From: Bacteroidales bacterium
Lineage (GTDB): Bacteria > Bacteroidota > Bacteroidia > Bacteroidales > UBA7960
Assembly: GCA_007134525.1 (NCBI GenBank)
Contig: SLKR01000027.1
Coordinates: 1 to 41,679, forward strand
Reading direction: 5' to 3'
Length of the DNA: 41,679 nucleotides
The notes under the pieces are model-generated. The model was not told the origin of the DNA. It ran no database searches and was given only the letters and a program-made list of their open reading frames with translations. Of this stretch, positions 1 to 41,679 are shown piece after piece. The translations under genes and the position numbers were made by a program. The number at the start of each line of letters is the position of its first letter. The first letter of the stretch is position 1.

Positions 1-78
1 AACTACCCATTGTTTTATCAGGAAAAGGAAATTGAAGCCTATCGGGAGTTTTTCAGTTATTATTATATGGATTTCTGA
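1..78 (+). CDS. C-terminal end of an unidentified protein (partial)
   Basis: An open frame enters from the left edge and stops at TGA 76-78. It encodes the last 25 residues of a protein rich in Tyr, Phe and Glu (ending YYYMDF). The fragment is too short to assign to a family. It sits about 100 bases before the bactofilin gene on the same strand, with a promoter-like box between them, so it probably ends a separate transcript. Confidence 0.55.
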   Translation, partial: NYPLFYQEKEIEAYREFFSYYYMDF

Positions 79-100
79 TGAGCCTGAGAAAAAGTTTGTT

Positions 101-108
101 TACTTTTG
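101..108 (+). promoter_or_regulatory. Bacteroidota-type -7 box (TACTTTTG) upstream of bactofilin/atp cluster
   Basis: TACTTTTG matches the Bacteroidota primary sigma -7 consensus TAnnTTTG exactly. It lies between the preceding stop codon and the bactofilin ATG at 176. I see no clear TTG about 20 bases upstream, so only the -7 half is supported. If used, transcription would start near 115 and could read through the ATP synthase genes. Confidence 0.4.
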
Positions 109-175
109 TCCGGTAGCAGAAAGATTTACTAATTTAGTTATATAAAGTTTAACAAACGTAAAACAGAGAACTGTA

Positions 176-562
176 ATGGTTAAACATAAAGAACCTGACC
201 ACACCGCAATAAATCTTGTTGGAGCTGGTACCACAATCAAGGGAGAGATCGATTCAAAGGGTGATATCAGGGTTGACGGAAAAGTTATTGGTGAATTACG
301 TTCAAAAGGGAAAATTGTGATTGGTGATACAGGCATTGTAGAAGGTGATATATTCTGCGTTAATGCTGATTTCTCCGGTAAGGTGGAAGGAAAGGCAGAT
401 GTGAGCGAGCTTTTGTCGCTTAAGTCGTCTGCTGTCTTCAGGGGGGATATTATCACAAATAAGTTGTCTATAGAACCCGGAGCAAGATTCACCGGTACAT
501 GTTCAATGGAAAAGGATGCCCCGGCCCAGCAGATGCCTGCCGGGGAAGGTAATAAAAGCTAA
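176..562 (+). CDS. bactofilin (polymer-forming cytoskeletal protein)
   Basis: Encodes a 128-residue bactofilin, a small protein that polymerises without nucleotide into filaments or sheets at the inner membrane and is used for cell shape or for localising envelope proteins. The core (about residues 12-108) shows the regular Gly-, Val- and Ile-rich six-residue periodicity of the bactofilin beta-helix (GEIDSKGDIRVDGKVIGEL, then GTGIVEGDI-like turns). The ends are short, charged and disordered-looking, as is usual. The ATG at 176 is the only sensible start. It lies 21 bases before a small membrane protein gene and upstream of atpB. Placement of a bactofilin ahead of the F0 genes is common in Bacteroidota, so co-transcription is likely, but the functional reason is unknown. 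Confidence 0.92.
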   Translation: MVKHKEPDHTAINLVGAGTTIKGEIDSKGDIRVDGKVIGELRSKGKIVIGDTGIVEGDIFCVNADFSGKVEGKADVSELLSLKSSAVFRGDIITNKLSIEPGARFTGTCSMEKDAPAQQMPAGEGNKS

Positions 563-583
563 TTTGTTTTACAGGCCCCAGGG

Positions 584-961
584 ATGGTTATAAAGCTAAG
601 GCAGTATATCAGGGATCTGACCTTGTTCGGGCTGTTGATATTTGCTGCCTACATCCTGTTCGGTTTATTTACGGCAGCAAGATTCACACCAACGTTGTCA
701 TGGTTTATTGTACCTTTTTTTTATTCTGTTGTTCTGGCTTCGTGGGTAATCATTAATATAGGTAAAGGCAGGAGTTCCAGAAGGTTCGGCAGCAGATACC
801 TGGGTGTTACCATGGTTCGTTTCATGCTTTATGTCGGGGTGTTAATGGTATATTCATTTTCTTTTCCACAGGACGCGGTAGTATTCATAATTACTTTTTT
901 TATTGTTTATTTCGCATTTACCCTATTTGAGGTATCATACCTTTACCGTGCACTGAAATAA
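584..961 (+). CDS. small four-helix membrane protein preceding atpB (AtpI-like position)
   Basis: Encodes 125 residues with four clear hydrophobic segments (about 14-31, 38-58, 75-92 and 98-118) separated by a short basic loop (GKGRSSRRFGSR). I do not recognise conserved motifs strongly enough for a firm family. Its position directly before the gene for F0 subunit a is where AtpI- or AtpZ-like assembly proteins, which help assemble the c-ring, are usually found. An accessory role in ATP synthase assembly is therefore an inference from context and topology. The gene lies 21 bases after bactofilin and 33 before atpB. Confidence 0.6.
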   Translation: MVIKLRQYIRDLTLFGLLIFAAYILFGLFTAARFTPTLSWFIVPFFYSVVLASWVIINIGKGRSSRRFGSRYLGVTMVRFMLYVGVLMVYSFSFPQDAVVFIITFFIVYFAFTLFEVSYLYRALK

Positions 962-994
962 AAACAACAGATTCAGGGCCAAAACAGTTTAAGC

Positions 995-2098
995 ATGTGC
1001 AACTCCCTTGTTTCCGTTTATAGGTCCGTTCTGCCTTCAATAAGGCTGATATCGGTAATTGTTCTGCTGTCTCTGCCAGTGGGTGTAATTGCAGATAGCG
1101 GAGACAGGGACTTTGATGCGAGGAAGGTAATAGTTGATCATGTTCTCGACAGCTATGAATGGCACCTGTTCGATATCGGGCAACATGAGTTTTCAATACC
1201 TCTTCCGGTTATACTCATATATGAAGGAAAGCCATACTTATTCCTTAGCAGTCGCTTTCATCACGGAAGACAGTCATACAGTGGCTTTGCCGTGGGAACC
1301 GAAGGTCGGAGCAGGGGTCGGGTAATAAGGGTACTTGATGACGGTATTACACCCGACCCGGATGCGTCATTTATTATAGATCTGTCAATAACAAAGAATG
1401 TTGTGGCGGTGTTTTTCTCATCCGCGCTTCTGTGTTTTCTATTTGTGGGGATCGGGAAAAGTTACAGCAGGGCTGATATTTATTCCACCCCAAAGGGCCT
1501 GCCGCTTTTCTTTGAACCACTAATACTTTTTGTCCGCGACCAGATAGCGATACTTGCAATAGGCCATGATAAATACAAAATTTTCATGCCATACTTGTTG
1601 ACGGTCTTCTTTTTTATTTTCCTGAATAACCTTCTCGGCCTGGTACCCATATTTCCGGGAGGAGCAAATGTTACAGGTAACATAAGTGTTACATTTGTGC
1701 TTGCCATGTTTACCTTCTTTACCACCCACTGGTATGCCAACAGGACCTACTGGCAACATATGTTCAACACGCCAGGGATACCGGCATTTTTGAAGTTTCC
1801 AGTTCCAATACTTCCGGTAATTGAGATGGCGGGAGCATTTATCAAGCCATTTGTACTCATGATCAGGTTATTTGCAAACATGACCGCTGGCCACATGGTC
1901 ATTCTAAGCCTTACATCGCTGATATTCGTCCTCGGGTCTGTAAGTATTCTGATGGGCTATGCTATTTCGCCAATTACTGTTATATTTCTTATATTTCTTA
2001 ATTTTCTGAAGATTCTCGTATCTTTTTTACAAGCATATATTTTTACGCTATTTAGTGCGTTCTTTTTTGGAATGGCCGTGCCCAAAGCAGGCCATTGA
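995..2098 (+). CDS. atpB: F0F1 ATP synthase subunit a
   Basis: Encodes the 367-residue membrane subunit a, which forms the two proton half-channels against the rotating c-ring. The hallmark helix IKPFVLMIRLFANMTAGH (283-300) carries the essential Arg, here R291. The protein is much longer than the roughly 270-residue E. coli form. Residues 1-33 look like a signal peptide (basic start, hydrophobic stretch, then VIADS). Residues about 34-130 form a non-membrane domain predicted to lie in the periplasm, a feature of Bacteroidota AtpB. The helical core starts near residue 135. The stop codon at 2096-2098 lies 26 bases before the preferred atpE start. Confidence 0.95.
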   Translation: MCNSLVSVYRSVLPSIRLISVIVLLSLPVGVIADSGDRDFDARKVIVDHVLDSYEWHLFDIGQHEFSIPLPVILIYEGKPYLFLSSRFHHGRQSYSGFAVGTEGRSRGRVIRVLDDGITPDPDASFIIDLSITKNVVAVFFSSALLCFLFVGIGKSYSRADIYSTPKGLPLFFEPLILFVRDQIAILAIGHDKYKIFMPYLLTVFFFIFLNNLLGLVPIFPGGANVTGNISVTFVLAMFTFFTTHWYANRTYWQHMFNTPGIPAFLKFPVPILPVIEMAGAFIKPFVLMIRLFANMTAGHMVILSLTSLIFVLGSVSILMGYAISPITVIFLIFLNFLKILVSFLQAYIFTLFSAFFFGMAVPKAGH

Positions 2099-2124
2099 TT
2101 ACAAACCCTAAACAATTTGAAACA

Positions 2125-2385
2125 ATGAGCTTCTTATTTGTAATGTTAACCAGTGTTGATATAGCCCATGAATGGATGAAGCTTGGGGCTGCCTTCACAG
2201 CTGTGATTGCTGTATTTGGTGCGGCCTATGGTATAGCGTCTATTGCCAGGAGTGCCATTGACAATATAGCCAGGCAGCCTGAGGCCGGAACCGACCTGAG
2301 ATCATCTATGGTAGTTGCTGCAGCACTTATTGAAGGTATTACCTTCTTTGCCCTGGTGATAGTTCTGTTAACGCTGTTTGTATAG
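2125..2385 (+). CDS. atpE: F0F1 ATP synthase subunit c
   Basis: Encodes the c-ring hairpin, 86 residues from the ATG at 2125. An in-frame TTG at 2095 overlaps the atpB stop and adds ten non-conserved residues, so the ATG is preferred. Helix 1 carries small residues (GAAFTAV, GAAYGIAS), the polar loop is ARQPEA (49-54) and helix 2 carries the ion-binding carboxylate E70 (AALIEGITFF). The residues that make sodium-type c subunits bind Na+ are not present: the helix 1 Gln position is Ile and the residue after E70 is Gly rather than Ser. This points to a proton ring. Confidence 0.94.
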   Translation: MSFLFVMLTSVDIAHEWMKLGAAFTAVIAVFGAAYGIASIARSAIDNIARQPEAGTDLRSSMVVAAALIEGITFFALVIVLLTLFV

Positions 2386-2435
2386 TTAGAGCAAACAGTA
2401 CTTATCATCAGGATCAAACATAAAATTATCTGATC

Positions 2436-2930
2436 ATGGAACTATTGATGCCAGGTTTGGGACTTGTTTTCTGGATGGCTGTTTCATTCGGCTTCGTTTT
2501 GCTTATCCTGAAGAAGTATGCCTGGAAACCTATTCTTCAGGTTCTTAACCAGAGGGAAAAGCAGCTGGCCAAGTCTTTCAGTGATGCCAGGCGGATAGAG
2601 TATGAAATGTCTCAGCTAGCAACTCTTAAGACCACCAGGGTTGCTGAAGCCGATCAGGCTGCTGCAGAAATAATTGCAGAAGCCAGGGCAGAGGCAGAAC
2701 GCATAGTCGCCGGTGCCAGGGAAAAAGCGAAGGAGGAGGCCTCCAGTATTGCCAGCAAGACCGACGAACTTCTTGAGAAGTACAAAAAGGAGGCAATGCA
2801 GGAGATAAAGGGTCAGCTTTCAACGCTTTCGCTAGAAATTGCCGAGAAGGTCCTGAGGGAAGAGTTCAGTGACAGGGACAGAAACCTGAAATATGTCAGC
2901 AGGTTGCTGGATGATGTAGCAATCAACTAG
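2436..2930 (+). CDS. atpF: F0F1 ATP synthase subunit b
   Basis: Encodes the 164-residue peripheral-stalk subunit b. One N-terminal membrane helix (about residues 5-27) is followed by a long charged coiled coil rich in Ala, Glu, Arg and Lys (about 40-150). This matches the usual length and layout of bacterial b subunits. The protein dimerises and, with delta, holds the catalytic head still against the rotor. It sits between atpE and atpH as in most bacteria. Confidence 0.95.
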   Translation: MELLMPGLGLVFWMAVSFGFVLLILKKYAWKPILQVLNQREKQLAKSFSDARRIEYEMSQLATLKTTRVAEADQAAAEIIAEARAEAERIVAGAREKAKEEASSIASKTDELLEKYKKEAMQEIKGQLSTLSLEIAEKVLREEFSDRDRNLKYVSRLLDDVAIN

Positions 2931-2950
2931 CTGTCAAATATTTGATTATT

Positions 2951-3496
2951 ATGGCCCGTAACAAGCATATATTATACAGGAGATACGCAAGGGCACTTCT
3001 GTCGCTGGCCATAGAAAAAAATATCCTTGAACGTTCTTATGAGGATATGAAGATGGTAGGTCATGTGTTTTCCGGGTCGCCTGAACTGAAAATAATTTTG
3101 AAAAGCCCTGTAATAAGGCTATCAAAGAAACAGAAAATATTGGACCGCATCTTCAACAAGCTTATACACCCGGTGGTGATGAGGTATTTGTTGCTGATCG
3201 CCAAAAAACAGAGAGGTGATGCCATAGAGGGAATTTCTTCAGCCTATGTTACTGTTTACAAACAGTATCTCGGAATTGAAACGGTAAGGGTAACAACGGC
3301 CGTACCCATTGACGGGAAACTTCGTTCCCGGGCTTTGGAAGCTGCCCATACGCTAACTACCAGCGAGATTGAGTTTGAAGAGGAAGTTAACCCTGAGATA
3401 ATTGGAGGTTTTATCCTAAACCTGGGTGAAAAGCAGTATAATGCAAGTGTAAAGCACAGGTACAACCTTATCAGGAAGCATCTAAACAACAGCTAA
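2951..3496 (+). CDS. atpH: F0F1 ATP synthase subunit delta
   Basis: Encodes subunit delta (OSCP), which links the b dimer to the top of the alpha/beta head. The ATG at 2951 gives 181 residues starting [20 protein letters not shown], matching the family pattern in which a short N-terminus precedes YARAL. An upstream in-frame TTG at 2942 is not favoured. The helical N-terminal domain (about 5-110) and the C-terminal part with the conserved [19 protein letters not shown]-like strand are both present. The atpA ATG follows one base after the stop. Confidence 0.93.
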
Positions 3497-3497
3497 A

Positions 3498-5084
3498 ATG
3501 TCAGATATCAAACCATCTGAAATATCAGCAATACTGCGCCAGGAAATGGCTGGGTTTAATATGGAAACCGAACTTGAAGAAACCGGTACAGTTCTCCAGG
3601 TGGGTGACGGCATAGCCCGTGTTTACGGCCTGAGCAATGCCTGGGCAGGAGAGATGATAAGTTGTAATGATGGGCAGCTGACCGGAGTTGTCCTCAACCT
3701 TGAAGAAGATAATGCCGGAGTGGTTTTGCTTGGCGATTCACGCAACCTGAGTGAAGGCGATATTGTAAAACGTACCGGGCACATAGTATCTGTAAAAACC
3801 GGCGAAGGCCTGCTGGGAAGAGTAGTTAATACACTTGGTGAACCAATTGACGGTAAAGGACCTGTTGAAGGAGAGCTTTATGAGATGCCCCTTGAACGTA
3901 AGGCACCCGGAGTAATATTTCGCCAGCCGGTAAACGAGCCGCTTCAAACCGGCCTGAAGGCAATAGATGCGATGATCCCTATTGGCAGGGGGCAAAGGGA
4001 GCTGATCATAGGTGATCGCCAGACCGGGAAAACGGCCATAGCCGTTGATACCATTATTAACCAAAGAGATAATTACGAAAAAGGAGAACCTGTTTTCTGT
4101 ATATATGTCGCCGTGGGGCAAAAGGGTTCAACTGTAGCTAATATCGTAAATCAGCTTGAGAAACACGGGGCAATGAATTATACGGTGGTTGTTGCAGCTT
4201 CAGCCAGTGATCCTGCTGCAATGCAGTTTTTTGCACCATTCACCGGAGCTTCCATCGGGGAGTTCTTTAGGGATACAGGCAGACATGCCCTTGTGATATA
4301 TGATGATTTGTCGAAGCAGGCCGTTTCATACAGGGAGATATCATTGCTGCTTCGGCGCCCGCCCGGCAGGGAGGCATATCCCGGGGACGTATTCTATCTC
4401 CACTCGCGCCTGCTGGAAAGGGCCGCTAAAATAATCGAGTCGGATGATATTGCCCGGACAATGAACGATATTCCGGTTTCAATAAAGGAAATGGTAAAAG
4501 GCGGGGGTTCTCTGACAGCACTTCCTGTTGTGGAAACACAGGCAGGGGATGTATCTGCTTATATTCCGACAAACGTGATATCCATAACTGACGGACAGAT
4601 ATTCCTTGAGGCATCTTTGTTTAATTCGGGCATAAGGCCTGCTATAAATGTGGGTGTCTCTGTAAGCAGGGTTGGGGGTAATGCACAAATGAATGCAATG
4701 AAAAAGGTTGCAGGCAGCCTGAAGATAGACCAGGCCCATTATCGTGAACTTGAAGCATTTTCGAAATTTGGTTCAGACCTTGATGCTTCTACGAAGGCAG
4801 TGCTTGAAAAGGGTGTCCGGAATGTGGAGATACTCAAGCAGGCGCAGTACAGCCCGATTGCGGTTGAAGAGCAGGTTGCGATAATTTTCTGCGGCACAAA
4901 GGGGCTTCTTATTGACGTGCCTGTGGCAAGGATAACCCAATTCGAAAGGGAGTATATATCTGCGCTCAGGGTTGCGCATCCTGAATTACTTGAAGGTATC
5001 AGGCAAGGGAAGTGGGATTCTGATATAACCGCAACACTCCGTAATGTTGCAGCTGAGATAAGGGAAAGAGTATGCAAAGCCTGA
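3498..5084 (+). CDS. atpA: F0F1 ATP synthase subunit alpha
   Basis: Encodes the 528-residue non-catalytic nucleotide-binding subunit alpha of F1. The P-loop GDRQTGKT lies at residues 172-179. Other family marks are [11 protein letters not shown] near 35-44, [19 protein letters not shown] and [20 protein letters not shown]. The length is slightly above the E. coli protein. The end overlaps atpG by 13 bases, which suggests translational coupling. No beta (atpD) or epsilon (atpC) gene follows. In many Bacteroidota these are encoded separately, so absence from this window does not mean absence from the genome. Confidence 0.97.
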
Positions 5085-5965
5085 AGGAGACAAGATCCAG
5101 GATCGAAACTGTGAGGTCTACCCGGAAGATAACCAGTGCCATGAAAATGGTGTCAGCTTCCAGGTTACGCAAGGTTCAGAATAATATAGTCCACTTAAGG
5201 TATTACTCTTCGCTTTTGAGGCAGATACTTGAAGAGGTGACAGAGCAGTTGCCTATATCCGGTCTGGGTGTATTTTTGAAGGAACGGCCGGATATCAGGG
5301 ATGTGCTGGTTATTAGTATCGGATCCAATAAAGGCCTGTGCGGAACGTACAATGCCCTTGTAATTAAGCATACTCTGGGAGAAATTGACCGGCTCCGAAA
5401 GGAGGGTTCAAGGGTCAGGCTTTTCACGGTCGGCAAAAGGATTGAGAAGTTTTTTACCGGCAGGGGTTTTGATATTGCCGGCAGCAACAATGGGATAATT
5501 GACAAATTCAGTTTCGGGCCTGCTGATGAATTTGCCTCCGCAATAATGGATATGTTTCTGAAAGAAAATGCCGGACGGATACTTGTTGTTTACAACAGAT
5601 TTGAGAATGCAATTGTGCACAGGCTTACCACGGAGCAACTGATCCCGGTGCCCGGAGAAACAATGATGCAGGCCGAAAGGGAGGCAGGTCAGGAGCTGTA
5701 TGAAGACCCTGTTATCCTTGAGCCCTCATCCGTTGAGGTAGCGGAAGCGATGTGCCGGAGGTATATATCCTACAATGTATACCGTATTATGCTTGACGCC
5801 TCTGCATCGGAGCATGGCAGCAGGATGACCGCAATGCATAAGGCTACCGACAATGCAGACGATATGTTGCGGGCACTTACACTCAAGTACAATAAAGCAA
5901 GGCAGGCATCAGTTACCAGGGAGCTTATGGACATAATAGGTGGTACTGGCAGGGAGGATGTCTGA
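5072..5965 (+). CDS. atpG: F0F1 ATP synthase subunit gamma
   Basis: Encodes the 297-residue central rotor shaft of F1. The N-terminal helix [18 protein letters not shown] and the C-terminal helix ending in [10 protein letters not shown] are the conserved antiparallel coiled coil that rotates inside the alpha/beta ring. In between lies the Rossmann-like part with GLCGTYN. The gene starts inside the end of atpA. It ends three bases from the convergent XdhC-family gene with no hairpin between them. Confidence 0.96.
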
Positions 5966-5968
5966 CAT

Positions 5969-6928
5969 TTACTCCTGTCCGTTATTTTTGAGTTTAACAA
6001 TCTGGGCCGCTATGCTTAAAGCTATTTCTGCAGTGGTTGTGGCTCCAATGTCGATGCCCACGGGAGAGTGAATCTTCTGCAGCTGCTCTCTGGATGCACC
6101 ATTTTCGATGAGATTGGAGAATACAGTTTCAACCTTCTTCCTGCTGCCTATCATGCCGGTATACTTAATGGGCAGATGCAACAAACTTTCCAGGATATAC
6201 TGATCCTTAGCATGTGAGTTGGTCATGATCACCACGTAAGAATTTTCAGGATCCCTGATCTCAACCCCTGCCCTCTGATAATCGATGTTTTTCCTTGAGT
6301 GTGCAAATTTATTGCATTTCATGGTTGGCATTCCCTTCCTGTCATCCAGAACAACTACCCTGAAATCCAGCATTGCGGCCAGCTGGCTTAAAGGAATACT
6401 TATATGCCCCCCTCCGAAAATATATAATGTTTCAGGGGGGGTTACAGTTTCCTGATATAACCACTTTCCCCTGCTTTTCGATATCCCCGTTAATTGTTCA
6501 CCTTTCATCCCTGCGGAAACAGTGAATCCATCAGGCGAGGCCTTTATCGTCGTCACTTCCCCATTTTCAATCCTTTCGATAATGGTCCTTATTTTGGGAG
6601 CATCAGAAGGAATGAGCGGCAGCAATATATGTGTCTGTTCACCGGCACATATCAGCCCTGAGGCCTCCCTTCCGGCTTTTTCGGAGTGGACCTGCCTTTT
6701 TAGTATGCAACTGGAGCTGGATTCATTCAGCATCTTAACCGACAGTTTCACCATATTATGCTCCATTATTCCTCCGCCTATTGAACCTGCTGTTTCCTCT
6801 CCAGCTGCCACAGCCATTTTAAACCCTTTTCGGCCCGGGCTGCTGCCCCTGACATCCCCTACTATAACAAGGATAACGGGATCATTTGCCAAGAGTCTGT
6901 TTTCGGTAAAAATCCAGAGGTCTTCCAT
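5969..6928 (-). CDS. XdhC/CoxI-family molybdenum-cofactor maturation protein
   Basis: Encodes 319 residues of the XdhC family, whose members bind molybdenum cofactor, present it to a sulfurase and insert it into xanthine-dehydrogenase-type enzymes. The N-terminal XdhC/CoxI domain shows GDVRGSSPGRKGFKMAV and GSIGGGIMEHNMV. The C-terminal Rossmann-like domain begins at YIFGGGHISIPLSQLA and includes GMIGSRKKVE and GIDIGATTTAEIALSI near the end. The gene is divergent from the YgeY-type hydrolase across 101 bases. No xanthine dehydrogenase subunit is present here, so its client enzyme must be encoded elsewhere. I am confident in the family but not in the client. Confidence 0.88.
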   Translation of the reverse strand: MEDLWIFTENRLLANDPVILVIVGDVRGSSPGRKGFKMAVAAGEETAGSIGGGIMEHNMVKLSVKMLNESSSSCILKRQVHSEKAGREASGLICAGEQTHILLPLIPSDAPKIRTIIERIENGEVTTIKASPDGFTVSAGMKGEQLTGISKSRGKWLYQETVTPPETLYIFGGGHISIPLSQLAAMLDFRVVVLDDRKGMPTMKCNKFAHSRKNIDYQRAGVEIRDPENSYVVIMTNSHAKDQYILESLLHLPIKYTGMIGSRKKVETVFSNLIENGASREQLQKIHSPVGIDIGATTTAEIALSIAAQIVKLKNNGQE

Positions 6929-7029
6929 ATTGCTGCTTTTAGGTAAATATATGTAATTCCTGCCGTTTTTTACAATTAGATTTTGTCAAAAAACCATATC
7001 TTTAAGGCATTGCTGAAAAAACAGGCTTT

Positions 7030-8214
7030 ATGGATAAAACAGGGATGATTAGGGAACTGTCGGAAAAATACAGGAATTTTACAGCCGGCAACCTTTCAAA
7101 ACTAATAGGGATAAAGTCGCTGAGTCTTCAGGAGGCTGAAGTTCAGAAGGAACTCATGCGGCAGATGCAGGAGGCCGGTTTTGATAATGTAAGGATGGAC
7201 GGGCTGGGCAATGTCATTGGAAGGATTGGAAAAGGGAAACGAGTTCTGGCATTTGATGCACATATGGATACGGTAGACCTTGGAAACCTTGCCGACTGGA
7301 ATTTCGATCCGCTATCCGGGGAAATTGCCGGCGGCTATGTTCATGGCCGGGGAAGTGTTGACCAGAAGGGGGGTGCTGCATCCTTTGTTACTGCCGGCCG
7401 TATACTTAAGGATATTGCATTTGACCGCGACATTAGTATATTCTTCGTGGGCAGTGTAATGGAGGAGGACTGTGACGGGCTCTGCTGGAAATACCTTATT
7501 GAGGAGGAGGGGCTTAAACCCGACGCAGTTGTTGTTACCGAACCTACAAATATGAATTTATACAGGGGGCAGAGGGGAAGGATGGAAATGCAGATCGAGT
7601 TTTTCGGGCGTTCCTGTCATGGTTCTGCTCCTGAAAGGGGAGAGAACGCAATTTATATGGCTTCCAGGTCAGCCCTGGAGATTGAAAAGCTTAATGAAAG
7701 ACTGGAAGCTGATGATTTCCTGGGCAAGGGGACAATAACAGCATCAGAACTAATATCAGAGAGCCCTTCCTTATGTGCAGTAGCAGATTATGCACGGCTG
7801 CATCTCGACCGCAGGCTTACCTGGGGTGAAACCAGGGAGGGTGCTCTCAGACAGGTTGAAGAGCTATTAGGTGGTATGAGGGCTGAGGTTAAGGTTCTGA
7901 ATTATGAGGAGAGTTCATTTACCGGGCTTCGTTATGGCATGGAAAAATATTACCCCTGCTGGAAGCTCCCTGAGAACCATAAAATGATAAAGAATGCGGC
8001 ACTGGTATTTGAAAGCCTTTTTAATAAGGCTCCACATATAGGTAAGTGGACATTTTCAACAAATGGTGTCAGTATCAATGGAATATATGGGATACCGGTT
8101 ATAGGTTTTGGACCCGGTAATGAAATATTTGCACATGCACCCAACGAAAAGGTTCCGGTTGACCACCTGGTTGGGGCTTCCGCCTTTTATGCAGCACTTG
8201 CCTGCAGCTTCTGA
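7030..8214 (+). CDS. ygeY: YgeY-type M20 family metallohydrolase
   Basis: Encodes a 394-residue zinc-dependent M20 peptidase/deacylase. Predicted metal ligands are visible: H78 in DAHMD, D111 in RGSVDQKGG, the MEED pair near 144-147, and E171 in VTEPTN. The lid/dimerisation domain begins near GRSCHGSAPERGENAI. The overall pattern follows the selenium/purine-associated YgeY subfamily of M20 hydrolases. The substrate is not established; in the enterobacterial cluster it is thought to act on amide or ureide intermediates of purine breakdown. It lies five bases before the YgeW-type gene, which supports joint function. Confidence 0.85.
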   Translation: MDKTGMIRELSEKYRNFTAGNLSKLIGIKSLSLQEAEVQKELMRQMQEAGFDNVRMDGLGNVIGRIGKGKRVLAFDAHMDTVDLGNLADWNFDPLSGEIAGGYVHGRGSVDQKGGAASFVTAGRILKDIAFDRDISIFFVGSVMEEDCDGLCWKYLIEEEGLKPDAVVVTEPTNMNLYRGQRGRMEMQIEFFGRSCHGSAPERGENAIYMASRSALEIEKLNERLEADDFLGKGTITASELISESPSLCAVADYARLHLDRRLTWGETREGALRQVEELLGGMRAEVKVLNYEESSFTGLRYGMEKYYPCWKLPENHKMIKNAALVFESLFNKAPHIGKWTFSTNGVSINGIYGIPVIGFGPGNEIFAHAPNEKVPVDHLVGASAFYAALACSF

Positions 8215-8219
8215 AAATT

Positions 8220-9440
8220 ATGAACCTTCAAACTGGTATGGTTGTAATGCATGAAATATTCAATAAAGCAAGGGAAATTGAGCAATCAGGCAATGGCCTT
8301 TATGGAAAGGATTTTTTGCTTACATGGGAAAAGGAACTGAATGACCTGAGGCTTGTACTTTCTGTTGCAGACATTCTTATGCAGATGCGAAGCAAAGGGC
8401 TGTCTCCACGTGTATTTGATTCCGGCCTCGCAGTATCAAACTTCCGCGATAAATCCACAAGGACCAGGTTTTCATTTGCTTCGGCCTGCAACCTTTTGGG
8501 GCTGGCAGTCCAGGACCTTGACGAGGAGAAATCCCAGCTTTCACATGGCGAAACATCACGTGAAACTGCCGTTATGGTATCCTTCCTTACTGACTTTATA
8601 GGAATACGTGATGATATCTTCCTCGGAGAGGGAAACCGTTATATGAGAGAGGTCGCCTCCGCACTGGATGAAAGTTTCAGTGCAGGAATTCTTCCGCTGC
8701 GACCTGGAATTGTCAACCTGCAATGTGATATGGATCATCCGACCCAGTCGCTGGCTGACCTTATGCACCTTGAAAAAGAGTTTGGCTCACTCGAGGCACT
8801 CCGGGGGAAAAAGATAGTAATGAGCTGGGCATACTCTCCCAGTTATGGCAAACCTCTTTCCGTCCCTCAGGGTGTTACATCAATTATGACCCGGCTGGGG
8901 ATGAATGTTGTTCTTGCCCATCCTGAAGGATATGGACTTATACCTGAAATAGTAAAAATGGCATCCGAAAATGCCCGTGACAGCGGGGGCACTTTTAGTA
9001 TCAGCAATTCTATGGAGGATGCTGTAAGGGATGCTGATATAGTATATCCCAAAAGCTGGGCGCCCTACCAGATAATGGAGAGGCGGACTGCAATGCTGAA
9101 AGCCGGAGATAGTAAGGCGCTGGAGGATCTTGAGAAAGAGTGCCTTAATGAGAACTCCAGACATGTTGACTGGGAATACGGCCTTAGGACTAAATCGCTG
9201 ACAGCAGGAAGAAATGCTCTGTATATGCATTGTCTTCCTGCAGATATCTCCGGGGTTTCATGCAGCAGGGGAGAAGTGAGCGGCGAGGTATTTGAGTACT
9301 CCCGCCTGGACACATACAGGCAGGCTGGTTACAAACCATATATCATAGCCGCCATGATGCTCTGTAACAGGTTTGCATCTCCCTCAGAAATGCTCAGTAA
9401 TATTTTGGAAAAAGATAAATCAAGGATCAGTCAGTTATGA
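8220..9440 (+). CDS. ygeW: YgeW-type knotted carbamoyltransferase
   Basis: Encodes 406 residues, colinear with E. coli YgeW as I recall it. The carbamoyl-phosphate site STRTR is at 79-83 (FRDKSTRTRFSFASA). Other shared blocks are DLDEEKSQLSHGETSRETA, NLQCDMDHPTQSLADL, TWAYSPSYGKPLSVPQG-like MSWAYSPSYGKPLS, DIVYPKSWAPY and MHCLPADISGVSC. The family is a trefoil-knotted transcarbamylase of unsettled substrate, proposed to work in the catabolic direction to release carbamoyl phosphate. In-frame ATGs at 8238 and 8247 are alternative starts; 8247 gives a length close to the E. coli protein. The 3' end overlaps the amidase by four bases (ATGA). Confidence 0.88.
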   Translation: MNLQTGMVVMHEIFNKAREIEQSGNGLYGKDFLLTWEKELNDLRLVLSVADILMQMRSKGLSPRVFDSGLAVSNFRDKSTRTRFSFASACNLLGLAVQDLDEEKSQLSHGETSRETAVMVSFLTDFIGIRDDIFLGEGNRYMREVASALDESFSAGILPLRPGIVNLQCDMDHPTQSLADLMHLEKEFGSLEALRGKKIVMSWAYSPSYGKPLSVPQGVTSIMTRLGMNVVLAHPEGYGLIPEIVKMASENARDSGGTFSISNSMEDAVRDADIVYPKSWAPYQIMERRTAMLKAGDSKALEDLEKECLNENSRHVDWEYGLRTKSLTAGRNALYMHCLPADISGVSCSRGEVSGEVFEYSRLDTYRQAGYKPYIIAAMMLCNRFASPSEMLSNILEKDKSRISQL

Positions 9441-11134
9441 GAAACAACAGTTTTAAAAGAAGTATTCTATTGCCGGTTCTGGTTATCATGGGGCTCTATT
9501 TTTCTGGTTTTGCAGCTTCGGGCCTTAGCGGTATAGATATTGACACCCTGCGTAAGGCAGGCCGCCTGTTGGGATTCTCATTCTCCCAGAACCAGGCAGA
9601 GGTGATGATGCCTTCTGTAAGGGTGCATATGCAGAGCGCTGAAACAATACGGTCGGCCGAACTGGACAATGATGTTCCGCTCCCGCTTGTCTTTGACCCG
9701 CTGCCCCCGGGGTATGAAGTTCCTGTGAGTGGACTGAATACGACATGGCGAATTCCGGAAGAGGTCATACTTCCTGAAGATTTGGAGCAGCTTGCGTTCT
9801 TCAGTATACCTGAGCTTGCATCCCTTATCAGGAGCGGGAGAATAAGTTCTGAAGACCTGACTCTTTTTTTTCTTGACAGGCTTGAAAAATACGGCGATAC
9901 TCTTGAGGCTGTTGTAACACTTACCCGTGAAAGGGCGCTGCAGCATGCAAGGATTGCCGATCAAGAGATTGGGTCGGGTTTATACCGTGGCCCCCTGCAT
10001 GGCATTCCATATGGGGTAAAGGATCTTTTCAGTGTTGAAGGCTATGTTACCAGCTGGGGGGCAATGCCATTTAAAAACCAGCGTATAGAGAATACAGCTT
10101 CTGTGGTTAAAAAGCTTGATGAAGCCGGAGCTGTGCTTGTGGCCAAGCTCACACTTGGATCCCTCGCCATGGGAGACGTATGGTACGGGGGGCAGACCAG
10201 GAACCCCTGGAACCTGGAACAGGGCTCCAGTGGTTCATCTGCAGGTTCGGCTGCCGCTGTATCGGCCGGGCTATTGCCCTTTGCCCTCGGAACCGAAACA
10301 CTGGGAAGCCTGGTGTCACCTTCAACCAGGTGCGGGATCTCCAGCCTCAGACCAACTTTCGGGAGAGTGAGCCGGAGCGGGGCAATGGCTCTTAGCTGGA
10401 GTATGGACAAGATAGGCCCTATGGCTAGAAGTGCTGAAGACAATGCAATAGTATTTGATGTGATCAGTGGAGTGGACGGCCTGGATCAAAGCCTTGTGGA
10501 TGCAGGATTTTATTTTGACTACAATCAGGATGTAACAAATCTGAGGGTTGGATATATCAGGGATTTTTTCGATGAAGACTATACCGGAAGTGATCTTGAC
10601 AAACAGGTACTTGTTGATATGGAGGGGATGGGTGTGGAACTTGTTCCTGTGAACTGGGAATTCAGTCTGCCGGTTAATGCCCTCAGAATTATTCTTATGG
10701 CCGAGGCTGCTGCAGCTTTTGATAAGCTTACAACAACCGGTCTGGATTCAATGCTTGTAAACCAGGAGATCAATGCATGGCCCAATCTGTTCAGGGCAGC
10801 AAGGTTTATCCCTGCAGTTGAATACATAAATGCAAACAGGATTAGGTACCAGCTCTCAGTTGAGGTAAATGAGCTGATGGATGACTTTGATGTCATTATA
10901 ACTCCTTCTTTCGGTGGTAATCAACTGATGGTAACAAATCTTACAGGACATCCCTGCCTGGTTGTTCCAAACGGTTTTACACAACAGGGGTCACCGCATA
11001 GTATATCCTTTATCGGGAAACTGTTCGAAGAAGACAAGTTACTTGCCCTGGGGCATGCATGGCAACAAAATACCGCGCACCATCTGCAGCGACCGCCCCT
11101 GTTTGACTCGTCCCTTAATTATAATAATAAATAA
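9437..11134 (+). CDS. amidase-signature family hydrolase, probably exported
   Basis: Encodes 565 residues with the Ser-cisSer-Lys amidase fold shared by GatA and fatty-acid amide hydrolases. Predicted catalytic residues are K195 in PYGVKDLF, the Ser cluster GSSGSSAGS at 263-271, and the nucleophile S291 in GTETLGSLV. Unlike GatA, it has a basic N-terminus and hydrophobic segment (about residues 8-27) that looks like a signal peptide, followed by a roughly 90-residue extension before the catalytic domain, so it likely acts in the periplasm. Overlap with the YgeW-type gene suggests a shared transcript. The substrate is unknown. It is unlikely to be GatA because of the export signal and context. 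Confidence 0.85.
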   Translation: MRNNSFKRSILLPVLVIMGLYFSGFAASGLSGIDIDTLRKAGRLLGFSFSQNQAEVMMPSVRVHMQSAETIRSAELDNDVPLPLVFDPLPPGYEVPVSGLNTTWRIPEEVILPEDLEQLAFFSIPELASLIRSGRISSEDLTLFFLDRLEKYGDTLEAVVTLTRERALQHARIADQEIGSGLYRGPLHGIPYGVKDLFSVEGYVTSWGAMPFKNQRIENTASVVKKLDEAGAVLVAKLTLGSLAMGDVWYGGQTRNPWNLEQGSSGSSAGSAAAVSAGLLPFALGTETLGSLVSPSTRCGISSLRPTFGRVSRSGAMALSWSMDKIGPMARSAEDNAIVFDVISGVDGLDQSLVDAGFYFDYNQDVTNLRVGYIRDFFDEDYTGSDLDKQVLVDMEGMGVELVPVNWEFSLPVNALRIILMAEAAAAFDKLTTTGLDSMLVNQEINAWPNLFRAARFIPAVEYINANRIRYQLSVEVNELMDDFDVIITPSFGGNQLMVTNLTGHPCLVVPNGFTQQGSPHSISFIGKLFEEDKLLALGHAWQQNTAHHLQRPPLFDSSLNYNNK

Positions 11135-11151
11135 TCAATACCAGAAAAGAA

Positions 11152-12273
11152 ATGAGCAATAGTCAACCTCTTTATTTTAAGGTGCCGATGGTTCTTCTTA
11201 CCATCAGCCTGACCGTCGGCATAATGGTTTATGCAAAAGGTATCCTGGTACCTCTTATGATCTCCGGATTGCTTGCCGTACTGATCAGTCCGTTTACTTC
11301 CTGGATGGAAAGCAAAGGGATTCCGCGCTTGCTTGCCGCTTTCCTGAGCCTTATCGCCCTGCTTGGGTTTTTGTTTGGCCTTGCATACTTTTTTTATAAC
11401 CAGCTTATTGGATTTGCAGATGAACTTTACCTGTTGGAAAAGCGAATGACGGAATTCCTCACGGTATTCAATGAGTTTACCGAGCAACATATTGAAGGTG
11501 CCGTTCCCATCTCTTTTGACAATATTCAGACAGCCATATTTAATTACCTGTATGAGAATATGGCGAGCCTTACACAGGGAGTTATAGCAACTGCCACAAC
11601 CCTTACAATAGTATTTATTATTCCGATATACATATTCCTTTTCCTTTACTTCAGGCAGTTTTTAATTGAGTTCATCCGCCGTGCATTTCCCGACAGGGAC
11701 AGGGAAAAGGTTGAGAAGGTTATTTACAAAGTAAAAATGGTGGTGCAGAATTACATAGTCGGAATGTTCCTGGTAATTGTGATACTTGCCATTCTCAACA
11801 GCATTGCTCTTTACAGTTTCGGAATCCGGCACGCCCTTTTATTTGCCGTTTTTGCCGCACTGCTGAATGTGATACCATTCCTCGGACCGTTTATCGGCGC
11901 AACCCTTCCTATCTTATATGCGATACTTACAAAAGATACCCTGTGGTATCCCATTGGTATATTCCTTGCTTTTTACGTAATTCAGCTTGCAGAGAGCAAT
12001 CTGTTCACTCCGAAAATAGTGGGGGGGAAGGTGTCTATGAACCCTTTCATGACAATTGTGGCCCTGTTGTTCGGCAACTTCATATGGGGGCTTGCAGGCA
12101 TGATATTGTTTATTCCCGGTATGGCAATGATTAAGGTTGTATTTGACGAGATAGAAGGTCTGGAACCCTATGGTTTTCTCCTTGGCGACACAAAGAGCAG
12201 CAGGTCGTCAGATACTCCTGATATACCAATTGGTGAAAGGATAAAATCAATGAAAAGAAAGTTAAAGAACTAG
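11152..12273 (+). CDS. AI-2E family transporter (PerM-like permease)
   Basis: Encodes a 373-residue multi-pass membrane protein of the AI-2E/PerM family. Two N-terminal helices (about 8-50) and a third near 62-85 precede a soluble loop (about 90-135). More helices follow, with the family-typical blocks LLNVIPFLGPFIGATLP and IAESNLFTP-like QLAESNLFTPKIVGGKVSMNP. Members export or take up small molecules, or act as Na+/H+ antiporters, so no substrate can be named. It lies 17 bases after the amidase and could share its transcript. Its TAG stop shares bases with the stop of convergent truA (CTAG at 12270-12273). Confidence 0.88.
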   Translation: MSNSQPLYFKVPMVLLTISLTVGIMVYAKGILVPLMISGLLAVLISPFTSWMESKGIPRLLAAFLSLIALLGFLFGLAYFFYNQLIGFADELYLLEKRMTEFLTVFNEFTEQHIEGAVPISFDNIQTAIFNYLYENMASLTQGVIATATTLTIVFIIPIYIFLFLYFRQFLIEFIRRAFPDRDREKVEKVIYKVKMVVQNYIVGMFLVIVILAILNSIALYSFGIRHALLFAVFAALLNVIPFLGPFIGATLPILYAILTKDTLWYPIGIFLAFYVIQLAESNLFTPKIVGGKVSMNPFMTIVALLFGNFIWGLAGMILFIPGMAMIKVVFDEIEGLEPYGFLLGDTKSSRSSDTPDIPIGERIKSMKRKLKN

Positions 12274-13034
12274 AAAGTACCTGCAGGATATTTTACCCCG
12301 GTCAGATAGAGTCCGCATGCGGGTGCAGAGTAGCCGGCCCTGCTGCGGTCCCTGGCCTTGATAATGCTCCTGAAGTCATCTGTGGTGAGTTTCTCCAGTC
12401 CTGCACTGACAAGAGTGCCGACTATTGACCTTACCATATTCCTCAGAAAGCGGTCGGCGTTTATTTTGAAAACAAGAATGTGTTCCTGTTTTTGCCAGAC
12501 TGCATTATTTACAGTGCATATATTTGTTTTTACCTGAGTATTGCTCCTGGCAAAACTACTGAAATCATCTTTCCCCTTCAGAAGGTCAGCTGCCTTCTGC
12601 ATCAAATCAATGTCAAGGGGTCTTTCGAACAGCCATGCCCTGTCATGATAAAACGGATCCTTTCTGGTGCAGATAAAGTATTGGTAAGTTCTGTCAGTTG
12701 CGTCAAATCGGGCGTGTGCTTTGGGCTTTACGGGAATAACCGAATAAATGGCAATGGTTTGGGGCAATAACCTGTTCAGTTTATACACCAGGTTCATTTC
12801 CCTGATATGGCCTGGTTCTGTATGCGTATCAAAGTGTGCATAGAACTCTTTTGCATGCACTCCCGTGTCAGTTCTTCCTGCACCGGTGAGCCTTATTTTT
12901 TCCCTGAGCAGCAAGGAAAATGCATTTTCAGTCTCCCCCTGTATGCTGTCACTTTTTTCCTGTATCTGCCAGCCATGATATGCGCTGCCCATAAAGCCCA
13001 TCCTTACAAAATATCTGTGCAATTTACCTTCCAT
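12270..13034 (-). CDS. truA: tRNA pseudouridine(38-40) synthase TruA
   Basis: Encodes TruA, which converts uridines 38-40 of the tRNA anticodon stem to pseudouridine. The catalytic Asp lies in GAGRTDTGVHA. RYFVRMGFMGSAYHGWQIQ begins the fold, and the FLRNMVRSIVGTLV block is near the end. The ATG at 13034 gives 254 residues starting MEGKLHRYF, which fits the family. An upstream in-frame ATG at 13079 adds 15 residues without family support, so I chose the shorter form. The gene is convergent with the AI-2E permease and divergent from hpt. Confidence 0.93.
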   Translation of the reverse strand: MEGKLHRYFVRMGFMGSAYHGWQIQEKSDSIQGETENAFSLLLREKIRLTGAGRTDTGVHAKEFYAHFDTHTEPGHIREMNLVYKLNRLLPQTIAIYSVIPVKPKAHARFDATDRTYQYFICTRKDPFYHDRAWLFERPLDIDLMQKAADLLKGKDDFSSFARSNTQVKTNICTVNNAVWQKQEHILVFKINADRFLRNMVRSIVGTLVSAGLEKLTTDDFRSIIKARDRSRAGYSAPACGLYLTGVKYPAGTF

Positions 13035-13183
13035 CGTCTTGTAAATGTGATTCTTACTAATATATGTCTTTAATCGCAAAATGTCCCTAACAGATTGGAA
13101 AAATACAAATAAATAAAATTCAATTCACATCCAATTATTTTCGTACTTTAGCCGTAAAGGAAAATATATTATTTTTTTCTGAT

Positions 13184-13720
13184 ATGGGAAAAGTCAAGAT
13201 CCTGGATAAGGTATTCGAAAAAAATATACCTTTTGAGACTATTCAGGAAAATGTAAAGCGTATTGCCGGGGAGATTTACGGGGATTACTCCGGCAGGGAC
13301 CCACTGTTTCTCTGTGTACTGAACGGTGCTTTCATGTTTGCAGCAGACCTGCTGAAGTTCTATCCAGGCAGTTGTGAAATAAGTTTTATAAAGCTTTCAT
13401 CATATTCAGGTACAAGTACTACTGGAGAGGTAAAGACTCTTATCGGCCTTGATGAACAGATCAGAGGACGTGATATAGTCATACTGGAGGATATTGTTGA
13501 TAGTGGTATTACTGTTTCCCATCTGGTTGAGGATCTTTTCAGATATACCCCCGGCAGCATCCGACTGGCAAGTCTGTTGCTTAAGCCCGAAGCGTTAAAA
13601 AAGGACGTAATGCCTGATTATATTGGTATTGAGATCCCAAATGACTTTATTATCGGGTACGGACTTGACTACAACGGTTTTGGAAGGAATTACAAAGATA
13701 TATACAAGATTGTTGAGTAA
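13184..13720 (+). CDS. hpt: hypoxanthine phosphoribosyltransferase
   Basis: Encodes a 178-residue purine salvage enzyme that joins hypoxanthine or guanine to PRPP to give IMP or GMP. The PRPP-binding loop VILEDIVDSGIT lies at about residues 103-114. Other marks are FLCVLNGAFMFAADL and, near the end, GYGLDYNGFGRN. The upstream stretch contains TACTTTAG at 13144-13151, one base away from the TAnnTTTG box, so a local promoter is possible. adk follows 53 bases downstream, and the three genes hpt-adk-obgE are tightly arranged. Confidence 0.93.
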   Translation: MGKVKILDKVFEKNIPFETIQENVKRIAGEIYGDYSGRDPLFLCVLNGAFMFAADLLKFYPGSCEISFIKLSSYSGTSTTGEVKTLIGLDEQIRGRDIVILEDIVDSGITVSHLVEDLFRYTPGSIRLASLLLKPEALKKDVMPDYIGIEIPNDFIIGYGLDYNGFGRNYKDIYKIVE

Positions 13721-13773
13721 TTGAATTATAACCACTCCCTGTTTCTGCAATCCGGGGGTAAAACTTTTTGAAT

Positions 13774-14376
13774 ATGCTTAACCTTGTGATATTTGGACCT
13801 CCCGGCTCCGGCAAAGGTACCCAGTCGGCTAAGATCGCCGGGAAGTACAACCTTTGTCATCTTTCCACAGGAGAGCTCTTCAGGAGGGAGATGGAAAAGG
13901 GTACTATGATCGGTAAGGAGGCCGGTAAATATATCGACAAGGGTCTGCTTGTCCCTGACGAAATAGTGCTAAGGGAGTTGTACCGCCAGGCTTTGGAGCA
14001 TCTGGACTCGCCCGGTTTTATTTTTGATGGATTTCCCAGAACAATAGTCCAGGCCGAAACTCTTGACCGATTGCTCGAAAAAAAGGGAATCCCCATATCT
14101 ATGGTGATTTCAGTTGTGGTTGAGGAGCAGGAGCTTTTCAAACGTATCCGTGGCAGGGGAGAGGATTCCGGCAGGAGTGATGACTCGGTTGATATTGCCA
14201 AACTAAGGCTGAATGTGTACAAGGAGCAGACCAGACCACTTATGGACTATTACAGTGTTCAGGGCAAGATTGTGTCTGTAAACGGAATGGAACCTGTCGA
14301 CAAAGTTTTTGATAAGATCTGCCTGGCGATAGATACCTTCCTTGTGAGCCGGAAAGTTTTACCTGTTGTAGAGTAA
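13774..14376 (+). CDS. adk: adenylate kinase
   Basis: Encodes adenylate kinase (AMP + ATP to 2 ADP). The P-loop GPPGSGKGT is at residues 8-16 of the 200-residue product starting at the ATG 13774. An in-frame TTG at 13768 is not favoured. [12 protein letters not shown] and [13 protein letters not shown] follow. The LID segment is short and carries no zinc-binding cysteines, so this is the short-type enzyme. It lies 16 bases before obgE. Confidence 0.94.
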
Positions 14377-14392
14377 TGACCCTGTTAAGTCA

Positions 14393-15406
14393 ATGAATTC
14401 AAACTTTATAGATTATGTTAAGATAGTATGCCGCTCAGGTAAGGGAGGAGCCGGCTCTGCCCATCTTCGGCGGGAGAAATATGTTCCCAAAGGAGGGCCT
14501 GACGGCGGTGATGGAGGCAAGGGAGGAGATATAATCATCCGGGGAAATTCGCAGATGTGGACTCTTCTCCACCTTAAATATACCAAACATCTTATCGCAA
14601 AACCCGGAGAATCGGGAGGAAGACAGAAAAGTTCCGGAGCCTCTGGAAATGATGTTGTGATTGAGCTTCCTTTAGGCACTGTTGTAAGGGATGATCACAA
14701 CGGCAAGGTTGTGGCGGAGATTACCCGTAACGGTGAAGAGGTGGTACTGTTAAGCGGGGGGAGAGGCGGGCTTGGCAATGTTCATTTCAAGTCCAGTACC
14801 AGGCAGACCCCCAGGTATGCACAGCCTGGTGAACCAGGCGGGGAAAGGGTTTTTGTATTTGAGCTCAAGGTTCTTGCAGATGTCGGGCTGGTCGGTTTCC
14901 CGAATGCCGGCAAATCAACCCTGCTGTCTGTAGTAAGCGCTGCGAAACCTGTGATAGCAGATTATCCATTCACTACTCTTGTGCCTAATCTTGGAATGGT
15001 TTCTTACCGTGACTCCCGTTCATTTGTTATGGCAGATATTCCTGGAATTATTGAAGGGGCGCATCGCGGTAAGGGCCTTGGACACAGGTTTTTGCGCCAT
15101 ATTGAGAGGAACGCAATCCTGCTGTTCATTGTGCCTGCCGATGCAGACGATATACGCGCGCAATACAATGTTCTTGTTAACGAACTAAGGGAGTACAATC
15201 CTGAACTTCTAGACAAGCAGAGACTTATAGCTGTAAGTAAATGCGATATCCTCGGGAGTGACGGGCTGGAGGAACTTAAAACAAGTGTGGGTACAAAAAT
15301 AGCTCAGGTACCTGTAGTTTTCATCTCATCTCACGCAAATACAGGAATAGTAAAACTCAAGGATATACTCTGGGAAATGATCAGCTCAGAGCGCGCGGAC
15401 GGGTGA
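14393..15406 (+). CDS. obgE: Obg/CgtA family GTPase
   Basis: Encodes a 337-residue GTPase that binds the large ribosomal subunit and takes part in ribosome maturation and the stringent response. The glycine-rich Obg fold occupies about 1-158 ([31 protein letters not shown]). The G domain follows, with the P-loop GFPNAGKST and switch block [20 protein letters not shown]. It lacks the C-terminal OCT domain found in some Gram-positive forms. The stop codon abuts the stop of the convergent PNPOx-like gene within TGATCA (15404-15409). Confidence 0.95.
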
Positions 15407-15871
15407 TCAGAAATACCCTGACAGCCTTGCCTGTATATTGTCTGTTTTTACCCTGCAGATGCAGACATTATTCACTGCGGGCGGATTGTAGTTAAAATCC
15501 CTGCCGGTGTATTTCTGCATTGTAACATTCAATATACGGACTTTTTCATCATAGTCCTCAATGAATTCAACTGTGCCTTCTGCCAGAACACTCCTGTATT
15601 TCATACCATAGCTGCATGCCACACCTTCATTCCGGTGAAATAGTTCATGATCAGTGCTGAAGGCAATGCAAACTTTTGGGTTATCCCTTAGGGTGTTGAT
15701 TTTCCTGCCTTCAGTTGCCATATGAAGGTATATATAACCTTCCTCATAGCCGAAATTGAACGGGAGGACGTAAGGACGGCCGTAATTGTCAGACATCCCA
15801 ACGAAGCAGGTGTCGCATTTGTCTATGATCTCCCTTATTTTTTGGGGGTTACTTGTAGTGTTGGCAGCCAT
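15407..15871 (-). CDS. pyridoxamine 5'-phosphate oxidase-like flavoprotein (NimA-like)
   Basis: Encodes 154 residues of the PNPOx-like split beta-barrel family, small dimeric FMN- or F420-type binders. The segments FVGMSDNYGRPYVLPFNFGY and YLHMATEGRKINTLRDNPKV are typical of the NimA-like branch. The reaction is unknown; members include nitroimidazole reductases but most are uncharacterised. A TTG at 15904 would lengthen the product, but it lies inside a perfect TAnnTTTG promoter box on this strand, so the ATG at 15871 is preferred. Confidence 0.82.
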   Translation of the reverse strand: MAANTTSNPQKIREIIDKCDTCFVGMSDNYGRPYVLPFNFGYEEGYIYLHMATEGRKINTLRDNPKVCIAFSTDHELFHRNEGVACSYGMKYRSVLAEGTVEFIEDYDEKVRILNVTMQKYTGRDFNYNPPAVNNVCICRVKTDNIQARLSGYF

Positions 15872-15901
15872 TATTATGTCGGTTATTTTTTTATTATAAT
15901 C

Positions 15902-15909
15902 CAAAAATA
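15902..15909 (-). promoter_or_regulatory. -7 promoter box (TATTTTTG) for the PNPOx-like gene
   Basis: Read on the minus strand, TATTTTTG matches the Bacteroidota TAnnTTTG box. It lies 31 bases upstream of the ATG at 15871, the expected distance for a short leader. Its overlap with the alternative TTG start argues against that start. Confidence 0.45.
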
Positions 15910-15969
15910 CAAACAGTTTTGAATACCTGGTGCTATTATTGATGCATAAAATTGAAGTATTTTTTAAAA

Positions 15970-15985
15970 AACTAAAGAAATAGTT
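15970..15985. promoter_or_regulatory. operator 1 for the BlaI-type repressor
   Basis: AACTAAAGAAATAGTT is an inverted repeat of AACTA around a six-base AT-rich centre (AACTA-N6-TAGTT). It resembles the ACTA...TAGT dyads bound by BlaI/MecI/CopY repressors. An almost identical second copy begins exactly 20 bases later. Both lie upstream of the blaI-like gene, so autoregulation is likely. Confidence 0.7.
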
Positions 15986-16013
15986 GCATAACTAAAAAAA
16001 TAGTTTTATATTG
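15984..16013 (+). promoter_or_regulatory. promoter of the BlaI/M56 operon
   Basis: TTG at 15984-15986 and TATATTG at 16007-16013 are separated by 20 bases, matching the spacing of Bacteroidota promoters although the -7 box is imperfect. The two dyad operators overlap the -33 element and the spacer, so repressor binding would block it. The start codon follows at 16032. Confidence 0.45.
15990..16005. promoter_or_regulatory. operator 2 for the BlaI-type repressor
   Basis: AACTAAAAAAATAGTT has the same AACTA-N6-TAGTT dyad as the upstream copy, differing by one base. The 20-base centre-to-centre distance places both dyads on the same helical face, as in tandem operators that bind two repressor dimers. 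Confidence 0.7.
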
Positions 16014-16031
16014 CAGGAAAATTAATTCATT

Positions 16032-16412
16032 ATGAAAGAACTGACCAGGGCAGAAGAACAGGTGATGCACATCTTGTGGGATATAGGTTCGGGGTTTGTC
16101 AGGGACATTCTTGAACGTTTCAGGGATCCAAAGCCGGCCTATACAACTGTATCAACAATAATCAGAATCCTTGAGGAGAAGGGCTTTGTGGGCCACAGGG
16201 CATACGGCAAGGCTCATGAGTATTATCCACTGATAGAGAAGCCAACCTATACCAGGGTAATGATGAAAGGTGTACTGCTTAAGTATTTTGGTAATTCACT
16301 GAGGCAGATGGTTTCATTCTTTTCTCATGAAAAAGGGCTGACTGTTTCCGAACTGGAAGAGCTGAAGAGAATAATAGAGGATGAGATAGACAGCAAAAAT
16401 GCAAATGATTAA
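16032..16412 (+). CDS. BlaI/MecI/CopY-family transcriptional repressor
   Basis: Encodes 126 residues. The N-terminal winged helix (about 1-80) carries LTRAEEQVMHILWDIG and PAYTTVSTIIRILEEKGFV, the recognition region of the family. The C-terminal helical part is for dimerisation. Such repressors are inactivated when the partner M56 membrane protease is triggered. The partner follows after three bases. Paired dyads just upstream suggest autoregulation. The regulated targets beyond this pair are unknown. Confidence 0.92.
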   Translation: MKELTRAEEQVMHILWDIGSGFVRDILERFRDPKPAYTTVSTIIRILEEKGFVGHRAYGKAHEYYPLIEKPTYTRVMMKGVLLKYFGNSLRQMVSFFSHEKGLTVSELEELKRIIEDEIDSKNAND

Positions 16413-16415
16413 ATT

Positions 16416-17690
16416 ATGGAAACAACAGCATCTTCCATTTTCTGGATATCAATTTACATCTCTGCTGTAGGTATTGTACAATGGCTTTTTGTGAGAAAAA
16501 CTGCTACTGCCGGACAAAACCGGTGGTTCATAATCAGCGGTACAATCCTGTCTATTGCAACAGGAATATTCGGGAACCTGCCAGTGGTGGATCTTGCCGG
16601 AAGTGCTCAGGGATATTCCTACCTTCTGCCCGAGATCGTGATAAGTGCATCCTCCGGCATTGAAACAACACGCCTGGAAGTCTATGAAACATTCAGCACA
16701 CACAGGCTGCTGCTTGTCCTGAGCCTTGGTGTGTCAGCTATTTTGTTTTTTCGAATGGCGGCAGGAGTCATTTATCTTTTTACAAGGATAAGGGTTAACC
16801 GGAGAATATTAATATCGGGATGCACCGTACTGCCTGTTCAGGCTAAAATAAGTCCATTCTCCTTTTTTGGCTTTGTCTTTGTTCCTCAAAGTATTATTGC
16901 ACAAAAGTGCCTTGGCCCGGTATTGTTGCACGAGAAGGCCCATATCAGGAAAAGACACAGTTTTGACCTAATATTCATTGAGATGCTTACGATATTATTG
17001 TGGTTCAATCCTGCAATCTGGTATTTGCGCAGGGAGATAAAACTGCAGCATGAGTTTGAGGCTGATATGTTTGTTATAGAAAACCAGGTTGACAGGCTTT
17101 CATACCAGAATATCCTAATGGATATGACAATGTCAGGATTGAATATACCGATAATAAACCCGTTTAATTACTCACCCTTAAAGAGAAGAATCATGATGAT
17201 GAACGAAAAATTCAAAAGAGGCCGCAAAAGGGCTTTTTTGAGCATGTTTATGGTTATACCCCTGTTTGTTTTGCTGTTTTTGGTTCAGGCATGCGATACA
17301 CGGCAGGAGCAGGAAGTTTCTACTCAGGTTGAGGCTGCAGAAGAAAGGATAAAGGCTTATGAGGAAGAAGTTATTTTTACCGTGGTCGAGGAACCTCCGC
17401 GGTTTAGTGGGGGTGAATCTGCACGCCAGCATTATTTTGGGAATAACCTTAGATACCCTGAGGAGGCCCGCAGGGAAGGTATTCAGGGTACTGTATTTGT
17501 AAGCTTCGTAGTGGAAAAGGACGGTAGCATCAGCAATGTAAAGGTATTGCGTGGTATTGGAGGAGGTTGTGACGAAGAGGCGGTACGTGTGGCAGAAATG
17601 ATGCCCCGGTGGGAGCCAGGCCATCAGAGGGGAGAACCGGTCAGGGTACAGTTCAGTATGCCTGTAAGATTCCGGTTGAATAGTGATTAG
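16416..17690 (+). CDS. BlaR1-like M56 metallopeptidase with C-terminal TonB domain
   Basis: Encodes 424 residues. N-terminal membrane helices lie near 8-26, 37-54 and 98-123. The M56 zinc protease core has HEKAH at 172-176 and the downstream HEFEAD block. A further membrane helix (about 275-296) ends in ACD. The last 95 residues are a TonB C-terminal-type domain (RYPEEARREGIQGTVFVSF, then VLRGIGGGCDEEAVRVAEMM). It thus replaces the penicillin-binding sensor of BlaR1 with a TonB-like periplasmic domain. It probably senses an envelope signal and relieves repression by the BlaI-type protein. No beta-lactamase gene is nearby. Confidence 0.88.
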   Translation: METTASSIFWISIYISAVGIVQWLFVRKTATAGQNRWFIISGTILSIATGIFGNLPVVDLAGSAQGYSYLLPEIVISASSGIETTRLEVYETFSTHRLLLVLSLGVSAILFFRMAAGVIYLFTRIRVNRRILISGCTVLPVQAKISPFSFFGFVFVPQSIIAQKCLGPVLLHEKAHIRKRHSFDLIFIEMLTILLWFNPAIWYLRREIKLQHEFEADMFVIENQVDRLSYQNILMDMTMSGLNIPIINPFNYSPLKRRIMMMNEKFKRGRKRAFLSMFMVIPLFVLLFLVQACDTRQEQEVSTQVEAAEERIKAYEEEVIFTVVEEPPRFSGGESARQHYFGNNLRYPEEARREGIQGTVFVSFVVEKDGSISNVKVLRGIGGGCDEEAVRVAEMMPRWEPGHQRGEPVRVQFSMPVRFRLNSD

Positions 17691-17739
17691 GGTTCAGTTT
17701 TGGACTGGGGTGTTTAGAGTACTTAGAAGTAAAAGAACC

Positions 17740-19329
17740 TCATATAACACTCAACACCTGTGAGAATATAATCATAAGAACTATTGCCAGAGGATATACA
17801 GATGCATACCCCAGGGATGCGGCATCAGTTTCGGTTTTTGAATCAGCCGCGGCCAGCCCCGGGGTGCTTGTCATGCTCCCTGCCACTACGCCCAGCATTG
17901 TGGCGAAATTGATCTTCAGGCCATAATATCCGATAACCGCTGTAAGCACCATAGGGATAGTGGTGATAAGCATTCCGGCCCAGAGGATACTCCAGCCGTA
18001 TTCGGCAAGTGCTTCCATTATATGCGATCCTGCATGGGTACCTACTGTTGCAAGGAACATAAGCAGGCCCAGTTTCCTGAGCAGGTTGTTTGCCCCTCCC
18101 GACATATTCCATATAATGGGCCCGGTTTTTCCTATCTTGCTCAAAACCAGTGCTGAAACCAAAACACCTCCGGTTATGCCGAGAGAAAACTCAAACAGTC
18201 CGAAAACCGGGAAATGGATGCTTCCGAAGAGCACCCCGATAATTATACCAAGGCTTATAGGCAGGAAATTTGTTTCGCTTAGCCGTTTTTCATTATTACC
18301 AAGCAATTTCATTACTTTGGGCATGTTATCTTCATCTGAGGCCAGCATTACCTTGTCGCCAAACCTTAGCGTGCTGCTACCCCTTGGTGAAATATCAATG
18401 CCGCTTCGACGGATACGTGTTATAGTTGCGTTGTAATATGCCCTAAGGTTCAGTGAATTGAGGCTTTTGCTTATAACCTCCTTGTTTGTGACAAGGACCC
18501 AGTATACCTTGTATCCGGCGGCATGAGGCATCTTGATGTCTGTGGGCGGCCCTATCATATATTCTACTTTTTCGAGAGCTTCGTCAGTTCCTACCACCTT
18601 CACAATATCACCAAGGTACAGCCTTGCATTTTCGCCAGGTGCATAAACCTTTTCGCCGTGCTTTATGCGGCTTATCACTGCATGTGTCATCTCTCCGATC
18701 CCGAGCTCACGCAAGGTTTTCCCCTCCAGGTTCTTATTCTCAACAATAAAGTTCTGAACACTTACCCTGGGATGATCCTCCTGGGACCTTTGAAGATAGT
18801 TCTCCTCCTCTTTTTTCATATTTATTCCCAGTATGACCGGCATAAGGTGTATGGTTAATATCGCCATTACTGCCCCGGCGGGATAAACAACACCGTAACC
18901 CACTGATGGCAGGGTTGAGCCTGAAATGTCTATAGCTGCTGCCAGGCCGGATGTGGAAGTAAGTGAACCATTAAAAATCCCGACACCAAGCAGTGAGTCG
19001 AACCCGAAAAAACTGCTAAGCCCAACTGAAAGAAGAGCGGCGCTGCTGACCAGAATGAAGCAAACTCCCAGGTATTGTCTGCCGGTTTTCTTGAACGCGT
19101 CAAAGAAACCGGGCCCGGCTTGCATCCCCACGGTAAAGATAAAGAAAACCAGGCCTATAGTCTGAAACTCCCTGGGTACAAGTATTCCATGATGCCCCAT
19201 AATCAGGGCAACGAACACAACAGCCGAGAGATCTAGTGAAAAACCCCTGAACTTAATGCTGCCCAGGATTATACCAAGACTAATTATCAGGAACAAGGCA
19301 AAATAACCTTCATATATCAATCCGGACAT
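17740..19329 (-). CDS. YidE/AspT-type transporter with two TrkA-C domains
   Basis: Encodes 529 residues of the aspartate:alanine exchanger family. Two sets of membrane helices (about 5-170 and 370-529) share a repeated pattern including GSLTSTSGLAAA and GSMTSTPGLAAA. These flank a soluble centre with two TrkA-C/RCK-C regulatory domains (about 190-270 and 285-365). Family members exchange amino acids or small dicarboxylates; the substrate here is unknown. The gene is convergent with the M56 gene, 49 bases apart, and has its own -7 box upstream. Confidence 0.88.
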   Translation of the reverse strand: MSGLIYEGYFALFLIISLGIILGSIKFRGFSLDLSAVVFVALIMGHHGILVPREFQTIGLVFFIFTVGMQAGPGFFDAFKKTGRQYLGVCFILVSSAALLSVGLSSFFGFDSLLGVGIFNGSLTSTSGLAAAIDISGSTLPSVGYGVVYPAGAVMAILTIHLMPVILGINMKKEEENYLQRSQEDHPRVSVQNFIVENKNLEGKTLRELGIGEMTHAVISRIKHGEKVYAPGENARLYLGDIVKVVGTDEALEKVEYMIGPPTDIKMPHAAGYKVYWVLVTNKEVISKSLNSLNLRAYYNATITRIRRSGIDISPRGSSTLRFGDKVMLASDEDNMPKVMKLLGNNEKRLSETNFLPISLGIIIGVLFGSIHFPVFGLFEFSLGITGGVLVSALVLSKIGKTGPIIWNMSGGANNLLRKLGLLMFLATVGTHAGSHIMEALAEYGWSILWAGMLITTIPMVLTAVIGYYGLKINFATMLGVVAGSMTSTPGLAAADSKTETDAASLGYASVYPLAIVLMIIFSQVLSVI

Positions 19330-19387
19330 TCCTGTATATTCTTTGAACCTTTTATAAAGAGATTTGGTTAAATGCTTTTGAAGCCTA

Positions 19388-19395
19388 CAAAGTTA
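19388..19395 (-). promoter_or_regulatory. -7 promoter box (TAACTTTG) for the YidE-type transporter
   Basis: On the minus strand TAACTTTG matches TAnnTTTG. It is 59 bases upstream of the transporter start at 19329. No TTG is seen at the matching -33 distance, so support rests on the -7 box and position. Confidence 0.4.
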
Positions 19396-19460
19396 ATCCT
19401 TCTTTGATACCTTTATAGTTGAAGGCAATTAATTTTTTAAGATTAAAAAAACATGCACTA

Positions 19461-20780
19461 ATGGGCACAAACCGGAAAATAAATATATTCTGGTTCAGGC
19501 GTGATTTGAGGCTTGATGACAACCACGCCTTATACAGAGCGCTTAACTCCGGATACAAAGTCGTGTTTCTTTTTATTTTTGATACCAACATAACCCGAAC
19601 ACTGCCAGCTGATGACCACCGCCTCAGCTTTATTTACAATCAGCTCAGGGAGCTTCATCATAAGTTAAAAAAGGATGGAGGCTGCATGCTTATACGTCAG
19701 GGTGTGCCGCTGGATGTTTTCAGCAAGCTGAGCCGCGAGTATGAGATCAATGCAGTATACTGCAATACTGACCACGAGCAGTATGGTATTGATCGCGACA
19801 AGGGAATTGCCTCCTTTATGGCTGAAAATGGAGTGGGTTTTCACAGCTATTCTGATCACCTTATTATGAAAAGGGATGAAGTACTAAAGGATGACAAAAC
19901 CCCATATGTGGTATTTACCCCGTTTAGTAAAAGATGGAAATCCCTGTTTCAAAGCAGGCATATTAAACCCTGGCCTTCCGGGAAGTTTATTACAAATTGC
20001 CATACAGGCAAATGCACCGGGTTTCCCTCATTGGAGGAACTGGGCCTTGAACCATCAAGTATATCTGCACCACCAGTCAGAATTGAAGGGTCAGTGATTG
20101 AGAATTATGATAAGTCCAGGGATATTCCCTCTGCAGATGCTACTACACGCCTTGGTCTGCACCTTCGCTTTGGCACCATAAGCATAAGAAAACTTGTTGA
20201 AAAAGCTGTAAGGCTTAATGAGGTGTTTTTAAATGAGTTGATATGGAGGGAGTTTTATGCGATAATAATGTGGCACTACCCTTATGTGGCCCAGCGGTCT
20301 TTCAAGCCTGAGTACGACAGGATAAACTGGGTTAACGATGAGGGGCATTTCAGGAGATGGTGCGAGGGTAGAACAGGTTACCCCATGGTTGATGCAGGTA
20401 TGAGGCAGCTTAACGAAACCGGCTACATGCACAATCGTCTCAGGATGATAACAGCAAGCTTCCTAACAAAACACCTGCTTACCGACTGGAGATGGGGTGA
20501 GGCATATTTTGCCGGAAAACTTTTTGACTATGAACTCTCCTCAAATAACGGTGGTTGGCAATGGAGTGCAGGGAGCGGTTGTGATGCAGCTCCCTATTTC
20601 CGTATATTCAATCCCCTGACCCAACAGAAGAAGTTCGATCCTCAGGAAAAATACATCCGTAAATGGATTAAGGAGTATGGAACTTCCGGTTATCCTGAAC
20701 CTGTTGTTATTCACCGTGAGGCACGTGAAAGGTGTCTAGGCGCCTATAAGACTGCACTTAGAGGATATAGCAATGAATAA
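19461..20780 (+). CDS. phr: deoxyribodipyrimidine photolyase, class I
   Basis: Encodes a 439-residue FAD-dependent enzyme that uses blue light to reverse cyclobutane pyrimidine dimers. The ATG at 19461 gives MGTNRKINIFWFRRDLRLDD, the standard start of the family; a TTG at 19419 would only add 14 residues. The FAD and DNA-binding block is intact: NELIWREFYAIIMWHYP, GRTGYPMVDAGMRQL, MHNRLRMITASFLTKHL and NNGGWQWSAGSGCDAAPYF, the last being typical of CPD photolyases. The 3' end overlaps the Nudix gene by eight bases. Presence of a photolyase suggests a light-exposed habitat at least at times. Confidence 0.94.
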   Translation: MGTNRKINIFWFRRDLRLDDNHALYRALNSGYKVVFLFIFDTNITRTLPADDHRLSFIYNQLRELHHKLKKDGGCMLIRQGVPLDVFSKLSREYEINAVYCNTDHEQYGIDRDKGIASFMAENGVGFHSYSDHLIMKRDEVLKDDKTPYVVFTPFSKRWKSLFQSRHIKPWPSGKFITNCHTGKCTGFPSLEELGLEPSSISAPPVRIEGSVIENYDKSRDIPSADATTRLGLHLRFGTISIRKLVEKAVRLNEVFLNELIWREFYAIIMWHYPYVAQRSFKPEYDRINWVNDEGHFRRWCEGRTGYPMVDAGMRQLNETGYMHNRLRMITASFLTKHLLTDWRWGEAYFAGKLFDYELSSNNGGWQWSAGSGCDAAPYFRIFNPLTQQKKFDPQEKYIRKWIKEYGTSGYPEPVVIHREARERCLGAYKTALRGYSNE

Positions 20781-21432
20781 CTGCGGATATATAAGTTTTG
20801 ACGATCTGGCTGCATACCTGCGCAACCAGATATCTCCGGTACTTCCCGGGATATCGGCTCAGCTTAAGATGGCGCCCAGGATCAGGAGGGATGATATAAT
20901 CAATAACAGCCGAAAGGATTGGGGAGTTAAGAGCGGGGTCCTGATACTCCTGTATCCGGATGAAAAAAGAGACACATATGTGGTTATGATTCAAAGGCCG
21001 GATTACCGTGGAGTGCATGGTGGTCAGATATCCTTTCCCGGGGGGAGATATGAAGAAAAGGACGATTCTCTGATGGATACAGCCCTTAGAGAGGCACAGG
21101 AAGAGGTAGGGGTCCGGCCTGATTCTGTAGAGGTGTTGTATATGCTTACTAAACTCTATATACCGCCAAGCAACTTCCTTGTAAGTCCATTTTTGGCTCT
21201 GAGCGAGCATAAGCCCCGCTTTTTGCCTGATGCTAAAGAGGTTGATGAAGTTTTGGAAATACCCCTCAGTGCCTTTATCTCCCCTTCAAATATCCGGGAC
21301 ATACCCCTTAGAATGGCAGACGGGAGGTGTATGGATACTCCCTGTTATATGGTAAGAAAACACCGGATATGGGGTGCCACTGCAATGATAATATCCGAGC
21401 TGGCAGAAATACTCGAAGAGTATATGGAGTAA
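20773..21432 (+). CDS. Nudix hydrolase, CoA-pyrophosphatase-like (NudL/YeaB group)
   Basis: Encodes 219 residues. The block RGVHGGQISFPGGRYE followed by TALREAQEEVGV is the combined UPF0035 and Nudix signature that marks the CoA pyrophosphatase branch. The first part of the Nudix box deviates from the classical spacing, as it does in this subfamily. The likely role is cleaving CoA or its derivatives to phosphopantetheine and adenosine 3',5'-bisphosphate. It overlaps phr by eight bases, so both are likely made from one transcript. Confidence 0.85.
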   Translation: MNNCGYISFDDLAAYLRNQISPVLPGISAQLKMAPRIRRDDIINNSRKDWGVKSGVLILLYPDEKRDTYVVMIQRPDYRGVHGGQISFPGGRYEEKDDSLMDTALREAQEEVGVRPDSVEVLYMLTKLYIPPSNFLVSPFLALSEHKPRFLPDAKEVDEVLEIPLSAFISPSNIRDIPLRMADGRCMDTPCYMVRKHRIWGATAMIISELAEILEEYME

Positions 21433-21437
21433 TAAAA

Positions 21438-21464
21438 AAAGGGCCGCTTTTCGTGCGGCCCTTT
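21438..21464 (-). terminator. intrinsic terminator for the thrS-rplT operon
   Basis: AAAGGGCCGC and GCGGCCCTTT form a perfect ten-base stem with a seven-base loop. On the minus strand the stem is followed by an uninterrupted T run (the A run at 21434-21440 of the plus strand), which makes a strong terminator for rplT. It could also act weakly on the converging Nudix transcript. Confidence 0.88.
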
Positions 21465-21485
21465 GAAAATGTCCATTTTTTTGTT

Positions 21486-21830
21486 CTATTTCAGGCTGTC
21501 AACTATGGCCTTGAAGGCTTCCGGGTTGTTCATTGCAAGATCTGCAAGCACCTTCCGGTTTATGCGTATATCCTTCTCGCTTAGTTTACCTATAAATTGA
21601 GAGTAGTTCATGTCATACTGCCTTACTGCAGCATTGATCCTCTGTATCCAGAGTTTACGGAACTCCCGTTTTTTATTTCTACGGTCACGGTAAGCATAGG
21701 TCTGGCCTTTTTCCCAGGTGTTCTTTGCTACCGAATATACATTCTTTCTCGCACCAAAGTACCCTTTGGTTAGTTTTAAGAGCTTTTTACGCTTGCGCCT
21801 TGTAGCGACTTTATTTGCTGAACGTGGCAT
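21486..21830 (-). CDS. rplT: 50S ribosomal protein L20
   Basis: Encodes 114 residues with the conserved basic N-terminus ([20 protein letters not shown]) and the RKRDFRKLWI-like [15 protein letters not shown] block. L20 binds 23S rRNA early in assembly and in many bacteria represses its own operon. It is the last gene of thrS-infC-rpmI-rplT. A 79-base spacer with a hairpin separates it from rpmI. Confidence 0.97.
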
Positions 21831-21855
21831 AATTTAATGTGTTTTTTGCTAAGCG

Positions 21856-21876
21856 CTTTCCTCATCAGAGGGAAAG
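21856..21876 (-). promoter_or_regulatory. hairpin in the rpmI-rplT spacer (possible regulatory element)
   Basis: On the minus strand CTTTCCCTC and GAGGAAAG pair around TGAT with one bulged C. It lies 26 bases upstream of the rplT start in an unusually long spacer for this operon. It could be a site for L20 autoregulation or only a chance stem. No T run follows, so it is not a typical terminator. Confidence 0.25.
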
Positions 21877-21909
21877 ACTTTTCCTGCTTAAACAAAGATT
21901 AATAATAAT

Positions 21910-22104
21910 TTACATGGCAAGCATTGCCTTGATGTTCTTCTCGTCTGACTTATGCACGGTTGTGGTCTTTGTCAGATTCCTTTTTCTCTTTTTTGACTTT
22001 TTTGTCAGAATATGGCTTTTATAAGCGTGTTTGCGCTTTATACGTCCGGAAGCAGTGATAGAGAAACGCTTTTTTGCTCCGGATTTTGTCTTCATTTTTG
22101 GCAT
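21910..22104 (-). CDS. rpmI: 50S ribosomal protein L35
   Basis: Encodes 64 residues: [20 protein letters not shown] followed by a basic region ([24 protein letters not shown] split by the family's usual HILTKKS block). The length and sequence are typical for L35. It lies between infC and rplT in the standard order. Confidence 0.96.
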
Positions 22105-22146
22105 TAGAAAATCAATTTACAGGTTTATATATGAAATGGACATTGT

Positions 22147-22710
22147 TTAATTTTTACCGGTCTTTTTTGGAGAGACCAGCATTATCATTCTTTTCCCCTC
22201 CATTTTCGGCATTTGCTCCACCTTTCCGTATTCTTCAACCTCCTGGGCAAACTTCAAAAGTATGAGTTCGCCCTTTTCCTTGTATATTATAGTCCTGCCC
22301 TTAAAGAATACGTAAACCTTGAGCTTTGCCCCTTCCTTAAGGAACTTTATGGCATGTTTAAGCTTGAAATTGAAGTCGTGATCGTCCGTATTCGGCCCCA
22401 TCCTGATCTCCTTGACCACCACTTTCGCTGCATTTGCCTTTATCTCTTTCTGTTTCTTTTTCTGTTCGTAAAGAAACTTCTTGTAGTCCATTATTTTACA
22501 TACGGGCGGATTGGCGGTTGGAGCAATTTCAACCAGGTCAAGGCCCATTTGTTCAGCCATTTTCATGGCGTCTCTGACCGGGTGTATATCTGAGTCCACA
22601 TTATCACCAACCACACGTACGACAGGGGCGTTAATGCGGCCGTTAATGCGGTGCGGGTCTTCTTTTTTTACGAATCGCTTTCTGCCTCTGGGTTTGAATG
22701 GTGTTGCTAT
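22147..22710 (-). CDS. infC: translation initiation factor IF-3 (apparent AUA start)
   Basis: IF-3 prevents subunit joining and checks the start codon and initiator tRNA. The conserved N-terminal part [18 protein letters not shown] requires reading upstream of the GTG at 22614. Going back in frame, no ATG, GTG or TTG occurs before a TAG five codons upstream of ATA at 22710-22708. The ATA has a perfect AGGAGG (22719-22724) eight bases upstream on the coding strand. An AUA start therefore gives a full 187-residue protein. Rare start codons on infC are known and let IF-3 limit its own synthesis. The C-terminal domain includes [18 protein letters not shown] and is intact. Confidence 0.9.
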
Positions 22711-22718
22711 GTTTAATC

Positions 22719-22724
22719 CCTCCT
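22719..22724 (-). promoter_or_regulatory. strong ribosome binding site (AGGAGG) fixing the infC start
   Basis: On the minus strand AGGAGG ends eight bases before the ATA at 22710. Such a perfect Shine-Dalgarno is rare in this window, where most genes have none. It is the main evidence that translation begins at the ATA rather than at the GTG 96 bases further on. Confidence 0.75.
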
Positions 22725-22742
22725 ATATTTTGTTGGTTATTA

Positions 22743-24683
22743 TTATGATTCCGGAATGAGCTTGCTTACTTCCTGCTCAACCATTTTTACAAATTCCTCA
22801 ACAGTAAAAGTGCCGATATCGCCTTCGCCATGCTTCCTGACGGATACGGTATCCCCGGCCTCTTCCTTCTCGCCGACTATAAGCATAAATGGGATTTTTC
22901 GCATCTCCGCATCCCGGATCTTCTTCCCTGTTTTTTCATTGCGCCAGTCAATGAGCGTGCGAATTTCGTAATTATTCAGCAAAGTTAAAACTTTTTTTGC
23001 ATATTTTTCATATTTCTCGCTGATTGGCAATATAATAGCCTGATCGGGGGTCAGCCATAGCGGGAAGTTTCCGGCACAATGTTCTATCATAACGGCCACA
23101 AATCTTTCCATGGAGCCGAAAGGCGCCCGGTGTATCATTACCGGCCTGTGCTTCTGGTTGTCACTGCCTGTATACTCAAGCTCAAATCTTTCAGGCAGGT
23201 TATAATCCACCTGTATAGTACCAAGCTGCCATTTGCGACCCAAAGCATCCCTGACCAAGAAATCCAGCTTGGGCCCGTAAAATGCCGCCTCACCCCTGAC
23301 AATATCCGCTGTAAGTCCCTTCTCTTCAGTTGCCTCTATTATAGCCTGTTCGGCCTTGTCCCAGTTGTCATCAGTGCCGATGTATTTATCCATCTTATCC
23401 GGATCGCGCAGTGAAATCTGCGCACTGTAGTCCTTAAAGTCCAGTGCCTTGAATATAAGAAGGACAATATCAATAACAGCGGTGAACTCCTCTTTCACCT
23501 GGTCAGGCCTGCAGAAAATATGTGCATCGTCCTGTGTAAATCCGCGCACCCTTGTAAGGCCGTGCAGCTCACCGCTTTGCTCATAACGGTATACAGTACC
23601 GAATTCAGCAAATCTTACCGGCAGATCCTTGTATGAATATTGTTTGATTTTGAATATTTCACAGTGGTGAGGGCAGTTCATGGGCTTCAGAAAGAACTCT
23701 TCACCTTCTGAAGGGGTCTGGATCGGCCTGAATGAATCCTCTCCGTATTTCTCATAGTGCCCGCTTGTTATATAAAGATTTTTGTTGCCAATGTGTGGTG
23801 ATATAACAGGCTGGTACCCGGCTTTTCTCTGAACTTTCTTCAGGAACTTCTCAAGGTTTTCCCTCAGCTCAGCTCCTTTTGGAAGCCATAGCGGGAGACC
23901 CTGCCCTACTTTATTCGAAAAGGCAAATAGTTCAAGATCCTTGCCAATCTTCCGGTGGTCGCGTTTTTTTGCCTCCTCGAGCATTTCCAGATGCTCCTTC
24001 AGCATTTTCTGCTTCGGGAAGCTTATCCCGTAAACCCTGGTAAGCTGCTTTTTGCTTTCGTCACCTCTCCAGAAAGCACCTGCCGTATTCAGCAGTTTTA
24101 CTGCTTTTATGGGGCTGGTGTCAATCAGGTGCGGGCCCCGGCAAAGGTCAGTGAAATTTCCTGACCTGTAAAAGCTTATCTTGCCGTCTTCCAGGTCATT
24201 TATGAGATCTACCTTGTATTCGTCGCCTTTTTTTGTATAATACTCAAGCGCCTCCTTCTTTGGAACCTCTGTTCTTTCAAACTGTTCCTTGCGGCGGGCT
24301 ATTTCCAGCATCTTGTTCTCTATTTTGTCAAAATCATTGCTGGATATGCTCTTGTCCCCAAGGTCTATATCGTAGTAAAATCCATTTTCAATATCGGGTC
24401 CGATGCCAAACTTGGTACCGGGATATAGCTCCTCGATGGCGGCAGCCATAATATGAGCCGAGGAGTGCCACATAGTAGCCTTTCCCTCATTGTCTTCCCA
24501 GGTGTTGAGTTTTATTTCAGCATCCCGGGTAATTGGCCTGTCAAGGTCAATTACCTCTCCATTTACGGTTACTGAGAGTACATTGCGTGCCAGGCCTTCG
24601 GAAATGCTCTTTGCTATATCAAGGCCGGTAACACCCTCTCTGAACTCTTTTACGCTTTTATCCGGCAAGGTAATTCTTATCAT
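22743..24683 (-). CDS. thrS: threonine--tRNA ligase
   Basis: Encodes a class II aminoacyl-tRNA synthetase of 646 residues that charges tRNA-Thr. The N-terminal TGS domain (about 1-60), the editing/SAD domain with [10 protein letters not shown] and [16 protein letters not shown], the catalytic core with zinc ligands in [10 protein letters not shown] and [20 protein letters not shown], and the C-terminal anticodon domain are all present. The ATG at 24683 is preferred over the GTG at 24686. The stop lies 32 bases before the infC start, and a promoter box lies upstream. Confidence 0.96.
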
Positions 24684-24718
24684 CACAAATGATTTGTTTC
24701 CTGCTATTTTTCAACCTG

Positions 24719-24726
24719 CAAAGGTA
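24719..24726 (-). promoter_or_regulatory. -7 promoter box (TACCTTTG) for thrS-infC-rpmI-rplT
   Basis: On the minus strand TACCTTTG matches TAnnTTTG. It is 35 bases upstream of the thrS ATG, in the 58-base gap after the NlpC/P60 gene. No matching -33 TTG is seen. It is the likely promoter of the operon that ends at the terminator near 21438. Confidence 0.5.
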
Positions 24727-24741
24727 AACAAAATATCCCGG

Positions 24742-25515
24742 TTAAAGCACTCTTTTTATGAGTCTGAGCTTGTGGGTGTATTTGTTTTTGTCGCGGTTGA
24801 AGATGCCCTGGTGGTCCAGGCTGTCGACTCTTACGACTCCGTATGAATGAATTACCTCAGAAGGCCCGAGCAATATACCTGTATGGGTAATCTCCCCCTG
24901 GTCGTTGTCGAAAAAAACCAGATCACCCGGGGCTGCCTCTTCAAGCAGGTGAATGTCTCTTCCGCGTGTAGCCTGAACGGAAGCATCCCTTGGGAGTATA
25001 ACACCCGCCATTTTGTAAACTGTCTGAACAAAGCCTGAGCAGTCGGTGCCAAAACATGAGCGCCCGCCCCACAGATAGGGAGAGTTCAGGAATAGTAATG
25101 CCAGGGGTTCAATATCTTCGCTGATCTGCTGTATGGTTTTGATTGACCTGCCATTGTATCTGTAAATGCAGCCGTTTAATTCAAACTCACTATCTGTGCC
25201 ATTTTCAGAGTACAGGGTGCTACCCGGGCTGACCTTTATTACTCCGCCTTCTATTATTACTTCTCCTTCTGAGACACTGATCATACTTTCGAGCCTGTTT
25301 AGCCTGGCTGCAGCTTTTTCGTCCAGAAGTTCTGCCTGGCTCTGGTGCACCCAACCCCTGTAACTGTCAAAGCCGGCTTCTATATATAGCCAGTCGTCCC
25401 TGCTCTCTATCAGGCTGAATGTTTCGCCGAACAGGAGCTGGGATACCATTTCACTTTTATGATCAGCGTAGAGCCGCATACCGGCAACAGTTATCAAACA
25501 AATTCCTTCTTTCAT
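24742..25515 (-). CDS. NlpC/P60 (C40) family peptidase with SH3-like domain
   Basis: Encodes a 257-residue cysteine peptidase that likely cuts peptidoglycan stem peptides. SH3-like segments occupy about 5-120. The catalytic domain follows: Cys in FGTDCSGFVQTVYK, His in EITHTGILLG, and a third polar residue, His, in VIHSYG. YLWGGRSCFG is the usual lead-in. There is no clear signal peptide, so it may act in the cytoplasm on recycled muropeptides, like dipeptidyl-peptidase VI, or be exported by an unusual route. It lies upstream of thrS on the same strand. Confidence 0.87.
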   Translation of the reverse strand: MKEGICLITVAGMRLYADHKSEMVSQLLFGETFSLIESRDDWLYIEAGFDSYRGWVHQSQAELLDEKAAARLNRLESMISVSEGEVIIEGGVIKVSPGSTLYSENGTDSEFELNGCIYRYNGRSIKTIQQISEDIEPLALLFLNSPYLWGGRSCFGTDCSGFVQTVYKMAGVILPRDASVQATRGRDIHLLEEAAPGDLVFFDNDQGEITHTGILLGPSEVIHSYGVVRVDSLDHQGIFNRDKNKYTHKLRLIKRVL

Positions 25516-25619
25516 GATTTAACTTATTGGGCTAAATTATTATATAAAAATACTTGAAATTTGCAGTTTGCCAACAGTGAATATTGTGAAATATGTGCGA
25601 ACGGTATAACAACCTGTTA

Positions 25620-25649
25620 TTGTATTTTCTGAATAATTGAGTAAATTCG
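25620..25649 (+). promoter_or_regulatory. candidate promoter for the PgpH-like gene
   Basis: TTG at 25620-25622 and TAAATTCG at 25642-25649 are 19 bases apart. The second is one base from TAnnTTTG. The ATG lies 23 bases downstream. This is the best candidate in the 157-base gap between the NlpC/P60 and PgpH-like genes, which otherwise shows only AT-rich sequence. Confidence 0.35.
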
Positions 25650-25672
25650 TTTGTCGGAAACAAAAAGGCTTT

Positions 25673-27751
25673 ATGAAGAAGATCTTTCAATGGCTGCAGA
25701 AGCAGTACACAAATATATACAAGGTAATTATTGTATTGCTTAGCATATTCCTTCTTGTGCAGCTGTTTCCGAGGCAGCCGGGTTTTGAGTATGAGTACCA
25801 GCAGGCAAGGCCCTGGATGTACGAAGACCTTATAGCACCTTTTGATTTTGCAGTTCTTAAATCGGATGAAGAGATTCAACAGGAGAGGCAGGAAGTAATA
25901 GATGATTTTTTTCCCTTCTTTTCACGCAGGACTCTTGTAGGGGAATCTATGACCGAGAAATTCCGCAGTACTTTTGAACAGGCATGGGAGGAAAAATACC
26001 CTGAGGATTCTCAGCCCGGTCTGATGAGGCGCACACGCGATCTTGGCCTGAGTATTCTGAATCACCTCTACAGTGCCGGGATTGTATTCCTTGACCAGGA
26101 ATACAGGAGCAAGCCGGCAGGTACTGTGATCCGGGTAGTTGAAGATAATGTTGCACGGTCCACCGTTCTTGGATCTATGTACACAATACAGGAGGCATAT
26201 ATCTATATAATATCAGTAATTGAAGACAATGCTGACAGGGTTGACGATGAACTTCTGCAGCCCTTGCTTGAAAATGCACTGAGCCATAATGTTTTTTATG
26301 ATGAAGAATTAAACAGCAGGGCCCTGGCAGTTGAGATAGATGATATTTCGCCCACAAGGGGAATGGTTCAGGCAGGAGAGAAGATAATATCAAAGGGTGA
26401 AATAGTCAGCCAGGAGACCTATCGCATACTCGAATCATTCAAGGCCGAATATCAGAGCCAGACGGTTGATGCAGCACAGCAGACTATTTTGTATGCCGGC
26501 CAGTTCGTTCTGGTAAGCATCTCAATGATAGTACTCCTTTTATTCCTGTATTTTTTCAGGAAGGATGTTTTCTCCGACAACAGAAAGATACTGCTTATCC
26601 TTCTTTCAGTACTGCTCCTGACATTCCTTACCAGTCTTGTTATCAAACTTAATACAGATTACCTTTACCTGGTACCGGTTTGCATTGTACCTATAATCAT
26701 ACGGGCATTCTTTGATAACAGGCTTGCCCTTTATATACACATTATTACAATAATACTGATTGGCTTTTTGATACCAAGGAGCTTTGAGTTTGTATTCATA
26801 CAGTTCGTAGCAGGCATTTTTGCCATACTTTCAATGGCAAGTTTGCGCAGACGGTCTCAGTTGTTTATTACAGTCAGCCTTATATTTGCCACCTATTCTG
26901 CTGTATATTTCGGCCTTTCGCTTGCTCACACAGGCTCTTTCGATAACCTTTACTGGAGCGATTTCGGGTATTTTGCAGGAGGGGCATTCCTGACGCTTTT
27001 TGCATATCCGCTGATATTTATGTTTGAAAGATTGTTTGGAATGCCCACCGACTTTTCGCTGCTGGAGCTTGCAGATACCAACAACAAACTATTACGTAAC
27101 CTGGGGCTACAGGCACCGGGTACATTCCAGCATTCGATGCAGGTGGCCAATATGTCGGAAGAAGCAATACTTGCAATAGGCGGGAACACTCTTCTGACGC
27201 GTACCGGTGCTCTTTACCATGATATTGGTAAAATGAATAACCCTCAGTTCTTCACAGAGAATCAAACTTCGGAGATAAACCCGCATGATGAGATCTCATT
27301 CAAGGAGAGTGCCAGAATAATAATATCGCACGTGATAGATGGGATCGAAATGGCAAGGAGGAATAATCTGCCAGAATATATAATTGACTTTATAAGAACT
27401 CACCATGGAACAACCACCGCACGTTATTTCTATACCATGCAGGTAAAGGAGAGTGAGGATGGCGAAGTGAACAAGGCAGATTTTGTATATCCGGGCCCAA
27501 GGCCATTCAGTAAGGAAACGGCGGTTGTAATGATGGCCGATTCAGTTGAGGCTGCATCACGGAGCCTGGCCAGACCTGACGAAAAAATGATCAACCAGTT
27601 GGTTGACAATATTATCGATACGCAGGTTGAGGAAAAACAATTTGACAATGCCGATATAACCTTCAGGGATATTACCACCGTAAAGGGTATATTCAAGAAA
27701 ATGCTGCTTAACATATATCATGTAAGGGTTGCATACCCCTCTATCGGCTGA
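25673..27751 (+). CDS. 7TM-HD family phosphohydrolase (PgpH-like cyclic-di-AMP phosphodiesterase)
   Basis: Encodes 692 residues from the ATG at 25673; a TTG 36 bases earlier is not favoured. An N-terminal membrane helix (about 15-33) is followed by an extracytoplasmic 7TMR-HDED domain (about 40-280), a block of seven helices (about 290-465) and a cytoplasmic HD domain. The HD core shows HSMQVANMSEEA, YHDIGKMNNPQFF, NPHDEISFKESARII, THHGTT and MADSVEAASR. The family hydrolyses c-di-AMP and links it to osmotic and wall control. The end lies six bases from the convergent WbqC-like gene. Confidence 0.92.
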   Translation: MKKIFQWLQKQYTNIYKVIIVLLSIFLLVQLFPRQPGFEYEYQQARPWMYEDLIAPFDFAVLKSDEEIQQERQEVIDDFFPFFSRRTLVGESMTEKFRSTFEQAWEEKYPEDSQPGLMRRTRDLGLSILNHLYSAGIVFLDQEYRSKPAGTVIRVVEDNVARSTVLGSMYTIQEAYIYIISVIEDNADRVDDELLQPLLENALSHNVFYDEELNSRALAVEIDDISPTRGMVQAGEKIISKGEIVSQETYRILESFKAEYQSQTVDAAQQTILYAGQFVLVSISMIVLLLFLYFFRKDVFSDNRKILLILLSVLLLTFLTSLVIKLNTDYLYLVPVCIVPIIIRAFFDNRLALYIHIITIILIGFLIPRSFEFVFIQFVAGIFAILSMASLRRRSQLFITVSLIFATYSAVYFGLSLAHTGSFDNLYWSDFGYFAGGAFLTLFAYPLIFMFERLFGMPTDFSLLELADTNNKLLRNLGLQAPGTFQHSMQVANMSEEAILAIGGNTLLTRTGALYHDIGKMNNPQFFTENQTSEINPHDEISFKESARIIISHVIDGIEMARRNNLPEYIIDFIRTHHGTTTARYFYTMQVKESEDGEVNKADFVYPGPRPFSKETAVVMMADSVEAASRSLARPDEKMINQLVDNIIDTQVEEKQFDNADITFRDITTVKGIFKKMLLNIYHVRVAYPSIG

Positions 27752-27757
27752 ACAACT

Positions 27758-28411
27758 TCAGTTACTGTGCCCGTTCAATTCCTTCAGGTAGCCGCCGGTT
27801 TCCGGACCCATATTAAAAATCAGATCCAGTATGCTGAGGTTGGGAACAAACCCGTGCCTTTCAGAAAACACCTGCTGATATTCTCTCCACTCCCTGAATA
27901 TCTCGCCTCCCTGCCCGGATTGTTTTGGAGTTATTGAGAAGCGAAGATCAGGATTGTAATCACCTGGCTTTATAAATGATTTTGTTGTTGTAAAATAGGC
28001 CCTGATGTTCATCTCCTCAAACAATGCCTCCATTATATTTTGGTTGAACTTCCAAAGAAGGCCGCAATATGGTTTCAGAAAGAATTCTTCAAACAGATCC
28101 TTGTAATAAATAAAAAATGCTGATTTTGCATATGCACTTTTGATTGCCCTCCAGTGTTTTATCTGCCAGTTTTGATGCCTGCTGGTGACAATATCCTTTG
28201 TTTTCGTGTTGTTGCCGTTTATCATTTGTACAGGGATGCTCAGATCATGCAATCCGTTTGCAGTAATGATTCGGCAGCGGTTCCTCCAGGTCTGTTTCGG
28301 GTAGCTCTCATGCAACTCAATAGTTGCCCTGCCGGTATGCACAATAAATGCCATATATTCAAGTGGCGGCAGATACGCAGTTGAAAACAACGGGGGAGAG
28401 TTGTTTGCCAT
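27758..28411 (-). CDS. WbqC-like family protein
   Basis: Encodes 217 residues of the WbqC-like family, common in Bacteroidota. The N-terminal motif STAYLPPLEYMAFI and the block ESYPKQTWRNRCRI are diagnostic. The name comes from an O-antigen gene, but the biochemical role is unknown; a link to surface polysaccharide is only suggested. The gene is divergent from nnr across 85 bases containing a well-formed promoter for the other strand. Confidence 0.85.
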   Translation of the reverse strand: MANNSPPLFSTAYLPPLEYMAFIVHTGRATIELHESYPKQTWRNRCRIITANGLHDLSIPVQMINGNNTKTKDIVTSRHQNWQIKHWRAIKSAYAKSAFFIYYKDLFEEFFLKPYCGLLWKFNQNIMEALFEEMNIRAYFTTTKSFIKPGDYNPDLRFSITPKQSGQGGEIFREWREYQQVFSERHGFVPNLSILDLIFNMGPETGGYLKELNGHSN

Positions 28412-28422
28412 TGGGATAATTG

Positions 28423-28453
28423 TTGCTATTGACCGGAAAAGAGGCTAAATTTG
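28423..28453 (+). promoter_or_regulatory. promoter of nnr (TTG-N20-TAAATTTG)
   Basis: TTG at 28423-28425 and TAAATTTG at 28446-28453 are 20 bases apart and the -7 box is a perfect TAnnTTTG. The ATG at 28497 would follow a leader of about 35 bases. This is the most complete Bacteroidota-type promoter in the window. Confidence 0.65.
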
Positions 28454-28496
28454 TTTGAAGGCCTTTTCTATACAAAAGTATCAAAACCTCTTAATT

Positions 28497-30008
28497 ATGA
28501 AAATCCTGAATTCAGAACAGATAAGGGATATTGACGCATATACCATTAAAAATGAACCCATTTCATCTGCCGATCTTATGGAGAGGGCTGCACGCAAATG
28601 CTATGAGTGGATTATCAGGCGTATGCCTAAAAAGCGGACAGTCAGTGTTTTTTGCGGAATGGGCAATAATGGTGGTGACGGCCTTGTTATCGCACGGCTT
28701 CTGGCTGCCAGATCATACCCGGTAAAAATATATAAGATACTGCACAGCGACAAGGCAAGCGAAGACTTTGTCCTTAATGAGAGAAGACTCGACGATGCAA
28801 AAGGGGTTGAGATATATGAGGTATCCTCAGAAGGAGACCTCCCGGAACTGAACGGGAATGACCTTGTTGTGGATGCCATTATTGGCAGCGGACTTAAGCG
28901 TCCGCTTGAGGGTTTGCTTGCAAGGGTGGTACACTATATCAACTCGTCCGGTGCAATAGTTGTTTCTGTGGATATTCCAAGCGGTCTTTTTTGCGATGAC
29001 AACCGTGATAACGACAGACGAAATATAATCAGGGCCGACTATACCCTCAGCTTTCAGTTCCCGCGACTGGCATTTATGCTGGCCACCAACGATGAATTTG
29101 TCGGCAGGTGGTATATAATTGATATCGGGCTTCATCCTGAAGCTATAAGGCAGACAGAAACAGTATATAATTATCTTCAGGCTTCTGACATAAGGGCTCT
29201 TTACAGGAAGAGGAGAAAATTTTCTCACAAGGGGCATTACGGACATGCATTTCTGCTGGCAGGCAGCTACGGTAAGGCGGGAGCGGCTGTACTGGCATCC
29301 AGGGCTGCGGTGCGCACCGGTGCAGGCCTGCTCACGGTTCAGATTCCTGCATCTGCGCATGATGTTTTGCAGACTGCAGTTCCTGAGGCAATGTGCAGGC
29401 CTGATGGTAATGCGCGCATTATTTCTGAACTTGAGAACATTGAAGGTTTCAATGCAATAGGTATCGGACCGGGAATGGGTAAGGATGAACAAACTGCAAG
29501 GGTTCTTAAGATGCTTATCCAGAATGCCACAGTTCCCATGGTAATAGATGCCGATGCCCTGAATATACTGGCTGATAATCTTACATGGTGTGGTTTTTTA
29601 CCCAAGGGATCAGTTTTTACTCCACACCCGGGCGAGTTTGACCGCCTGTCCGGAAAGACTTCCGATGATCATGACCGTTTGGGGAAAGCCATTGAATTTG
29701 CACGCCGCTTTCAGGTGTATGTGGTTTTAAAAGGTGCCCATACAGCGATAATCAGTCCCGAGGGTAAGTGTTTCTTTAATTCTACAGGCAACCCGGGAAT
29801 GGCAACCGGTGGAAGCGGGGATGTGCTTACCGGCATGATCCTGGGATTTATGGCACAGAACTACTCCTCCCTTCATAGCTGTCTTATGGCTGTTTACCTT
29901 CACGGAAGGTCGGGAGATCTTGCGGCAGGACGTAAAGGTTACGAAGGCCTTATTGCCGGAGATATTGCAGATAATATCCCCACAGCGATCAAAACCACAG
30001 TGGCCTGA
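28497..30008 (+). CDS. nnr: bifunctional NAD(P)H-hydrate epimerase / ADP-dependent dehydratase
   Basis: Encodes a 503-residue repair enzyme that epimerises and dehydrates damaged NAD(P)H hydrates. The N-terminal YjeF-N epimerase domain (about 1-215) has CGMGNNGGDGLVIARLL and VDAIIGSGLKRPLEG. The C-terminal ribokinase-like dehydratase domain (about 225-503) has IGIGPGMGKDE, VIDADALN, FTPHPGEF and GNPGMATGGSGDVLTGMI. The ATG at 28497 is preferred to an earlier in-frame ATG at 28455, which lies next to the promoter -7 box. Confidence 0.94.
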   Translation: MKILNSEQIRDIDAYTIKNEPISSADLMERAARKCYEWIIRRMPKKRTVSVFCGMGNNGGDGLVIARLLAARSYPVKIYKILHSDKASEDFVLNERRLDDAKGVEIYEVSSEGDLPELNGNDLVVDAIIGSGLKRPLEGLLARVVHYINSSGAIVVSVDIPSGLFCDDNRDNDRRNIIRADYTLSFQFPRLAFMLATNDEFVGRWYIIDIGLHPEAIRQTETVYNYLQASDIRALYRKRRKFSHKGHYGHAFLLAGSYGKAGAAVLASRAAVRTGAGLLTVQIPASAHDVLQTAVPEAMCRPDGNARIISELENIEGFNAIGIGPGMGKDEQTARVLKMLIQNATVPMVIDADALNILADNLTWCGFLPKGSVFTPHPGEFDRLSGKTSDDHDRLGKAIEFARRFQVYVVLKGAHTAIISPEGKCFFNSTGNPGMATGGSGDVLTGMILGFMAQNYSSLHSCLMAVYLHGRSGDLAAGRKGYEGLIAGDIADNIPTAIKTTVA

Positions 30009-30085
30009 ACCCTCCTAAACAAAAAATATGTTTTGGTGTTTACTTAGTGGTTATTATATAAAACAGAGCTTCAATAAATACCGCT

Positions 30086-32203
30086 ATGACTGATAAAACT
30101 GCAAAAAAACAAGTAAAAAAGAAAAGCAACAGGATCCAGGAAAACGGACTGGCCAACGAAGCCGGTGCCCCGCAAAAATATACAGCCGATAATATTAAGC
30201 CTGAGACTTATAAAAAATGGTATGAGCTTATGCTCATAGGCCGCAAAATTGATGACAAGGCCCCAAATTACCTCAAACAGGCACTTGGATGGTCATATCA
30301 TGCGCCATATGCTGGCCATGATGGTATCCAGCTGGCAATCGGACAGGTCTTTGACAAGAAGACGGATCATCTGTTCCCTTACTACCGTGATATGCTTACA
30401 GTATTGTCGGCCGGTTTAACTCCCGGGGAGATTCTCCTTAACGGACTCTCAAAGGCTACTGATATTGCAAGCGGAGGTCGCCATATGTCAAACCATTTTG
30501 CAAAACCTGAATGGAACATACATAATGTTTCTTCATCTACCGGCAATCATACTCTTCATGCAGTAGGTGTTGCAAGGGCAATGAAGCGATACGGTCACAA
30601 GGGCGTGGCAATAAGCTCCCAGGGTGAATCATCAGTTTCAGAGGGCTATGTTTATGAGGCCATAAATGGTGCAAGCCGCGAGCAGCTGCCCGTAATTTTT
30701 GTATTTCAGGATAACGGATACGGTATAAGCGTACCCAAAAGGGATCAAACCGCAAACCGCAAGACTGCTGACAACTTCAGGGGGTTCAAGAACCTGAGAA
30801 TAATTCATTGCGACGGCAAGGACGTTATAAGTTCAATGAATGCGATGCATGAAGCAAAAAAGCATGCGCTCGAAACCAGTCAGCCTGTTATAGTGCACGC
30901 AAGTGTGGTGCGCATTGGCTCACACTCAAACAGCGACAGGCATGATTTGTACAGGGACGAAAGAGAACTTGACTGTGTGAAGGCACACGACCCGATGACA
31001 AAGATCCGGCGCCTGCTTTCTAAATATAATATCTACAATGAGAAGGAGCTTGAAGAGGTTGAAAAAAATGCCGGCAAACTTTTGGCTGAAGCACACAAGA
31101 AGGTTATCAAGGCTCCGGACCCCGATCCCGGATCCATACATGATTTTGTAATACCCGAACCATATCCTGCTGATAAATATCCCGATGGTACTCATTCGGA
31201 GGAAGGTGATAAAAAGAAGCTTATAACTGCACTTAATGAAACACTAAAGGCGGAATTCAGGAAAAATCCCGATACTTTTCTCTGGGGGCAGGATGTAGCC
31301 TACAAGGAGAAGGGCGGTATATTCAACGTAACAAAGGGGATGCAGAAGGAGTTTGGCCCCGACCGAATCTTCAATGCACCTATAGCTGAAGACTTCATAG
31401 TCGGTACAGCCAACGGAATGAGCCGTTTTAACGAAAAGATCAGGATAGTTATAGAAGGAGCAGAGTTCGCCGATTATTTCTGGCCTGCAATGGAGCAATA
31501 CGTTGAGCTGACCCACGATTATTGGAGGAGTAACGGCCAGTTTTCCCCTAATGTTACTATCCGGTTGGCTTCGGGTGGTTATATCGGCGGTGGTCTGTAT
31601 CACTCACAGACAACGGAAGCAGCTTTATCGACATTTCCTGGCATAAGAGTTGTATATCCATCCTTTGCCGATGATGCGGCAGGCCTGCTTCGGACTTCAA
31701 TCAGGTCAAAGGGACCCACCCTATTCCTTGAACCCAAAGCGCTTTATAATGCAAAAGCTGCTGAAACGGTGATACCCGAGGATTTTGAGGTTCCATTCGG
31801 CAAGGCCAGGATAAGGAGGGAGGGGAGCGATCTTACGATTGTTACTTATGGTAATACAACTCATTTGAGTATTAAGGCTGCTGAAGAGATTGCAAAAGAG
31901 AATGGGAAAAGCATTGAGGTGCTTGATATCCGTTCACTCATCCCGCTGGATACAGATGCAATTATACGTTCAGTAAAGAAGACCGCCAGGGTTCTTGTAG
32001 TGCATGAAGATAAGGTCTTTGCCGGTTTTGGCGGAGAGCTTGTGTCGCAGATCAATGAATATGGATTTGAGTTCCTTGATGCACCTGTAAGAAGGGTCGG
32101 TTCTGAGTTTACACCTGTTGGATTCCACAAGAATCTTGAGGCGGCCATACTCCCATCTGCGGGTAAGATAAAGAAGGCAGCGCTTGAGCTGCTTGATTAC
32201 TAG
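30086..32203 (+). CDS. 2-oxoacid dehydrogenase E1 component, fused alpha and beta subunits
   Basis: Encodes a 705-residue thiamine-diphosphate enzyme joining E1 alpha (about 30-365) and E1 beta (about 375-705) in one chain. The first 30 residues are lysine-rich. The alpha part has GRHMSNHFA and a TPP region reading SSQGESSVSEGYVYEAING and QDNGYGISVP, in which the usual GDG is altered. The beta part has APIAEDFIVGTANGM, YHSQTTEAALSTFPG and FVGxGGE-like FAGFGGELV. The substrate is most likely branched-chain 2-oxoacids or pyruvate. No E2 or E3 gene is adjacent. Confidence 0.88.
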   Translation: MTDKTAKKQVKKKSNRIQENGLANEAGAPQKYTADNIKPETYKKWYELMLIGRKIDDKAPNYLKQALGWSYHAPYAGHDGIQLAIGQVFDKKTDHLFPYYRDMLTVLSAGLTPGEILLNGLSKATDIASGGRHMSNHFAKPEWNIHNVSSSTGNHTLHAVGVARAMKRYGHKGVAISSQGESSVSEGYVYEAINGASREQLPVIFVFQDNGYGISVPKRDQTANRKTADNFRGFKNLRIIHCDGKDVISSMNAMHEAKKHALETSQPVIVHASVVRIGSHSNSDRHDLYRDERELDCVKAHDPMTKIRRLLSKYNIYNEKELEEVEKNAGKLLAEAHKKVIKAPDPDPGSIHDFVIPEPYPADKYPDGTHSEEGDKKKLITALNETLKAEFRKNPDTFLWGQDVAYKEKGGIFNVTKGMQKEFGPDRIFNAPIAEDFIVGTANGMSRFNEKIRIVIEGAEFADYFWPAMEQYVELTHDYWRSNGQFSPNVTIRLASGGYIGGGLYHSQTTEAALSTFPGIRVVYPSFADDAAGLLRTSIRSKGPTLFLEPKALYNAKAAETVIPEDFEVPFGKARIRREGSDLTIVTYGNTTHLSIKAAEEIAKENGKSIEVLDIRSLIPLDTDAIIRSVKKTARVLVVHEDKVFAGFGGELVSQINEYGFEFLDAPVRRVGSEFTPVGFHKNLEAAILPSAGKIKKAALELLDY

Positions 32204-32251
32204 TTACTGTATTGAGTTTTTGCAGTACTGTTTATTAATTAACAAAAAGAA

Positions 32252-32265
32252 TGCATATATTTGCA
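32252..32265. promoter_or_regulatory. imperfect palindrome overlapping the -7 box of the receptor locus
   Basis: TGCATATATTTGCA is symmetric at 12 of 14 positions and covers the -7 box, a good place for a repressor. It does not match the classic Fur or Zur consensus closely, so the regulator is unknown. A metal-responsive factor would suit the downstream genes. Confidence 0.35.
32256..32263 (+). promoter_or_regulatory. -7 promoter box (TATATTTG) for the metal-uptake-like locus
   Basis: TATATTTG is a perfect TAnnTTTG, 25 bases before the ATG at 32289. No -33 TTG is visible at about 20 bases upstream, only an AT-rich stretch, which might point to activator dependence. It likely drives both the small His-rich protein and the TonB-dependent receptor. 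Confidence 0.5.
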
Positions 32266-32288
32266 CTGTGTTTTTTACGGTGTAGTAT

Positions 32289-32666
32289 ATGAGGCCTGAA
32301 TACCGAATTTTTGTTTTAATTATTCTGATTCCACTGTGCTGGTTGTTTTACAATAATGTAGCCAACTGGCACTACCACCAGGACAATTTTGGAAACCCGG
32401 TAAAGCACTCACACCCATATAACCCGGTTTCTTCAGCCGATTGCTGTGAAAGCACACCCGCTGGAAACAACCATGAACACTCTGCAAAGGAGCTGCTCCT
32501 TCTGAATATGATTTCAAATGCAGGCATTATTATTTTGCTTGCTTTGACGGTATTTCAACTCACTTTATTTAAAGTCAGGGTTAAAAGGCCTGAAATAGAG
32601 CCAGTACTAATACCCGTTTCGGCACACAGTATCCCACTTTTGAGAGCCCCACCCAGATTTGTCTGA
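32289..32666 (+). CDS. small His-rich two-helix membrane protein, possible metal ligand
   Basis: Encodes 125 residues. Membrane helices lie at about 7-25 and 73-95. The loop between them, predicted periplasmic, carries H28, H30, H40 and H42 (in HSHPY), C52, C53, H62 and H64. These paired His and Cys residues suggest binding of zinc, copper or a similar metal. I do not recognise a named family. It lies 24 to 57 bases before a ZnuD-like receptor depending on the start chosen for that gene, and shares its promoter. A periplasmic metal-handling partner is an inference from composition and context. Confidence 0.65.
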   Translation: MRPEYRIFVLIILIPLCWLFYNNVANWHYHQDNFGNPVKHSHPYNPVSSADCCESTPAGNNHEHSAKELLLLNMISNAGIIILLALTVFQLTLFKVRVKRPEIEPVLIPVSAHSIPLLRAPPRFV

Positions 32667-32722
32667 TTTCCAGGCCTGCAGTTCGAAAAATGAATCTGGT
32701 TTATTCTTTTACTCTCAATCTA

Positions 32723-34954
32723 ATGAAATTCTTGAAATATAATCTCCTGTTTTTTTTATTTGTTTTTTTTAATGTTTCCCTCCTGGCATCCGGTTCACAG
32801 GATCCTGCGGTGGTTCACGGAAGGGTTGTTGATTCTGAGGGTGGTGTTCCTGTACCTTTTGTCAACATTCAGGTTGCAGGAACAACAAAAGGTACGTTTA
32901 CCGACGAGAATGGATATTACCGGCTGCCTAATATTCCACCCGGTGAACAAAGGCTCATGGCAAGCGCGATGGGTTATGAAACTGTATACAGGAACATAGA
33001 TATACAGGCAGCAGAGCTAGTTGCTGTAGACTTTATAGTCAATGCAGATGCCCTTGAGCTCGGCACTGTGCTGGTTACTGCATCACCTACGGCAAGTGGT
33101 TTCAGGTACCAGTCTGACATGAGTTTCTTCGGTGAATCATTGCAAAAGCGAAGCGAGGCTTCATTCGGGGAGATGCTTGACGGTGAACCCGGTATAGCAA
33201 TGAGGTCAAACGGCTCAGCACCTGCGCGTCCTGTTATAAGGGGAATGGACGGAGACCGCATCCTTATACTTGAGCATGGTGAACGCATGGGAGATGTGTC
33301 GGAGTCTGGTTCCGGTCACTCACTTGCAATGGATCCGCTCTCTGCAAACCGTGTAGAGGTAGTCAAGGGTCCTGCCAGTTTGATGTACGGCTCCAGCGCA
33401 CTTGGAGGAGTTATAAATCTTATGACTGCCGATATACCCGAAGACTGGTCTGCGGGTACAAGCGGTGTTGTGTCGGCACACGGTGCTACGGTAAATAATA
33501 TGGGTGCAGGTTTTGCACGTTTTACCCATGGCAGCCCGACATGGGCTGCAAGCGGGAGGCTTGCATTCAGGAGTGCAGGAGATATAATGACCCCTGAGGG
33601 CATAATGCCCGGCACTTACATGGACCAGTTTGACGGTGCATTTGGTCTTGGAATCGACAGAAACAAACTCAATGGCGGTGTTAGTATCTCTGCAAACAAC
33701 CAGGTATATGGACTCCCTGAGTTTCTTGACGACCCTTATGAGAGTGTCGAAGTGCGCCAGAGGAGGTACGGTATGCAGGGGCGGTTCTCGTACAACAGGC
33801 AGGGATTCTTTGACAAGGCCCAGCTCAGGTTTAATGCGACACATCTTGACCAGAAGGAGGTGGAGATTGATATCGGGGAAGGCTTTATTGATGAAGACGT
33901 AGAGCTGTCGCACTACAAATATGCCTTCAGTTCCACCCTGACGCTTCAGCACCGTCCGGTCTGGATATTTGACAGGGGCGCATTCGGGGTTAACCTTCAC
34001 GGCCACAACCTTGACATAGGAGGCGATGAAGCTTATACTCCAGGTGAAAGGCGTGCCAATGCCGGCTTTTTTACCTTTCAGGAGATCCCGCTTTCCGGTC
34101 TCTGGAGACTTCAGGCCGGGCTGAGGATTGATGCACTTTACACAGCAGCACTAGCCAATGAGATATTCCCTGAGGCTGATGAATCAATGTCCTCTGTCAA
34201 TATCACAGGATCAGTTGGGCTTAATTACCGTCCGGCAAATAATGTTGAAGTGGGGGGGCAGATTGCCCGGGCACACCGGAATCCTATGGTTGAAGAGCTG
34301 TTTGCCAACGGGCCTCACCTTTGCTCTGGAGTCTATGAGCTTGGGAGCATTGATCTCAGGGATGAGATCGGACACGGAGTTGATATTTTCGTACGCTGGA
34401 CCACAGGAAGGACCGCGGTTGAAATTGCAGGTTTTTTTAACCAGTACAACAATTATATAATATTTGGACCCACCGGTAATATTGACCAGGAATCAATGCT
34501 TCCGGTATTCCATTACCTTGGCGATGCAGCCCGGTTCTTTGGAGGGGAACTGGCTTCTTCGGTGAATATAAGCAGTACACTGCGGATTGAAGCATCTCTG
34601 GATTATGTAAATGCACGCCGAACCGGTGGTGAAAGAGAGTACCTGCCCTTTATTCCGCCTTTGAGGTTACGCACAGAACTGTTTTATGATCTGGAAAGTG
34701 TATGGGTCAGTGCCAGTATGCGTTCTGTGTCAAGTCAGGAGAGGGTAGCACCTGAGGAGGAAACTACCGGGGGTTATACTATTCTCGGGATGGCTGCAGG
34801 ATACCGGATCGACTATGGGGGGCGGCACGTACTTATGTTAAGGGCAGACAATATTTTAGACAAGAAATACAGGGATCACTTGTCAAGGGTTGAAGACAGG
34901 CAGTTCCCCATGCCGGGAAGGAACCTCAGCCTTGCTTACAGGTTTTACTTCTGA
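32723..34954 (+). CDS. TonB-dependent outer-membrane receptor, ZnuD-like
   Basis: Encodes a 743-residue receptor from the ATG at 32723, where a good signal peptide begins (MKFLKYNLLFFLFVFF); an ATG at 32690 adds 11 residues. A carboxypeptidase-regulatory-like domain (about 30-110) comes first. The plug follows, with PVIRGMDGDRILILEHGERM and NRVEVVKGPASLMYGSSALGG, then the barrel ending in LAYRFYF. The plug wording and a barrel block (YELGSIDLRDEIGHGVDI) recall zinc receptor ZnuD and its relatives. It likely imports a metal or metal chelate, but heme or another ligand cannot be excluded. The stop abuts the convergent ferritin-like gene in TGATCA. Confidence 0.88.
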   Translation: MKFLKYNLLFFLFVFFNVSLLASGSQDPAVVHGRVVDSEGGVPVPFVNIQVAGTTKGTFTDENGYYRLPNIPPGEQRLMASAMGYETVYRNIDIQAAELVAVDFIVNADALELGTVLVTASPTASGFRYQSDMSFFGESLQKRSEASFGEMLDGEPGIAMRSNGSAPARPVIRGMDGDRILILEHGERMGDVSESGSGHSLAMDPLSANRVEVVKGPASLMYGSSALGGVINLMTADIPEDWSAGTSGVVSAHGATVNNMGAGFARFTHGSPTWAASGRLAFRSAGDIMTPEGIMPGTYMDQFDGAFGLGIDRNKLNGGVSISANNQVYGLPEFLDDPYESVEVRQRRYGMQGRFSYNRQGFFDKAQLRFNATHLDQKEVEIDIGEGFIDEDVELSHYKYAFSSTLTLQHRPVWIFDRGAFGVNLHGHNLDIGGDEAYTPGERRANAGFFTFQEIPLSGLWRLQAGLRIDALYTAALANEIFPEADESMSSVNITGSVGLNYRPANNVEVGGQIARAHRNPMVEELFANGPHLCSGVYELGSIDLRDEIGHGVDIFVRWTTGRTAVEIAGFFNQYNNYIIFGPTGNIDQESMLPVFHYLGDAARFFGGELASSVNISSTLRIEASLDYVNARRTGGEREYLPFIPPLRLRTELFYDLESVWVSASMRSVSSQERVAPEEETTGGYTILGMAAGYRIDYGGRHVLMLRADNILDKKYRDHLSRVEDRQFPMPGRNLSLAYRFYF

Positions 34955-35410
34955 TCAGTTCTCCCGCATTACGTAATCGTCGTATTCAATCTCGAAACGA
35001 AGTTTATGCCTGGATTCTTCTGCAGCAAGGGCCCTGAAAACCTTCTTCAGTGAAGGGCTTGAAGAGCGTTGCGAGAGTTCAGTGTACAGCCTGAATGCTG
35101 CCTTCTCTCTTTTCATTGCAAGTACCAGGGCATCCCTGTATTCCATATCAGGGGATGTCCTGCCTGTTACTACATAGTCTGCAATTTTCAGATCGCTGAC
35201 CTTCTCTTCTTCAATATCGAAAATGCCTTCGTCCTTTATTTTCTGGAGCCTGGCCTTGTGGCCCACCTCCTCTCTGGCAAACTCCAGGAATACTTCCCGC
35301 ATCTCTTCGTTTTTAACTGTTCCGGCAAGTGAATTGTAGAAGTCTACGGCTTCCTGTTCAGATCTCATTGCAAAGTCGAGTATCTCATCGACAGATTTAA
35401 ACTTGCTCAT
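34955..35410 (-). CDS. ferritin-like/rubrerythrin-type diiron protein
   Basis: Encodes 151 residues from the ATG at 35410. Two helical-hairpin repeats carry diiron ligands: E20 with E48 and H51 (REEVGHK), then E in KREKAAFRLY with AAEESRHK. There is no C-terminal rubredoxin domain, so it is the erythrin-only form. Such proteins reduce peroxide or hold iron in anaerobes. An upstream in-frame start would overlap the preceding gene and is not favoured. It starts four bases after the large oxidoreductase subunit and is probably in the same operon. Confidence 0.85.
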   Translation of the reverse strand: MSKFKSVDEILDFAMRSEQEAVDFYNSLAGTVKNEEMREVFLEFAREEVGHKARLQKIKDEGIFDIEEEKVSDLKIADYVVTGRTSPDMEYRDALVLAMKREKAAFRLYTELSQRSSSPSLKKVFRALAAEESRHKLRFEIEYDDYVMREN

Positions 35411-35414
35411 GGTC

Positions 35415-38400
35415 TCAGTTTTTTTCGTTATTGAAATATTCCTCCCATTTTTTGTCAAAAACAAGATTGAGGTGATCACATCCGCATCTGAACATCCTGG
35501 AAGGTTTTCTCCCCTCTGATGGTATAAAATTGTGTTTGACTTTCTTATCCGGAACCGTTGATATAGCTGAGGCGATCTCGGCCATAAGGTCTGAAGGTCC
35601 GTTGTAATGGTCGCTGAGCCCGAATTCCGAATGCAGCTTCAGCAGTTGCTCAAAAGAAGTCTGTTCTACAGGGGAATGGAGAACAGCCTCAAACTGCTGA
35701 ATGTATTTATGGGTATTTGTAAAGCTGCCTCCTGATTCGAAGTGCAGTGTAGCGGGCATCACAAGGTCTGCCGCCAGGGCCGTTTCACTCATGAACAGGT
35801 CCTGGACAAACAAAAAGGTTGTATTATTCAGGGCCCCGGATACCTCTTTTTTATCTATTGCACACCCAATAGGGTCTTCACCGAAAATAAATGCATTTTT
35901 GAGCTTGCCCGATAATAGCAGTTCCACTCCCGGAGTTATTGCGTCACATGCCCCCATATCAAACAGGCCTTGTGAATTGTTTTTTTCTTTGAGAGCAAGG
36001 TAGCCTGATGAGTTTTTTCCTGTTTTTCCGGTCAGTGCGCAGAGGTTCATGATCTCCAGACATGTTTCCGGTGAGGTCCGGCTTTCTGAGAAGATGATCA
36101 GGGATGAAGGGATAGCGTTGAAATTTTCAGCAAACTCAATAATCTGCTCTTTCCTGCATCCGGCTTTCCTGAGCAATTCTTCCCTGTCATCGGCCAGAAG
36201 TGATTCTTTGTATTGCTCAAAGCCTGTGCAGTGCCCCTTGATGTATATCCGGTTTTCCAGCCCTTCAGAGAGAATGTGCCGTATGGCAGCCCTGATAAAG
36301 TGACGGTAAGACCTTATCTTTGTTATCCTGGCGGAGTTTTCTCCAATACGGATTTTATCCCCTGAGGTGATTATTTCCAGGGTTGTATCCTTAATGATAT
36401 GACTGTTCCAGGCATAATACCACGGGAGCGGGTTACTCTGATCAATATCGCTGTCGAGAATGTATATCCTCTCTGCATTACTGATCTGGTTAACCGGTAT
36501 GCTGCCGGTCCCGGTATTTAAGTAAAAACTTCCCCTTTCCATGTAATGGAAGCTACTTACATTATTAGTACCTGCCCCGGCCCTTGCAAGTTTCTGTATC
36601 AGATAGATCTCCTCATTGGTAAGCCTTGCTCCTGCATAGAATGCGTTACCTGAAGGCCCTGCCGATCTGATTTTATCAGAGATTATATCATATGCTTCTT
36701 TGAAACTAATCTCGGTGAAGCTTCCGTTTTTCTTTAACTGGGGTTTTTTAATGCGGTTAATGTCATTTATATAACTGTAGCCGAATTTTGGATAACGGCA
36801 TATGCTGCCGTCCCTGTTTATAAGTCCGTTATTGCCTGTAACCCTTGACACGAGTGAGTTCCTGTGGTGCAGGCTTATCCCGCAGCCTACCGAGCAGTAG
36901 TTGCAGATGGTGTCGGCCTTTTCAAGTTTCAGAGGCATTGTCTTGTATCCGACATTTTCGGTTATTGCCCCGGTAGGGCAGGTGTCTATGCACAATCCGC
37001 ATGAATCGCAAGCGGTCTGTTGCAGCGGAAGCTCCATTGAAGGAGATACATACGTATCAAAGCCACGGTTTACAAGCCCCAGGGCCATTGCCCCGTTGAG
37101 CTCTGTGCAGATCCTGATGCAACGCGAGCAAAGAATGCATTTGTTGTTATCGATCTCTAACAGGGGGTGGGAGAAGTCAGCAAGGTACTTTTTGTATTCA
37201 CCTGAAAACCCATCCTGGTTCGCATTATATTCCCCTGCATATTTCTTCAGGTCGCAACTGTATAGTTCAGAGCAACCGCATTCAAGACAGCGCTGGCTTT
37301 CCCTTGAGGCTGCATCCCTGTCATACCCCAGTTCTACCTCATCAAAGTCATTTCTTTTTTCAGGTTCCAGAGTGGGCATAACCTCTGCATCTTGTTCGGG
37401 GTATAATGGTTTGTATTCAGATTCAAGCTGTTTCTCAAAGTTTTCCCTGCGACTGAAAAACTCTTTTTTTTGTGGGCCTGGTTTCTCTCCCCTGAGATAC
37501 TGGCTGCAGCTGTGGGCAGCTGTTTTACCCTGTGCTATGGCTTCAATAAGGGTAGCCGGTCCGGTAACACCGTCACCGCATGCAAAAATATTCTCTATTG
37601 AGGTTTGCAGAGTGTCAGGTTCAGCATCTATATCTCCCCAACGGTTCAGTTTAAGTTTTTCTCCTGAATGCCGTTCAATATCGTCTATAAAATTAACTTC
37701 TGTCTTCTGCCCTATAGCTGCAAGGATGTAATCCAGTTCCAGATCAAATTCAGATCCCTCTATTTTTACCGGTCTCCTTCTTCCTGAAGCGTCGGGTTCA
37801 CCCAGTTTCATTTTAACGCAGGTAAGGGACTTCAGCACACCCTCCTGGTCTTTGTTAACCTTTGCCGGAGCAGTGAGGAACATATACTCAATGCCCTCTA
37901 CCTTTGATTCGTGGATCTCAATCGGGTTTGCAGGCATCTCCTTTTCGGTCCGGCGGTAGAGTACAATAACCTTATCGGCTCCGCATCTTTTTGCCGTTCT
38001 GCAGCAGTCCATTGCGGTATTGCCCCCACCTATCACTGCCACCTTTTTGCCCGAGAAGTCGTATTTTTGGCCCGTCATCTCCATATTGCGCAGGAAATCG
38101 ATCCCGGAAAAGATATTTTCTGCATCATCATTCTCGCAACCGATACCAGTACCTTTCTGCGAACCTATGGCAAGTATGGTGGCATCATATGATTCCCTGA
38201 TATCGCCATAGCTGAGGTTCTCACCCAACTTGCTCCTGTAATTAATCTTTACACCGAGCCCGGTTATACCTTCAATTTCCTTGTCTATAACATCGTTAGG
38301 AAGCCTGTAGGGGGGTATTCCGTATCTGAGCATTCCTCCGGCATACGGACTTGATTCGAAGATATCTGCAGCATGCCCTTCTCTTGCCAAAAAATAAGCA

Positions 38401-39026
38401 GCTGTGAGGCCCCCGGGGCCTGCCCCTATGACTGCAACCTTTTTCCCGCCTGGGGACTTTTGCTCTGGGATGAACCTGTCATCTGAATAAAGATCGATAT
38501 CCGAAGTGTAGCGTTTGAGATAGTCGATCCCAACAGGTTTGCCATCCACCAGCCTTCTCCTGCAAACCAGTTCGCAAGGCCTTACGCATACCCGTCCGCA
38601 AATTGCCGGAAGGGGATTTGTTTCCTTGATGATCTCAACTGCATCGCGGTGCCTGCCCTTATCTATCATTGAAATATAACCCTGCACATCCACACCGGCT
38701 GGGCACTCTTCCCTGCACGGCCCGATGCAGTCGGCATAATGATTGCTTATCAGCAGTTCAAGGGCGAATTTCCTGGACTTCCTTATCCTTTCATTATCAG
38801 TTTGGATGCGCATACCTTCGTTTATCTTCGTAGAGCATGCAGGTTGCAGTCCGCGCATCCCTTCCACTTCAACCACACAGAGATAGCAGGAGGAAAATGG
38901 CTCGAGCCTGTCATCATGGCAAAGAGTCGGTATTTCAATACCCAGGCGCCCGGCCAGTCCGAGTATGCTTTCGCCTTTGATTCCCTTGACTATCCTGTTG
39001 TCAACTATAATATTGAACTCACTCAT
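35415..39026 (-). CDS. StnC-like subunit: NuoG-like ferredoxins + GltD-like NADPH module + molybdopterin-type fold
   Basis: Encodes 1203 residues. Order: [2Fe-2S] ferredoxin with C36, C47, C50 and C64; Cys-rich linker (C100-C155); GltD/NfnB-like flavin and NAD(P)H module with GAGPGG at 201-206 and GGGNTAMDC near 333-341 and FACGDG at 481-486; a Cys group at 580-591; two [4Fe-4S] sites (C630-C640, C673-C683); and a MopB-type domain (about 701-1190) with CNYCSVGC and SICRYPK. The domain set matches the third subunit of Stn electron-bifurcating transhydrogenases. The position of the formate dehydrogenase Sec/Cys-His pair reads E830-R831, so formate oxidation is unlikely. Partner subunits lie just upstream in the operon. 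Confidence 0.8.
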   Translation of the reverse strand: MSEFNIIVDNRIVKGIKGESILGLAGRLGIEIPTLCHDDRLEPFSSCYLCVVEVEGMRGLQPACSTKINEGMRIQTDNERIRKSRKFALELLISNHYADCIGPCREECPAGVDVQGYISMIDKGRHRDAVEIIKETNPLPAICGRVCVRPCELVCRRRLVDGKPVGIDYLKRYTSDIDLYSDDRFIPEQKSPGGKKVAVIGAGPGGLTAAYFLAREGHAADIFESSPYAGGMLRYGIPPYRLPNDVIDKEIEGITGLGVKINYRSKLGENLSYGDIRESYDATILAIGSQKGTGIGCENDDAENIFSGIDFLRNMEMTGQKYDFSGKKVAVIGGGNTAMDCCRTAKRCGADKVIVLYRRTEKEMPANPIEIHESKVEGIEYMFLTAPAKVNKDQEGVLKSLTCVKMKLGEPDASGRRRPVKIEGSEFDLELDYILAAIGQKTEVNFIDDIERHSGEKLKLNRWGDIDAEPDTLQTSIENIFACGDGVTGPATLIEAIAQGKTAAHSCSQYLRGEKPGPQKKEFFSRRENFEKQLESEYKPLYPEQDAEVMPTLEPEKRNDFDEVELGYDRDAASRESQRCLECGCSELYSCDLKKYAGEYNANQDGFSGEYKKYLADFSHPLLEIDNNKCILCSRCIRICTELNGAMALGLVNRGFDTYVSPSMELPLQQTACDSCGLCIDTCPTGAITENVGYKTMPLKLEKADTICNYCSVGCGISLHHRNSLVSRVTGNNGLINRDGSICRYPKFGYSYINDINRIKKPQLKKNGSFTEISFKEAYDIISDKIRSAGPSGNAFYAGARLTNEEIYLIQKLARAGAGTNNVSSFHYMERGSFYLNTGTGSIPVNQISNAERIYILDSDIDQSNPLPWYYAWNSHIIKDTTLEIITSGDKIRIGENSARITKIRSYRHFIRAAIRHILSEGLENRIYIKGHCTGFEQYKESLLADDREELLRKAGCRKEQIIEFAENFNAIPSSLIIFSESRTSPETCLEIMNLCALTGKTGKNSSGYLALKEKNNSQGLFDMGACDAITPGVELLLSGKLKNAFIFGEDPIGCAIDKKEVSGALNNTTFLFVQDLFMSETALAADLVMPATLHFESGGSFTNTHKYIQQFEAVLHSPVEQTSFEQLLKLHSEFGLSDHYNGPSDLMAEIASAISTVPDKKVKHNFIPSEGRKPSRMFRCGCDHLNLVFDKKWEEYFNNEKN

Positions 39027-39060
39027 ATCATTAATAATTATGGTATTTGCCTTCTGTTAC

Positions 39061-40839
39061 CTATGACATGGCTACTGCATCAAACCTGCACTTTGTATAA
39101 CAGAGCCCGCATTTTATACATAAATCCTGATCAATTTTGTGCAACTGTTTCTTCTTTCCCTCTATAGCATCTGTCGGGCATCCCCTTGCACAAACCATAC
39201 AACCGGTGCATTTATCCGCAAGTATGGTATATGTAAGAAGTTTGCGGCAACTTTTTGCCGGGCACTTCCTATCCCTTATATGTGCCTCATATTCGTCACG
39301 GAAGTATTTTATTGTCGTTAGCACCGGGTTTGGGGCCGTTTGTCCAAGTCCGCACAGAGAGCTGTCGCGGATACTTTCTGCGAGCTCTCCCAGGGCCTCA
39401 ATGTCCCCGTCACTGCCCTCACCCTCACAAATACGCGTGAGGATTTCAAGCATTCTCTTTGTACCCAGCCGGCAGAATGTACATTTCCCGCAGCTCTCCT
39501 TTTGGGTGAAATCAAGGAAGAACCGCGCTATGTCAACTACACAGGTACTTTCGTCCATTACAACCATACCACCGGAGCCCATTATCGCACCTGTGGCATT
39601 GACCGAGTCATAATCTACCCTTGTATGGCTGAGGTATTCTGGTATACATCCGCCGGAAGGGCCGCCCAGCTGCACTGCCTTAAACTTTTTGTCTCCGCTT
39701 ATACCCCCGCCAAGCCTGAATATTACATCCTTTATACTGATTCCCATGGGTACTTCAACCAGCCCACCGTGTTTTATTTTACCCGTCAGTGCAAATACCT
39801 TTGTCCCCTTGCTCTTTTCGGTGCCGTAGCTTGCATATGCTTCAGGACCGTTGTTTATGATCCAGGGTATGTTTATGAAAGTTTCAACATTATTTATATT
39901 GGTCGGGTGTTTCCACAGGCCTGCCTCGGCCGGGAAAGGGGGCCTCCTCCTCGGCATTCCCCTTTTGCCTTCTATTGAAGCTATCAGGGCTGTTTCCTCT
40001 CCGCAGACAAACGCCCCGGCCCCCTCCTTCACAGTAATGTCAAAGTTGAATCCCCTGATGCCGAAAATGTCCCTGCCAAGACAGGATTTGTTCCTTGCCT
40101 GCCTGATGGCTGTATTTAGACGTTTTATTGCGAGGGGATACTCTGCCCTGCAATATATGTATGCCTCGTCTGCACCTATTGCGTATCCGCATATAATAAT
40201 GCCCTCAATTACTCCATGCGGGTCACCTTCAAGTATGGAACGGTCCATGAAGGCCCCGGGATCACCCTCGTCGGCATTACAGATTACATATTTCTTCTCA
40301 GATTTGTTATTCCGTGCAAACTTCCACTTCAGGCCTGTCGGGAAGCCCCCGCCACCTCTGCCTCTGAGGCCTGAGTCGAGGACAGACTGTATTACATCCT
40401 CTGGGCTGATCTTCTCATCTGCAATCCTGCGTACAGCTTTGTATCCATCCCTTAGTTCGTATTCTTCAATGGACTCCGGGTCGATGAGCCCGCAGTTGCG
40501 AAGACTGATCCTGACCTGCCCGTCAAAGAACTTCTGGTCTTCCGGGGTAAACCTGTCTGAGCTTACGATGTATTCACGCAAAGGCGATAAATTCTTAATA
40601 TGCTTTTCAATTATCTCATCGACCCTTGAAGTATCGATTTCACCATACAGGTATGAGCCGCTGTCATCAATTATCTCAACCAGGGGCTCGCGGTAGCACA
40701 TACCGATGCAGCTTGTCTTTTTTAGTTCGAAGTCCAGTTTATCCGTATCCTTTATCCTGCTGAACTCCCTGTAGGTCTTCATTGCTCCGGCTGCTATGCC
40801 GCAACTGCCAAGACCAACTATAACTTTTGTGTTTCCCAT
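39061..40839 (-). CDS. NuoF/HydB-like flavoprotein subunit (StnB-like)
   Basis: Encodes 592 residues. An N-terminal thioredoxin-like domain (about 1-82) has C13, C44 and C48 but Val where the first [2Fe-2S] Cys is expected. The FMN/NADH domain has GLRGRGGGGFPTG (157-169) and CNADEGDPGAFMDRS. A [4Fe-4S] site with ESCGKCTFCRLGT is near 450. The C-terminal ferredoxin has two CxxCxxC groups (about 535-590). This is the layout of HydB/HndC proteins, the bifurcating flavin subunit in [FeFe]-hydrogenases and Stn complexes. It lies between the NuoE-like and StnC-like genes. Confidence 0.88.
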   Translation of the reverse strand: MGNTKVIVGLGSCGIAAGAMKTYREFSRIKDTDKLDFELKKTSCIGMCYREPLVEIIDDSGSYLYGEIDTSRVDEIIEKHIKNLSPLREYIVSSDRFTPEDQKFFDGQVRISLRNCGLIDPESIEEYELRDGYKAVRRIADEKISPEDVIQSVLDSGLRGRGGGGFPTGLKWKFARNNKSEKKYVICNADEGDPGAFMDRSILEGDPHGVIEGIIICGYAIGADEAYIYCRAEYPLAIKRLNTAIRQARNKSCLGRDIFGIRGFNFDITVKEGAGAFVCGEETALIASIEGKRGMPRRRPPFPAEAGLWKHPTNINNVETFINIPWIINNGPEAYASYGTEKSKGTKVFALTGKIKHGGLVEVPMGISIKDVIFRLGGGISGDKKFKAVQLGGPSGGCIPEYLSHTRVDYDSVNATGAIMGSGGMVVMDESTCVVDIARFFLDFTQKESCGKCTFCRLGTKRMLEILTRICEGEGSDGDIEALGELAESIRDSSLCGLGQTAPNPVLTTIKYFRDEYEAHIRDRKCPAKSCRKLLTYTILADKCTGCMVCARGCPTDAIEGKKKQLHKIDQDLCIKCGLCYTKCRFDAVAMS

Positions 40840-40851
40840 TATTGCCGGATT

Positions 40852-41382
40852 TTAAATTTGACTGCTACGTTCTGCCCGCCTGATTTCCTTAATTATCTTC
40901 ACTGCTTCCGAAGGGGTCAGCTTACCGTGAGTATCCTCTCCGATCATCATCACCGGAGCCAGAGAGCAACAACCCAGGCAGGCTACTGTTTCGACAGTGA
41001 ACAGTCCGTCTTTTGTAGTTTCTCCATCCCTGATGCCAAGCATATCAAGCACCTGGTCGGTAATATCGCCGACATTCTGAACGTGGCATGCAGTGCCGTG
41101 ACACATTTTGACAATATATTTACCAGCGGGATTAAGCCTGAACTGTGCATAAAAGGTAGCAACCCCATAGAGTTCGTTCAGTTCCAGGCCGGAGAACTCG
41201 TGTATTTTCATCAGTGCCTCACGGGGCAGGTATCCGTATATATCCTGCGTACCCTGCAACAAGGGGATAAGGTTTCCCTTTTTGCCCCTGAATCTTTCCA
41301 GAAGAGAGGTCATCAGGGAAAGGTCAACTTTTTCAGGCTCCAATGCTGCCTTGTGTTCAGGCATAATTCTTTGTATCCGCAT
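40852..41382 (-). CDS. NuoE/HydC-like [2Fe-2S] subunit (StnA-like)
   Basis: Encodes 176 residues with a helical N-terminal region and thioredoxin-like [2Fe-2S] domain. The four ligands are in the usual pattern: C94, C99 (KMCHGTACHV) and C135, C139 (ACLGCCS). It pairs with the NuoF-like subunit to pass electrons to or from NADH. It begins the three-gene operon, with a -7 box 30 bases upstream, and ends 12 bases before the next gene. Confidence 0.92.
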   Translation of the reverse strand: MRIQRIMPEHKAALEPEKVDLSLMTSLLERFRGKKGNLIPLLQGTQDIYGYLPREALMKIHEFSGLELNELYGVATFYAQFRLNPAGKYIVKMCHGTACHVQNVGDITDQVLDMLGIRDGETTKDGLFTVETVACLGCCSLAPVMMIGEDTHGKLTPSEAVKIIKEIRRAERSSQI

Positions 41383-41411
41383 GTCTGTTTTGAATTTTCC
41401 GGAAAATTACA

Positions 41412-41419
41412 CAAAAATA
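41412..41419 (-). promoter_or_regulatory. -7 promoter box (TATTTTTG) for the transhydrogenase-like operon
   Basis: On the minus strand TATTTTTG matches TAnnTTTG and is 30 bases from the NuoE-like ATG. It lies after the gdhA terminator, so the operon has its own start even though both genes face the same way. No -33 TTG is evident. Confidence 0.45.
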
Positions 41420-41473
41420 AACAAGGGACATAAGATGCCCGCTAATAATTATTTTGTCCGGATAAATAAAAAA

Positions 41474-41512
41474 GCCCCGGTAGTGCAGCCTTAACTGCTG
41501 CCTTACCGGGGC
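41474..41512 (-). terminator. intrinsic terminator of gdhA
   Basis: GCCCCGGTA and TACCGGGGC form a nine-base GC-rich stem, with an inner GCAG/CTGC pair in the loop. On the minus strand it is followed by a T-rich run (the A-rich 41464-41473 of the plus strand). It lies 24 bases after the gdhA stop and should end that transcript before the oxidoreductase operon. Confidence 0.85.
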
Positions 41513-41535
41513 CCTAATTTGATCAGGAGCTATCT

Positions 41536-41679
<144 letters not shown>

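Follow-up and report, generated by a model that had tools for sequence, protein, structure and literature searches.

Probable late genes of a reductive uric-acid pathway in a Bacteroidales genome, with YgeX apparently replaced

The locus and its amidase

The window, by which I mean the whole analysed stretch of 41,679 nucleotides of a Bacteroidales draft genome, carries between positions 5969 and 11134 the four genes that the earlier note had placed there, namely an xdhC-family gene, ygeY, ygeW and an amidase gene; sequence and model search (Pfam and NCBIfam matches at these positions) confirm both their content and their coordinates.

5969..6928, minus strand: XdhC-family maturation factor, 319 aa, divergent to ygeY (PF13478, PF02625)
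6929..7029, no strand: intergenic region of 101 bases between xdhC and ygeY, a divergent promoter presumed from its position
7030..8214, plus strand: YgeY-type M20 hydrolase, 394 aa (NF009555)
8220..9440, plus strand: YgeW knotted carbamoyltransferase, 406 aa (TIGR03316, NF005538)
9437..11134, plus strand: amidase-signature hydrolase, 565 aa, with a signal-peptide-like N-terminus (PF01425)
11152..12273, plus strand: AI-2E family transporter, a conserved neighbour (PF01594, 174.8 bits)

YgeY reaches 496.6 bits with NF009555 (cut-off 321) and shows 50% identity with the E. coli enzyme (391 columns), while YgeW reaches 574.8 bits with TIGR03316 (cut-off 500) and 610.3 bits with NF005538 (cut-off 453), is 59% identical to its E. 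coli counterpart, and has 3q98 and 2yfk as its nearest solved chains. The assignment of both enzymes to the YgeY and YgeW types of anaerobic purine catabolism holds. The XdhC-family protein matches PF13478 (XdhC_C) with 130 bits and PF02625 (XdhC_CoxI) with 44 bits in the Pfam search, and stays under the NCBIfam XdhC cut-offs (217 vs. 350 and 112 vs. 162). Where ygeY is visible in a locus of the genus, the xdhC gene lies next to it in 11 of 12 cases, G001 being the exception, and an XdhC match is present in 31 of 80 ygeW loci. In an alignment of the xdhC/ygeY intergenic region from 12 loci, one of them empty, no conserved motif was apparent by eye in the portion inspected.

The amidase (PF01425, 240.7 bits) shares with the amidase signature family, which has GatA, peptide amidase and biuret hydrolase among its solved relatives, both the family match and the conserved Lys, cis-Ser and Ser motifs; it differs in that none of the 25 NCBIfam models listed (of 26) reaches its cut-off. 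The motifs are kept in 15 aligned proteins with one exception, L027, whose cis-Ser motif has its first Ser changed. Judged by eye, the N-terminus resembles a signal peptide, and the earlier note had suggested that the locus may serve a different pathway, releasing carbamoyl phosphate from a ureido compound for ATP. In this reading the exported amidase, YgeY and YgeW would act jointly on an external ureido amide. The arrangement in the window speaks for this, as ygeW and the amidase gene lie on the same strand with an overlap of four bases, and in 9 of 12 loci of the genus where the gene after ygeW is visible, that gene is the amidase. The overlap is real in the window, but it is not constant within the genus: with first start codons chosen by script, the eight other ygeW/amidase pairs are either up to 17 bases apart or overlap by 8-71 bases. 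Moreover, in three genomes of the same genus without ygeW (G015, G016 and G019) the amidase follows AtpG with no xdhC, ygeY or ygeW between, and in G015 and G019 it is followed by AI-2E and TruA, whereas in G004, G013 and G017 of that genus ygeYW is followed directly by AI-2E with no amidase there. Among all 80 ygeW loci the amidase is found in 9, each time with AI-2E next after it.

Nor does the amidase track ygeW. In a set of 41 genomes (the window's own, G000, and 40 relatives; 21 with ygeW and 20 without, presence meaning more than 250 bits, which takes in the fragments in G001, G012 and G018) the amidase occurs in 10/21 genomes with ygeW and 6/20 without (p = 0.34, Fisher), where presence means more than 590 bits and matches of about 145-155 bits in G004, G013, G022, G026 and G040 are omitted. 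Pieces in G012 match the amidase and PLP2 (described below) of the window's genome at 100% identity, and this bin may be mixed; if G012 is left out, the counts become 9/20 and 6/20 for the amidase, and 13/20 and 2/20 for PLP1. As the genomes are mutually related, Fisher p-values overstate the evidence. Same-genus synteny and these counts lead me to reject a separate ureide pathway that uses the amidase, and I regard the joint use of an external ureido amide as very improbable. The amidase seems to be an independent resident neighbour, a bystander outside the pathway, and the AI-2E transporter, whose synteny is kept with or without the amidase before it, is not part of the pathway either.

Partner genes in the same draft genome

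The earlier note had found the usual partners of ygeY and ygeW missing. This is true of the four genes at 5969-11134, but not of the genome, where matches to all named partners except YgeX lie on other contigs. The earlier note had named partner genes elsewhere in the genome, with co-regulation and standard purine use, as grounds against its reading; as to presence in the genome, this applies to every partner but YgeX. Contig C23 carries two xanthine-dehydrogenase-type enzymes, YgfK and a candidate SsnA. The selenium-dependent dehydrogenase (SeXDH) is above cut-off (TIGR03311, 878.9 bits vs. 830.5), and the second pair, best matched by TIGR02963 and TIGR02965, is below (342 vs. 467 and 805 vs. 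850). YgfK matches TIGR03315 over nearly its full length with 832 bits, just under the cut-off of 835.3, and shows 34% identity with the E. coli protein (1082 columns). The best models for the SsnA candidate are those of SsnA itself, with 357 and 315 bits against cut-offs of 444 and 455.5; the TIGR03314 cut-off is reached in 0/41 genomes, and presence was counted above 300 bits, under the curated value. In relatives with the genes on one contig the candidate adjoins SeXDH and HyuA, and this position supports its identity. A HyuA-type D-hydantoinase lies at C87:2042-3394 (501 bits vs. 393), and a carbamate kinase (393 bits vs. 358) on C139, off the cluster contigs. The XdhC-family protein of the window probably serves the molybdenum hydroxylases of C23.

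Other Bacteroidota have many of these genes together on a single contig, for example in the order XDH-YgeY-YgeW-YgfK-PLP1-PLP2-SeXDH in L136 and XdhC/YgeY-YgeW/HyuA-x-SsnA-SeXDH-PLP2-PLP1 in L090 and L109. HyuA and SsnA also track ygeW, being present in 17/21 (including a partial HyuA of 289 bits in G013) and 18/21 genomes with ygeW, and in 0/20 and 3/20 without it, respectively. Given the partners in the same genome and their linkage in relatives, ygeY and ygeW are best read as late reductive uric-acid steps, and a different pathway is not needed. I consider it likely that these two genes, with the divergent xdhC, provide the late steps while the early ones are encoded on other contigs and PLP1 and/or PLP2 stand in for YgeX.

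PLP1 and PLP2 as probable replacements of YgeX

No match to the YgeX model TIGR03528 was found in the window's genome at E<=1e-20, and none above cut-off in the 41 genomes. I also searched 50 further ygeW-bearing genomes, a hand-picked and non-random choice from the 80 ygeW loci (the 30 loci left out comprise 12 of the window's family and 18 others; 4/80 records and 2/50 chosen genomes are labelled Chlorobiota), and 49 of these showed no match at E<=1e-30, whereas one did. An assembly gap is therefore unlikely to be the whole cause of the absence. YgeX seems to be the step that truly differs from the known pathway, and to be replaced here.

Between YgfK and the Se-type dehydrogenase two proteins are encoded that both match PF00291: PLP1, which is CysK-like and has no fitting NCBIfam model, and PLP2, which is threonine-synthase-like. 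In the 50 further genomes PLP1 is present in 45 and PLP2 in 43, with both together in 43. Among the 41 genomes, PLP1 occurs in 14/21 with ygeW and 2/20 without, PLP2 in 15/21 and 2/20, and PLP1 in 16/17 genomes with PLP2 and 0/24 without it. The usual PLP1/PLP2 spot next to SeXDH holds a YgeX-family gene in the ygeW-bearing G024 and G048, whose diaminopropionate ammonia-lyases match NF006058 with 391 and 411 bits (cut-off 276), and in these two neither PLP1 nor PLP2 was found at the thresholds used. The exchange has exceptions: both proteins are present in G007 and G023, which have no detected ygeW, and PLP1, PLP2 and YgeX all lack a match at the thresholds in ygeW-bearing G001, G008, G020, G021 and G022 (of the 41; 66-91% complete) and G075, G077, G079 and G084 (of the 50).

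PLP1 is nearest by sequence to cysteine synthase and cystathionine beta-synthase (CBS). At E<=1e-10 it has six NCBIfam matches, to models for cysteine synthase, CBS and SbnA, none of which reaches its cut-off, that to SbnA of diaminopropionate biosynthesis scoring 48 bits against 350; TIGR03528, TIGR01747 and NF006058, the YgeX and diaminopropionate ammonia-lyase models, are not matched at E<=1e-10, nor is E. coli YgeX at 1e-5. PLP2 matches E. coli YgeX weakly (24% over 173 columns) and just passes the threonine synthase model TIGR00260 (168.7 vs. 167.1), so that it may still act as a threonine synthase; five other threonine-synthase models are below cut-off. The predicted structure of PLP2 from L120 (pLDDT 78.3) matches threonine synthases first, and CapA2 of Alistipes comes at rank 18 among the structures; that of PLP1, from 5 sequences, has a mean pLDDT of 38.7. 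The two enzymes could accordingly use a diaminopropionate or aminoacrylate intermediate in synthesis, for example to make cysteine- or cysteate-like products by beta-replacement, or PLP2 could be a carried-along threonine synthase. I hold this to be unlikely, as PLP1 and PLP2 co-occur with the uricolytic genes and with one another, and fill the spot of the YgeX-family gene of G024 and G048. More doubtful still is a gene set running in the other direction or on a substrate other than urate, such as hydantoins or carbamoyl phosphate assimilation: several early-step proteins are below curated cut-offs and no urate transporter was noticed, but YgfK, the SsnA candidate, HyuA, YgeW, YgeY and the above-cut-off SeXDH mirror the published cluster, as outlined in PMC12507026, stepwise up to YgeX.

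Gene presence, position and co-occurrence make it most likely that PLP1 and/or PLP2 consume 2,3-diaminopropionate in the place of YgeX. That YgeX was displaced in the Bacteroidota pathway by co-inherited PLP1 and PLP2 which convert this compound jointly is a reading I favour by a little, perhaps with one as racemase or partner and the other as lyase, or along a route with an end product other than pyruvate.

The proposed route and its known relatives

Papers of 2025 describe the enzymes that break down uric acid anaerobically (PMC12507026; PMC12990295, which cites Liu et al. as the second primary study), and what the E. coli and clostridial enzymes catalyse is taken from the literature. If the present orthologues act like these, one of the two C23 molybdenum hydroxylases would reduce urate to yanthine, YgfK and SsnA would reduce and then open the pyrimidine ring, and HyuA would open the hydantoin to 2,3-diureidopropionate. 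YgeW would phosphorolyse one ureido group to carbamoyl phosphate, in agreement with its role as given in PMC12507026 and with the release of carbamoyl phosphate from a ureido compound that had been suggested for the locus, and carbamate kinase would use this for ATP. By analogy with E. coli YgeY, the second ureido group would be hydrolysed to 2,3-diaminopropionate, from which PLP1 and/or PLP2 would form pyruvate and ammonia. What I observe is gene presence, order, co-occurrence and a positional exchange with YgeX. The genes that mark membership of the pathway (a Mo hydroxylase, YgfK or UacX, HyuA, YgeW or UacY, and YgeY) are present, and by sequence the set would work like the pathway up to the YgeX step, though not in its strict E. 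coli form.

The E. coli cluster reads ygeWXY-hyuA-yqeA...ygfK-ssnA-ygfM-xdhD (NC_000913; outlined in PMC12507026). In addition to YgeW, YgeY and YgfK, HyuA (38%) and SsnA (32%) resemble their E. coli counterparts, both Mo proteins are about 25% identical to XdhD, and the XdhC-family protein is 35% identical to part of YqeB. In contrast to E. coli, the genes are split over contigs C8, C23 and C87 of a draft genome, with carbamate kinase apart from them, an additional [2Fe-2S]/FAD and Mo pair stands beside the Se-type dehydrogenase, and PLP1 and PLP2 are found instead of YgeX. The UacX/UacY variant of Clostridioides difficile, as presented in PMC12507026, likewise keeps the overall route with single steps swapped for unrelated enzymes; there YgfK and YgeW are replaced, whereas here these are kept and YgeX is apparently replaced. 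Neighbourhoods of Se-dependent molybdenum hydroxylases shown in PMC2276186 also hold ygeW, ygeY, hydantoinase, XDH and accessory genes, with ygeX listed for E. coli, Enterococcus and C. difficile loci.

Bacteroidota are not among the six phyla named for SsnA in PMC12507026, nor among the four named for the pathway gene set in the relevant passage of PMC12542679, and the stem 'Bacteroid' is absent from the main texts of PMC12507026 (supplements aside) and PMC2276186; a word search of PMC11448449 finds no ygeX, ygeW, diaminopropionate or Bacteroid. Since ygeX is one of six marker genes in the rule given in PMC12542679, screens of this kind could under-score the Bacteroidota set. In the legend of Figure 3 of PMC12507026 PF00291 stands for YgeX, and screens with this model would score PLP1 and PLP2 as YgeX because both match it. 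The anaerobic uric-acid pathway bears on gout and nitrogen recycling, and many MAGs of Bacteroidota carry its gene set, apparently with another enzyme or enzymes at the last step.

Pathway genes in the window and elsewhere in the genome

The positions that an earlier note gave for all four genes were borne out. Pfam and NCBIfam profiles place YgeY and YgeW over their curated cut-offs and identify the other two products as an XdhC-family and an amidase-signature protein; genes for the F1 ATP synthase subunits alpha and gamma lie on the 5' side of the four, and on the 3' side genes for an AI-2E family transporter, TruA, hypoxanthine phosphoribosyltransferase and Obg. The window is contig C8 of G000, a draft genome of 2.69 Mb in 156 contigs that is 96% complete. 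Over YgeW residues 140-406 the record L149 (Bacteroidales bacterium isolate CSSed10_347) shows 100% identity, and G000 is probably that metagenome-assembled genome or a close relative of it; the CSSed series probably derives from soda-lake sediment.

Most of the partners that the same note had listed as missing beside these genes are present elsewhere in this genome: all those named except YgeX were found on contigs C23 and C87. For YgeX, no match to TIGR03528 was found in G000 at E <= 1e-20. The gene order on C23 is xanthine dehydrogenase (XDH) small subunit (FeS and FAD), XDH molybdenum subunit, a MocA-like gene (opposite strand), YgfK, PLP1 (CysK-like, PLP-type), an alpha/beta hydrolase (opposite strand), PLP2 (threonine-synthase-like, PLP-type), the selenium-type XDH (SeXDH) and SsnA. 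SeXDH, a HyuA-kind D-hydantoinase on C87 and a carbamate kinase on C139 score over their cut-offs; SsnA, YgfK and the non-selenium XDH pair fall slightly or clearly below theirs, which is a weakness of the pathway assignment. The HyuA gene adjoins genes that by eye resemble rnf. C23 also encodes a short sigma-54-type activator (L024:16693-17700, minus strand, 335 aa), matching its models mainly over the ATPase and C-terminal parts, which could be a candidate regulator of the cluster. The genus of the window and G023 share a conserved neighbourhood after SsnA (L024:4907-13038 on C23; loci L157, L158, L159 and L173): genes named by eye as acyl-CoA carboxylase, enoyl-CoA hydratase and acyl-CoA dehydrogenase, of a leucine-type degradation, together with HMG-CoA-reductase-like genes, with no obvious link to purines.

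The published E. coli route (PMC12507026; PMC12990295) begins with the reduction of urate to yanthine by XdhD. After dearomatisation and ring opening of yanthine by YgfK and SsnA, HyuA cleaves the hydantoin ring; YgeW releases one ureido group as carbamoyl phosphate by phosphorolysis, the other is hydrolysed by YgeY, and YgeX converts 2,3-diaminopropionate to pyruvate and ammonia. There is disagreement over which ureido cleavage comes first (PMC12990295). Because of these published roles, the window would supply the energy-yielding ureido step (YgeW) and the second ureido step (YgeY), an assignment by orthology at 59% and 50% identity to the E. coli proteins, respectively.

Linkage in other Bacteroidota

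Mis-binning can occur in a metagenome-assembled genome, yet the same genes are physically linked in other Bacteroidota. Locus L136 carries in a row the XDH pair, YgeY, YgeW, YgfK, PLP1, PLP2 and SeXDH, while L090 and L109 share the order XdhC, YgeY, YgeW, HyuA, a 210-aa protein, SsnA, SeXDH, PLP2 and PLP1. Among the best 80 of 298 ygeW loci, where many fetched stretches end at contig ends, the stretch with ygeW also holds HyuA in 36 cases, SsnA in 21, SeXDH in 19, PLP2 in 13, PLP1 in 8 and YgfK in 6. As HyuA and SsnA share one contig in the relatives G014, G009 and G002 (about 13-16 kb apart, with ygeW on a different contig), the pathway contigs of G000 may be closer together on the chromosome than they look. 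SsnA, PLP1 and PLP2 are kept in G007 and G023, in which neither ygeW nor HyuA was found over cut-off; either their assemblies have gaps or part of the pathway has been lost.

The conserved protein of about 210 aa stands beside HyuA and/or SsnA in 21 of the 80 loci, in 13 of these exactly between them. By eye its N-terminus is membrane-like and its C-terminus acetyltransferase-like; the G000 copy has no NCBIfam match at E <= 1e-15, and the copies of two relatives have no Pfam match. Copies are located as follows:

L024:16048-16686, about 210-aa protein on contig C23 of G000
L090:10642-11271, about 210-aa protein
L109:10680-11312, about 210-aa protein
L227:622-1248, about 210-aa protein

The amidase

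The amidase, which the earlier note placed with YgeY and YgeW in a possible different pathway, does not track ygeW and stands beside atpG without ygeW in three genomes. It occurs in 10 of the 21 genomes with ygeW and 6 of the 20 without (p = 0.34), and within the genus in 10/15 and 3/6, respectively (p = 0.63). Of the 12 same-genus loci in which the next gene after ygeW is visible, 9 have the amidase there, with the AI-2E gene behind it; G004, G013 and G017 have the AI-2E gene directly after ygeW. In G015, G016 and G019, of the same genus, the amidase adjoins atpG with xdhC, ygeY and ygeW all absent between, and is followed by AI-2E and TruA in G015 and G019 and by the contig end in G016; G023, from another genus of the family, has amidase, AI-2E and TruA without ygeW. 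Most simply, xdhC, ygeY and ygeW form a block of three genes that has been gained or lost as a unit, with atpG on one side and the amidase/AI-2E pair on the other. Nothing marks the amidase as a member of the pathway. No XdhC match was found before ygeY in G001. The amidase itself is probably active, since its motifs, presumably comprising the catalytic residues, are conserved in the alignment. Two contigs of the relative G012 (C345, C310) carry amidase and PLP2 pieces 100% identical to the G000 proteins, next to its own copies at 79-80%; G012 is probably a mixed bin.

PLP1 and PLP2 as proposed replacements for YgeX

The 41 genomes (G000 and 40 relatives) gave four TIGR03528 matches, none over cut-off, and the 50 further ygeW-bearing genomes one at E <= 1e-30, likewise under cut-off. 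PLP1 is present in 45 of these 50 (55-76% identity, fragments counted) and PLP2 in 43; both occur in 43, PLP1 alone in 2 and neither in 5. Among the 41, PLP1 was found in 14/21 genomes with ygeW vs. 2/20 without, and PLP2 in 15/21 vs. 2/20. The two YgeX-family matches in ygeW-bearing genomes, G024 and G048, pass the diaminopropionate ammonia-lyase model NF006058 (391 and 411 bits, cut-off 276) and adjoin SeXDH, in G024 between YgfK and SeXDH, the place of PLP1/PLP2; neither PLP1 nor PLP2 was found in these two genomes at the thresholds used. The other three matches are in G015, G019 and G038, all without ygeW, and no pathway genes were recognised beside them.

An invariant lysine occupies the expected PLP-lysine position in PLP1 (K110 of L120, 5 sequences) and PLP2 (K122, 10 sequences), with equivalents kept in the G000 proteins, and these are putative PLP-binding residues. 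Alternatively, PLP2 could be a threonine-synthase-type enzyme instead of a YgeX substitute, as it just passes a threonine-synthase model and the modelled structure of a relative's PLP2 is predicted to fold like threonine synthase; its incidence follows that of ygeW. Counting against a replacement by PLP1 and PLP2 are nine ygeW-bearing genomes without detected PLP1, PLP2 or YgeX.

Read over the whole genome, the finding as first reported is ordinary, a known pathway spread over several contigs plus an unrelated amidase. Of lasting interest is that, across Bacteroidota, two PLP enzymes appear to have taken over from YgeX, which would make this a variant of a known pathway that can be put to the test.
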